This document shows positions 1 to 46,903 of a stretch of 46,903 nt of DNA, piece by piece. A model generated the notes under the pieces. That model saw nothing but the letters and a program-made list of their open reading frames with translations. It searched no databases and had not been told where the DNA came from. Made by a program: the position numbers and the translations under genes. The DNA comes from Melioribacteraceae bacterium (GTDB lineage Bacteria > Bacteroidota > Ignavibacteria > Ignavibacteriales > Melioribacteraceae). Location of the stretch: the NCBI GenBank assembly GCA_015493615.1, contig WGCV01000059.1, positions 1-46,903 on the forward strand, written 5' to 3'. Position 1 is the first letter of the stretch. The number at the start of each line of letters is the position of its first letter.

Positions 1-1
1 A

Positions 2-784
2 ATCGATCCGGTTTATTACGATGATGTAAATCCCGATTGGGTAGTGCCGGCAGGCGAAACCGTATCAATCACTTTCTCGGTTGATATGACAGACGCGGCG
101 AACGACCAGATTCAGGTGCCAACATTTAATCCGGCAACCGACACGGTATGGTGGGTAGCCGAAGAACCGGCGTTTACTTACTTAATGGGCTGGGTTGACA
201 GAGACGATATGAGAGAAGTAATGTTAACCGATCCGGACGGCGATATGGTTTACACAGCAACCTTAAGCGTAACCGGACCGGCATGGAACGGCTTTGAATA
301 CCGTTACGGCTTCAGCGACGCAGACGGCGCGTTCCACGCTGAACCGGCTGGCTTTGCAGACTTTGCCTACAGAGTGCGTTACATTGCAATGACAGGCGCG
401 AGAACGTTTGTACAGCCTTACGACGCGCCGCAAGACCATTGGACTCCGCAGGAAGATAAATCAGACCAGTGGGAAGCAGGTCCTCAAATGAATGGTGTTG
501 GAGACGAAGAAGGAACCGTTGTTAAGTTCGATTTGGGACAGAATTACCCGAACCCGTTCAATCCTACGACAACAATTAAGTTCTCGATACCTCAGAGCGG
601 AATGGTAACATTGGCTGTATATAACTTGTTGGGACAGAAAGTCGCAACATTGGTTAACACCGAAATGAACAAAGGCAGATATGAATACCACTTCGACGCA
701 TCAAAGTTAGGAAGCGGCGTTTACTTCTACAGCTTGAAGGCGGGAAGTTACTCTGCAACCAAGAAAATGATTTTGATGAAGTAA
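2..784 (+). CDS. Secreted protein with T9SS type A sorting domain (5' end missing)
   Basis: The reading frame is open to the left edge of the window, so this is the C-terminal part of a larger protein; the GTG at 44 is internal and not a convincing start. The last ~85 residues form a type IX secretion sorting domain (YPNPFNPTTTIKFSIP, then LLGQKVATLVN, GVYFYSLKAG and a lysine-rich end), so the product is expected to cross the outer membrane by T9SS and be anchored or released outside the cell. The upstream ~150 residues are rich in W, Y, D and G and look like a beta-sandwich of the kind found in carbohydrate-binding or SusE/SusF-like proteins, but I cannot name a family. Codon choice is richer in G and C at third positions than in the next genes, suggesting high expression. 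The enzymatic part, if any, lies outside the window. Confidence 0.85.
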   Translation: MDPVYYDDVNPDWVVPAGETVSITFSVDMTDAANDQIQVPTFNPATDTVWWVAEEPAFTYLMGWVDRDDMREVMLTDPDGDMVYTATLSVTGPAWNGFEYRYGFSDADGAFHAEPAGFADFAYRVRYIAMTGARTFVQPYDAPQDHWTPQEDKSDQWEAGPQMNGVGDEEGTVVKFDLGQNYPNPFNPTTTIKFSIPQSGMVTLAVYNLLGQKVATLVNTEMNKGRYEYHFDASKLGSGVYFYSLKAGSYSATKKMILMK

Positions 785-813
785 TCTAATAATTTCTTTA
801 CACAATTCTTCCA

Positions 814-841
814 GTTGCCCCGGGAGCAATCTCGGGGTAAC
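814..841 (+). terminator. Hairpin after the T9SS gene, possible terminator
   Basis: A 9-bp stem with one G-U pair (GTTGCCCCG at 814-822 with CGGGGTAAC at 833-841) lies in the 75-bp gap between two genes. It is GC-rich against an AT-rich background. No run of T follows, so it may be a weak terminator or a processing/stability hairpin. Confidence 0.35.
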
Positions 842-859
842 TACTATTAAAGGTTGATA

Positions 860-2851
860 ATGATTAAGGTTAAAAAGTTTAAGCAAAAACACAGATACAC
901 TAACACCCTCCGGATTGCATTTCAATCAATAATTTTATTGCTTCTCGTTTATGTGGCTGTTCGTCCATTGTTTGACGGCGGCTATGTAGCGGACTTCGAG
1001 GCATATTGTCCTTTCGGAGGAATTTCAGCGTTCATGAGCAAATTGAATCTCGGTTCACTTTCTTGCACAATGGGAGAAACTCAAATTTTTCTCGGAATAT
1101 TCCTACTTCTCGGGGCGTTTTTATTCGGAAAATTATTCTGCAGTTACATTTGCCCGATTGGTTCTGTGTCGGAATGGCTTGGAAAAATCGGAGATAAGTT
1201 CCATGTGAGAATCAAGATGCCGAACGGTTTGGATAGGGGATTAAGGATTTTTAAATATTTAATTTTATTTGTTTCTGTATATTTTACGATGACAAGCAGC
1301 GAACTATTCTGTAAGGAGTTTGATCCTTATTACGCTGTGGTTACGGGATTTTCCAGTCGAGACATTGTACTTTATTTTGCTTTGCCTGCTGTTATTATCA
1401 CAATTCTCGGCGCAATATTTTTCCGATTGTTCTGGTGCAAATATCTTTGTCCTCTTGGAGCGATTACAAATATTTTTAATAATATAATTCCGACAGTTGT
1501 AGTATTTGCATTATATTTTCTTCTCAGATTATTGGGCGCCGACCTTGGATTAGTCTGGCTTTTGGGCGGACTTGTACTGGTAGGGATGTTCACCGAAGTC
1601 GGATTCATGCGCAGCTTCGGACTAAATCTGACAAAGATAAAACGGAAGCCGTCAACATGTACAATGTGCGGACTTTGCGACGACAGCTGCCCCGAAGGAA
1701 TTAAAGTCTCCGAGTATGAAACAGTTACTCACGTTGATTGCCACCTCTGCACGGATTGCGTTTACGCCTGCCCCGTAAGCAATACGCTTATGGTAAGCAG
1801 TAAAGAAACGCCTAAGCATCTTGTTCCGATAATCACGGTTCTGCTGATTGCCGGCGGATTATTCTTTGCCAATAATTTCGAGTTTGCGACTTTGTCGGAA
1901 AGATGGGGCGGTTTCGATAAACTTGAAAAAGCGCAAGTGCTTGAAATTCCGGGACTGAAAACGGTAAAATGTTTCGGAAGCGCAACGTCATTTAAAAATC
2001 AGATAAGAAGATTTAAAGGAATAAAAGGGCTGGACGCTTACGCGACTTCCCACACGGTCAAAATTTATTACGACCCGAAAGTTACAAACGCTGAAAAAAT
2101 TAAGAGCGAAGTTTTTCAGCCGATGCGAATGAAAGTACGAAGTATTAAACCCGCCGATAATGTTGATTCCGTTACGGTAGCGGAATTCAGAATTGAAAAA
2201 ATGTTCGATAAAGTTGACCACACCAATCTAGTTTACGCGTTGCGCAAGGATAAAGGCGTTTACGGAATCGCGACTCATTTCGGCGAACCGATAATAGCTG
2301 ATATTTATTACAATGCGGCGGTTACTAATCCGGAAGAAATTAGGAAGGCAATGGAAGCCAAAGAAGTAACGATTAAGTATTCCGACGGAAAAGAAGTAAC
2401 GGACGATATTGATTTTGATGTTTATCCCGACTTTAAGGTGAAAAGTAAAATTTCCGTAAACGATTACTTGGCTCAAATGTTCAGCCGTTATGACAGAAAG
2501 TTTAATCATTACAGCAAGTATAAACCTGAAGAGTTAAAGGTTTTGATTTATCCTATGCCTGAAGCCGCTAACTCCGCGCTGGCGCGTCGTCTCGGATATC
2601 TCGTAAGTCATCTCTCCGGCGAGAAAGGAATAGTGCGCTTTGCTACCCGATATATAAACGGTCCGAAAGCGCTTGTGTTTTTTAATCCGAAATTAATTTC
2701 ACTTGATAAGGTGAAAGCAGCGATTTCGTCTCCGGTGATGACTGTTCACTTCAGAGGAGGAAAAATTAAAAAAGTTCCTAATCCATATAAATCAAAACCG
2801 GACGGAAGAGTTCTTTCGGCGGTTGAATTACAGAACACTAAAAAACGGTAA
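860..2851 (+). CDS. Membrane polyferredoxin (NapH/NosR-like) with HMA-like C-terminal modules
   Basis: 663 residues from the ATG at 860, chosen over the TTG at 854 because AAAGG lies six bases before it. The N-terminal half has about five to six membrane segments with NapH/NosR-type motifs CPFGG (C50), CSYICP (C94, C98) and CKYLCP (C193, C197), then two classical 4Fe-4S clusters: C267-xx-C270-xx-C273-xxx-C277 and C294-xx-C297-xx-C300-xxx-C304. Family knowledge says such proteins move electrons across or along the membrane. The ~300-residue tail, after another hydrophobic segment near 325, contains three repeats that look like ferredoxin-fold/HMA domains (about 367-420, 453-510, 560-635), none with the metal-binding CxxC; only a lone C371 remains. 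It is the first gene of a four-gene operon, three bases before the ABC ATPase gene. Electron donor and acceptor are unknown. Confidence 0.85.
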   Translation: MIKVKKFKQKHRYTNTLRIAFQSIILLLLVYVAVRPLFDGGYVADFEAYCPFGGISAFMSKLNLGSLSCTMGETQIFLGIFLLLGAFLFGKLFCSYICPIGSVSEWLGKIGDKFHVRIKMPNGLDRGLRIFKYLILFVSVYFTMTSSELFCKEFDPYYAVVTGFSSRDIVLYFALPAVIITILGAIFFRLFWCKYLCPLGAITNIFNNIIPTVVVFALYFLLRLLGADLGLVWLLGGLVLVGMFTEVGFMRSFGLNLTKIKRKPSTCTMCGLCDDSCPEGIKVSEYETVTHVDCHLCTDCVYACPVSNTLMVSSKETPKHLVPIITVLLIAGGLFFANNFEFATLSERWGGFDKLEKAQVLEIPGLKTVKCFGSATSFKNQIRRFKGIKGLDAYATSHTVKIYYDPKVTNAEKIKSEVFQPMRMKVRSIKPADNVDSVTVAEFRIEKMFDKVDHTNLVYALRKDKGVYGIATHFGEPIIADIYYNAAVTNPEEIRKAMEAKEVTIKYSDGKEVTDDIDFDVYPDFKVKSKISVNDYLAQMFSRYDRKFNHYSKYKPEELKVLIYPMPEAANSALARRLGYLVSHLSGEKGIVRFATRYINGPKALVFFNPKLISLDKVKAAISSPVMTVHFRGGKIKKVPNPYKSKPDGRVLSAVELQNTKKR

Positions 2852-2854
2852 TCT

Positions 2855-3739
2855 ATGGAATATGTTGTTGAAGTAAATAACTTAACGCATTATTACGGTA
2901 AGAAAAAAGTTTACGAAAACCTGAACTTCAAGATTAAAAAGGGAAGCGTTTTCGGATTACTCGGAAAAAACGGAACCGGCAAAACGACGACAATCAATAT
3001 TCTCAACGGTTTCCTTAAACCGAAATCGGGAGAGTGTTTAATTTTCGGCGAGGATTCATACAAACTTTCCCCGGAAACAAAAGCGCGAGTCGGTTTTTTG
3101 ATTGAGGGACATATTCAATATTCCTTCATGAATATTATTCAAATTGAAAAATTCTATTCGCAGTTTTATCCGAGATGGAAAAAAGAGCCTTATTTTGAAT
3201 TGATGTCAAAGCTGAAAGTTTTGCCTAATCAGCCGCTTTCAAAAATGTCGTGCGGTCAGCGTTCTCAGGTTGCGCTCGGACTTCTGCTCGCGCAGGATCC
3301 CGACTTGCTGATACTTGACGATTACTCAATGGGATTGGACGCCGGATATCGACGGCTGTTCCTCGATTACCTTGCCGAATACGCAAAATCCGAAGATAAA
3401 ACGATTTTTATTACGTCGCACATTATTCAGGATTTGGAAGGATTTCTTGAGGATTGCGTAATTCTCGATTACTCGGGAGTCGTTCTCACGATGCCGATAA
3501 AGGAGTTTAAACGGGATTTTAAACAATACCGTTTTGAAAGCGCAAAGGATTTGTTTTTTGAAAAAGATGAAATTGTTGAAAACTTTGAACAGATTAAAAA
3601 CATGGTTACGATTTATTCTTTCAAATCGAAGGAAACAGTTGAAAAATATCTTAAAGACAAAAACATCAATTTTGAAAATTTAGAAGAAGTTCCAATGGAT
3701 CTTGAAGACGCGTTCGTTGGAATTACAGGAAAATATTAG
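2855..3739 (+). CDS. ABC transporter ATP-binding protein, DUF4857-cluster type
   Basis: 294-residue ABC ATPase. Walker A is GKNGTGKTT (residues 37-45), the signature is SCGQR (132-136) instead of LSGGQ, Walker B is LLILDD with D155-D156, where the second position is normally the catalytic Glu, and the switch His is in FITSHI. It starts three bases after the polyferredoxin gene and ends eight bases before the permease gene, so the three are almost certainly co-transcribed. With the following six-helix permease it should form an ABC-2 type exporter or a mechano-transmission complex comparable to NosFY. The two substitutions may be normal for this subfamily; they do not by themselves show the enzyme is dead. 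Confidence 0.88.
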   Translation: MEYVVEVNNLTHYYGKKKVYENLNFKIKKGSVFGLLGKNGTGKTTTINILNGFLKPKSGECLIFGEDSYKLSPETKARVGFLIEGHIQYSFMNIIQIEKFYSQFYPRWKKEPYFELMSKLKVLPNQPLSKMSCGQRSQVALGLLLAQDPDLLILDDYSMGLDAGYRRLFLDYLAEYAKSEDKTIFITSHIIQDLEGFLEDCVILDYSGVVLTMPIKEFKRDFKQYRFESAKDLFFEKDEIVENFEQIKNMVTIYSFKSKETVEKYLKDKNINFENLEEVPMDLEDAFVGITGKY

Positions 3740-3747
3740 GAGAAGAA

Positions 3748-4416
3748 ATGTTTTTATCTTTATCTTACAAAGAATGGTTAAAGACCAGATGGATAATTCT
3801 TATTGCCGCGGTTGTGGGAATTGTTTCGGCGCTTACGATTTTCTTAAATCTCGGAGCTATTTCCGAATTTAACGATGCGAACGCCGTCTGGAATTATGTG
3901 ATTTTTAAGAAATATCTTTTTTACGGCGATTTTATTTACATCCCTGTTTTAATCGGTCTCGCATTGGGGATTTCACAGTTCTATCCTGAAGTAAACAGTT
4001 TAAGATTGAAACTGACTTTGCATTTACCGCTGAAGGAAAACCGCTTGTTGTTTTATATGATTGGTTACGGAACAATAATTATTTTGGCGCTTGAACTTTT
4101 CTTTGCAATTTTGCTTGCGATTGTAACGGCTCACTTTTATCCTTCCGAGATTGTGGTCAGCGAGATTAAAACAATTCTTCCTTGGCTGTTCTCAGGCTTT
4201 GTCGCATACTTCTTTGTAGCTGCGGCAATGGTTGACCCGCAATGGGTAAGGCGCACTGTCTTGGTAGTTTTCGGGTATGCAATTACATCATACTACTTGT
4301 TCGCCGACGGTTATGAAAATTACAACCATTCTCTGCAGTGGTTTTTGCTCATTGCGGTTTTGGAATTTTCATTGATTTTTCTTTCGGGATTCAGATTTAA
4401 AAGAGGCGGCAGATGA
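3748..4416 (+). CDS. ABC transporter permease subunit
   Basis: 222-residue integral membrane protein with about six predicted helices (near 15-35, 65-85, 105-135, 145-165, 170-190 and 195-215). The size and layout fit an ABC-2 type permease half. A ribosome-binding site (AGGAGAAG) precedes the ATG. Its last codons overlap the start of the next gene as ATGA, which argues for translational coupling. The substrate is not visible from sequence; the partner ATPase is the gene directly upstream. Confidence 0.8.
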   Translation: MFLSLSYKEWLKTRWIILIAAVVGIVSALTIFLNLGAISEFNDANAVWNYVIFKKYLFYGDFIYIPVLIGLALGISQFYPEVNSLRLKLTLHLPLKENRLLFYMIGYGTIIILALELFFAILLAIVTAHFYPSEIVVSEIKTILPWLFSGFVAYFFVAAAMVDPQWVRRTVLVVFGYAITSYYLFADGYENYNHSLQWFLLIAVLEFSLIFLSGFRFKRGGR

Positions 4417-5657
4417 AAATCATAAAATTCTCCAGAGTAGTATTGATTCTGACAATAGTAATGGTTTTCTCGATAGTTATTCCGAAATACTATTGGATGA
4501 CTTTTGAAAAACGGGTAAGACCCACAAACTTTATTTACAGCTCCCTGAAAAATGATTTTATAACGATGAAAGCCATTGGCAAAAGAGTTCATTGGTTTGA
4601 CGATAAAAACCGCGAGGTTTCCCGAAGAGAATTTGAGAAGCTGGCTCCTTTATATTATTACCGTAATCTTCTTTATCACGGGGACATGCCTGATTCGTTA
4701 AACGGAGTTAAATTGGATATTGAGGAAATAAAAAAGAACACCATATTTTTTAATATAAAACCGAAGGATATTCTAACTTCCCAAATTCAACTTTTTCCTC
4801 TAATCGAATCAAAACCCGACGGACCGAAACTGAATATGCCGAAGGACTTTTTCCGGATAAAGGAAAGAATGGAATTTATTAATTGTGAATCCAATTCGGT
4901 TGAAGAAAAGCCGAGTCTGCTCTTTACAAATGCTCTGAAAAAAAAGGGGTTTGTTTTTCCCGCGCAAGGAATTTGGGGAAACCCTTCCACAATGAAACCT
5001 TATGACGACGGTTATTTTGTCGTTGATTCCGCTAACAAACTTTTTCATATTAAGAAAGTAAAAGGGGAGCCTGTAGTCAATGTGAAAGCGTTGCCGGAAA
5101 ACGTTCATCCGGTTTATATATTGGTAACGGAAATTAGGCTTCGGGAATTTCACGCCGTAATTATCACGGATAAAAGCGAAGTTTATCTGGTTTCGTTTGA
5201 CAATTATAAATTGGTGAAACTCCCGATTTCCGATTACGATTACAGAAATACACAGTTGCGATTTTCGGGGAATATCCTTACCCGGACTATTTTGTTGAGT
5301 AAAGATAATATTAACGAAGTAATTGTTACGGATAGAAAATACAAAACGATTGCGACGATTTCCGAATCGACTGTTAATAAATGGGAAACCGGCGCCGGGA
5401 CTTTCTTAAAATCTCTCGCTCCTTTTGCTTTAACTTTAAGAAACAGCCATACAACATTTGTAAACTTTTATTTTAAGTTTGCGGGAATTATATCTCTAAT
5501 CGGAATTATCTTATCGCTGATTGTTTATTTTATTATTGACTCCAAATTCCGAACAGAGAAAAAAAGCTCAGCTGTTGATTATATCATAATTCTTTTTACA
5601 GGGGTTTACGGTTTGCTTGCGCTTTTGCTTGTGCCGGATGAATCTTGGAAGGTTTAA
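4413..5657 (+). CDS. DUF4857-type membrane-anchored protein
   Basis: 414 residues. A single N-terminal helix (about 7-25) is followed by ~330 residues likely outside the cytoplasm and two C-terminal helices (about 355-378 and 388-407). The pattern REFEKLAPLYYYRNL...DMPDSLNG, then FNIKPKDI and PLIESKPDGP, matches my recollection of DUF4857, a family described mainly from Bacteroides and of unknown function. The middle region (about 200-330) has repeated short beta-strands (YFVVDSANKLFHI, EVYLVSFDNYKLVKL, NEVIVTDRKYKTIATI) that resemble propeller blades. It overlaps the permease gene by four bases and ends the operon. I infer it is the extracytoplasmic or membrane partner of the ABC pair and the polyferredoxin. 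Confidence 0.75.
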   Translation: MKIIKFSRVVLILTIVMVFSIVIPKYYWMTFEKRVRPTNFIYSSLKNDFITMKAIGKRVHWFDDKNREVSRREFEKLAPLYYYRNLLYHGDMPDSLNGVKLDIEEIKKNTIFFNIKPKDILTSQIQLFPLIESKPDGPKLNMPKDFFRIKERMEFINCESNSVEEKPSLLFTNALKKKGFVFPAQGIWGNPSTMKPYDDGYFVVDSANKLFHIKKVKGEPVVNVKALPENVHPVYILVTEIRLREFHAVIITDKSEVYLVSFDNYKLVKLPISDYDYRNTQLRFSGNILTRTILLSKDNINEVIVTDRKYKTIATISESTVNKWETGAGTFLKSLAPFALTLRNSHTTFVNFYFKFAGIISLIGIILSLIVYFIIDSKFRTEKKSSAVDYIIILFTGVYGLLALLLVPDESWKV

Positions 5658-5708
5658 AGATTGTGTCTCAATTTTGAATTTATATTCATAAAAGTATTTA
5701 AAAGAGAA

Positions 5709-5733
5709 AAAGCTGTCTTCTTAGGACAGCTTT
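5709..5733 (-). terminator. Terminator between convergent genes
   Basis: Perfect 9-bp stem AAAGCTGTC (5709-5717) with GACAGCTTT (5725-5733) and a seven-base loop. On the minus strand it is followed by a T-rich run (TTCTCTTTT), so it should end the superoxide reductase transcript; on the plus strand it may also serve the DUF4857 operon. Confidence 0.75.
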
Positions 5734-5750
5734 CTCAGTATAAATATAAT

Positions 5751-6134
5751 TTATTCTTCAACTTCAACTACAACTTCATCGCTTTGCCACAAACCATGTT
5801 TTGTGCAGTATGCCATTGCAGTCAACTTCATTTTCTTTTTCTGAGGAACTACATAAAAATCCACTTCAACCTGGTCGGGCTGATTTCCTAATGCGCCTGC
5901 TACAAAATCAGCTTGTGCAAGGAATGTTTCACCGTCCCATAACTGAACGTACGCAATGTAATGATCGAAATCGTCCGGATGTTTATATTCCTTCCCGACT
6001 TTAACTTTAACTTTGTATTTCTCTCCTTTTTTTGCATTGCCTTCAGCATAAACAAAAGGCGAGTGTCTGTCGATGTAATCTTTTTTCGCTTCTTTGTCAA
6101 TCTGCGAAATATCTTGATATCTGTTAATGTTCAT
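5751..6134 (-). CDS. Superoxide reductase (neelaredoxin / class II desulfoferrodoxin)
   Basis: 127 residues. It reduces superoxide to hydrogen peroxide in the cytoplasm of anaerobes and microaerobes, using electrons from rubredoxin-like donors. The Fe(His)4Cys centre is visible: H24 in DRHSP, H52 in YKHPDD, H58 in FDHYI, and C110/H113 in YCTKHGLW. There is no N-terminal desulforedoxin domain, so this is the one-iron form. The sixth-ligand Glu found two residues before the first His in many members (E-K-H) is Asp here (D22-R-H24). The start has a strong site (AAAGGAG seven bases before the ATG). The gene is monocistronic between a terminator and an AT-rich divergent promoter region shared with eno. 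Confidence 0.9.
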   Translation of the reverse strand: MNINRYQDISQIDKEAKKDYIDRHSPFVYAEGNAKKGEKYKVKVKVGKEYKHPDDFDHYIAYVQLWDGETFLAQADFVAGALGNQPDQVEVDFYVVPQKKKMKLTAMAYCTKHGLWQSDEVVVEVEE

Positions 6135-6455
6135 TTTAAATCTCCTTTAAATGATTTTACAATTAATTTTATATAGGAACTGATTCATAATGTTTGAAAA
6201 ATATTATATCTCAAAGATAATATTTTATAATTATTCCGCAATAAAAAATACATTGGGTCTTTTAATCAACGTTATATTTATTATTGCTTGAAATTTATTT
6301 AGACGAACAGCTATACGGGATCAAATATATTTCCAAAGGTTTCCAATAAAAATTTAATTGTTAATTGTGGAACATATTTTAATCTGTTGAGTAAAATTTT
6401 TAATGTAATTTTATTTTTTAATAAACTGAAAAATTCATAAAAAAACGAGGATGAA
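6135..6455. other. Divergent promoter region between superoxide reductase and eno
   Basis: 321 bp of very AT-rich DNA without a supported ORF. It must hold both promoters. I see no convincing pair of -35/-10 boxes that I would place with certainty; the only distinct structure is the inverted repeat annotated at 6198-6226. The eno side ends in a ribosome-binding site ACGAGGA before the ATG at 6456. Confidence 0.5.
6198..6226. promoter_or_regulatory. Inverted repeat upstream of superoxide reductase gene, possible operator
   Basis: AAAATATTAT (6198-6207) and ATAATATTTT (6217-6226) are perfect 10-bp inverted arms separated by nine bases, 64 bp before the superoxide reductase start. Size and AT-rich symmetry recall Fur/PerR-family boxes, but it is not a consensus match and AT-rich DNA produces such repeats by chance. 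Confidence 0.3.
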
Positions 6456-7733
6456 ATGTTAAATAACAAAATAACCGGCGTTAGAGGAATGGAAATTTTA
6501 GATTCGCGTGGGAATCCCACCGTGCGAGTTTATGTTGAATTATCAGACGGAACGGAGGCGGTCGCTTCTGTCCCTTCCGGAGCGAGCACAGGCGAAAACG
6601 AAGCGGTTGAATTACGCGACGGAGACAAAAGCAGATACGGAGGTAAAGGCGTTTTAAAAGCGGTGGAAAATGTCAACAAAGTTCTATCTGAAGTTGTTAT
6701 GGGAATGCCTGCGCACGAGCAAGCTTTAATCGACAAAAAGATGATTGAAGCCGACGGAACGGAAAATAAATCAAACTTAGGAGCTAATGCAATACTCGGA
6801 GTTTCAATGGCGGTGGCTCGCGCTGCTGCCGAGTCCGCTAAAGTCCCGCTCTATCAATACCTTGGCGGCGCGGGCGCAAGAAGAATTCCCGTCCCGTGCA
6901 TGAATATCTTAAACGGCGGAGAGCATGCCGACAACAGTGTTGATATTCAGGAGTTTATGGCAATACCTGTAGGCGCTCCTAATTTCAGAGAAGGTTTGCG
7001 CTATGTCGCCGAAACGTTTCACACGTTAAAAGGTATTTTGAAGAAGCGCGGATTATCAACCGGAGTTGGGGATGAAGGGGGCTTTGCTCCTAATCTGAAA
7101 AGTAACGAGGAAGCCGTTGAAACGATTATCGAAGCTATTGAAAAAGCCGGCTACAAACCCGGCGAAGATATTGCAATCGGTCTTGACAGCGCGGCAAGTT
7201 CTTTCTCAACCGATTTGAAAGGTTCATACGAATTAAAATGGTCGGGCGGGGGGAAGAAAACCGACGATGATTTGATTGCTCTCGGCGAGGAATGGATTTC
7301 AAAGTATCCTATTATCCTTTGGGAAGATCCTCTTGCCGAAGCCGACTGGGAAGGTTTCAGGAAGTTTACCGCAAAGTTGGGAGATAAAGTGGAAGTTGTG
7401 GGCGACGATATTTTTGTTACAAACGTTAAGTTTATCAGTCGCGGAATTAAAGACGGAACCGCCAATTCATCGTTGATTAAACTCAACCAAATCGGAACCG
7501 TTTCCGAAACAATCGAAGCCGTAAGAATGTGCCGGGATGCAGGCTGGCGTTATTTTATCTCGCATCGTTCGGGAGAAACAAGCGACGCATTCTTAGCTGA
7601 TTTTGCCGTAGCTATGGATGGAGGACATTTGAAAACCGGCTCCGCAAGCAGAAGCGAAAGATTGGCAAAGTATAATCGTCTTCTTGAAATTGAAAATGAA
7701 TTAGGCTCCGCAGCGCTTTACTATTGGAAATGA
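6456..7733 (+). CDS. eno: Enolase
   Basis: 425 residues, the usual length. Converts 2-phosphoglycerate to phosphoenolpyruvate in glycolysis; cytoplasmic dimer, Mg-dependent. Clear family motifs: [14 protein letters not shown] at the N-terminus, the acid/base Glu in [10 protein letters not shown] (E207), the catalytic Lys in IKLNQIGT (K342) and the SHRSGET loop. Start supported by ACGAGGATGAAATG. It stands alone between the AT-rich divergent region and a strong bidirectional terminator shared with the mla operon on the other strand. Confidence 0.98.
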
Positions 7734-7754
7734 AACATTTAGTTAAAAATAAAA

Positions 7755-7778
7755 AAAGCCGCTCACTTGAGCGGCTTT
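7755..7778 (+). terminator. Bidirectional rho-independent terminator
   Basis: Perfect 10-bp stem AAAGCCGCTC / GAGCGGCTTT with a four-base loop, flanked by A-run and T-run, between the convergent eno and mlaD genes. It should work in both directions. Confidence 0.9.
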
Positions 7779-7802
7779 AATTTTATGCGTTAATCTTTAT
7801 CG

Positions 7803-8675
7803 CTATAAAACTTTTACTTCGAAATATTTCTTTGGATTTTTCTTAATATCCTTCAATAACGAATCAAGCGCAATTACGGAACTGTTCAAATTATTGTATA
7901 AATCTTCATTTGTGTTCAGTTGTCCCAGACTTCCTTTTCCGTTGTTTATATTTGAAATAAGTTTATCGAGACCTTTTGCAGCCGATGTTGAGCTTGAGAG
8001 CATTTTGCTTAGTTCAGCCGAGTTTTTATTAAGCGAATCAATTAAATCCGAAAGTTTACTTTTATTCTTATTTGTAAATTCACTGATGTCTGAAAGTGAA
8101 TTTTTCAAATCCCCATTGAGGAGTTTGTTGATACTTTTTATTGTTCTCTGCAATCCGGCGAAAGTGGACGACAAATTATCCGCTGTTTTCGTTCCCGTCA
8201 ACTGATTCAAGTTGTCGAGGAGTTTATCAATTTTCGGACTTAAATCGGTAATCTGCGTAATTGCATCTCCGAGACTCGGAGTAACTCCGCCCGTAACGGT
8301 AGCGCCGCTTTCCAGATACTTATTCGATTTCCCGGGTAGGATTTCAAGAACTTTACCGCCGATCATGCTGTAATCCCGGATTACAAATCGTGAATCGACC
8401 GGGATTTTTTTTACCCGTTCAACTTTGGCTAAAAGCAGAATTCCTTTATCCGTAATTCCGGTTGAAGTAATTGTGCCGACCTTCAAACCGTTGTAAAACA
8501 CCTCGTCGCCTACGCTTAATCCATTGGCGTTTTGTACGAGCACTTTCAGATGTAATCCGTGAACAAATATGTTTGATTTGCCCAACCATAAAATCCCGAA
8601 AATAACAATTAAGGTTGCAACGGACATCGCAAGTCCTATCATGAATTCGCTTCTTTTAAAGTTATCTGAGTTCAA
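7803..8675 (-). CDS. mlaD: MlaD-like MCE domain protein of phospholipid transport system
   Basis: 290 residues. One N-terminal membrane helix (about 12-32) is followed by an MCE domain (about 35-115; LKVLVQNANGLSVGDEVFYNGLKVGTI) and a long, largely helical tail (about 140-270) rich in Asn, Ser and Lys. MCE proteins form hexameric rings on the periplasmic face of the MlaFE complex and move phospholipids between the inner and outer membranes. The gene overlaps mlaF by 14 bp and the three genes mlaE-mlaF-mlaD are in the standard order. No mlaA, mlaB or mlaC homologue is adjacent, as often seen outside Proteobacteria. Confidence 0.88.
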   Translation of the reverse strand: MNSDNFKRSEFMIGLAMSVATLIVIFGILWLGKSNIFVHGLHLKVLVQNANGLSVGDEVFYNGLKVGTITSTGITDKGILLLAKVERVKKIPVDSRFVIRDYSMIGGKVLEILPGKSNKYLESGATVTGGVTPSLGDAITQITDLSPKIDKLLDNLNQLTGTKTADNLSSTFAGLQRTIKSINKLLNGDLKNSLSDISEFTNKNKSKLSDLIDSLNKNSAELSKMLSSSTSAAKGLDKLISNINNGKGSLGQLNTNEDLYNNLNSSVIALDSLLKDIKKNPKKYFEVKVL

Positions 8676-9399
8676 TTTTACCTCTTATAAAATCATGAAA
8701 AATTTTGTCTTCAACATCCCACATTTTTTTTGCGTCACAGACGGTGATAATTTCCCCTTTATAAAGCATTCCGACTTTATCGGAAATTTGCTCCACGCCG
8801 GTAATGTCGTGACTGATTATTAGGGAAGTTATATTCAGCTCGTCGTTAAGTTTTTTAATTAATGCGTTAATAACATTTGAAAGAACAGGATCTAAGCCTG
8901 TAGTCGGTTCGTCATAAAGAAGATATTTCGGTTTCATGGCAATGGCGCGGGCTATTGCAACGCGTTTCATCATTCCGCCGCTCAACTCCTCCGGATACGT
9001 GTCGTTAATGTTTTCCAGTTCAACAAGCTCAAGGGATTTGTCGATCAATTCTTTTCGCTCTTCCTTACTGAAGTGTTTCTGTATTTGAAGAGCAAGATCA
9101 ATATTTTCCTCTATTGTCATCGAATCCCATAGCGCTCCTTCCTGAAATACCATTGCGGTCTTAGGGCGTATTTTCTTGTTAAAATCCGATTCGCTGAAAT
9201 TTTTGGTATTGATGCCGTCGATAGTAATTTCGCCGTCGTCCGGCGTAAGCAAACCGAGGATAGATTTGAGAAGAACGGATTTTCCCGTTCCGCTTTTCCC
9301 GATTACGCTGAAAATAATTCCTTCGTCAACGGTAAGATTTACTCCCGCTAAAACTTTTTTGTTTCCGAACGCTTTATGTAAATTTCTAATTTCTATCAT
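8662..9399 (-). CDS. mlaF: MlaF-like ABC ATPase of phospholipid transport system
   Basis: 245 residues. Complete ABC ATPase: Walker A GKSGTGKS (34-41), Q-loop in MVFQEGALWDS, signature LSGGMMKR, Walker B LLYDEPTTGLDP and switch His in IISHDI. The SGGM signature and EGALWDSMT after the Q-loop are typical of MlaF. It powers lipid movement through MlaE with MlaD. The start overlaps the mlaE stop by four bases (ATGA-type coupling). Confidence 0.93.
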   Translation of the reverse strand: MIEIRNLHKAFGNKKVLAGVNLTVDEGIIFSVIGKSGTGKSVLLKSILGLLTPDDGEITIDGINTKNFSESDFNKKIRPKTAMVFQEGALWDSMTIEENIDLALQIQKHFSKEERKELIDKSLELVELENINDTYPEELSGGMMKRVAIARAIAMKPKYLLYDEPTTGLDPVLSNVINALIKKLNDELNITSLIISHDITGVEQISDKVGMLYKGEIITVCDAKKMWDVEDKIFHDFIRGKIELR

Positions 9400-10175
9400 A
9401 TCACAAAATATAATGCCGCCGAGATTAAATAATCGAGCATAAGAATATCAACCGAAGACCAAACAACCGCGAGCGTTGTCGCTTGTCCTACGCCTTTAGC
9501 TCCCCGTTTGGAATTGATTCCGAAGTAGGAGCCGAAAAGAACGATTACTATTCCGAATATATATGCTTTTATTAAACTTGTAATTACGTCGCTAATGTAA
9601 AAATCGTGCCGCATTCCTTTTACGAATCCTTCCCAACTTAATGCGATTGCAAAATGGGATGAGAAAAAACCGGATAAAATTCCTACTACATCTGCAAAGA
9701 CGAGAAGCATAGGCACTGCCAGCATTGCCGCGACTAATCTCGGCATAACTAAAAATTCAATCGGATCGATTGCAAAACTTCTTAATGCATCCAATTGTTC
9801 GGTAACCTTCATTGTACCGAGTTCCGCTGAGATTCCCGCCGCTACTCGTCCGGAAAGAATTAAGCCGATTAATATCGGTCCCATTTCCAGCAGAATGGAG
9901 CGGAGGATTAAGCCGCCTTCCATCCAGTGCGGCGTATATGGATTCATCTGCGTCCCTATTTGCACGCCGAGCGCCAATCCGATAAAAGCTGAAGTAATTA
10001 TAACAATGGGGAAAGATTTTCTTCCGATATAGTGAAACTGTTCTATTACTTGTCTGGTGTAGATGGGAAGTTTGCGGATAGCGACAAATGCCTGGAAAAG
10101 CATTATCCCTATTTTGCCGTATTCGGAAATGAAAAAGTAAGTAAACGCTCCCAGTCGTTCAAAAAATTTACGCAT
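9396..10175 (-). CDS. mlaE: MlaE-like permease of phospholipid transport system
   Basis: 259 residues with about five to six membrane helices. The MlaE core is clear: GRVAAGISAELGTMKVTEQ, followed by ALRSFAIDPIEFLVMPR and FADVVGILSGFF. It forms the membrane dimer driven by MlaF. The ATG at 10175 is preceded directly by one arm of a 16-bp inverted repeat (10176-10230), so its ribosome-binding site could be buried in a hairpin. It is first of the three mla genes and lies 64 bp downstream of the CBM48 gene on the same strand. Confidence 0.93.
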   Translation of the reverse strand: MRKFFERLGAFTYFFISEYGKIGIMLFQAFVAIRKLPIYTRQVIEQFHYIGRKSFPIVIITSAFIGLALGVQIGTQMNPYTPHWMEGGLILRSILLEMGPILIGLILSGRVAAGISAELGTMKVTEQLDALRSFAIDPIEFLVMPRLVAAMLAVPMLLVFADVVGILSGFFSSHFAIALSWEGFVKGMRHDFYISDVITSLIKAYIFGIVIVLFGSYFGINSKRGAKGVGQATTLAVVWSSVDILMLDYLISAALYFVI

Positions 10176-10230
10176 AAGTTCCGCAATTCATTTATTAAAT
10201 AGAATTGTTAATATATGAATTGCGGAACTT
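10176..10230 (-). promoter_or_regulatory. 16-bp inverted repeat covering the mlaE ribosome-binding site
   Basis: AAGTTCCGCAATTCAT (10176-10191) and ATGAATTGCGGAACTT (10215-10230) are perfect inverted arms with a 23-base loop. In the minus-strand RNA the downstream arm ends immediately before the mlaE ATG and contains GCGGAA, the only Shine-Dalgarno candidate. The structure could limit mlaE translation, act as an intercistronic stem, or be a DNA operator. There is no T-run for a classical terminator. Confidence 0.55.
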
Positions 10231-10239
10231 AAATGAAAA

Positions 10240-10551
10240 CTAAATTACAATAACGGAATTCTCAGAGTCTCCGAAGTACGTTTCCACATGTTTGTCAGCG
10301 TCTTCCTCGTTGAACCAAGATTCGCCGTCTCCGAGATACCGGAACTGATATTCCTTTCCGGCGGGAAGTTCAAGCGAGAGCTTATAATTCCCTTTTTTAT
10401 CTGTTTCCGTAAAGATGTTTGCGTTCGGATCCCATTCATTGAAATCGCCAACAAGACTAACTTTATCAAAGTTTTCCCCAAGTTCTTTGGGGATTGAAAA
10501 AGTTACTTTGCAAAGGTCTCCGCTTTTTGAATATACTTTTTTGATTGCCAT
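10240..10551 (-). CDS. Stand-alone CBM48 / isoamylase early-set domain protein
   Basis: 103 residues starting at the ATG at 10551, which has GGAGG seven bases upstream; the frame is open further upstream to 10689 but that extension lacks family similarity and a ribosome-binding site. The sequence VSLVGDFNEWDPNANIFT...GNYKLSLELPAGKEYQFRYLGDGESWFNEEDADKH is the glycogen-binding fold found in branching enzyme, isoamylase and the AMPK beta subunit. No catalytic domain is attached. Such small proteins are common in this lineage; role unknown, perhaps glycogen or glucan association. It precedes mlaE on the same strand. Confidence 0.82.
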   Translation of the reverse strand: MAIKKVYSKSGDLCKVTFSIPKELGENFDKVSLVGDFNEWDPNANIFTETDKKGNYKLSLELPAGKEYQFRYLGDGESWFNEEDADKHVETYFGDSENSVIVI

Positions 10552-10819
10552 TTCACGCCTCCTGCGGTTTATTTTATTAATGTTCTCAATAATATTTAAC
10601 CTTTGGTTTTTCCTAATGTTCCTTAATCTTAAAATCTTAGCACATCCGGCTCTCAAATTATCCAAACACCCAACAATCCAAACATCCAATCATCCTTAAA
10701 GAAAGACTTCCCGATTATCTGATGAGATAATTGTTGTCAGACGCAGTTCCAATTTCCTTTTAGCTTTTTAATATTTTTAATCTTAATTTTAAATTGAAAA
10801 TAAAAAGGAAGAAAGAAAT
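10552..10819. other. Divergent intergenic region before pdxJ
   Basis: 268 bp between the CBM48 gene (minus) and pdxJ (plus), so it carries promoters in both directions. Around 10660-10695 there are near-repeats of ATCCAAACA and ATCCAATCATCC, a low-complexity run. I see no clear operator or RNA structure. Confidence 0.4.
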
Positions 10820-11536
10820 ATGAAATTCTCATTGAACGTTGATCATGTGGCAACGCTTAGAAATGCCCGCGGAGAAGGACAGCCCGATCCCGTAACTTTT
10901 GCGCTAATGGCTGAAAAATACGGCGTTGACGGAATTGTAGTTCACTTGCGCGAAGACCGCAGGCACATTCAAGAACGGGATGTGCGTTTGCTGCGTGAAA
11001 TGATTACGACAAAACTTGATTTGGAAATGGCTGCGGTTGACGAAATTATTGAAATTGCACGCGACATACAGCCGGACTTGGTTACGCTTGTTCCTGAAAA
11101 GAGGCGGGAACTTACAACCGAAGGCGGTTTGAATATTATCGATAATGTTGAGCAGTTAAAAGACGCGATTGAACGACTGCACGAAAAAGAAATTCCCGTC
11201 TCGCTTTTTGTTGAACCGGATATAATGCAGATTGACGCTTCGGCTGAGATTGGCGCCGACTTTATTGAAATTCACACCGGCGTTTTTTCAAATGCGGAAA
11301 CCGAAGACGATATGTATGACGAACTTGACAGAATTCGCCTTGCCGTTAAGCATGCAAAGAAACTCGGTATGGGAGTAAATGCCGGACACGGACTTGATTA
11401 CAACAATGTTAAAGAGTTTATGCAGATAGATGGAATTGACGAAGTCAGTATCGGACATGCCGTTATTGCTTATTCTGTTTTCTTCGGATTGGAAAACGCG
11501 ATAAAAAGAATGATGGAGCTTTTAAAAATTGATTAA
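10820..11536 (+). CDS. pdxJ: Pyridoxine 5'-phosphate synthase
   Basis: 238 residues, the family length. Condenses 1-deoxyxylulose 5-phosphate with 1-amino-acetone 3-phosphate in the DXP-dependent vitamin B6 pathway. The N-terminal SLNVDHVATLRNARG, HLREDRRHIQERDV, the VEPD motif, ADFIEIHTG and the MGVNAGHGLDYNNV phosphate-binding segment are all present. A ribosome-binding site (GGAAGAAAG) precedes the ATG. Its stop overlaps the TTG start of the following T9SS gene by eight bases, an odd partner for a B6 gene. Confidence 0.97.
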   Translation: MKFSLNVDHVATLRNARGEGQPDPVTFALMAEKYGVDGIVVHLREDRRHIQERDVRLLREMITTKLDLEMAAVDEIIEIARDIQPDLVTLVPEKRRELTTEGGLNIIDNVEQLKDAIERLHEKEIPVSLFVEPDIMQIDASAEIGADFIEIHTGVFSNAETEDDMYDELDRIRLAVKHAKKLGMGVNAGHGLDYNNVKEFMQIDGIDEVSIGHAVIAYSVFFGLENAIKRMMELLKID

Positions 11537-13151
11537 AAAAAAACTTAAAAATGTCGTTACGTTAGTCTTGTTATTCTTTTTCTTAACAAACTTGAATTTT
11601 GCTCAGTTCAGGAATTACCGTGTCAGCGCTCCCGGTTCAAATTCGCCCGAAGAAGTTACGATTGCAATAAATCCCTCGGAGCCGAACGTCCTTGCTGCCG
11701 GAGCAAATATCAGCTATTCTTTTCGTTCCGATAACAGCGGCAAAATTTGGGAACAGCAGAACCTTTCTTCAATCTACGGGGTTTGGGGCGACCCGGTTAC
11801 GCGTTTTGACGCACACGGAAATTTGTACTTCGTTCATCTTTCAAATCCCGGAAGCGGATACTGGATTGACAGAATTGTGATTCAAAAATCGACCGATAAC
11901 GGCGTTACCTTTAATCAGGGGACTCATACCGGAGTTTATCCTCCCCATAATCAAGATAAAGCCTGGATTGCAATTGATATGACGAATTCTCCTTACAAGG
12001 ATAATCTTTATGTAACCTGGACGGAGTTCGATTCTTACGGGAGTACAAATCCGAATGACAGCAGCCGGATTCTATTCTCAAAGTCTTCCGACTTTGCCGA
12101 AACCTGGAGCGAAGCAAAAGTAATCAGCGATAAATCGGGAGATTGTATTGACGCCGATAACACGGTTGAAGGGGCGGTTCCCGCCGTTGGACCTAACGGT
12201 GAAATTTATGTCGCTTGGGCGGGACCGTACGGAATAATGTTTGATAAATCCCTTGACGGCGGCGAAACCTGGGGAAAAGATATTTTTGTAACCGATCAAA
12301 TCGGAGGTTGGGATTACGGAGTTAGCGGAGTTTATCGCGCCAACGGATTGCCTGTTACCGTCTGCGATACAAGTCATTCCCCAACGAGAGGAAATATTTA
12401 TGTGATGTGGACCGACCAGCGAAACGGCGAGACAAATCCGGATGTGTTTATTATTAAATCAACCGACGGCGGCGAAACTTGGGGCGATGTTGTACGCGTT
12501 AATAATGACAGCACCGAACGCCCGCAATTTTTTGCGGCAATGGCGGTTGATCAGACAAACGGAAATATTTATGTTTCCTTTTACGACAGAAGAAATACTA
12601 CCGGTACGGACACGGAATATTATCTTGCGCGCTCGACTGACGGAGGAGAACATTTTGATAATTACGTTGTTACCGATGCTCCTTTCCCGATGTTTTCTCA
12701 GGTTTTTTTCGGCGATTACACAGACATTGCCGCCTATCAGGGAAAGATTTATCCGATATGGATGGAAACCGATGCAAGTCATAATTTGAGTGTCTGGACG
12801 GCGCCGATTAATGATTCCGAATTGCCTTCCGGAGTTAACGATAACATTGGAGCCGCTCCGAGTGAGTTTACTCTTGAACAGAATTTTCCTAATCCTTTCG
12901 GTGAGAAATCATTTTCGGGAGAAGAGTTTACCACGATTGAATTTTCATTAAAGCGGGAGTCTTTTGTAACGCTTAAAGTTTATGATATTCTCGGAAGAGA
13001 GATTACAACATTAATCAACAAAGTAGAAAACGCCGGAGTTCACGATGTTCGATTTTTCGCGGGCAGACTAAATCTTGCTTCCGGTGTTTATTTTTACCGG
13101 CTTCAAGCGGGAATATTTTCGCAGATTAGAAAAATGACAATTATCAGATAA
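11529..13151 (+). CDS. Secreted Asp-box (sialidase-like) beta-propeller protein with T9SS sorting domain
   Basis: 540 residues from a TTG start with GGAG ten bases upstream. A signal peptide (KKKLKNVVTLVLLFFFLTNLNFA) is followed by a propeller with at least six Asp-box-like motifs: SDNSGKIW, STDNGVTF, SSDFAETW, SLDGGETW, STDGGETW and STDGGEHF. The last ~95 residues are a type IX sorting domain (NFPNPFGEKSF, VYDILGREITTLIN, GVYFYRLQAG). Asp boxes occur in sialidases and in non-enzymatic BNR proteins; I cannot see the arginine triad of a true sialidase with confidence, so substrate and activity are open. Expected location is the cell surface or medium. Confidence 0.85.
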   Translation: MIKKKLKNVVTLVLLFFFLTNLNFAQFRNYRVSAPGSNSPEEVTIAINPSEPNVLAAGANISYSFRSDNSGKIWEQQNLSSIYGVWGDPVTRFDAHGNLYFVHLSNPGSGYWIDRIVIQKSTDNGVTFNQGTHTGVYPPHNQDKAWIAIDMTNSPYKDNLYVTWTEFDSYGSTNPNDSSRILFSKSSDFAETWSEAKVISDKSGDCIDADNTVEGAVPAVGPNGEIYVAWAGPYGIMFDKSLDGGETWGKDIFVTDQIGGWDYGVSGVYRANGLPVTVCDTSHSPTRGNIYVMWTDQRNGETNPDVFIIKSTDGGETWGDVVRVNNDSTERPQFFAAMAVDQTNGNIYVSFYDRRNTTGTDTEYYLARSTDGGEHFDNYVVTDAPFPMFSQVFFGDYTDIAAYQGKIYPIWMETDASHNLSVWTAPINDSELPSGVNDNIGAAPSEFTLEQNFPNPFGEKSFSGEEFTTIEFSLKRESFVTLKVYDILGREITTLINKVENAGVHDVRFFAGRLNLASGVYFYRLQAGIFSQIRKMTIIR

Positions 13152-13165
13152 TATTAGGAAAAATT

Positions 13166-14512
13166 ATGAGCAAAATTTTAATCCGTCCGAAAAATATTGT
13201 TACGGTAAATAAGGACGACGAATTTTTAATTAATTACGCCGTTGAAATAGAAGATGATACAATTACAAAAATTGCTCCGTTCGATGAGTTCAACGCTTCC
13301 GGTTATGATAAAATTTATGATTTACCCGGCTATACTTTAACTCCGGGATTTATTCAAACGCATGTTCACCTTTGCCAGACGCTCTTTCGCGGCTTGGCGG
13401 ACGATTTGGAACTTCTCGATTGGCTGCAGAAAAAAATTTTCCCTTACGAAAATTCGCACAGTTACGAATCACTGCGCCGCTCGGCTCAACTTGGAATTTA
13501 CGAATTGCAGACAGGCGGGACAACTACAATTCTTGATATGGGAACAATCAATCATCATGAAGCGGTTTTCGGCGAGCTTGCTTTTTCGGGCATGAGAGCT
13601 TTTTCTGGAAAGTGTATGGTTGATGAAAACGATCTGCTTCCCAAATTTAAGGAGAGTACGGCAGATAGTTTAAGCCGGAGCTACGAGTTGGCGAAGGAAT
13701 TCCACGGAAGCGAAAACGGCAGGCTAAATTATGCGTTTGCACCGCGGTTTGTTCTATCTTGCAGCGAGGAACTGCTTAAAGAAACTTACGCAATGCTTGA
13801 TGATTTTCCCGGAGCGCTTTATCACACGCACGCTTCGGAGAACAAAGGAGAAATTGAAGCGGTAAAAGCTAAAACGGGAATGGATAATATTGAATACTTT
13901 AATTCTATTGGAGTTCTCGGAGAGCGGACGGTTCTCGCCCATGGAATTCATGTAAATGAAAAGGAAGTAGCGATTTTAAAGGAAAAGGAGAGCAGAATTG
14001 CGCACTGTCCTTCGGCAAATCTTAAACTTGCCTCGGGAATTGCGAATATTCCGAATTATCTTGACGAAGGGGTTTCAATTTCAATCGGAGCGGACGGACC
14101 TCCCTGCAATAATAATCTCAGTCAGTTTACAGAAATGCGCCTTGCTTCTCTGATTCAAAAACCGCTGCACGGACCAACGGCGATGAACTCCAAAACCGTA
14201 TTCAGATTGGCTACAATCGAAGGAGCAAAAGCTCTCGGGATTGATGATAAAGTAGGAAGTATTGAAGTCGGTAAAAAAGCGGACTTAGTTTTGCTTGATT
14301 TAAATACGCCCGCTCAACCGTTGATAATAGACGAGGAGAATGTTTATTCCACTTTGATTTTCACGGCGTCCCGCGAGAATGTTCGAAGTGTTTTTATCGA
14401 CGGTCGCGAAGTCGTTCATAACGGTGAATCGACAGTTTACGACAAAGATGAAATTTATTCTAAAGGTAAGTTGGAACTTAAAGCTTTGCTGAAAAGAGCC
14501 GACGTCGAGTAA
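13166..14512 (+). CDS. Amidohydrolase: MTA/SAH/5'-deoxyadenosine-type deaminase
   Basis: 448 residues of the SsnA/MtaD/TrzA amidohydrolase group. Metal and active-site residues are in place: H66 and H68 in QTHVHLCQ, H222 in YHTHASE, H259 in LAHGIHVN and D310 in IGADGPPCNN. The segment TLFRGLADDLELLDWLQ is typical of the S-adenosylhomocysteine / 5'-methylthioadenosine / 5'-deoxyadenosine deaminases, which remove ammonia from adenine nucleoside by-products of SAM metabolism. Hydrolases of guanine or triazines share the fold and cannot be excluded. Start supported by TAGGAAAAATT before the ATG. Followed by a long repeat region. Confidence 0.85.
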   Translation: MSKILIRPKNIVTVNKDDEFLINYAVEIEDDTITKIAPFDEFNASGYDKIYDLPGYTLTPGFIQTHVHLCQTLFRGLADDLELLDWLQKKIFPYENSHSYESLRRSAQLGIYELQTGGTTTILDMGTINHHEAVFGELAFSGMRAFSGKCMVDENDLLPKFKESTADSLSRSYELAKEFHGSENGRLNYAFAPRFVLSCSEELLKETYAMLDDFPGALYHTHASENKGEIEAVKAKTGMDNIEYFNSIGVLGERTVLAHGIHVNEKEVAILKEKESRIAHCPSANLKLASGIANIPNYLDEGVSISIGADGPPCNNNLSQFTEMRLASLIQKPLHGPTAMNSKTVFRLATIEGAKALGIDDKVGSIEVGKKADLVLLDLNTPAQPLIIDEENVYSTLIFTASRENVRSVFIDGREVVHNGESTVYDKDEIYSKGKLELKALLKRADVE

Positions 14513-14654
14513 ATCTTATAGAAGGTTTTGCAGAACCTAACTTATATGTCACCCCAACTAAAAGCAGTCGGGGTAAATTCTGATCCTCCGCCACGGCGGA
14601 GCGGGAGAAGAATCTCAAAACCGGTAATTATACCCAATCTTGAGATATTTCGGA
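14511..14654 (+). repeat. GTCATTCTGA-family intergenic repeat, copy 1
   Basis: Starts at the stop codon of the amidohydrolase gene. It includes the hairpin CTCCGCC-AC-GGCGGAG (14586-14601) and then GGGAGAAGAATCTCAAAACC. From 14577 to 14654 it is nearly the same as 30297-30375, and the first part (14511-14540) also matches 30262-30290. A 25-base insertion with inverted ACCCC/GGGGT ends separates the two blocks here. Confidence 0.75.
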
Positions 14655-14917
14655 CGGCTTACACTCCTCCGCCTTGGCGGATTGCGCGACATTCCGCTAT
14701 AGTGGATTGTCGCGGCAATCTCCTAAATATTCAATCTTATCCGTTAAACCGCTTTTACCAACACATAAAACTTGAAAGCGGCGTTTTTGTAGAGCGGATT
14801 GCTTAGTCCCGCATATTGCGGGACGGGCAATCTGCTTTTGTTTTTTACATAACCACTCGCATATTGACCCTCCCTCGCAGTCCGCCTGAGGTGGACGAGA
14901 CGGTGTAAAAACAAGCT

Positions 14918-15236
14918 GTCTTGAACTATGATTAAAATGATTATATGACAAACTATGATTTTTCAAAATAGGATAAATGAGCCTACTTAAAAAAGGTGAT
15001 TATTTGCAAATTCAATAATTTATAAACCGCTGAAGCGGTTACTGATTTCTCTATGTTGTTGCTAACCCACGACTTAAGTCGTGGGCTAAGAGAATGCTTA
15101 TTATACATTTCAACCGTTTCAACGGTTTTAGTAAACTCATAAATATTATGATTAACAATCCTTGTAATACAAGAGAGTAATGAGAACTCAATAATCAAAG
15201 TCCATCAAAGAATCAAGAATAATCATAGTTCAAGAC
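14918..15236. repeat. 319-bp segment bounded by 17-bp inverted repeats
   Basis: GTCTTGAACTATGATTA (14918-14934) and its exact reverse complement (15220-15236) bound a 319-bp segment that carries the triple-hairpin cassette at 15025-15127. It resembles a non-autonomous mobile element, but target-site duplications are not evident and there is no coding sequence. Confidence 0.5.
15025..15127. repeat. Triple-hairpin REP-like cassette, copy 1
   Basis: Three palindromes in series: AACCGCT-GA-AGCGGTT (15025-15040), the 20-bp palindrome CCCACGACTT/AAGTCGTGGG (15066-15085), and AACCGTT-TC-AACGGTT (15112-15127). The same order, spacing class and middle palindrome occur at 33336-33446. Confidence 0.8.
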
Positions 15237-15385
15237 AATCAACACAAGTCCCGATTTATCGGTAGTGCGGAAATTTTATATTTCTGCTCCGTAGATGCAG
15301 AATCTTTGTAACAAACAACATAACTTTAATCGTAAGTTCCTTAAGAGCGATATAAAACAAATACAATTGATGTCGTATCCGGCAT

Positions 15386-15458
15386 AGGAGTGTCGCTCCT
15401 ACGGAGCTAAAACATAATAGCCTGCTTCTTTTTTACAAAGGTAACACTCCTACGGAGT
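15386..15458. repeat. CTCC/GGAG short hairpin repeats
   Basis: AGGAG-TGTCG-CTCCT (15386-15400), CTCCTACGGAG overlapping it, and ACTCC-TAC-GGAGT (15446-15458) are variants of a TCCTACGGAG hairpin. The neighbouring GCTCCGTAGATGCAGAATCTTTGTAAC near 15287-15313 looks like the same family in relaxed form. Confidence 0.55.
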
Positions 15459-15524
15459 TGGTTGTCTATTCTTCGTGCTTAGACTTTATACCACTGTTGA
15501 CCATTCGGCATTAGTATGTTTTTC

Positions 15525-15751
15525 AGTGAGATTGCCACAGTCGTCCTTCGGACTCCTTCGCAATGACGCTAAAATTTAAATAGTACATTGTCATTGCGAG
15601 CGAAACTGAGTGGAGCGTCGCAATCTCCGGCATATTCAACCTTGGCAGTTAAACCGGTTTTGAATATTTAGCAATAGCGTGTATTTTGATAAGATTACCT
15701 CCAACCAAAAAGCGATCCGGGCAAGTTCATCGTTAAACTCCTCGTAATGAC
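15525..15751. repeat. GTCATTGCGAG-type repeats, degenerate copies
   Basis: A half element (15525-15567, ending CGCAATGAC) is followed by a full but diverged element from GTCATTGCGAG (15590-15600) to CTCGTAATGAC (15741-15751), 162 bp. Its core TATTCAACCTTGGCAGTTAA...TTGAATATTTAGCAATAGCGTG corresponds to the core of the two well-conserved copies at 43563-43708 and 43897-44042. Confidence 0.7.
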
Positions 15752-15917
15752 GTTGACTATGACGAGATGGTGTAAGAAACAAACCATCCTTATTGGCGGC
15801 ACATTGTTCCTTACTCAAAAACATTCAATACAACTCGAATTAAAATCGTAAAAAAAGAAAATTTCATTATGAGAATAAAAAAGCGTATATTTCAAGATTC
15901 AAATTTATTTAATTAAT

Positions 15918-15941
15918 TAACGCCGGTTAATTCTGGCGTTA
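15918..15941 (+). promoter_or_regulatory. Hairpin in the rpsO leader, candidate S15 autoregulatory site
   Basis: Perfect 7-bp stem TAACGCC (15918-15924) / GGCGTTA (15935-15941) with loop GGTTAATTCT, ending 29 bases before the rpsO ATG. Its position fits a leader structure bound by S15, as known for rpsO in several phyla with unrelated structures. Loop bases TTCT could pair weakly with GGAG of the ribosome-binding site. Binding is not shown by the sequence. Confidence 0.4.
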
Positions 15942-15970
15942 CATCGTACAAATAAAAACATGGAGTTAAA

Positions 15971-16240
15971 ATGCCTGTAACAAAAGAAAACAAGCAAGAG
16001 TTAGTAACAAAATTCGGTGGAGACGAAAAAAACACCGGAAAAACAGAAGTACAGATAGCAATTCTTACCGCAAGAATCAATCACTTAACCAAGCACTTTT
16101 CGGAACATAAAAAAGATCACGCGTCCCGCCGCGGATTAATGAAAATGGTCGGTAAAAGAAGAAGACTGCTGAAATATTTGATGAAAAACGACATCGAAAG
16201 ATACAGAGCGGTATTAAAAGAATTGAATTTAAGAAAGTAA
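15971..16240 (+). CDS. rpsO: 30S ribosomal protein S15
   Basis: 89 residues, standard length. Binds 16S rRNA central domain early in small-subunit assembly. The family core [28 protein letters not shown] and the basic end [19 protein letters not shown] are intact. GGAGTTAAA precedes the ATG. It is followed 13 bases later by pnp, the conserved rpsO-pnp arrangement, and the leader hairpin at 15918-15941 may allow self-regulation. Confidence 0.98.
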
Positions 16241-16253
16241 TAGAGGTTAATTA

Positions 16254-18353
16254 ATGTTTTATAGAAAAGAAATTGAAGTCGGTGGAAAGCCGTTAATAAT
16301 CGAAACAGGAAAAATGGCTCGCCAGGCAAACGGAGCTGTAATGTTGCAGTACGGAGAAACTATGATTTTAGTTACCGCCGTGGCGTCTGCCGAAGAGCGC
16401 ACCGACATTGATTTTTTCCCTCTTTCGGTTGAGTACAGAGAAAGAGCTTTTGCCGCCGGAAAAATTCCGGGCGGATTTTTCAAAAGAGAAGGAAAACCTA
16501 CCGAAAAAGAAATTTTAAGCGCGCGTTTGATTGACAGACCCATCAGACCGCTTTTCCCGAAGGATTACAGAAACGATACGCAAATTGCGGCTTTTGTTTA
16601 TTCCTATGACGGAGAAAACGACGCGGATGTTCTCGGAGCGATTGGAGCTTCGATTGCGCTTACTATTTCCGATATTCCGTTCCAAGGTCCGATTGCGGAA
16701 GTCAGAGTTGGAAAAGTAAACGGAGAATTGATTGTAAATCCGACAGCGCAGCAAATTGAAGAGAGCGAAATCGAACTCGTAGTCGCCGGAACCGCCGATT
16801 CCATTATGATGGTTGAAGGTGAGGCAAAGGAAGTTTCGGAAGACGAACTTCTCGAAGCGCTTGATTTTGCTCATGATTCAATCAAAAAAATTGTGGAAAT
16901 TCAGAATGAGTTGCGGGAACTTTGCGGTAAACCGAAAATGGAAGTAACCGAAAAGGTTATCGAAGAAGAATTGGTTAACGACGTGAAAGCTCTCGCCTAC
17001 GACGAATATAAAGAATTGGTTGCATCAGTTCTTGCCAAAGAAGAAAGAAGTTTGAAAAACAAGGAACTTAACAATAAAGTTCAGGAAGCTTTGGCTGAAA
17101 AATATCCCGAAAGAGAAAAAGATATTGCCGAAATTCTTCACGACATTGAAAAAGATTTGATGCGCGAAAGAATTTTAACCGAAGGTAAAAGATTGGATGG
17201 AAGAACGACAACTGAAGTTCGTCCTATTACATGTGAAGTCGGCGTTCTCCCGAGAACTCACGGGTCGTCTCTTTTTACAAGAGGAGAAACGCAGAGTTTA
17301 ACTACTTTAACGTTAGGCTCGAAAAGGGATGAGCAGATAATTGACGGATTACAGGAAGAGTATTCCAAGCGTTTTATGCTTCATTACAATTTCCCTCCGT
17401 TCTCGGTTGGCGAAACAGGAAGATATTCCGGACCGGGACGTCGTGAAATCGGACATGGTAATTTAGCCGAACGCGCGCTCAAATTTTTGATTCCGCCCGA
17501 AGGAACTTTCCCTTACACAATCAGATTAAATTCGGATATTCTCGAATCAAACGGTTCATCATCAATGGCTACGGTTTGCGCAGGTTCGCTTGCGTTAATG
17601 GACGCCGGTGTGCCGGTGCCGAAAGCTATCGCCGGAATCGCAATGGGCTTGATTAAGGAAGGGGATAATTATTCCGTTCTTACAGATATTCTCGGCAACG
17701 AAGATCATCTCGGCGATATGGATTTTAAAGTCGCAGGCTCAGCCGAAGGCATTACGGCATTTCAGATGGACATTAAAATACAGGGAATTTCATTCGAGAT
17801 TATGCGCGCCGCTTTAGCTCAGGCTAAGGAAGGAAGAATGCACATACTCGGAATTATGAATGAAGCTATTGCCGAGCCGAGAAAAGAGCTTTCACCTTAT
17901 GCTCCCGTAATCGATTCTTTGCAGATTAAGGTTGACCAAATTGGCGCTTTAATTGGTCCCGGCGGAAAAGTAATTCAGAAAATCCAGAAAGATTACGGCG
18001 TTGACATTACCGTAGAAGAAGATGGAAAAGTAAGCATTGCCGCTCCGAGAGCCGAAGCCGCCCGCGAAGCTAAATCTTACATCAAATCGATTCTTGCCGA
18101 GCCGGAAATCGGCGCCGTTTATCAGGGAACTGTTAAACGCGTAATGGAATACGGCGCTTTTGTTGAAATCATTCCGGGTAAAGAAGGCTTGCTTCACGTT
18201 TCCAACTTGGATTGGAAACGCGTTGAGAAAGTCGCCGATTACTTGAAAGAAGGAGACAAAGTAGAAGTTAAATTGATTAAGATAGAAAACGGAAAATTAA
18301 GCTTATCTCGTAAAGCTCTTTTGGAAAGACCTCCGAAAGAAGAGAAAAAATAA
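16254..18353 (+). CDS. pnp: Polyribonucleotide nucleotidyltransferase (PNPase)
   Basis: 699 residues, usual length. Phosphorolytic 3'-5' exoribonuclease acting in mRNA decay as a trimer. Two RNase PH domains are separated by an all-helical linker; the second carries FSVGETGRYSGPGRREIGHG and the DILGNEDHLGDMDFKVAG active-site segment. A KH domain (LIGPGGKVIQKIQKDYGV) and an S1 domain (GAVYQGTVKRVMEYGAFVEI) close the protein. It is co-transcribed with rpsO and followed by a clear terminator. Confidence 0.98.
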   Translation: MFYRKEIEVGGKPLIIETGKMARQANGAVMLQYGETMILVTAVASAEERTDIDFFPLSVEYRERAFAAGKIPGGFFKREGKPTEKEILSARLIDRPIRPLFPKDYRNDTQIAAFVYSYDGENDADVLGAIGASIALTISDIPFQGPIAEVRVGKVNGELIVNPTAQQIEESEIELVVAGTADSIMMVEGEAKEVSEDELLEALDFAHDSIKKIVEIQNELRELCGKPKMEVTEKVIEEELVNDVKALAYDEYKELVASVLAKEERSLKNKELNNKVQEALAEKYPEREKDIAEILHDIEKDLMRERILTEGKRLDGRTTTEVRPITCEVGVLPRTHGSSLFTRGETQSLTTLTLGSKRDEQIIDGLQEEYSKRFMLHYNFPPFSVGETGRYSGPGRREIGHGNLAERALKFLIPPEGTFPYTIRLNSDILESNGSSSMATVCAGSLALMDAGVPVPKAIAGIAMGLIKEGDNYSVLTDILGNEDHLGDMDFKVAGSAEGITAFQMDIKIQGISFEIMRAALAQAKEGRMHILGIMNEAIAEPRKELSPYAPVIDSLQIKVDQIGALIGPGGKVIQKIQKDYGVDITVEEDGKVSIAAPRAEAAREAKSYIKSILAEPEIGAVYQGTVKRVMEYGAFVEIIPGKEGLLHVSNLDWKRVEKVADYLKEGDKVEVKLIKIENGKLSLSRKALLERPPKEEKK

Positions 18354-18385
18354 GCATTTGCGAGCTGATTTCTTAAATGCTCGAT

Positions 18386-18417
18386 AAGGGAAAATCTTTA
18401 CGGATTTTCCCTTTTTT
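18386..18417 (+). terminator. Rho-independent terminator of rpsO-pnp
   Basis: Perfect 11-bp stem AAGGGAAAATC (18386-18396) with GATTTTCCCTT (18403-18413), six-base loop, followed by TTTT. Confidence 0.9.
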
Positions 18418-18825
18418 AATTTAATTGAATTTACAATAATTTTAGAATTTGCATTAGAGGATTTTTTTACTTTATTAAAATATTACAGTTCATAAAGATC
18501 TATGAAATTTCGGATTAGTAAAAATGCGCGTTAAGAGATTCTTTAATTAAGCTAAAGTATTCGGTGTCATTCTGAGTACTCGACAAAGTCGAGGGCGAAG
18601 AATCTCAAAGTTAGAATATTCTCAAATGCAGGTCATGAGATTCTTCTTCCGCCAAAAAACGGCGGAATCAGAATGACATACTTGAAAATAAGCTAAATTG
18701 CTTTTGGTGAATTCTGAACTAAGAGAAGAATCTCAGAATTTGAAACATGACCGGATTATAACAATATTAGATTTTGCAAAGGTTACTTATAGTAATTCGG
18801 TTTTAGAATAACGGGAAAATTAAGA
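18418..18825. other. Intergenic region between pnp and dus
   Basis: About 400 bp without a gene. It holds the inverted GTCATTCTGA element at 18566-18677 and, near 18773, ATTTTGCAAAGGTTACTTATAG, which resembles the segment near 30416 downstream of another copy of this repeat family. Confidence 0.6.
18566..18677. repeat. GTCATTCTGA-family inverted pair
   Basis: GTCATTCTGA (18566-18575) and TCAGAATGAC (18668-18677) form outer arms; GAAGAATCTC (18597-18606) and GAGATTCTTC (18637-18646) form inner arms. Each half carries its own hairpin (CTCGAC-AAA-GTCGAG at 18579-18593; TTCCGCC...GGCGGAA near 18648-18667). This is two copies of the repeat head to head. Confidence 0.75.
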
Positions 18826-19860
18826 TTGGGATTAATCAAAAAAAACAGCATTGTTTTAGCTCCGATGGCGGAAATTTCGGATAAACCTTTTCGTACGATG
18901 TGCAGAAAGTATGGAGCGGATTTTACGTTTACGGAGATGGTAAGCGCCCGCGGAATTGTAAATAACAGCTTTAATACAACGCGAAAAGTTGTATTTGCAA
19001 AAAGCGAACAGCCGATTGGAATTCAGCTTCTCGGAAGCAGTCCTTTCTATATCGGCGAAGCCGTTAAGCGTCTTGTGAAACTTTCGCCGGTTGATTTTGA
19101 CCTGAACGCCGGATGTCCCGTCAAAAAGGTAACAAAAAACGGATTCGGAGCTGCAATTTTGGATAATCCCGCGCAGCTTAAGGAAATTGTTTCGGCAATG
19201 AAAAAATCCGCCGGAGATATTTCCGTTTCGGTAAAAATGCGTCTCGGATTCAGAAAAGTAACAATATTGGAAAATGCAAAAATTTGCGAAGGGGAGGGAG
19301 CGGATTTTATTACTCTTCATCCTAAAATGGGAAATGACGGCAGCGAGCTTTTGCCCGACAGAGAATGGATTGGAAAGGTGAAATCGGTTGTGAATATTCC
19401 GGTATTGGCGAACGGTTTTGTCTTTTCGGCTGAGGATGCCGTCGAGCTTCTCAACAAGACTGACGCTGATGGAGTTATGGTGGCGCGGGGAGCGCTGGGA
19501 AATCCTTATCTGTTTTCGAGATATAATCATTTTCTCAGTACAAAATCATTTCCGGAAAAACCGAAAATTGACCAAGTTTTTACCGACGCGTTGGAACACC
19601 TCGAGCTGATTAAAATTGAGTACGGCGAAAATTTAGTGGGACTTAACTCAGCAAAAAAGAATATATTTTGGTATTTTAAAAGGTTTAATGGAATTTTTTC
19701 CTTAATTGAAAATATTATGGAGTTACAAAAGTTTAATCAGATTAAAATTGAGTTGGAAAAACATGTTGAAAATTTGAAAGCGGGGAAGTTTTCGACAGAG
19801 AGCAACGAAGAAGTCTTCGATAAATTTAAACAACGAATTTTATTCTGGAATTTGAAATAA
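18826..19860 (+). CDS. tRNA-dihydrouridine synthase family protein
   Basis: 344 residues from a TTG start; the ribosome-binding site is weak, but the N-terminus IVLAPMAEISDKPFR matches the usual start of the family. FMN-dependent reduction of uridine in tRNA D-loops. The catalytic Cys is in LNAGCPVKKV, FMN contacts in VSVKMRLGF and the VMVARGALGNPYLF end of the barrel. The usual HGRT stretch after the barrel strand FITLH is replaced by HPKMGNDGSE, which is a clear departure. Position specificity (DusA/B/C type) cannot be assigned. Begins a long collinear gene run. Confidence 0.88.
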   Translation: MGLIKKNSIVLAPMAEISDKPFRTMCRKYGADFTFTEMVSARGIVNNSFNTTRKVVFAKSEQPIGIQLLGSSPFYIGEAVKRLVKLSPVDFDLNAGCPVKKVTKNGFGAAILDNPAQLKEIVSAMKKSAGDISVSVKMRLGFRKVTILENAKICEGEGADFITLHPKMGNDGSELLPDREWIGKVKSVVNIPVLANGFVFSAEDAVELLNKTDADGVMVARGALGNPYLFSRYNHFLSTKSFPEKPKIDQVFTDALEHLELIKIEYGENLVGLNSAKKNIFWYFKRFNGIFSLIENIMELQKFNQIKIELEKHVENLKAGKFSTESNEEVFDKFKQRILFWNLK

Positions 19861-19875
19861 AAATTTTAGGACATT

Positions 19876-21456
19876 ATGGCGAAAGAAATAATAATCAATA
19901 GTTCTGCTTTTCAAAATCGTGTCGCAATAACTGAAAATGGTAATTTACTTGATTATTTTATTGATCATGTAGAAAAACGCCGGATGGTGGGAAATGTTTA
20001 TCTAGGACGCGTTGCGCGCGTACTGCCGGGAATCCGCGCGGTTTTTATCGATATCGGTATGAAGCATGATGCTTTTCTGCATTTTGCCGACATTGAACGA
20101 AGCGACGACAATGACAGTTTTCACGACGACCACGATGAAGAAGCGACAATCGACGAAGAAGTAAACACGGAAAGAGCTAAGTTTAATTCCATTTATCAGC
20201 CGCCGAGACTGGAGCGAAAAAACGGAATGGAAAGTCCCACTTTGAAGAAGGGACAAAAAGTGATTCTTCAGATAATTAAAGAACCCGTAAAAGGAAAAGG
20301 AGTAAGAGTAACTTCTTCTCCATCTATCCCGGGACGGTTCTGTGTGCTGATTCCCTTTGAGCACAGAGTGGGAATCTCAAAAAAAATTAATGATTACAGA
20401 GAGCGGAAAAGATTAAGAAGAATCGCGAAACAGCTTCTTCCGGAAAATTTCGGGCTAATAATCAGAACCGCGGCAAAAGGGCAGAGCGAAGAAGCAATTA
20501 AAGCGGATATCCGCTATTTGATGAAAGCGTGGGAATCGATAGAAAAAGGCGCGATGTCCAAAACTCCGCCCGCGCTTCTTTATCATGATTTATCAACTAC
20601 CACAAGCATTATCCGCGATCTTTTTACTCCCGATGTTACCAAAGTTTATATTGATTCGCGCAAACTTTACCGAGAGATAAAGGAGTATGTAAAATCGGTG
20701 CAGCCGGAACTTGCCGAGAAAATTGTTTACCATAAAAGCAGCACAACCATTTTTGAAGATTTTCAGATTGAAGACCAAGTTCAATCACTTTTCAGCAGGA
20801 ATGTTTACCTGCCGAGCGGCGGCTACATAATTATCGAACATACCGAAGCGATGACGGTTATAGACGTCAACAGCGGTAAATACGCTAAGAAAAGGGCGCA
20901 GGAAGCAAATTCGCTGAAAACCGATTTGGAAGCCGCGAGGGAAATTGCTCGTCAGCTGCGACTTCGCGACATCGGTGGATTGATTGTAGTCGATTTTATC
21001 GATTTGCTTGAAGATGGTAACAGGAAAAAAGTTTACGATGAAATTAAAAAGGAATTTAAGAAGGACAGGGCAAAAGTTGTCGTTCTCCCAATGACTGATT
21101 TCGGATTGATTCAAATAACACGCGAACGTATCCGGGAAAATATTTTCCAGTCCAATATGGAAGTTTGTCCTTACTGCCAGGGAACCGGAATTCTGCAGAA
21201 GAAATCAAGCACGATTCACGACATCGAGGATTGGATAAAACGGCACAAAAAGGAAGGAAAAATCAGATTCTTGAAGCTGAAAGTTCATCCTTCGATTTTC
21301 CACAAATTGCGGGAAGGCGGATTTTCATCCTTAATTACAAAATGGCAGTTAAAATATTTTCTCAGAATAAAATTGGAAGTAGATGAAAATGTAAATCCGA
21401 GAGATTTTGTGTTTTTGTCCTCAACAGGCGAAGATTTAACTAATATTTACGAATAA
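19876..21456 (+). CDS. rng: Ribonuclease E/G family endoribonuclease
   Basis: 526 residues, RNase G size without the long RNase E scaffold tail. Endonuclease processing 16S rRNA 5' ends and mRNA. S1 region GNVYLGRVARVLPGIRAVFIDIGMKHDAFLHFADI carries an inserted acidic, Asp/Glu/His-rich loop (about 75-100). The catalytic region shows MTVIDVNSGKYA and IGGLIVVDFIDL, whose aspartates bind Mg, and the zinc-link CPYCQGTG. Fifteen bases after dus. Confidence 0.93.
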   Translation: MAKEIIINSSAFQNRVAITENGNLLDYFIDHVEKRRMVGNVYLGRVARVLPGIRAVFIDIGMKHDAFLHFADIERSDDNDSFHDDHDEEATIDEEVNTERAKFNSIYQPPRLERKNGMESPTLKKGQKVILQIIKEPVKGKGVRVTSSPSIPGRFCVLIPFEHRVGISKKINDYRERKRLRRIAKQLLPENFGLIIRTAAKGQSEEAIKADIRYLMKAWESIEKGAMSKTPPALLYHDLSTTTSIIRDLFTPDVTKVYIDSRKLYREIKEYVKSVQPELAEKIVYHKSSTTIFEDFQIEDQVQSLFSRNVYLPSGGYIIIEHTEAMTVIDVNSGKYAKKRAQEANSLKTDLEAAREIARQLRLRDIGGLIVVDFIDLLEDGNRKKVYDEIKKEFKKDRAKVVVLPMTDFGLIQITRERIRENIFQSNMEVCPYCQGTGILQKKSSTIHDIEDWIKRHKKEGKIRFLKLKVHPSIFHKLREGGFSSLITKWQLKYFLRIKLEVDENVNPRDFVFLSSTGEDLTNIYE

Positions 21457-21474
21457 AATTTAACGAGGTTTTAA

Positions 21475-22119
21475 ATGAAGTTTTTTATTGATACGGCAAA
21501 CATAGAAGAAATTAACGAAGCGGCGCAGTTGGGAATTCTCGACGGCGTTACAACCAATCCTTCATTAGTCGCAAAGGAAGGAAGAGATTTTCTTGAGCTG
21601 CTGAACGAAATTGTTAAGATTGTTGACGGACCAATCAGCGCGGAAGTCGTTTCTACGGATTATGACGGAATTTTAAAAGAAGCGCACGATTTGGCTAAAA
21701 TCAATGATAACATCGTTATCAAAGTTCCTCTTATCAAAGAGGGTCTAAAAGCCGTAAAAACTCTTTCGGGAGAAGGAATAAAGACAAATGTTACGCTCTG
21801 TTTTTCTCCTTCACAAGCGTTGCTTGCGGCTAAAGCTGGCGCAAGTTACATCAGTCCTTTTGTAGGACGTTTGGACGACATCAGCAATTCGGGAATGGAT
21901 ATTGTCGGTCAGATAGTTCAAATTTACGATAATTACGGTTATCCGACGGAAGTTCTCGTCGCGAGCATTCGCCATCCGATGCACTTGGTAGAAGCCGCGA
22001 TGATGGGCGCCGACGTTGCAACGATGCCTTTTGCCGTAATTAACAAATTATTTAACCATCCGCTCACGGATATCGGACTGGAGAAATTCTTGAGCGATTG
22101 GAAAAAATTGCAAAAATAG
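21475..22119 (+). CDS. Transaldolase / fructose-6-phosphate aldolase family (TalC-like)
   Basis: 214 residues, the short transaldolase class. [29 protein letters not shown] and the Schiff-base Lys K83 in IVIKVPL are visible, with [11 protein letters not shown] near the end. Short-form enzymes are either transaldolases of the pentose phosphate pathway or fructose-6-phosphate aldolases; in most bacteria outside the enterics this type acts as transaldolase. Followed eight bases later by gcvT. Confidence 0.93.
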
Positions 22120-22127
22120 GTGATGAA

Positions 22128-23216
22128 ATGAAAAAGACGAAATTTTATGATATTCACAAAGAATTAGGCGCCAAGATTGTAGAATTTGCCGGATTTGAAA
22201 TGCCGGTACAATATTCCTCAATCATAGAAGAGCACAAAGCCGTAAGAAATTCGGTGGGCGTTTTTGATGTTTCACATATGGGCGAAGTAAGAGTTAAAGG
22301 GGAAAAAGCCCTTGATTTTGTACAAAAACTAACAGTGAATAATGCCGCTAAATTATCCGACGGAAGGGTGCAGTATTCGGCAATGTGCTATTTGGATGGC
22401 GGAATTGTGGACGACTTGCTCGTTTACAGAATTAACGAGAACGAATTTATGCTGGTTATCAACGCATCCAATATTGATAAAGATTTTGCCTGGATGCGGG
22501 AAAACAACACAATGGGCGTTGACCTTAATAACGAAAGCGATGAATACTCGCTTCTCGCCGTTCAGGGACCTAATTCGCGTAAAGTAGTGGAAAAGGTTTT
22601 TAATATTGATTTGGAACCTGTTGAGTATTACCATTTTACATACGGAAAATTTGACGGCGTTGATTTTCTTATCTCACGCACGGGCTACACGGGTGAACTC
22701 GGATTCGAACTTTATTTCAAAGGTGATGAAACAACCGCGCGAAAATTGTGGAACGCTCTTTTTGAAGCGGGAAAAGAATTTAACATTGTTCCCGTCGGAC
22801 TCGGAGCGCGGGATACGCTCCGCCTCGAAATGGGATATTGCCTTTACGGAAACGACATTGACGAAACTACAAATCCGTTGGAAGCGGGACTCGGCTGGAT
22901 TACAAAATTGAAAAAGGGGGATTTCAACGCCTCTGATGTTTTGAAAAAGGTTAAAGCTGAAGGATTAAAGCGTAAACTTGTCCCGATGATTTTTGACGAA
23001 AAAAGAGCTTTCCCGCGTCACGGTTATGAAATTGTTAAAAATGGGGAAACAATCGGGCATATTACGAGCGGCACGGTCAGCCCTATTTTGAACAAACCGA
23101 TTGCTCTCGGCTATGTAACGATTGAAAACGCACAACCCGGAAATGTTGTCAACGTAAAAATTCGCAATAAAGAGTTTCCGGCGACAGTAACAAAATTACC
23201 ATTTGTGGAGAAATAA
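22128..23216 (+). CDS. gcvT: Glycine cleavage system T protein (aminomethyltransferase)
   Basis: 362 residues from the ATG at 22128; an upstream TTG in frame would overlap the preceding gene and add nothing recognisable. Releases ammonia and transfers the methylene group from lipoyl-H protein to tetrahydrofolate. Motifs: PVQYSSIIEEHKAVRNSVGVFDVSHMGE, the catalytic Asp region IDKDFAWM, RTGYTGELGFELYF, VGLGARDTLRLEMGYCLYG and the C-terminal barrel ending with ALGYV. No gcvH or gcvP is adjacent, so the system is dispersed. Confidence 0.97.
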   Translation: MKKTKFYDIHKELGAKIVEFAGFEMPVQYSSIIEEHKAVRNSVGVFDVSHMGEVRVKGEKALDFVQKLTVNNAAKLSDGRVQYSAMCYLDGGIVDDLLVYRINENEFMLVINASNIDKDFAWMRENNTMGVDLNNESDEYSLLAVQGPNSRKVVEKVFNIDLEPVEYYHFTYGKFDGVDFLISRTGYTGELGFELYFKGDETTARKLWNALFEAGKEFNIVPVGLGARDTLRLEMGYCLYGNDIDETTNPLEAGLGWITKLKKGDFNASDVLKKVKAEGLKRKLVPMIFDEKRAFPRHGYEIVKNGETIGHITSGTVSPILNKPIALGYVTIENAQPGNVVNVKIRNKEFPATVTKLPFVEK

Positions 23217-23220
23217 CCGG

Positions 23221-23952
23221 ATGAAAGCACATGTTCTTCTTTCGCCTCTAAACGCCGACGAGCTTTTCTTTTCGGAAAAGACTACTGTTGTTATTGATGT
23301 TCTCCGCGCAACTTCATCGGTAGTTGCCGCTTTGCAAAACGGCGCGCGGGAAGTAATTCCGGTTGAAACGATGGAATTTGCGATGAAGATTTCCGGAGGA
23401 CAAAATATTCTTGCAGGTGAAAGAAATTCAGCTAAAATCGAAGGATTTGATTTCGGAAATTCCCCGCTTGAGTTCACTGAAGAAGCCACGGCGGGGAAGT
23501 CCGTTATATTTTATACAACTAACGGTTCAAAAGCTCTTGTGCGGGCAAAATTTTCAAAAAATCTTTTTGTGGCTTCCTATCTAAACATTACTGCCGTTGC
23601 GGAAAAGCTGATTGAACTCAACGAGGACTTTCTGATTCTTTGCGCCGGCGATAACGGAATGTTCAGCTTGGAAGATACGCTTTGCGCAGGAAAATTAATC
23701 GAAATTATCGACTCAAAAACTTCCGGATTGGAACTTACCGACGCTGCAAAAGCGAGCTTAAAGCTGAATTCCGTCTGCGGAGAAGATATCCTTGGTACTT
23801 TGAAAGAAACCGAGCATGGCAAAGAACTTCTCGAAGCGGGATTTGAAAAGGATTTGGAGTTTATTTCACAAATTGATTTTACCGATATTGTCCCTTTTTT
23901 GGAATCGGGCGCGATTAAGATTAAGGTAAAAGAGGAAGATAAAGCAGATTAA
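23221..23952 (+). CDS. 2-phosphosulfolactate phosphatase family protein (ComB-like)
   Basis: 243 residues from the ATG at 23221, four bases after gcvT. VVIDVLRATSSVVAALQNGA, LAGERNSAKIEGFDFGNSP, FYTTNGSKAL and LILCAGDNGMFSLEDTLCAG are family signatures. In methanogens ComB dephosphorylates 2-phosphosulfolactate in coenzyme M synthesis; many bacteria keep homologues without the rest of the pathway, and no other sulfolactate gene is in the window. The true substrate is therefore open. Confidence 0.87.
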   Translation: MKAHVLLSPLNADELFFSEKTTVVIDVLRATSSVVAALQNGAREVIPVETMEFAMKISGGQNILAGERNSAKIEGFDFGNSPLEFTEEATAGKSVIFYTTNGSKALVRAKFSKNLFVASYLNITAVAEKLIELNEDFLILCAGDNGMFSLEDTLCAGKLIEIIDSKTSGLELTDAAKASLKLNSVCGEDILGTLKETEHGKELLEAGFEKDLEFISQIDFTDIVPFLESGAIKIKVKEEDKAD

Positions 23953-23954
23953 GA

Positions 23955-26471
23955 ATGGCAAAAAAAACGGCAAAAACAGTAACGAGGAAAAGGAAAAAGA
24001 CGCTCCCGGAACCGGAATCGCCTTACTTTATTTCTCCGGAGAAAAAGACAAAAATTGTCGGAATACTTCTGATGATTTTTTCGTTGCTGCTTTTTTTAAG
24101 CATTATTTCTTACTCCCGCTACGACAAAGCCAATCTTGCTTATAAATTTACCGATTTTTTTAAGGTTTTTTCAAAAAATCCCGATTTTGTAAGCAAAGCC
24201 GAAAGCACTCACAACTTGCTCGGAATTTTCGGCGCTTATCTTTCCGATTTTTTTATCAACAACACAATCGGCTGGTTTTCCCTTGTTTTTCCCGTTGTGA
24301 TTTTTGTTTGGGGTTTTGTAATTATTCGTCCCAAGTTTACTCACAGCGCAATTCGTTTGTCTAATTTTCTTGTTTTTTCCGGATTGATTCTCGCTTCTTT
24401 TTTCGGTGTCCTTCGCTATTCTATTAAGCTTTTCCCCGATATAAACGAGCTTTCGGGTAATGTCGGACTTTTTATCGGCACGGGAGTCGGACGGCTTTTC
24501 GGCGGACTGGGCTCAATAATTCTTTTTGCGGCATTGCTCTTAATTGCCTCAATTATCTATTTTGATATTCACTTAAGTTCGGTTGCAAACTTTTTCGGAA
24601 GGTTTTTCTCCGGCGACGACGAGGATGAAGATGATTCCGCCGTTAAAATAGTTAAACCTCAAACTGCGGCGCGCGAAAAGGAAATCAAAGTAAGCAAATC
24701 CCCGAGAAAGAAAGTTTCAAGGAAAGGGAAATTCGTTGAGGAATTGCTCGGCGAAGGGAAAGAGGAAAAAGAAGAAAAGGATGAAGAAATTATTCTTGAC
24801 GAGGAAGAGGGGAATGGAACAAGAATTACGATTAAGAAAAAAGGTCCCGATTTATTAAAATTGCACGAGATTGAAGAAGAAGAGAGCAAACGTTTATCCA
24901 CGGATGACGATGATGTAATCATTCCCGCTGTAGATGTTGAGAAGGAAGATGAACTTCCCGAGCAGTGGGAAGAGAAGCTGAAATATTCGCCGCCTCCTTT
25001 AACTCTGCTTGCCGAACCTTCGGAGGAGGAAGTTGAAGTTTCCGAAGAGGAGTTAAAACAGAATGCGGAACTTCTTAAAGCAAAACTTGCTCTTTTCGAT
25101 ATTGAGATTAAAGATATTTCCGTTACTCCCGGTCCCGTTGTAACCTTGTATGAAATCGTTCCTGCGCCCGGCGTAAAAATCAGCAGAATTGTAAGTTTGG
25201 AAAACGATATTGCTCTGGCGTTGGCTGCGCGGGGAATCAGAATTATTGCGCCGATTCCGGGCAAAGGAGCAATCGGAGTTGAAATACCAAACGCGGTGGC
25301 GTCCCCCGTGAGCGCTAAATCGATTTTAATGGAAGCAAGCAAAACCGGCTACGAGCTTCCCCTTGCAATGGGAAAAACAATCACCGGCGAAATTTTTGTA
25401 GCCGACCTTGCCAAGATGCCGCATCTTTTGATAGCGGGCGCAACGGGCGCGGGCAAGAGCGTCGGAATCAATATGATGCTCGCTTCGCTGCTTTACACCA
25501 AGCATCCTTCCGAATTGAAGTTCGTAATTGTTGATCCTAAAAAAATAGAGCTTTCATTTTACCGGAAGCTGACAAAACACTTTCTTGCCGTTTCCCCCGA
25601 TATTGACGAGGAAGTTATTACCGTTCCTCAAAATGCAATACTTGTGCTGAAATCCCTCGAAATCGAAATGGACAAGCGTTACGATAAACTCGCCAAGGTC
25701 GGAGTAAGAAGCATTGTGGACTACAACAGAAAAATTGCCGATCCGAAACGCGCGCCGAAAAACACCGAGACAATGAAGCATTACAAACTGCCTTACATAG
25801 TTGTTGTAATTGACGAGCTGGCGGACTTGATGATTACCGCCGGAAAGGAAGTCGAGGAGCCGATTGCGCGCATCGCGCAGCTTGCAAGAGCTGTCGGCAT
25901 TCATCTGATTGTCGCGACTCAGCGTCCTTCGGTCAATGTAATCACCGGAACGATTAAAGCTAATTTCCCCGCAAGGATAGCTTACCAGACGGCGTCGCGA
26001 ATTGATTCCCGTACAATTTTAGATTCGAAAGGAGCCGAGCAGTTACTCGGTCGCGGCGATATGCTTTTCCTACCCGCCGGAATGCCGAAGCCGATTCGCA
26101 TTCAGAATGCCTTTATCTCCACTGACGAAGTTGAAGCCGTAACGAATTTTATTTATGCGCAGAAAGGATTTTCAAAGCGCTATCTGCTTCCTTCGATTTA
26201 TGAGAAAAAGAGAAGCCGGGACGAGAATTTCCTTTCCGATATGGACCCGATGATGATTGACGCCGCCCGCGTTATCATTACTCATCAGCAAGGTTCGGTT
26301 TCGCTCCTTCAACGTAAACTTAAATTGGGATACGGACGCGCCGCGAGAATAGTTGACCAGCTTGAGGAAATCGGCGTTGTCGGACCTTCAGTCGGCAGTA
26401 AGGCGAGAGAAGTTTTAGTTGATTCAGAAGAAGAACTTCAGAGGATTCTGCGAGGTTTGAATGCCGATTAG
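23955..26471 (+). CDS. ftsK: DNA translocase FtsK/SpoIIIE
   Basis: 838 residues. Four N-terminal membrane helices (about 35-55, 95-118, 130-152, 175-198), a highly charged Glu/Lys linker (about 210-350), the alpha/beta motor with Walker A AGATGAGKS (K501) and Walker B VVVIDELADLMI, and a C-terminal winged-helix gamma domain (QGSVSLLQRKLKLGYGRAARIVDQLE) that reads chromosome-orienting sequences. It pumps DNA at the septum during division. Two bases after comB, and its last codons overlap the next gene. Confidence 0.97.
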   Translation: MAKKTAKTVTRKRKKTLPEPESPYFISPEKKTKIVGILLMIFSLLLFLSIISYSRYDKANLAYKFTDFFKVFSKNPDFVSKAESTHNLLGIFGAYLSDFFINNTIGWFSLVFPVVIFVWGFVIIRPKFTHSAIRLSNFLVFSGLILASFFGVLRYSIKLFPDINELSGNVGLFIGTGVGRLFGGLGSIILFAALLLIASIIYFDIHLSSVANFFGRFFSGDDEDEDDSAVKIVKPQTAAREKEIKVSKSPRKKVSRKGKFVEELLGEGKEEKEEKDEEIILDEEEGNGTRITIKKKGPDLLKLHEIEEEESKRLSTDDDDVIIPAVDVEKEDELPEQWEEKLKYSPPPLTLLAEPSEEEVEVSEEELKQNAELLKAKLALFDIEIKDISVTPGPVVTLYEIVPAPGVKISRIVSLENDIALALAARGIRIIAPIPGKGAIGVEIPNAVASPVSAKSILMEASKTGYELPLAMGKTITGEIFVADLAKMPHLLIAGATGAGKSVGINMMLASLLYTKHPSELKFVIVDPKKIELSFYRKLTKHFLAVSPDIDEEVITVPQNAILVLKSLEIEMDKRYDKLAKVGVRSIVDYNRKIADPKRAPKNTETMKHYKLPYIVVVIDELADLMITAGKEVEEPIARIAQLARAVGIHLIVATQRPSVNVITGTIKANFPARIAYQTASRIDSRTILDSKGAEQLLGRGDMLFLPAGMPKPIRIQNAFISTDEVEAVTNFIYAQKGFSKRYLLPSIYEKKRSRDENFLSDMDPMMIDAARVIITHQQGSVSLLQRKLKLGYGRAARIVDQLEEIGVVGPSVGSKAREVLVDSEEELQRILRGLNAD

Positions 26472-27063
26472 AATAGAGAAGAAATTTTCCCTTTTTACCG
26501 CGATTATTGTTTTCTTGCTGACGAGCGGCATGGTACTCGGTGAAACAACATTACTGGAAAAAGTTAAAGAAAAATTTGAAAAGGAAAAGTCCTTTTCCGT
26601 TGAAATTGTTTTAAGCGGCGGCGAACAAAAAGGGAAAATTTATTTTCAGTCTCCCGATTTTGAAAAAATACATTTCGGAGATTACACAATTGCTGTTGTG
26701 TCCGACACTATTTGGAACTTCAATAAAAAAATAAAAAGATTGGTAATTCAGGAAAAGGAGGATGACTTTTCTCCTTTCTCGATTTACGATATTCTTTTTA
26801 AACTTCCGGGTGAATGTAAATACGTTGAGAATAAAGGGGAAGGGGAGTTTACGCTTTTCCCCAAGGATGAAGACGCGCTTAATGTAAAATCCGTAAAAGT
26901 TAAAGTTAATAAATCGTCTCTTCCGGTTTTTGTTGAAGTAACGGATTTAAACCGAAAAAAATTCTCTTTTTATTTGAAAAATTATTCGTTCGGTTCCGGC
27001 TATGACCGGAGTTTTTTCAAAATAGAATTGCCGAAAGGAACGAAGATTGTCGATCTCAGGTAA
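26461..27063 (+). CDS. LolA-like outer-membrane lipoprotein carrier protein
   Basis: 200 residues with a signal-peptide-like N-terminus (about 8-27, LFTAIIVFLLTSGMVLG). The pattern LLEKVKEKFEKEKSFSVEIVLSGGEQKGKIYFQSPDFEKIHF...DTIWNFNKKIKRLVIQE fits the LolA/COG2834 half-barrel that carries lipids or lipoproteins across the periplasm. It overlaps ftsK by 11 bp, an arrangement (ftsK-lolA) also known in other phyla. No LolCDE or LolB neighbours. Confidence 0.85.
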   Translation: MPIRIEKKFSLFTAIIVFLLTSGMVLGETTLLEKVKEKFEKEKSFSVEIVLSGGEQKGKIYFQSPDFEKIHFGDYTIAVVSDTIWNFNKKIKRLVIQEKEDDFSPFSIYDILFKLPGECKYVENKGEGEFTLFPKDEDALNVKSVKVKVNKSSLPVFVEVTDLNRKKFSFYLKNYSFGSGYDRSFFKIELPKGTKIVDLR

Positions 27064-28123
27064 GAAAATAAGTCGCATTTCAGGAAAAGAGTTTATCGGC
27101 GGAATTATTTCTTTGGCAATTACCGTACTCTTTCTTCTTCTCGCTTTCCACAATGTCGATGTCGGGAAAGCGTTTTCACTTCTCATTTCAAGAGTTTCGG
27201 TAGAATATCTGCTTCTCTTTATTCTCCTTTTTCTGGTAACTAATTTTGTTCGCGCTCTCAGATGGAAATTTATTCTGAAAAATGTTAAAGAAGATGTTTC
27301 TTTAATAAATCTTTTCGGAGCAATGATGATCGGCTACGGCGTAAACGCAATAATTCCGCGCCTCGGAGAGTTTTACAGAGCGTTTTTTCTCGGTAAGTGG
27401 GAAGGAGTTTCGAGAACCTCAATGTTCGGAACCGTAATTGTGGAACGTCTTGTGGACGTTATGACGCTTTTTCTCTCGGTAATAATCAGCGTTGTTATTT
27501 ACTCCGGGAATATATATCAGGAAGTTCCTTGGCTTAAATCCACTTTGCTTTGGGGAAGCGGGATAATCGGAGCGGCAATTTTAATTTTGGTTCTCTTTGC
27601 TTTGAGCGGAGAAAAAAGCTATTCGGTTGTAGTCCGCTTTGTCGAGAAGTTTTCGCGGAAAGGAGCAAGTCAGCTTAACGAAATATTTGAAGCTCTTGTA
27701 ACGGGAATTTCGAGCTTGAACGGCGCTTCCAATATTTTTCTCGTAGTAATTCTCTCGGTTGTGATTATGCTCCTTTACGGACTGAATTCGTTAGTCGGAT
27801 TTTATATGCTTGATATGGAAACGCTGAACGCGGTTAATTATAAAATAGCCTGGATATTGATGACGATTAGCGCGTTCGGAATCATTATTCCGACGCCGGG
27901 AGGAATCGGTTCGTATCACGCCATTGTGATTTTTGTTTTAACTATGCTTTTTAATTTTGGCGAGGATATAAGCGCATCGTATGCGATACTTACTCATTTT
28001 ATTTCTTACGCGGGATTTATTATCTTAGCTTTTCTTTCAATTTGGATTGTTAACAGAAAGCAGGTTAGCGAAGGAAAAAATAAATATAATTTTTGGTCAG
28101 TTTTGAGGACGAAAGATGAATAA
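27047..28123 (+). CDS. Flippase-like integral membrane protein (UPF0104 / MprF N-domain type)
   Basis: 358 residues from a TTG with AAAGGA seven bases upstream, overlapping lolA by 17 bp. About eight membrane segments. The stretch LRALRWKFIL-like VRALRWKFILKN, then MIGYGVNAIIPRLGEFYRAFFLGKWEG with VIVERLVDV, and the late TPGGIGSYHA motif are the hallmark of the lysylphosphatidylglycerol synthase/flippase membrane domain family, without the synthase domain. The lipid moved is unknown. Its neighbours (lolA, uppP) support a role in envelope lipids. Confidence 0.83.
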   Translation: MSISGKKISRISGKEFIGGIISLAITVLFLLLAFHNVDVGKAFSLLISRVSVEYLLLFILLFLVTNFVRALRWKFILKNVKEDVSLINLFGAMMIGYGVNAIIPRLGEFYRAFFLGKWEGVSRTSMFGTVIVERLVDVMTLFLSVIISVVIYSGNIYQEVPWLKSTLLWGSGIIGAAILILVLFALSGEKSYSVVVRFVEKFSRKGASQLNEIFEALVTGISSLNGASNIFLVVILSVVIMLLYGLNSLVGFYMLDMETLNAVNYKIAWILMTISAFGIIIPTPGGIGSYHAIVIFVLTMLFNFGEDISASYAILTHFISYAGFIILAFLSIWIVNRKQVSEGKNKYNFWSVLRTKDE

Positions 28124-28769
28124 AAAAGTTTTTATAATATTGATTTTGTTTGCCGCGGGTTCTGCATACGGACAAACTAAAAACAGTTACGATTTGGAAA
28201 TTACCGGCGGAATGGGAATACAAATGTCTTACACACCGGTTTTGATGAATTACATCAACAACAACTACGGAGCAGGCTCGCCGATGAACACGTTCAATAA
28301 CGGCGTTGAACTTTGGGTAGAATCAGTAACCGATTACAAAGATAAATTCCAAATCGGAGCTGAATTTGTTTACAACTATTTTTCATTTACGAACAGCGTT
28401 GGCGGATTAATTTACGAATTCGACAGAACAATCTATATGCCTACGCTTCTCGGTTACTACGTAATTAAAGGTTACGGCTATGAATTTAAATTCGGCGTCG
28501 GGCTTGGTTACCGACACGCGGCGGTTGTCGAAAAAGTTTACGATTCCCAAGGTTACTCTGCCGAAGGTTTCGGGAGCTTATTGCGCGCTCAGGCTATAAC
28601 GGCTTTGATGAAAAACCTGTACGTGAATCTTGGCGGAGACTTGCGTTACGATATAATCGGGACGCCGAAAAACGGAGATTTGAAAATTTACGATAATGTG
28701 CTGGAGCAGAATGTAACGCTAAATTCGTTCAGCGCTGTGGTCAGAATAGGATTAACATACATTTTTTAG
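28116..28769 (+). CDS. Small outer-membrane beta-barrel-like protein
   Basis: 217 residues. A signal peptide (KKVFIILILFAAGSAYGQ) is followed by alternating amphipathic strands (YDLEITGGMGIQMSY, FQIGAEFVYNYFSF, YEFKFGVGLGYRH, NLYVNLGGDLRYDI) and a final strand AVVRIGLTYIF ending in Phe, which fits an eight- to ten-stranded outer-membrane barrel. I do not recognise the family. It overlaps the flippase gene by eight bases and has GAGGACGAAAG upstream. Confidence 0.7.
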   Translation: MNKKVFIILILFAAGSAYGQTKNSYDLEITGGMGIQMSYTPVLMNYINNNYGAGSPMNTFNNGVELWVESVTDYKDKFQIGAEFVYNYFSFTNSVGGLIYEFDRTIYMPTLLGYYVIKGYGYEFKFGVGLGYRHAAVVEKVYDSQGYSAEGFGSLLRAQAITALMKNLYVNLGGDLRYDIIGTPKNGDLKIYDNVLEQNVTLNSFSAVVRIGLTYIF

Positions 28770-28778
28770 GAGGTTTTT

Positions 28779-29627
28779 TTGTCAATATTGGAAGCGGCAT
28801 TTTTAGGATTAATTCAGGGACTTACGGAATTCCTTCCCATAAGCAGTACGGGGCATCTTACGTTAGCGGGAAAATTAATGGGAGTTATATCAGCCGATCA
28901 TCCGGAAAGGTGGACTGCATTTATCGCTGTAATTCAACTCGGGACGCTTCTTGCTGTTTTAATCTATTTCCGGATTGAGATTTGGAAAATCATTGTTGAT
29001 TTTTTGCGCGATAATTTAACGCAGAGGAAAAAGTATTCCGAACAGTCGCTCTACTCACGATTAGGATGGCTGATTATCATCGGCTCGATTCCTGTCGGAT
29101 TTATCGGTTTGGGATTTAAAGATTTTATCGAAGGAGCGTTCACTAAAAATCTTTATGTTATTTCCACAAGTCTGATTGTTTTTGCTCTCGTCTTGGCTTG
29201 GGCTGAGAAAGTGGGGAAATTCAAGAAGGAGATGAAGGATATAACGTGGAAGGATGCCTTGATTATCGGGCTGTTTCAATCTTTGGCTTTAATTCCCGGC
29301 TCGTCCCGCTCGGGTTCTACAATCACCGGGGGATTATTTACGGGATTAAAACGCGACGTAGCCGCGAAGTTTTCTTTTCTGCTGGGAATTCCCGCAATTC
29401 TTGCAAGCGGTTTGCTCGAATTTTATCAGTCGATTCATTTCCTTGATGCCGACGGGACAATCAATCTGATCGTCGCAACTCTGGTTTCGGCGATCAGCGG
29501 ATATTTTGCGATTGATTTTCTTCTGAAATATCTTAAAATTCACTCGACAAAAGTTTTTATTTCATACAGAGTGGGAATTGCTATTGTTATTTTATATCTG
29601 ATAACTACTCATGTAATCGGAGCTTAA
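28779..29627 (+). CDS. uppP: Undecaprenyl-diphosphatase
   Basis: 282 residues, usual length, seven to eight helices. Recycles undecaprenyl diphosphate to the monophosphate carrier for peptidoglycan and other cell-wall glycans; loss of it gives bacitracin sensitivity. LIQGLTEFLPISSTGHL and PGSSRSGSTITGGL are the two active-site motifs. TTG start with a perfect AGGAGG five bases upstream. In line with the preceding envelope genes. Confidence 0.97.
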   Translation: MSILEAAFLGLIQGLTEFLPISSTGHLTLAGKLMGVISADHPERWTAFIAVIQLGTLLAVLIYFRIEIWKIIVDFLRDNLTQRKKYSEQSLYSRLGWLIIIGSIPVGFIGLGFKDFIEGAFTKNLYVISTSLIVFALVLAWAEKVGKFKKEMKDITWKDALIIGLFQSLALIPGSSRSGSTITGGLFTGLKRDVAAKFSFLLGIPAILASGLLEFYQSIHFLDADGTINLIVATLVSAISGYFAIDFLLKYLKIHSTKVFISYRVGIAIVILYLITTHVIGA

Positions 29628-29640
29628 AGAGGAGTAAAAA

Positions 29641-30255
29641 ATGAAAAAGATTATTATTTTTGCGCTTGTTTTAAGCGCAATTATTTTTGCGCAGAAAAAA
29701 GAAAAATTTAATCCGAGATTGCATATTAACAAAGGTAAATTAGCAAGACTTATGAACTTAAAGAAAGGTGAAGGTTTGATTGCAACTATCGAAACAAATA
29801 TGGGCGAAATCATTATTGAGCTTTATCCCGATAAAGCTCCCAAAGCGGTTGAGAACTTTGCCGGTTTGGCAAACAGCGGTTTCTACAACAATGTGTCATT
29901 TCACAGAGTAATAGATAATTTTATGATTCAGGGCGGCGACCCTACGGGAACCGGCTCGGGCGGTGAAAGCATTTGGAACGGTACGTTTGAGGATGAATTT
30001 TCTCCCGATTTAACATTTAACGCGCCCGGAATTCTGGCAATGGCAAATCGCGGTCCTAACACAAATACTAGCCAGTTTTTTATTACGCTTGCGCCTACTC
30101 CGTGGTTAAACAATCATCACACTATTTTCGGCAAAGTAATTGAAGGAATGGACGTTGTTGAGAAAATCGGCAAGGTAAAAACAACCAAACCGTTTGACAG
30201 ACCGGTTGAGAAAGTATATATGAAATCCGTTAAGGTTCAAAAAGCGGCTCTGTAA
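29641..30255 (+). CDS. Periplasmic cyclophilin-type peptidyl-prolyl isomerase
   Basis: 204 residues with a short signal-like N-terminus (IIIFALVLSAIIFA), then a compact cyclophilin domain: FHRVIDNFMIQGGDPTGTGSGG, GILAMANRGPNTNTSQFFITL and NHHTIFGKVIEGMDVV carry the active-site Arg, Phe, Met, Gln and His. Isomerises Xaa-Pro bonds in exported proteins. AGAGGAG eight bases upstream. It is the last gene of the collinear run and is followed by a GTCATTCTGA repeat. Confidence 0.93.
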   Translation: MKKIIIFALVLSAIIFAQKKEKFNPRLHINKGKLARLMNLKKGEGLIATIETNMGEIIIELYPDKAPKAVENFAGLANSGFYNNVSFHRVIDNFMIQGGDPTGTGSGGESIWNGTFEDEFSPDLTFNAPGILAMANRGPNTNTSQFFITLAPTPWLNNHHTIFGKVIEGMDVVEKIGKVKTTKPFDRPVEKVYMKSVKVQKAAL

Positions 30256-30565
30256 GCTTTGAAATCATAGAAGGCTTTGCATAATCTAAAAATGTCATTC
30301 TGATCCTCCGCCAAGGCGGAGCGGGAGAAGAATCTCAAAACCGGAAATTAAACAAAATTTATAGATATTTCGGACTACTTTCATCTTCGCCGTGGTGAAC
30401 TCGATATGCAATTATAGGTTTTGCAAAGGTCTCCTATTAATTGTAAATCCTAAGTTAGGAATGCAGATTTACAAATGCCAATTGTATTAAAATAATCGAG
30501 CCAATAGATTTCTTAATAGAAGAGTTTAAAAAAAAGTTTAATAATTATTCAATTGAAAAAATATT
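30256..30565. other. Intergenic region after the cyclophilin gene
   Basis: 310 bp. Holds the repeat copy at 30262-30375, then AGGTTTTGCAAAGGTCTCCTATTA near 30416, then AT-rich sequence before the symporter gene. No ORF and no evident Shine-Dalgarno for the downstream TTG. Confidence 0.6.
30262..30375 (+). repeat. GTCATTCTGA-family intergenic repeat, copy 2
   Basis: Matches 14511-14654 in both blocks, including the hairpin CTCCGCC-AA-GGCGGAG (30306-30321) and the end GATATTTCGGAC (30364-30375). Like copy 1 it begins within a few bases of a stop codon and points in the same direction as the upstream gene. Confidence 0.78.
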
Positions 30566-32053
30566 TTGAAGAATAATCACATAAAAGAAAAGGAATATTT
30601 TTCTTCCCGGTGGGGACTTATTATTGCAACCCTCGGAATTGCCGTAGGGACGGGAAATATCTGGAGATTTTCCAGAGTTGTGGCGCAGAACGGAGGCGGC
30701 TCTTTTCTTATCCCTTGGATGCTGTTCCTTTTTTTCTGGTCTATTCCGCTTATTATTTCCGAGTTTGGAATTGGGAAATTTACCAAAATGGGACCTCTCG
30801 GTTCTGTGGCAAAACTTGCCGGTAAAAATTTTGCGTGGATAGGCGCGTACATCGTTTTTGTTTCGACTGCGATTATGTTTTACTATTCCGTAGTTACCGG
30901 ATGGTGCTTAAAATATTTTATCGCAGCGGTTGACGGAACGCTTTTTCAAACTCAAAACTATTATAATTATTGGACCGATTTTTCATCCGGGTTTACTCCC
31001 GTTTGGTATCATCTGATTGCTATTTCCATTTCAAGTTTTGTCGTTTACAAAGGAGTTAAAAACGGAATTGAGAAAGCAAGCAAAATTTTGGTAATTTCAT
31101 TAATTGTTATTCTCCTTCTTCTGCTCGTTAGAGCTGTTTTCCTTCCCAATGCAATTGGCGGATTGAAATACTTTTTTACACCCGATACTAAATATCTCTT
31201 TAACTTTAAGGTTTGGCTCAGTGCTTTAACACAAAATGCTTGGGATACCGGGGCAGGCTGGGGCTTAATTTTAACTTACGCAATTTACATCAAAAAGAAA
31301 GAGGATGTTCCTCTTAACGCTTCACTCATTGGTTTCGGGAATAATTCAGTTTCTTTAATTGCGGGAATAATTATTTTTTCGACCGTCTTTTCACTCAGCA
31401 CGGTTGATGCAATGAGTAAAATTACCGAATCCGGACCGGCAAACACCGGTTTGACATTCATCTATCTTCCGATGCTTTTTTCAAAGTTTTCCCAAAATAT
31501 GGATGTTAATATTTTCTTTGCATCGATATTCTTTCTGGCGCTTTTTTTCGCGGCTGTTTCTTCATTGATTTCATTAGTCGAACTTACAACGCGCACTTTT
31601 ATTGATTTCGGAATGAGCAGAAAAAAAGCTGTTCTTATTGTCTGGACAATGGCTTTCCTGCTTGGAATTCCTTCGGCGCTGAATTCCGATTTGTTTACGA
31701 ACCAGGATTGGGTGTGGGGCGTGGGCTTGATACTCAGCGGCGCCGGTATTGCCTTCGCGGTTATCCGTTTCGGCGTGGATAAATTCCGCACCAAAATTAT
31801 TAACGCCGAAGGGAGCGATATTAAAATCGGCAAATGGTACAACTTTGTTATCAAATATTTAATTCCGCTTCAGGCTGTTGTGCTTCTGATTTGGTGGCTG
31901 ATTTCGTCGGCTTCGTGGGACCCGGAGTGGTGGAATCCTTTTCACACTGCGAATGCGGGAACATGTTTATTTCAGTGGGGAATTGTAATAGGAATCTTTA
32001 TTTTGTTAAACAGATTTTTTGTTAAACTCACTTTTAGGGAAAATTTAAAATGA
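30566..32053 (+). CDS. Sodium:neurotransmitter symporter (SNF/NSS) family transporter
   Basis: 495 residues with about twelve helices. The first helix carries the Na/substrate-site GNIWRF (30-35) after the typical SSRWGLIIATLGIAVGTG, helix 6 has SALTQNAWDTGAGWGL and helix 8 region FFLALFFAAVSSLISLVE. NSS members take up amino acids with Na+. The small overlapping downstream gene looks like the MetS-type subunit, which suggests a MetP-like methionine/alanine transporter. Start is TTG (in-frame stop at 30554 limits alternatives) without a clear ribosome-binding site. Confidence 0.88.
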   Translation: MKNNHIKEKEYFSSRWGLIIATLGIAVGTGNIWRFSRVVAQNGGGSFLIPWMLFLFFWSIPLIISEFGIGKFTKMGPLGSVAKLAGKNFAWIGAYIVFVSTAIMFYYSVVTGWCLKYFIAAVDGTLFQTQNYYNYWTDFSSGFTPVWYHLIAISISSFVVYKGVKNGIEKASKILVISLIVILLLLLVRAVFLPNAIGGLKYFFTPDTKYLFNFKVWLSALTQNAWDTGAGWGLILTYAIYIKKKEDVPLNASLIGFGNNSVSLIAGIIIFSTVFSLSTVDAMSKITESGPANTGLTFIYLPMLFSKFSQNMDVNIFFASIFFLALFFAAVSSLISLVELTTRTFIDFGMSRKKAVLIVWTMAFLLGIPSALNSDLFTNQDWVWGVGLILSGAGIAFAVIRFGVDKFRTKIINAEGSDIKIGKWYNFVIKYLIPLQAVVLLIWWLISSASWDPEWWNPFHTANAGTCLFQWGIVIGIFILLNRFFVKLTFRENLK

Positions 32054-32157
32054 TAACGGTCTTAACGGCAATATTGGTCTTAGGAGTTGTCTGGGGCGGC
32101 TTTTCGTTTCTGCTTGTTAAGGCTTGGAACAGCGAAAAAAGGAAAAATAATGGGTAG
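32050..32157 (+). CDS. MetS-like small subunit of NSS transporter (35 residues)
   Basis: A 35-codon gene whose ATG overlaps the stop of the symporter (ATGA) and whose end overlaps holA by eight bases. The protein has one hydrophobic segment (VLTAILVLGVVWGGFSFLL) followed by a basic tail (KAWNSEKRKNN). MetS small subunits of MetP-type NSS transporters have exactly this build: 30-60 residues, one helix containing VWGG, and a charged tail, encoded just after the transporter gene. The small size leaves some doubt, but context, translational coupling and the VWGG motif support it. Confidence 0.75.
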   Translation: MITVLTAILVLGVVWGGFSFLLVKAWNSEKRKNNG

Positions 32158-33172
32158 AATTAAGCTGAAAGCTCAGAATATTTATAACATCCGCAATTTT
32201 ACGGATAAAAATAATCTTCTTCCGATATATTATCTTTACGGTTCCGACGCTTACGCAAAAAACGCCGCCGCAAAACTGTTGGAAGAAAAATTATCTCCTT
32301 TCATTGCTTCGGAATTCGATAAGGAAATTGTAAACTGCAATAAATCCACAACAGTCGAACAGATTGTAACACTTGCTTCTTCCTTTCCTTTCGGAGGCGG
32401 AAAGAAATTAATTATAATTAAAAATTTTAATCAGATAAAGGTTAAAAAAGCTTTTATCAATTATGTAAAATCCCCTTCGGAATTTGCCGTGTTAATCATC
32501 ATCGATAATTCCGAAACGCTGTATGAAACGGAGCTTCTTAAAGAGCTTGTCCGGATGAATTATATTTTTAATGCAGCCGGTTTAAAAGGTTCCGATTGGA
32601 ACAGTTGGATAGTTTCGAGAGCAAGAGAATTAAAGATTAAAATCAGCGGAGCTAACGCCCAAATTCTGCTGGAGGTTGTCGGGGAAGATAAATCGCTTCT
32701 TTTGCGGCAACTTGAAAAGTTTGCCGATTATCTCGGCGAAGGAGGAGAAGTAGATAAAAACCTGATTACTGAACTCGCATCCAAAACCAAAGGTTACGTT
32801 ATGTTTGATCTGAACGATGCGATTAAAGATGGAAATAAAGAAGAGGCGCTGAAAATCGGTTTAAGTTTACTCCGCGGCGGAATGAGATTAGGCGAAATAA
32901 TTAATGCGCTTACAAGCGTACTTTATTTATCGGCTGTTAGCTTTGAACTTAAAAGAACCGTAAAGAATAAGAACAAAGAGGCGGGAATGCTTCATCAGCA
33001 TCCTTTTTACTACGAGAAGGCAAGAGATGCAAGATTTTTCATGACAAACGGCAAGGAAAAATTAGAAAGAGTTTTTAAAGCTTTACTTAACGCAGATTTA
33101 GCCATGAAAACTTCCGCTCTCGAAGATAAGGCGGTTTTTTCCACTTTGATTTCAGAGATTTTTCAGACGTGA
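32150..33172 (+). CDS. holA: DNA polymerase III subunit delta
   Basis: 340 residues from the ATG at 32150, preceded by AAAAGG; an upstream extension to 32087 would lie inside the small transporter gene. The clamp-loader delta subunit opens the sliding clamp. YYLYGSDAYAKNAAAKLLEEKL is the start of domain I, followed by SFPFGGGKKLIIIKNF, the SDWNSWIVSRARELKIKI and LLLRQLEKFADYLGE segments and the C-terminal helical collar. Its overlap with a transporter subunit gene is unusual and implies shared transcription. Confidence 0.93.
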   Translation: MGRIKLKAQNIYNIRNFTDKNNLLPIYYLYGSDAYAKNAAAKLLEEKLSPFIASEFDKEIVNCNKSTTVEQIVTLASSFPFGGGKKLIIIKNFNQIKVKKAFINYVKSPSEFAVLIIIDNSETLYETELLKELVRMNYIFNAAGLKGSDWNSWIVSRARELKIKISGANAQILLEVVGEDKSLLLRQLEKFADYLGEGGEVDKNLITELASKTKGYVMFDLNDAIKDGNKEEALKIGLSLLRGGMRLGEIINALTSVLYLSAVSFELKRTVKNKNKEAGMLHQHPFYYEKARDARFFMTNGKEKLERVFKALLNADLAMKTSALEDKAVFSTLISEIFQT

Positions 33173-33205
33173 AAAGGTTAATTCTTGTGGATAAAGTCGC
33201 ATCCT

Positions 33206-33238
33206 TTTTCGATAAGAAAAAGTTTTCTTATTCGAAAA
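33206..33238 (+). terminator. Hairpin after holA, probable terminator
   Basis: A 15-bp stem with one bulged base: TTTTCGATAAGAAAA (33206-33220) pairs with TTTTCTTATTCGAAAA (33223-33238), two-base loop. AT-rich and without a long T-run afterwards, so moderate support. Confidence 0.45.
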
Positions 33239-33335
33239 TCTGTAAATCAAAGAAACCGGCAATTAATTATTTTAGTAGAGATTATTAATAAGTACACATA
33301 AAAAGGTAATCTATTGAATAAATACCAACATTGTA

Positions 33336-33446
33336 AACCGTTAAAACGGTTATAAGAATTGTTAAGTTATTATGTTATTATTAACCCACGACTTAAAGTC
33401 GTGGGTTAATGAATCTGTTGTAATGGCTTAAACCGTTTTAACGGTT
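33336..33446. repeat. Triple-hairpin REP-like cassette, copy 2
   Basis: AACCGTT-AA-AACGGTT (33336-33351), a 14-bp perfect inverted repeat with one-base loop whose core is CCCACGACTT...AAGTCGTGGG (33381-33409), and AACCGTT-TT-AACGGTT (33431-33446). The order matches 15025-15127. The sequence just before the middle palindrome (TATGTTATTATTAACCC) also matches copy 1 (TATGTTGTTGCTAACCC). Confidence 0.82.
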
Positions 33447-33576
33447 TTTATTAATTTTTTTAAGTAAGCTCATTAATAATTAATCTTGAGTTACAAACTC
33501 TGAAAAACGAGTTTGTGAATATTATTAGTAATGTTATTATTATATTTGAAAATAAATTAAAAAAGTTGAAACTTAT

Positions 33577-34185
33577 TTGGAAATCATAGGTAAAAAAAAC
33601 TTGAACAGAGATTTTAAGAGCTGGACAGACGAAGAGTTAATTAAGGAATTTCAAGATAATAATACTCTTGCGGCTTATGAAACTTTAGTAAAGCGTTATA
33701 AAGATTCCTTAATGAACTTTGTTTACCGTTTTGTCGGCGACAGAGAAGCGGCAATTGATATTGTGCAGGATACGATGGTAAAATTTTACTTAAAGAAGGA
33801 TTCGTATCAGACTATTGCAAAGTTTTCCACTTGGCTTTACACAATTGCCGCCAATTTGGCAAAGAATGAGATTAAGAGAAGAAAAAGACGTTCTTTTATT
33901 TCACTAAACCAGACAAATGAAGATGGTCCAAACGTTCAGGTTTCCGATTCCAAAGTTGTTGATCCGGTAAGATCGGCTCATAACAGTTTAATGGATGAAG
34001 ATATTCAAAAGGCGTTGCTTAAAGTTAAGCCTGTATATCGCGAAATGGTTATTCTCAGAGATATTGAAGGCTTCTCTTATGAAGAAATCGCCGAAATGAA
34101 AAATATGTCGCTTGGTACCGTTAAATCAAGAATAAACAGAGGAAGAAATCAATTAAAAAAATTGTTACTAAAGTATTATGAATAA
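33577..34185 (+). CDS. ECF (sigma-70 family) RNA polymerase sigma factor
   Basis: 202 residues from a TTG at 33577; a second TTG at 33601 (giving LNRDFKSWTDEELI) is an equally possible start. Region 2 is visible in FVGDREAAIDIVQDTMVKFYLKK...FSTWLYTIAANLAKNEIKRRKRR and region 4 in VILRDIEGFSYEEIAEMKNMSLGTVKSRINRGRNQLKKLL. Regions 1.1 and 3 are absent, so it is an RpoE-like ECF factor. It overlaps the next gene by eight bases, and that product looks like its anti-sigma factor. The signal is unknown; ECF systems of this type commonly control envelope stress. Confidence 0.93.
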   Translation: MEIIGKKNLNRDFKSWTDEELIKEFQDNNTLAAYETLVKRYKDSLMNFVYRFVGDREAAIDIVQDTMVKFYLKKDSYQTIAKFSTWLYTIAANLAKNEIKRRKRRSFISLNQTNEDGPNVQVSDSKVVDPVRSAHNSLMDEDIQKALLKVKPVYREMVILRDIEGFSYEEIAEMKNMSLGTVKSRINRGRNQLKKLLLKYYE

Positions 34186-34777
34186 CATGGAAAACAAAAA
34201 CTCGTTTGACGACGAAGCGCTTTCCCGGCTTCTAAAAGGGATGAAAAGGGAAAAAACACCCGAAAATTTTGAATTCAACTTGATGACAAGAATTCAAAAC
34301 CGTAATTTCGGCGATCTCGAAAAGGATAAAAAAACAAATTTCCTTTGGATTTTTCTCCCTTCGGCGTCTATTGTTACGGCTGCCTTTATTGTTCTGATAG
34401 TTTTGTTTAACGGCGTAGGCAACAACAATTTAATTTCTCCTCCGCAGGTTATTAAACACAAAACTCCCAAAACTTATGTCGTAGTTAAAGATAAACCTGA
34501 TGCGCAGCGGAACACTCTTGAAATGTATAAAATATTCAGGACGCAGAATGACGTAGTGATTAATAAAAAAGTTAAACTGCCGATTAACGAGGGAAAATCG
34601 CTTCAGGTAGATAAATACTTAAACAGCAGTAATATCCATAACTCAACAAATAGCGCAACGCTTGTTTCCGACGAGTTAACCCCATTTAATTTTGACGGCT
34701 TTATTCCTTACACGGAAGTTAAAACTAAAAACAATACTGAAAAGGATTCCGTTTTGAATAATAAAGATGAGAAATAG
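34178..34777 (+). CDS. Probable membrane anti-sigma factor
   Basis: 199 residues. An acidic/charged N-terminal ~50 residues (DDEALSRLLKGMKREKTPENFEFNLMTRIQ) would sit in the cytoplasm; one membrane helix at about 53-75 (LWIFLPSASIVTAAFIVLIVLF) is followed by ~120 residues outside. This layout and the overlap with the ECF gene argue for an anti-sigma factor. No HxxxCxxC zinc motif is present, so it is not a ZAS-type protein and the family is not certain. Confidence 0.72.
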   Translation: MNNMENKNSFDDEALSRLLKGMKREKTPENFEFNLMTRIQNRNFGDLEKDKKTNFLWIFLPSASIVTAAFIVLIVLFNGVGNNNLISPPQVIKHKTPKTYVVVKDKPDAQRNTLEMYKIFRTQNDVVINKKVKLPINEGKSLQVDKYLNSSNIHNSTNSATLVSDELTPFNFDGFIPYTEVKTKNNTEKDSVLNNKDEK

Positions 34778-34797
34778 AGAGTTTATTTCTCATCTTT
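34763..34797 (+). terminator. Rho-independent terminator of the sigma/anti-sigma operon
   Basis: Perfect 14-bp stem AAAGATGAGAAATA (34763-34776) with TATTTCTCATCTTT (34784-34797), ending in a T-rich run. The left arm includes the last codons of the anti-sigma gene. Confidence 0.88.
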
Positions 34798-34986
34798 TTC
34801 CCCATTTAATCCAAAACCGACAATTTTAAACATATCTTGAATTTCCAGCATTTTATGAATACATTAGAAGGCAATTGTGTTAAATATATTCTGAGTTTAA
34901 TTTTTTACTACTATAAAAAGCAATAAAAGATAATATTTAGACGCAAACTCTTATTTTCTACAACAACAATTTTGTAAGGAAATCTT

Positions 34987-35919
34987 ATGCAGACAATATT
35001 AGGCGCCGGAGGAGCGATTGGAAACGAACTTGCTAAAGCTCTTACAAAATATACCGACAAAATCAGGCTCGTAAGCAGGCGTCCTAAAAAAGTGAATCCG
35101 GCGGATGAATTATTTTCAGCCGATTTACTTAAATATGAGGAGCTGGATAGGGCGGTAGAAGGTTCGTCCGTTGTTTATACAACAGTTGGTTTCAAGTATG
35201 ATTATAAAGTCTGGAAGAATAACTGGCCACTTTTCACCAAAAATTTAATTGAAGTCTGTTCCCGACATAATTCAAAATTAGTTTTTTTTGATAATATTTA
35301 TATGTACGACCCCAACTATTTAGGCGGTATGACGGAAGAAACTCCGGTAAATCCACCAAGCAGGAAAGGGGAAATCAGAGCTGAAGTTAATAGAATGATT
35401 ATGGATGCCGTCAAAGAGGGGAAAATCTCCGCGTTAATTGCACGCTCGGCTGATTTTTACGGTCCTGGGATCAGTAAAACAAGCATATTAACAGAAACCG
35501 TGTTTTCTCCCCTGAGCAAAGGGAAAAAGGCAAGTTGGTTAAGCTCCGATAAATTTAAGCATTCGTTCACTTATACGCCGGACGCCGGAAGAGCAACAGC
35601 GCTGCTTGGCAACAGTGAGGATGCTTATGATCAAGTTTGGCATTTGCCTACTGCATCAAATCCTTTGACAGGAAAAGAATGGATTGAAGCAATAGCGGCA
35701 GAACTTGGAGCAGAGCCGAAATATAATGTCGCCGGTAAATTTATTGTTAAAGCTCTCGGGCTTTTTATCCCGATAATGAAAGAGCTGCCGGAAATGATGT
35801 ACCAATATGATAGAGATTACGTTTTTAATTCCGATAAGTTCGCCGAGCGCTTTAATTTGAAACCTACTCCTTATTTTGAAGCTATCAAAGAAATTGTATT
35901 AAGTGATTTTAAAAAATAA
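34987..35919 (+). CDS. Atypical short-chain dehydrogenase / NAD-dependent epimerase family protein
   Basis: 310 residues with a Rossmann fold starting almost at the N-terminus (ILGAGGAIGNELAKAL). Later segments LVFFDNIYMYDPN, ARSADFYGPG and the C-terminal EWIEAIAAELGAEPKYNV fit extended or atypical SDR proteins. The catalytic YxxxK is not found in its usual place; the matching stretch reads PSRKGEIRAEVNR, so enzymatic activity of epimerase type is uncertain and a reductase or NADP-binding regulator is possible. AAGGAAATCTT precedes the ATG. Single gene between terminator and rpmE. Confidence 0.75.
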   Translation: MQTILGAGGAIGNELAKALTKYTDKIRLVSRRPKKVNPADELFSADLLKYEELDRAVEGSSVVYTTVGFKYDYKVWKNNWPLFTKNLIEVCSRHNSKLVFFDNIYMYDPNYLGGMTEETPVNPPSRKGEIRAEVNRMIMDAVKEGKISALIARSADFYGPGISKTSILTETVFSPLSKGKKASWLSSDKFKHSFTYTPDAGRATALLGNSEDAYDQVWHLPTASNPLTGKEWIEAIAAELGAEPKYNVAGKFIVKALGLFIPIMKELPEMMYQYDRDYVFNSDKFAERFNLKPTPYFEAIKEIVLSDFKK

Positions 35920-35995
35920 TTTCCCGGATATTGTTATTTATAAGAAAATTATTTAACTTTTAAATCTGAATTTTTACAAGAAAGGTGTTTATATT

Positions 35996-36199
35996 ATGAA
36001 AAAAGGAATTCATCCTAAGTATCAAAAATGTGTAGTGACTTGTGTGTGTGGAAATACTTTTGTAACCCGCTCAACGGTACCCGAAATCAAATTGGAAATT
36101 TGTTCGGAATGTCATCCGTTTTATACCGGTAAACAGAAAATGCTTGATTCAGCCGGACGCGTTGAGAAATTCAACAAGAAATACGGACTCAAAAAGTAA
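35996..36199 (+). CDS. rpmE: 50S ribosomal protein L31, zinc-binding form
   Basis: 67 residues. Bridges the ribosomal subunits. The C+ type is shown by C16-x-C18 and C36-xx-C39 ([14 protein letters not shown]), which hold a zinc ion; organisms often also encode a cysteine-free paralogue under zinc control, not seen here. AAGAAAGGTG precedes the ATG and a terminator follows. Confidence 0.97.
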
Positions 36200-36221
36200 G
36201 TTTACTTTACAAATATTTAAG

Positions 36222-36247
36222 AACCCGTCTTTCGGCGGGTTTTTTCA
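36222..36247 (+). terminator. Rho-independent terminator of rpmE
   Basis: AACCCG (36222-36227) pairs with CGGGTT (36236-36241), followed by a run of T (GTTTTTTCATTTT). Confidence 0.85.
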
Positions 36248-36413
36248 TTTTAAATGTTTCCGAAGGGCAGACTTTATCATACTAAAATCTCATGGAAGAA
36301 CTTCCTATTTCAGTGTAAAAATGAGATAGAATAGTTATATTTATTAGTTATGTTAGAAATATTTTATATTGAACAATTATGAATAAAACTTCCGGATTAG
36401 ATTTTAGTAAAGA

Positions 36414-37502
36414 ATGAAAAACGAGATTAACTTTAAATATTTTTTGAAGCTTTTTCTGCTTCTCTCTATTTCTCCTATTGTGATTTTTCCGCAAACGAAT
36501 ATACGGATTAAGAAGTTCTTTTCGGGAGAGAAGGTTAACGATATTGTACTTGACGGGAGTAAAATTTGGGCTGCAACGGAAGGAAACGGGGTTAGCGTTC
36601 TTTACACCAAAGAGGGAAGAATTAAAACTTATTCTACTGAGAACGATAAGTTGAGCAACAACATTATTTTCGCTATTACAAAGAGCAAAAAATATATATT
36701 TGCCGGCTCCATAGACGGATTGTTTATTTTTGATAAGAGACGGAAAAGATGGGCTAAACGGAAATTCGGAAAAGGGGGACAGCTCGGGAATTATATCAGG
36801 GATTTGGCGTTTGACGAAAAAGGGAATAATTTGTGGATCGGCAGGTTTCAATATTTGTCGAGATTCAGCCTTCGCAAACGAAGATTTTACGATTACGATT
36901 TAACGCGGAACAACGACGAAAAAACTAATTCCGTAACCGCTTTGAAGATTGACAAAGCCGGATTTTTGTGGGTCGGGACAGATAACGGACTTTTCCGTAT
37001 TGATATTAGCGGCGATATTGTCGATACTCTTAACCTGGATTATTTCTCAAATAAAAATAATCTTTTCCCGAAATCGGGAACAATGGTTTCGGTTTCAGCG
37101 CTTTTATTTGAACGAAACAATATCTGGATAGGCTGCAATAAGTTTGTTACGAAGCAAAATCCGGATTTTAACTCGGGCGGATTGTACAAGTGGGACGGCG
37201 GAATCGAATGGACGCTTTTTGATAAATCCAACGGATTGGGAGGAGACGGAATCTCGGCGTTAGCGATAGCCGGAAATTATATTTGGGCGGGAGTTTATGA
37301 TTTCGGAATTAACGCCAAGAAGGAGTACGGTAGAGGAATTTCACTTGTGAATAGAATTACCGGTAAAATTACCAATATCGCAGATGAAAATTTACCCGTT
37401 TCGGTTAACGCATTTCTTTTCGACGGAGAAAATATGTGGATTGCCGCAGACGACGGTTTATATAAATTGGACATTACAAACAAATTACTAAATTGGGAAT
37501 AG
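36414..37502 (+). CDS. Exported regulator-propeller protein (two-component propeller repeats only)
   Basis: 362 residues with a signal peptide (FKYFLKLFLLLSISPIVIFPQ) and repeated propeller blades marked by IWAATEGNGVSVL, FAGSIDGLFIF, LWIGRFQYLS, LWVGTDNGLFRI, IWIGCNKF, YIWAGVYDFG and MWIAADDGLYKL. These match the two-component regulator propeller repeat normally found in hybrid sensors, but here there is no kinase, membrane segment or DNA-binding part, so it is probably a periplasmic or surface sensor or binding protein. A 12-codon ORF (36379-36417) ends over its ATG. One base separates it from hldE1. Confidence 0.78.
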   Translation: MKNEINFKYFLKLFLLLSISPIVIFPQTNIRIKKFFSGEKVNDIVLDGSKIWAATEGNGVSVLYTKEGRIKTYSTENDKLSNNIIFAITKSKKYIFAGSIDGLFIFDKRRKRWAKRKFGKGGQLGNYIRDLAFDEKGNNLWIGRFQYLSRFSLRKRRFYDYDLTRNNDEKTNSVTALKIDKAGFLWVGTDNGLFRIDISGDIVDTLNLDYFSNKNNLFPKSGTMVSVSALLFERNNIWIGCNKFVTKQNPDFNSGGLYKWDGGIEWTLFDKSNGLGGDGISALAIAGNYIWAGVYDFGINAKKEYGRGISLVNRITGKITNIADENLPVSVNAFLFDGENMWIAADDGLYKLDITNKLLNWE

Positions 37503-37503
37503 T

Positions 37504-38496
37504 ATGATTAGTAAAGAAAGACTTGATTTTTTAAAGGAAAACATTTCAGGCAAAAATATTGTCGTTATCGGAGATATGATGCTCGACGCTTATTTTTGGG
37601 GAGCCGTCAGCAGAATTTCACCGGAAGCCCCTGTGCCTGTTGTGGAAATTGACAACGAGTTTTTCCGTTTCGGCGGAGCTGCAAACGTTGCGAATAACAT
37701 AATTCATTTGGGCGCAAATCCGATTCCGATCGGCGTAATCGGAAACGACCAATATGGCGAAATATTTAAGGATTTGATGGAGAAGGAAGGCATTTCGCCT
37801 GAAACAATATTTACGACTGACGATAGACCAACAACAACAAAAATAAGGGTTATAGCGGATAACCAGCATATAGTACGCATAGATAAAGAGGTTAAGGCAG
37901 ACCTTGATACGGAAACAGAAAACTTAATAATTTCCTTCCTTAATGATAAGGCGGATGAAATAGATGGGATTATTCTTCAGGATTACAATAAAGGAGTTCT
38001 GACAAAATCATTGATTAAGAGTGTTTCCGATTTTGCAAAGAAGAATAACATTCTGATTACAGTTGACCCTAAGTTCAAAAACTTTTTTGAATATAAAAAT
38101 GTTACTCTTTTTAAGCCGAACAGAAGCGAGACCGAACATGCTTACGGAATAAAAATAGAGAATGAAGAAGATCTGAAGAAAGCCGGATTCCGGTTACTCG
38201 ACGATTTAAAATCCGAAAGCGTTCTGCTGACGTTAAGCGAGGATGGAATCGCCCTTTTTGAAAAAGGGGAAGATGAGTTCAAACGCGTTCCGACCAAAGC
38301 CCGCAAGGTCGCGGACGTATCCGGCGCGGGCGATACCGTAATTTCCACTCTGACGCTTGCGCTAGCTTCAGGCGGAAGTTTGGTAGAGTCTGCGTATCTT
38401 GCAAATTTTGCAGGCGGAATCGTCTGTGAGGAAGTCGGAATTGTGCCGATTGAAGCTGATAAGCTGTTTAACCAAGTTTGGAATGACCTGAAATGA
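37504..38496 (+). CDS. rfaE1: D-glycero-beta-D-manno-heptose-7-phosphate kinase (HldE1/RfaE1 domain)
   Basis: 330 residues, PfkB/ribokinase fold. Adds phosphate at C1 of heptose 7-phosphate in ADP-heptose synthesis for lipopolysaccharide core. Motifs: GDMMLDAYFWGAVSRISPEAPVPVVE, FRFGGAANVANN, and the catalytic DVSGAGDT (D277). In E. coli this is the first half of bifunctional HldE; here it is a separate gene overlapping the second half by four bases (ATGA). Confidence 0.93.
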   Translation: MISKERLDFLKENISGKNIVVIGDMMLDAYFWGAVSRISPEAPVPVVEIDNEFFRFGGAANVANNIIHLGANPIPIGVIGNDQYGEIFKDLMEKEGISPETIFTTDDRPTTTKIRVIADNQHIVRIDKEVKADLDTETENLIISFLNDKADEIDGIILQDYNKGVLTKSLIKSVSDFAKKNNILITVDPKFKNFFEYKNVTLFKPNRSETEHAYGIKIENEEDLKKAGFRLLDDLKSESVLLTLSEDGIALFEKGEDEFKRVPTKARKVADVSGAGDTVISTLTLALASGGSLVESAYLANFAGGIVCEEVGIVPIEADKLFNQVWNDLK

Positions 38497-38987
38497 AAAA
38501 CGCGACGAGTAATATAATTTTTGATTGGAACTCCTTAAAGGAGAAAGTTGTTCTTTTGAAAAATGAAGGAAAAAAAGTTGTTTTTACAAACGGCTGTTTC
38601 GATTTGCTCCATGCCGGGCATGTTGATTACTTGATTAAAGCGAAAGAACTTGGGGACGTTCTCATCGTAGGGATGAACAGTGATGATTCGATTCGCAGAA
38701 TAAAAGGGGATTCGCGTCCGATTGTTCCTTTCGACGAACGCGCTTTTGTTATGGCTAATCTTAAACCCGTGGATTTTGTAACCGCTTTCGATGAGGATAC
38801 GCCATACGAACTGATTAAAACGATTGTGCCTGATTATCTTGTTAAAGGCGCTGATTGGAGCGACGAGAATATTGTCGGGCGGGACGTCGTTCTCGCAAAC
38901 GGCGGCGAGATAAAAAGAATCGAGTTTGTGGTCGAACAATCTACATCCAATATTATTAAAACTATTTTAGATAAAAACTGCAAATAG
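38493..38987 (+). CDS. rfaE2: D-glycero-beta-D-manno-heptose 1-phosphate adenylyltransferase (HldE2/RfaE2 domain)
   Basis: 164 residues, nucleotidyltransferase fold. VVFTNGCFDLLHAGHVDYL contains the HxGH site (H40, H43); RRIKGDSRPIVPFDERAFVMANLKPVDFV and DYLVKGADWSDENIVG are the RfaE2 continuation. It forms ADP-heptose from heptose 1-phosphate. Complete split of hldE into two coupled genes is common in this lineage. TamB starts directly after the stop codon with no gap. Confidence 0.95.
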   Translation: MKNATSNIIFDWNSLKEKVVLLKNEGKKVVFTNGCFDLLHAGHVDYLIKAKELGDVLIVGMNSDDSIRRIKGDSRPIVPFDERAFVMANLKPVDFVTAFDEDTPYELIKTIVPDYLVKGADWSDENIVGRDVVLANGGEIKRIEFVVEQSTSNIIKTILDKNCK

Positions 38988-41900
38988 ATGTCCGACGAGA
39001 AAGTAAATATTCCCGGCAAGAAGAAGGAATTCAAACGTTCCGCATTTCATAAAATTGTAAGCGGTTTTATTTTGCTTGCCGTCGTGGCGATTGCTCTTCT
39101 TCTTCTCTCTATTGGTTTTGCACAAACATCTTGGTTCCGTTCCATTGCCAGGGAAAAGATCATCGAAACGGTAAACGAAAACATTAACGGCAAGTTTTAT
39201 TTGAAATCAGTTAACGGAACTTTTATTAATTCTCTCAAGCTCAATGATTTCGGGGTTGTCGTAAACGGTGATACGCTTTTGTCGTGTAAAGAAGCGTATC
39301 TTAAGTTGAGTCTGCAGGCGCTTCTTGTAAAAAAGATTTTTATTTCGAAAGCTTGGCTCGAAAAACCTGTCGTGAAATTTCTCGAAAATGAAAACGGGAA
39401 ATGGAACTTAAGCGCTTTATTAATTAATCATTCTGAAAATAAAAATCGCGTAAAAAACAACAAGGGGACTGAACAAACAACACGCGGTAATTTTCCTTTT
39501 ATTTTTGAAATTGGCGACTTGGAAGTTAGAAAAGGGAATTTTCTCGTTAAAGATTTTGCCCATTTACAGGATGATTCAATTTATAAATATGTCAATTACC
39601 GTGATTTGCATATTAACAATTTGAATTTAAAAGTTAACGCCCTCGGTGATATTAATAAAAACGAATTTGCTCTTTTTCTGAAAAACCTCTCTTTCGATGA
39701 TAACTTAAAGCGATTTTCACTTAAGCAAGCGAAAGGAATTTTTCTTGTAAAACCGGATTTAATAGAGGTGAAATATCTAAATGTTAAAACGGATAGTTCT
39801 TTAGTAACTCTTTCAACTAAGTTTAATGGACTTAATTTATTTGATAAAATAAATTACTCCGGTTTTAAAGATTATCCTGTTTCACTTACTCTGAATGCTT
39901 CTCCGTTTCGGTTCTCCGATTTATCAACGTTTCTTCCATCCGTTTCTTTTCTGCGCGGACCGATTGTTGCAGACTTAAAGGTTTCAGGTAAGTACGGAAA
40001 ATTAAAAATCGATAAACTAAAACTTAAACGGGGCTATACGGACTTAAATCTTACAGGTGAGTTGAAGAACCTTGAGAAACCGGAAAATTTGTATATCGAT
40101 GCGAAAATAAATAAAAGCCGGATCGATTACGACGAAGTCCGCGGGTTGCTTGCCGGATTAAATCTTCCCGAATATGATAAAGTAAGACTTGACAGTGTTA
40201 ACATTCACTATTACGGCGAGCCGATTAAGTTCAACGCAGATATTGCCGCAAAGGCGGACAAGGGATATTTTAATGCAAAAACTTTTTTTGATTTTACCGG
40301 CAGAGAGATGATATACGATGTTGCGCTTAACGGCAAAATGTTGGATTTATTTCCTGTGATAAAGAAAAAAACTTCCCTAAATTTTTCCGCTGGAATTGCC
40401 GGGAAAGGAACAAATCCCAAAACTATGGAAAACAGTTTAAGAGCCAAAATCGTTCATTCCAAACTGAACGGTTACAATATCAATTCGTTAAGCTGCGATA
40501 CTCATTCTGCGGAGGGCGTCTCAGACGTCGCTCTTTCCGGCGAGATTAACGGAGCAAGATTTTCTTCCCGTACGCATGTGGGGTTTCTTCCCGGAAACAG
40601 AGAATATACTTTTTCGTCTCGGATAAATAATCTTGATTTGTCAAAGATTACTTTTGATTCCACTCTTGCTTCCAATCTTAATTTTAACATTAACTTTACC
40701 AGCGAAGCATTGGAGAAAAATAACGTGGACGGGGAAATCAATGTTCGTTTCGATTCTTCCCTCTTCCGCGGTACTCCGGCGCTTTCCAATACGCATTGGC
40801 AGATTAATTTTTGGGGAGATTCCATAAGAAAAAATTTCGATTTGGAATCGGAGCTGCTTGACGCTTCAATCCAAGGGGATTTTAATTATCATGAATTGCC
40901 GCCGCTTGTTGCAACGCAAGGGAGTAGAATAGCGAAACTTTTTATCGACGAGATACGGAAACAGTTTTACGCGGATTATCCCGCCGATACTTTACGGAAT
41001 GTCGATCTAGTTTCCGATTTGCCGAAACTTAAATTAAAATATGATTTTTTGATTAAGAACTCGGATTTGCCGGAGAAGATTTTGAATCTAAAAAAACTTC
41101 GTTTTAACGGGTATTTCAAGGGTAGTATTTTTAACGACAAGAAAAAGTTCAGCTTTGCCAACAATACTTTTCTTGAAAATTTTGTCATGCTGAATGACTC
41201 AAAATTATATTTTACGAAGAATTTCCAGTTTGAAACAAATATTAAAAACGTTAATACCGAGAACAAAATAAATAATCTTACAATTTACGCAAAAATGAAC
41301 GCCGATAATGTTTTTGCCGAAAGAGAAATTTCATCTCCGAAGTTTTTGATAGATTTAAAGAACGGTAATCTTGCGTTTAACTTTTCGGCGACTGTTGATA
41401 CTAACTACGCCTTTGTTTCTCAAGGTGAAATTAACGTTACGGATACGTCGGATAAAATTAAATTTGAAAAACTTTCCCTTACAAGTTATGGCGAAAAATG
41501 GGAAAACAATTTACCGTTTAATTTGTCGGCAGCTCACGGGACATTGAAAATTAATAATTTCAATTTGCAGAATGATTCCGCAAGGATTAATATTAGAGGA
41601 TTTTATAATAATAACGGAACAAATGATATTTCTTTTGACGCCGAAAACGTCTTGCTGGATAGAGTTTTGACATCAGCAATAGGAAGTAAAGAAAAGGATT
41701 TTGCGGGAAAAATAAACATGCACGGAAAAATATTCGGCGCGGTTTCAAAACCGAGTTTTACCGGAGCGCTGACGTGCGAAGATTTTACTTTTCGCAACAA
41801 GAATTTCGGCGACTTAAAATTTACCGAATCATATTCCAATGGCGTATCAACTCTTTCGCTTAATCTGAAAGATAAAAAGAATTTTGATCGCCTTACTCTA

Positions 41901-43478
41901 AAAGGAACGCTCCCTTATGCACTGTTCGGGGAAAATGAGGTTAACGGAGGGACTCAGACTTTGAGTTTTACAGCCCGTGATTTTGATTTATCCGCTCTTG
42001 CCAAATTTATTCCGTCGCTTGCAAATCAAACGGGAATATTAAATTCCTCAATTTCAATTTCGGGAGATTTGAAAAACCCGATGCTAAACGGATTTGCCAA
42101 GATAGAAAATGGTAAGTTTAAAGTTTTAAGCACCGGAATGGATTATAATATCGGCGCCGATTTCGTTTTTAAAAATAACTTAATATCAATCAACAAAATG
42201 TTTGTCGAAACCGGTGAAAAATCAAAGCTGCATGGGAGAGTCGATTTCGGAGGCTCGTTTTTGCTCGACCATTACAAGTTCAGAGAGTTTTCGGTAACAG
42301 CTGCGGGAGAACTTCCTTTGTTGGATGAAAGATCCCGTTATGCGAGTCCCGATTTGTACGGCTCTCTGATTATCGGCACAAACGGTAAGCTGCGGATAGA
42401 GTACATGAACGACAGAGCGTTGCTTAAAGGAAATCTAATAATAAAACAGGGCGATATTACTCTCTCAAACGAGAACTCAGCATCGTCGGTTGACGTTTCA
42501 AATATTGATTATGTTTATTATGTCGATTCGACCAAAATTAACCAGACCGAGCTGCTTCTGAAGAATTATCTTGCCGAAAAGTTAAGCGAAAGTGAAATAA
42601 AGAACTTTTCCGGTGAAACTTTGTTTGATTACGATTTGAATCTATCTATTGAAAACAGGGCTTCGCTGACTTTCATTTTTTCGAAAACGGTTAATCAGAA
42701 ACTTTACGTAATTACGAACGGTTCGCTTTTGATTTCGAATCTCGGCGGCAACCGGTCGGTGCAGGGGACGTTTAACCTGCTGCCCGGTTCCAGACTTGAG
42801 TTTTTTAGAACTTTTGACGCTACGGGTTACGTTCGCTTCGAGGGCGATTTATCCAACCCCTATTTTAATATCGAAGCGGTTTACGAAGGTAATTATGTCA
42901 GCTCTTCTTCTACGTCAAACGATGTGGAAAAACTTGTGGCGGTCAAAATTAAATTGGATGGGACGCTTAAGGAGCTTGCCAAGAAGCTTGCCACCGATAA
43001 ATCCAACATCTCGGTTTATGTCGGAAAGAAAAATATCGATAACAACGTTGCCGACCCGCAGCTTTCCGCATCCGATGCGTTTTCGTTTATTCTGACGGGT
43101 AAGTTCAGCAGAGATTTAACATCCAATGAAAGATATCAGCTTTCCAGCGAGTTGGCTAACACGGCAACCTCGATGCTCGGCTCGGTTATGGCCGGATTCT
43201 TAAATGCGCAAGTAGGTGATTTGATTAACGATATTCAGGTGAAACAATCGGACTATTTTACAAAGATTACGCTCAAGGGGAGGGTCGGAGGATTTTACTA
43301 TTCAGTAGGCGGAAGCCAGCAGGTTTTTCAAGATTTATCAACGGCAACCTGGCGGTTGGAATATTTTTTTAATAAGAATTTATCATTCCGGGTAGAACGG
43401 CGGGAACCGTTGACCGGATATTTCAGTAATACACAGATGACGGATGAAGTAGCGATAAAATATAAAGTAACTTTTTAA
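38988..43478 (+). CDS. tamB: TamB-like / AsmA-like inter-membrane transport protein
   Basis: 1496 residues. One N-terminal membrane helix (about 22-45, HKIVSGFILLAVVAIALLLLSIGFA), a very long series of beta-strand repeats, and a C-terminal DUF490/TamB domain (last ~330 residues: GNLIIKQGDITLSN, VQGTFNLLPGSRLEFFR, ATGYVRFEGDLSNPYFNIEA, ASDAFSFILTGKF, WRLEYFFNKNLSFRVERRE). Such bridge-like proteins span the periplasm and are implicated in lipid flow to the outer membrane and in outer-membrane protein assembly with TamA. No tamA lies beside it. It begins at the base after hldE2, tying it to heptose/LPS genes. Confidence 0.92.
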   Translation: MSDEKVNIPGKKKEFKRSAFHKIVSGFILLAVVAIALLLLSIGFAQTSWFRSIAREKIIETVNENINGKFYLKSVNGTFINSLKLNDFGVVVNGDTLLSCKEAYLKLSLQALLVKKIFISKAWLEKPVVKFLENENGKWNLSALLINHSENKNRVKNNKGTEQTTRGNFPFIFEIGDLEVRKGNFLVKDFAHLQDDSIYKYVNYRDLHINNLNLKVNALGDINKNEFALFLKNLSFDDNLKRFSLKQAKGIFLVKPDLIEVKYLNVKTDSSLVTLSTKFNGLNLFDKINYSGFKDYPVSLTLNASPFRFSDLSTFLPSVSFLRGPIVADLKVSGKYGKLKIDKLKLKRGYTDLNLTGELKNLEKPENLYIDAKINKSRIDYDEVRGLLAGLNLPEYDKVRLDSVNIHYYGEPIKFNADIAAKADKGYFNAKTFFDFTGREMIYDVALNGKMLDLFPVIKKKTSLNFSAGIAGKGTNPKTMENSLRAKIVHSKLNGYNINSLSCDTHSAEGVSDVALSGEINGARFSSRTHVGFLPGNREYTFSSRINNLDLSKITFDSTLASNLNFNINFTSEALEKNNVDGEINVRFDSSLFRGTPALSNTHWQINFWGDSIRKNFDLESELLDASIQGDFNYHELPPLVATQGSRIAKLFIDEIRKQFYADYPADTLRNVDLVSDLPKLKLKYDFLIKNSDLPEKILNLKKLRFNGYFKGSIFNDKKKFSFANNTFLENFVMLNDSKLYFTKNFQFETNIKNVNTENKINNLTIYAKMNADNVFAEREISSPKFLIDLKNGNLAFNFSATVDTNYAFVSQGEINVTDTSDKIKFEKLSLTSYGEKWENNLPFNLSAAHGTLKINNFNLQNDSARINIRGFYNNNGTNDISFDAENVLLDRVLTSAIGSKEKDFAGKINMHGKIFGAVSKPSFTGALTCEDFTFRNKNFGDLKFTESYSNGVSTLSLNLKDKKNFDRLTLKGTLPYALFGENEVNGGTQTLSFTARDFDLSALAKFIPSLANQTGILNSSISISGDLKNPMLNGFAKIENGKFKVLSTGMDYNIGADFVFKNNLISINKMFVETGEKSKLHGRVDFGGSFLLDHYKFREFSVTAAGELPLLDERSRYASPDLYGSLIIGTNGKLRIEYMNDRALLKGNLIIKQGDITLSNENSASSVDVSNIDYVYYVDSTKINQTELLLKNYLAEKLSESEIKNFSGETLFDYDLNLSIENRASLTFIFSKTVNQKLYVITNGSLLISNLGGNRSVQGTFNLLPGSRLEFFRTFDATGYVRFEGDLSNPYFNIEAVYEGNYVSSSSTSNDVEKLVAVKIKLDGTLKELAKKLATDKSNISVYVGKKNIDNNVADPQLSASDAFSFILTGKFSRDLTSNERYQLSSELANTATSMLGSVMAGFLNAQVGDLINDIQVKQSDYFTKITLKGRVGGFYYSVGGSQQVFQDLSTATWRLEYFFNKNLSFRVERREPLTGYFSNTQMTDEVAIKYKVTF

Positions 43479-43562
43479 TGAAAGATAAAAAACACATTTT
43501 GATTGCGGATCTAAAAAGACACTGTCCGCTTTAGGCAGATTGCGAGCGAAAGAAAACAAGCC

Positions 43563-43708
43563 GTCATTGCGAGCGAACGGAGTAAGCGCGGCTCCGCCTT
43601 GGCGGACTCACCGGAATATTCAACCTCAGCGGTTAAACCGTTGTTGAATATTTGGCAATAGCGTGTTCTCCAGTGAGATTGCTTCGTCGCTCCGCTTCTC
43701 GCAATGAC
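43563..43708. repeat. 146-bp GTCATTGCGAG composite inverted repeat, copy 1
   Basis: Bounded by GTCATTGCGAG (43563-43573) and CTCGCAATGAC (43698-43708). The centre holds AATATTCAAC...GTTGAATATT enclosing CGGTT-TA-AACCG-like arms, and GCTCCGCC...GGCGGA lies to the left. Near-identical to 43897-44042. Confidence 0.88.
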
Positions 43709-43896
43709 GAGACGGCGGTAGGAACAAGTTTTGTAATTATACAAGGTGGGGAAAATAGACACCCCGTCTTCCGACTTCGCTCCGCTTCATCGGAATCCAC
43801 CCCTCTCTCGAGAGGGGAATTTAGCTCCGCTTAAAGCGGAGGCGTAAAAAACAGGCTGTTCGCTTTAGGCGGATTGCGTGCGAAAGGAAACAAGCC

Positions 43897-44042
43897 GTCA
43901 TTGCGAGTGAACGGAATGAGCGCGGCTCCGCCTTGGCGGACTCACCGGAATATTCAACCTCAGCGGTTAAACCGTTGTTGAATATTCGGCAACAGCGTGT
44001 TCTCCAGTGAGATTGCTTCGTCGCTCCGCTTCTCGCAATGAC
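43897..44042. repeat. 146-bp GTCATTGCGAG composite inverted repeat, copy 2
   Basis: Same length and ends as copy 1, differing at only a handful of positions by eye, in direct orientation 334 bp downstream. The ~35 bases before both copies (CGCTTTAGGC-GATTGCG-GCGAAAG-AAACAAGCC) are also alike, so the duplicated unit is somewhat larger than 146 bp. Confidence 0.88.
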
Positions 44043-44128
44043 GCCAAAACATAAATATCGTCCGCCCAAGGCGGAATTGCGGTTAACCGCGATATAAAAA
44101 AACAGAAAAAATTAGGAAATAGAAGCAA

Positions 44129-46231
44129 ATGAAAAAAAGATTAAAAGCATTTTTTAGAAATCATCCGACGCTTAAGATTAAGCCGAAGGAAATAGCAAAA
44201 AAACTTAAATTAAACGAATTTGAATATGAGCAGATGAAGCACACACTTCGTCAGCTTGAAAAGGAGTTTTTTATTGAAAGAGTAGGGAAACGATATCTCT
44301 ATCTTCCCGAAATGAGTAAGGAACTTAAAGGAACCTTCCTTTATAAAGGGGAGGGGAAAGGTTACGGATTTGTTGTTACGGACGACAAGGTTATCCGCGA
44401 CGTTTTTATCCCGAATAAATTTATCGGGCGCGCAATTGACGGAGACACAGTTGAGATTGAACTCCTTGCCAAGAAAAGGGGGAAGAATTTTGAAGGAAAA
44501 GTAATCAATATACTTGAGCGTAAGCATAAGGAATTAGTCGGAACGCTCCGGAAGTCCAAATCATTTTGGTTTGTTATACCGGAAGATGAAAATATTCCGT
44601 ACAAAATAATTATTCCGCCTAATATGCTTAAAGGGGCGAAATCCAACGATAAGGTAGTTGTAGGCGAGCTTGTTTGGGACGACGAAAGCGTTCTGCCGGA
44701 AGGTAAAGTCGTAACGGTTCTCGGGAAAGCGGGCACGTACGATGTTGAGATTAATTCCATCGCGCAGGAGTTCGGGTTTTCTCCTCAATTTGAGAAAAAG
44801 GTTTTATCCGAAGCGAAAAAGATTAAGGTTACGATTCCCGAGGAGGAGATTAAATCCCGTGTTGATTTCAGAGCCGAACCGACTTTTACAATTGATCCGG
44901 CTGACGCTAAGGATTTTGACGACGCTCTATCGATTTCAAAATTGGAAAATGGGAATTACAAAATCGGGATTCACATTGCCGATGTTACTCACTATGCAAA
45001 AAAGGGAACTGCAATTTTCGAGGAAGCTCAGGAGAGAGCCACAAGCGTTTATTTTGTCGGGAAAGTGGTCCCGATGTTTCCGGAAAGATTATCGAATAAC
45101 ATCTGTTCGTTAGTGCCTAAAAAAGACCGGCTTACCTTTTCCGTAATCGTTGAAATGACTCCCCGCGGGAAAGTTGTTAAATCTCAAATCGCAAAGACGA
45201 TAATCAGGAGTAAAAAAAGATTCAATTACGAAGAAGCGCAGGAAATTTTGAATCGTAAGAAAGGAGTATTTTACGAGGAATTGAATACGCTTAATGAAAT
45301 TGCAAAAAAACTGCGCCGTAAAAGGTTTAACTCCGGCAGCATTAATTTTCATTCCGCCGAAGTTAAATTTACGCTTGATAAAAACGGTGTCCCTTTGAAA
45401 GCGGAAGTTAAAAAAGAAATCGACACTAACCATCTTGTTGAAGAATATATGCTTCTTGCAAATAAAATTGTAGCGACTACAATCGGAGCGAAAAAGAGCA
45501 AGTCCGAAATTAAGCCTTTTGTTTATCGTGTTCATGATTTGCCGGATACCGAAAAGCTGAAAGAATTTGCAAAGTTTGTTAAATCGCTTGGCTATTCTTT
45601 CGATTACAGAGAAGCAAAAAACGCTAAGCAGTTTCAGCGGTTGCTGCAACAGGTAAAAGGGACGGAAGAGGAAGCCGTGATAAACGAAGTCGCGATTCGT
45701 TCTATGGCAAAAGCTAAATATTCCGTAAATAACATCGGGCATTACGGTTTGGGGTTTAAGTACTACACACATTTTACTTCGCCGATCCGTCGTTTCCCGG
45801 ATATGGTTGTGCACGATTTGCTTCACGGCTATTTGAGAGGCAAATCAGAATACACGCTGCGCGAACTTGACGGTATCTGCGAACATTCCTCAAGTCAGGA
45901 AATGAAAGCTACTCAAGCCGAGAGAATTTCGATTAAATACAAGCAGATTGAGTTTATGATAAATCATATCGGCGATGTTTTTCACGGCATTATTTCAGGC
46001 GTAACCAATTATGGAATATTTGTTCAGATTACGGAAACGCTTGCCGAAGGTTTGATTAGATTAAGAGATATGAATAATGATTTTTATATTTATGATGAGA
46101 AAAATTATTCTCTCGTCGGAAGAAGGACAAAGCGCGTTTTCCGACTTGGCGATAAAATAAAAGTTCAGGTCGTGCGAGTTGACGAAAAGAAAAAACTGAT
46201 TGATTTCGCGCTTTATGATGGTGAACTGTAA
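44129..46231 (+). CDS. rnr: Ribonuclease R
   Basis: 700 residues. Processive 3'-5' hydrolytic exoribonuclease that degrades structured RNA. An N-terminal helix-turn-helix-like segment (LKIKPKEIAKKLKLNEFEYEQMKHTLRQLEKE is split here over residues 15-46) is followed by cold-shock domains, the RNB domain with DPADAKDFDDALS aspartates and HFTSPIRRFPDMVVHDLL, and a C-terminal S1 domain (GVTNYGIFVQI). TAGGAAATAGAAGCAA precedes the ATG. The final codons GGT GAA CTG TAA are also the start of the tandem repeat that follows. Confidence 0.96.
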   Translation: MKKRLKAFFRNHPTLKIKPKEIAKKLKLNEFEYEQMKHTLRQLEKEFFIERVGKRYLYLPEMSKELKGTFLYKGEGKGYGFVVTDDKVIRDVFIPNKFIGRAIDGDTVEIELLAKKRGKNFEGKVINILERKHKELVGTLRKSKSFWFVIPEDENIPYKIIIPPNMLKGAKSNDKVVVGELVWDDESVLPEGKVVTVLGKAGTYDVEINSIAQEFGFSPQFEKKVLSEAKKIKVTIPEEEIKSRVDFRAEPTFTIDPADAKDFDDALSISKLENGNYKIGIHIADVTHYAKKGTAIFEEAQERATSVYFVGKVVPMFPERLSNNICSLVPKKDRLTFSVIVEMTPRGKVVKSQIAKTIIRSKKRFNYEEAQEILNRKKGVFYEELNTLNEIAKKLRRKRFNSGSINFHSAEVKFTLDKNGVPLKAEVKKEIDTNHLVEEYMLLANKIVATTIGAKKSKSEIKPFVYRVHDLPDTEKLKEFAKFVKSLGYSFDYREAKNAKQFQRLLQQVKGTEEEAVINEVAIRSMAKAKYSVNNIGHYGLGFKYYTHFTSPIRRFPDMVVHDLLHGYLRGKSEYTLRELDGICEHSSSQEMKATQAERISIKYKQIEFMINHIGDVFHGIISGVTNYGIFVQITETLAEGLIRLRDMNNDFYIYDEKNYSLVGRRTKRVFRLGDKIKVQVVRVDEKKKLIDFALYDGEL

Positions 46232-46903
46232 ATGGTAAACAGTAAACAGTGAACAGACTGTGAAGGTTGAAATAAAGTAATTGGATGTTGATATACTTAA
46301 AATAAATTGGTTCTCGGAATTCGGTATTAGATCAACCTTCGAGGTTACAAGATTAATTTAGAAATTCTTTATTGATAAAGCAATAAACGCATCTTCACTA
46401 TTTGCCGAATATTAAAAACCTCGAAGGTTTTTTGATAACGGGATGACTTTTTGCGCAATTTATCGAACGGTGAACTGTAAATGGTAAACAGTAAACAGTG
46501 AACAGACTGTGAAGGTTGAAATGAAGAAATTGGATGTTTATATGCTTACACAAATTGGTTCTCGGAATTCGGTATTAAATCAACCTTCGAGGTTACAAGA
46601 TTAATTTAGAAATTCTTTATTGATAAAACAATGAACGAATCTTCACTATTTGCTGAATATTAAAAACCTCGAAGGTTTTTTGAAAACAGGATGACTTTTT
46701 GCGCAATTTATCGAACAGTGAACTGTTAATAGTGGACAGACTGTGAAGGTTGAAATGAAGAAATTGGATGTTGATATGCTTAAACAAACTGATTCTCGGA
46801 ATTCGGTATTAAATCAACCTTCGAGGTTACAAGATTAATTTAGAAATTCTTTATTGATAAAGCAATAAACGCATCTTCACTATTTGTTGAATATTAAAAA
46901 CCT
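46220..46903 (+). repeat. Tandem array of 248/249-bp units (2.75 copies, runs off the window)
   Basis: Unit 1 46220-46468 (249 bp), unit 2 46469-46716 (248 bp), unit 3 46717-46903 (cut by the edge; it lacks ~14 bp near its start). Each begins GTGAACTGT.AAT.GT and contains AACCTTCGAGGTT (46334-46346 in unit 1) and, 80 bp later, its reverse complement within AAAAACCT-CGA-AGGTTTTT (46414-46432; 46662-46680), a terminator-like hairpin. No ORF. TTGAAA (46267-46272) and TATACT (46292-46297) could be a weak promoter in unit 1. Confidence 0.92.

Follow-up and report, generated by a model that had tools for sequence, protein, structure and literature searches.

At the 5' end of contig C59 of a Melioribacteraceae genome (G000; assembly 96.8% complete), a polyferredoxin, an ABC ATPase, a permease and a DUF4857 protein are encoded side by side, which raises the question of what these four proteins do together. 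The NosR-NosDFY apparatus also comprises a polyferredoxin, an ABC ATPase and permease, and an extracytoplasmic partner, and a preliminary description had proposed by analogy a redox-linked maturation or delivery system. The window, i.e., the whole stretch of 46,903 nucleotides that was analysed, is the entire contig, and its first base lies inside the gene of a protein with a T9SS tail, so that the operon is cut upstream. The four open reading frames are tightly packed, as had been described (gaps of +3, +8 and -4 bp). They probably make up the inner-membrane half of a more extensive operon for outer-membrane nutrient uptake. The features are as follows.

2..784, + strand: 3' end (sorting tail) of a gene for a T9SS-secreted protein, frame open from base 2 (Por_Secre_tail E 1.2e-12)
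813..843, + strand: strong hairpin, stem of 13 pairs, in the spacer that separates the genes of the secreted protein and the polyferredoxin (RNA fold z -3.71)
860..2851, + strand: membrane polyferredoxin (Fer4_5 E 4e-13; Fer4_8 and Fer4_10 at cut-off)
1913..2119, + strand: HMA-like domain 1, residues 352-420 (profile match to the CopA N-terminal domain, E 2.4e-5)
2168..2449, + strand: HMA-like domain 2, residues 437-530, without Cys (VIA against 3dxs)
2480..2809, + strand: third C-terminal ferredoxin-like domain, residues 541-650 (AlphaFold blocks with pLDDT 82-95)
2855..3739, + strand: ABC ATPase of the ABC-2 (DrrA/PmtA/ABCA-like) type (ABC_tran E 9e-21)
3748..4416, + strand: permease of the ABC-2 type, 222 aa, about 6 TM (homologue Pfam matches; hydrophobicity)
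4413..5657, + strand: DUF4857 protein (PF16149, E 6.6e-85)

None of 200 shuffles was as stable as the hairpin, which lacks a T run and whose core palindrome has a single match in the genome. An Rfam search of positions 1-7000, the hairpin included, gave no match, and promoter and terminator scans returned counts inside the shuffle range.

Gene products of the cluster

The start of the polyferredoxin at the ATG at 860 is favored by an AAGG at 850-853. The N-terminal part of the protein is a TM region that carries Fer4_5 motifs; there are also two 4Fe-4S motifs (C267 to C304), and the last hydrophobic segment falls at about 318-342. Its C-terminal ~310 residues, which had gone unremarked, form ferredoxin-like domains matching HMA (heavy-metal-associated) domains; only these were used from the AlphaFold model, which is weak in the membrane part (mean pLDDT 72.4, pTM 0.48). 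The first domain superposes on 1p6t (VIA Z 8.3, rmsd 2.5, 66 aligned; model pLDDT 67-86 there) and the second on 3dxs, the copper-binding HMA7 domain (Z 9.7, rmsd 2.0, 74/74 aligned), while the third has weaker structural matches only (VIA Z about 6). The metal site of canonical HMA metallochaperones is a CxxC motif. Here it is reduced to one cysteine, Cys371, invariant within a KC[FY]GS motif in 16/16 aligned sequences, and the Pfam HMA score is 13.2 bits against a cut-off of 24.8. The best NCBIfam match of the whole protein is NosR, at 40.7 bits for a cut-off of 1000; scores with the NosR, NapH and CcoG models are far under the family cut-offs, and FMN_bind was not matched at E up to 1, in keeping with the original claim that an FMN-binding domain is missing. 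The polyferredoxin is a putative transmembrane reductase, and its HMA-like domains, arranged in tandem, are predicted to lie outside the membrane.

The signature loop of ABC ATPases usually reads LSGGQ; that of the window ATPase is MSCGQ, and SCGQ is invariant in 23/23 sequences. Its best curated models are PmtA, DrrA and GldA, and its best PDB match is ABCA3. As to whether the ABC pair groups with plain exporters, which had been raised as a point against a dedicated system, it may do so: the nearest ATPase models are DrrA/PmtA-type exporters, though at scores far under cut-off. The permease itself has no Pfam match over cut-off and no match in a PDB profile search; ABC2_membrane_4 is matched by 4/36 of the homologues aligned to it, with a best E of 8e-8.

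The DUF4857 protein is predicted to consist of an N-terminal TM segment, an extracytoplasmic beta-propeller-like domain and two C-terminal TM helices. In its AlphaFold model (pLDDT 91.8, pTM 0.86), propellers rank best in both Foldseek and VIA, with middling Z scores of up to 8.8, and it accordingly models as a membrane-anchored beta-propeller. NosD folds as a beta-helix, and neither program listed a NosD-like fold for DUF4857, absence from such lists being no proof. A PDB profile search gave one match, at E 0.78, and a scan of viral contigs found no relatives. In 15/18 loci chosen for measuring, the window included, the frames of the permease and DUF4857 share 1-7 bp. In two genomes of one genus the two form a single fused protein, which supports DUF4857 as the extracytoplasmic partner of the permease. 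Of its proposed role as a NosD-like partner, the partnership is upheld by the fusion, and the likeness to NosD finds no support in the propeller model. In the open literature, the one paper found on a DUF4857 locus is PMC10434189; other matches concern DUF4876 or single locus tags.

Neighbors in relatives and the presumed upstream half

A single sequence motif served to find DUF4857 loci; 111 were confirmed, of which the best 80 were compared up to 10 kb on each side. Frequencies with full flanks refer to the 45 named loci among these 80 with at least 8 kb on each side, 35 being omitted. Neighbor labels derive from single-sequence phmmer seeds (E 1e-5) and are lower bounds, the YCF48 label being in part due to common T9SS tails. 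The ABC ATPase is present in 75/80 and the permease in 73/80 loci, a synteny that is not chance. The polyferredoxin had been expected to be a constant partner, which did not hold: it was found in at least 17/80 loci and at least 8/45 with full flanks, so that most neighborhoods are without it. Copies beyond 10 kb were missed, such as that of G263 at C49:16015, outside locus L022.

The steadiest partners of DUF4857 are a TonB receptor (TBDT) and DUF4876, both outside the window. In full-flank loci, TBDT occurs within 10 kb in 40, DUF4876 in 38 and DUF6850 in 30 of the 45, and TBDT and DUF4876 lie in the same-strand run as DUF4857 in 26/45 and 27/45, respectively. Across 296 genomes, DUF4876 is present in 10/12 genomes with DUF4857 (p 1e-9; G149 and G268 are the exceptions) and in 9/10 with the polyferredoxin at E 1e-60 or better (p 2e-9), the p values being one-sided and treating genomes as independent. 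A FecR homologue occurs in 10/80 loci.

These neighbors are uptake proteins, and the idea of an unknown client enzyme is not supported. A NosZ survey of the same 296 genomes found none in this one: G000 gave 0 matches and 99/296 genomes were positive. NosZ occurs in 4/12 DUF4857 genomes, no more than chance. Nos maturation as the best reading was rejected after this survey. A role of the polyferredoxin, the ABC pair and DUF4857 in maturing or repairing some metalloenzyme of the periplasm is in our view very improbable; the top rank of NosR, the ABC-2-type pair with an extracytoplasmic partner and a G172 polyferredoxin that adjoins NrfHA would fit it, but NosZ is absent and unassociated, the steady neighbors serve uptake and the DUF4857 model is of the propeller type. 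What stands of the preliminary description is a redox-linked ABC system with a likely metal substrate; the Nos analogy is not supported, given the missing NosZ association, the propeller model of DUF4857 and the low NosR score.

A further explanation is that the ABC trio is an immunity pump that expels peptides (toxin or antibiotic), the TonB module being merely a frequent neighbor. The kinship of the ATPase to PmtA/DrrA and the ABC2_membrane_4 matches among permease homologues are consistent with it. The frequency of TBDT in full-flank loci and the strong genome-level co-occurrence of DUF4857 with DUF4876 speak against it, as does the induction of the Bacteroides thetaiotaomicron block as one under iron depletion (PMC10434189, in excerpt), and we regard it as highly unlikely.

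The single DUF4876 gene of G000 lies on contig C43, which ends with TBDT, DUF4876, a DUF6850-like gene, YCF48 and a truncated secreted protein. The two contigs have no sequence overlap; we infer that they are adjacent and that the window operon continues the C43 end. The 2..784 frame and the truncated 755-aa ORF that terminates C43 are probably two ends of one gene. In L029-L031 an intact protein is encoded immediately before the polyferredoxin, and its C-terminus shares 60-61% identity with the C-terminal 85 aa of the 2..784 product, an identity that is supportive only, as T9SS tails resemble one another. Intact orders run DUF6850, YCF48, T9SS protein, polyferredoxin, ABC, permease and DUF4857 in L029-L030, and TBDT, DUF4876, DUF6850, YCF48, ABC, permease and DUF4857, with the polyferredoxin downstream, in L027, L033 and L037; the complete nine-gene order of G000 was found in no single relative among the loci examined.

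Probable electron donors, peptidases and the likely metal

The redox partner depends on lineage, being the polyferredoxin in Ignavibacteriota and Calditrichota and a PepSY membrane protein mainly in Bacteroidota; neither lies nearby in 8/45 full-flank loci. The lineage tree has 79 rows (78 loci and the window), L026 and L075 being left out for their short DUF4857 ORFs, and 17 rows carry no label for too little flank. By genome, the polyferredoxin accompanies DUF4857 in 7/8 genomes from the class to which the window belongs and in 0/4 outside it, and in G062 and G216 it keeps company with TBDT, M28 and M16 though DUF4857 is absent. Three His are invariant in 41/41 PepSY_TM_like_2 homologues (L026-L105), and an iron-sulfur polyferredoxin or a haem-type PepSY protein is the likely electron donor in relatives' operons. 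The gene set in relatives, its halves on two contig ends in G000 and the lineage-bound presence of polyferredoxin or PepSY are what comparison of sequences shows.

Some loci also encode peptidases. An M16 protein of ~930-990 aa with HxxEH occurs in 12/80 loci; the label applies to 16/80, the shorter proteins (427-481 aa) of L061, L079, L083 and L089 being uncounted. M28 was identified in 3/3 loci where the neighboring 580-aa ORF was tested (L022, L113 and L114). These findings may point to a special case of the favored uptake reading, in which a whole iron protein or metallopeptide is imported and cut by the peptidases, as in Fus systems. The M16 protein of L033 aligns with PqqL over nearly its full length (E 8.7e-18), and Fus-related clusters are reported to be widespread (PMC6793856, in excerpt). 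Against this, M16 is found in a minority of loci and not beside the operon in the G000 stretches examined, where M28 is also missing, M16 matches lying elsewhere in the genome. In addition, the best PDB matches of M16 are other zinc proteases (4nnz, 3ami and 3amj), 6b03, which we take to be FusC, reaching 2e-12 only, and phmmer found nothing in the PDB for the TonB receptor. Such piracy is rather unlikely.

Dipyridyl, used to deplete iron, binds other metals too. Under dipyridyl, the B. thetaiotaomicron locus BT3625-33 (BT3625-BT3633) rose 37- to 128-fold, and the P. gingivalis homologues PG1019-22 rose 21-215x under iron depletion; BT3625-33 is also raised in colitis (all PMC10434189, in excerpt). 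Because of this induction of the Bacteroides version, iron is the most likely metal. PepSY proteins are described as ferri-siderophore reductases (PMC13001220, in excerpt), and G000 has two ORFs with FeoB_C. No Fur-box-like enrichment was detected upstream of 39 TonB genes (mean 10.03/15 vs 9.97 shuffled) with the E. coli-type core, which may not be the host's consensus, and no iron experiments on the polyferredoxin branch were found in the literature.

Copper stays a candidate, since the matched HMA folds are mostly copper proteins (Cu chaperones and P-type ATPase domains) and CcoG, the one metal-reducing polyferredoxin in the papers found, acts on Cu(II) but does not reduce Fe(III) (PMC7558416, in excerpt). 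The TonB receptor would then import a Cu complex, and the polyferredoxin would be a CcoG-like cupric reductase whose own HMA-like domains accept Cu(I). The single Cys retained in 16/16 sequences, the iron-depletion response of the Bacteroides homologue and the lack of a P1B ATPase or known cuproprotein among selected neighbor proteins run against Pfam make copper an improbable choice, with about the standing of protein piracy.

Proposed uptake mechanism and known systems

On balance, we lean towards TonB-dependent metal acquisition, most likely of iron, in which the metal is released by reduction at the inner membrane and an ABC/propeller complex plays an accessory part; the substrate and the ABC direction are what we infer. 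The operon, with the four genes as its 3' half, would comprise, in order, genes for a TonB receptor, a DUF4876 lipoprotein-like protein, a DUF6850-like outer-membrane protein, a YCF48 T9SS protein, a second T9SS protein, the polyferredoxin, the ABC ATPase, the permease and DUF4857. The receptor would import a complexed metal, most likely iron, and in some relatives M16 and M28 peptidases might process a peptide or protein part of the complex. Cytoplasmic electrons would cross the membrane via the Fe-S clusters of the polyferredoxin, or via the haem-type PepSY protein in Bacteroidota, and the metal would be reduced near the HMA-like domains, so that Fe(II) is set free for FeoB. The ABC-2 ATPase and permease with their membrane-anchored propeller would use ATP to assist at the periplasmic complex, most likely by driving out the carrier once it is empty or by forcing it to be released; a classical importer is less likely. 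Counting against this reading are the facts that ABC-2 transporters are mostly exporters, that the G172 relative has an NrfHA context and that 8/45 loci have neither redox partner.

A bolder version, which is possible but which we hold only tentatively, is an undescribed outer-to-inner-membrane metal machine of the FCB group, in which a TonB receptor feeds a station for proteolysis and reduction in the periplasm, a polyferredoxin-HMA protein replaces the haem PepSY, and an ABC-2 pump carries DUF4857 as a propeller lid. No polyferredoxin reducing an imported metal complex is described in the literature found. The uptake reading, if true, would assign roles to four families without a described function (DUF4857, DUF4876, DUF6850 and the polyferredoxin-HMA subfamily) and explain a gut Bacteroides locus induced by iron depletion and raised in colitis. 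Two unrelated membrane electron carriers would fill the same slot of one uptake system, a swap directly testable in laboratory Bacteroides.

Among known systems, NosR-NosDFY shares the polyferredoxin, the ABC ATPase and permease and an extracytoplasmic partner, whereas the present locus has no NosZ in its genome, no FMN domain, a propeller-type partner and a TonB context; NosFY and NosD act in CuZ assembly (PMC7558416, in excerpt). Fus systems (FusA, FusC, PqqL, YddB) also combine a TonB receptor with a periplasmic M16 protease under iron-dependent expression, but M16 is inconstant in DUF4857 loci, and the excerpts of PMC6793856 mention neither reductase modules nor DUF4857, nor Bacteroidetes, ABC transporter, PepSY, polyferredoxin, Ignavibacteri or Class III. 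HiuABC, with its FoxB-like HiuB, and BT2063-65 likewise have a TonB receptor and an inner-membrane PepSY protein, with proposed reductive release and Feo downstream, whereas the available parts of their descriptions (PMC13001220 and PMC10434189, respectively) do not name an ABC-2/DUF4857 complex, polyferredoxin, DUF4876 or DUF6850. BT3625-BT3633 shares DUF4857, a hypothetical protein, an ABC ATPase, PepSY TM proteins, DUF4876 and a TonB receptor, and differs in that the excerpt lists no polyferredoxin (PMC10434189). Finally, the cupric reductase CcoG/RdxA is also a polyferredoxin of the membrane whose C-terminal domain is periplasmic (PMC7558416, in excerpt), but this domain is Ig-like in CcoG and HMA-like in the window protein, which scores 17 bits with the CcoG model for a cut-off of 316.7.

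Probable position of the four genes within a TonB uptake operon

The four genes most likely form that half of a TonB uptake operon which works at the inner membrane. They make up a real, compact module laid out as in the preliminary description, on the plus strand at 860-5657, spaced by 3 and 8 bp and with one overlap of 4 bp, and Pfam backs the identities of the polyferredoxin, the ABC ATPase and the DUF4857 protein. About six hydrophobic segments run through the 222-aa permease, and ABC2_membrane_4 is matched by 4 of 36 homologues. The source genome holds a single DUF4857 copy. Of polyferredoxins of this kind it has one at full length, followed among the matches by a shorter protein of contig C39 (37-40% identical) and, on contig C44, by a weak stretch.

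The C39 protein (locus L112, 5343-6467, 374 aa) lacks an HMA match and adjoins T9SS-tail proteins. Around the four genes lie:

813-843: strong hairpin (z -3.71) lacking a T run, immediately 5' of the RBS of the polyferredoxin gene, a possible processing or attenuation site; its core palindrome has one match in the genome
5751-6134, minus strand: protein resembling superoxide reductase (Desulfoferrodox, E 3.9e-23), whose gene converges on that of DUF4857, a terminator-like hairpin lying between the two
7803-10175, minus strand: ABC permease, ATPase and Mce-like protein side by side, a putative Mla-like lipid-transport set

The window, a fragment, is an entire contig (C59), and its bases 1-784 hold the 3' part of a gene for a T9SS-tail protein. 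The sole DUF4876 of the genome is found on contig C43, the end of which carries, in order:

TonB receptor, 876 aa
DUF4876 protein
DUF6850-like protein (Pfam DUF6850 17.6 bits, under the cut-off; phmmer E 3e-111 against the homologue of locus L018)
YCF48 protein
755-aa ORF, truncated where the contig stops

Three loci of relatives (L029, L030 and L031) preserve the order DUF6850-YCF48-T9SS protein-polyferredoxin-ABC-permease-DUF4857, although in L031 the ABC gene is preceded by a gap of 172 bp. These loci stop 10 kb upstream, where any TonB receptor and DUF4876 before DUF6850 would be beyond range. At loci L027, L033 and L037, the receptor and DUF4876 share one contig with all other parts, the polyferredoxin following DUF4857, and like contig breaks separate the two halves of the operon in genomes G009 and G035. 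The cut ORF of C43 matches the T9SS protein of L030 (residues 3-451, 39% identity), as does the fragment in the window (last 85 residues, 60%), matches that are supportive only because T9SS tails resemble each other. Since no sequence overlap was found between C43 and C59, we infer their adjacency in the genome, and judge the case strong.

Neighbours in relatives and in an independent sample

A scan of named genomes provided 80 DUF4857 loci (the best 80 of 111) from Ignavibacteriota, Calditrichota, Fidelibacterota (Neomarinimicrobiota), KSB1, Verrucomicrobiota and Bacteroidota, 45 of which are flanked on either side by 8 kb or more (full-flank loci).

Neighbours of DUF4857 among the best 80 of 111 loci, and among the 45 full-flank loci drawn from them
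ABC ATPase: 75; 45
Permease: 73; 43
TonB receptor: 54; 40
DUF4876: 50; 38
DUF6850: 43; 30
Polyferredoxin: 17; 8
PepSY protein (PepSY_TM_like_2): 41; 30
M16 peptidase: 16; 10

Among these full-flank loci, the receptor belongs to an unbroken same-strand run with DUF4857 in 26/45 and DUF4876 in 27/45, and in other loci they are divergent or farther away.

An independent sample of 296 genomes, used as one set for all counts, contained DUF4857 in 12, DUF4876 in 29, the polyferredoxin (E 1e-60) in 10 and NosZ in 99. DUF4876 was present in 10 of the 12 DUF4857 genomes (p 1e-9) and in 9 of the 10 polyferredoxin genomes (p 2e-9), and DUF4857 in 7 of the latter (p 2e-9). The preliminary description had likened the unit to a Nos maturation operon, a comparison that fails in this sample, as NosZ accompanies DUF4857 in 4/12 genomes (p 0.61) and the polyferredoxin in 5/10 (p 0.21).

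DUF4876 occurs without DUF4857 in 19 of the 296 genomes, and the TonB/DUF4876 outer-membrane module is therefore wider than the ABC part. Genomes G062 and G216 have the order TonB receptor-DUF4876-DUF6850-YCF48-M28-M16-polyferredoxin, with ABC, permease and DUF4857 absent from the stretch seen and DUF4857 from the genome. Judging from this arrangement, the ABC/permease/DUF4857 trio looks accessory and the polyferredoxin looks to be part of the uptake module. An exclusive link of polyferredoxin with uptake is opposed by genome G172, where, in the stretch 5919-9847 of L115, a more distant polyferredoxin gene comes after those for a NapC/NirT-type protein and cytochrome c552 (NrfHA), another setting for this family. 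In Caldithrix (L043, 7255-12071), NADH-dehydrogenase-type and Fe-only hydrogenase genes lie downstream of the polyferredoxin.

Putative electron carriers and protein anatomy

The 45 full-flank loci (from the best 80 of 111) contain polyferredoxin only in 7, the PepSY protein only in 29, both in 1 and neither in 8. When the loci are divided by number, polyferredoxin is found in 8/14 and PepSY in 3/14 of the full-flank loci L026-L057, and in 0/31 and 27/31, respectively, of L058-L105. In a 79-row tree of DUF4857, the rows with polyferredoxin fall in a side of 33 rows that holds Ignavibacteriota and Calditrichota, although three such rows are MAGs whose titles say Bacteroidetes. PepSY falls mostly in the 46-row side of Bacteroidota, and the 62 labelled rows require at least five changes for each of the two proteins. 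Of the 12 DUF4857 genomes in the 296-genome sample, 8 are of the same class as the window, and the polyferredoxin is present in 7 of these; in other classes the figure is 0/4. Three His are invariant in all 41 PepSY homologues, a pattern in line with, though no proof of, haem ligands such as passages of PMC13001220 describe in FoxB and model in HiuB.

The polyferredoxin carries two 4Fe-4S motifs, and its membrane part holds invariant Cys motifs. Its C-terminus, beyond the last hydrophobic segment, forms ferredoxin-like domains that resemble the HMA domains of copper ATPases by sequence profile (1p6t, E 2.4e-5) and structure (3dxs, Z 9.7, rmsd 2.0, 74 aligned), the HMA-like CxxC being cut down to one Cys, invariant in 16/16. 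The redox-linked chemistry proposed earlier was rightly sensed. The DUF4857 model (TM-propeller-TM-TM), of high confidence at pLDDT 91.8, best matches WD40-type propellers with middling scores (Z up to 8.8). Bacteroides versions are often shorter (~342-366 aa), and the C-terminal TM pair is missing from two of those aligned. The permease and DUF4857 probably act as one unit, since they are fused into one protein in G149 and G268, of one genus. Near such fusions (L024, 5006-7048; L025, 2618-4606) lie different TonB receptors and a small protein resembling cytochrome c. In the ATPase the signature SCGQ is invariant, and its nearest curated models, PmtA, DrrA and GldA, all score far below cut-off.

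Probable substrate, proposed mechanism and related systems

The unit most likely serves metal uptake, with iron favoured, and the neighbouring TonB receptor and DUF4876 point the same way. By label, an ECF sigma gene stands by the receptor in 5/80 and FecR in 10/80 of the best 80 of 111 loci; the STN domain of the L018 receptor scores slightly below cut-off, and the source genome has two ORFs bearing FeoB_C. According to passages of PMC10434189, BT3625-BT3633 of B. thetaiotaomicron (DUF4857, hypothetical, ABC, two PepSY TM proteins, fimbrillin, DUF4876 and TonB receptor) is up 37- to 128-fold under dipyridyl and raised in colitis data cited there, while PG1019-22, a DUF4876-TonB locus of P. 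gingivalis, is up 21- to 215-fold. A DUF4876 gene is also among the strongly hemin-responsive genes of P. gingivalis, with HmuY (PMC10470040, in part). Our search of the open literature for DUF4857, DUF4876 and the BT36xx locus tags found no functional study, and no enrichment of a Fur-like motif upstream was found. Copper stays a candidate substrate because the polyferredoxin metal reductase CcoG acts on Cu(II), not Fe(III) (PMC7558416, in the part consulted).

A metal complex would be imported through the TonB receptor and might undergo proteolysis; electrons could then, from what is known of these families, cross the inner membrane via the polyferredoxin or the PepSY protein, and Fe(II) would be taken up by Feo, the DUF4857 complex possibly performing ATP-driven release or expulsion. 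The M16 and M28 peptidases near the operon in some relatives recall Fus-type systems (PMC6793856, as far as consulted), yet they are inconstant, M16 with HxxEH being found in 12/80 loci (best 80 of 111) and M28 in three loci tested. The exchange of electron-transfer modules within a TonB uptake operon would be the unusual feature of the present variant, which most likely belongs otherwise to a known kind of system.
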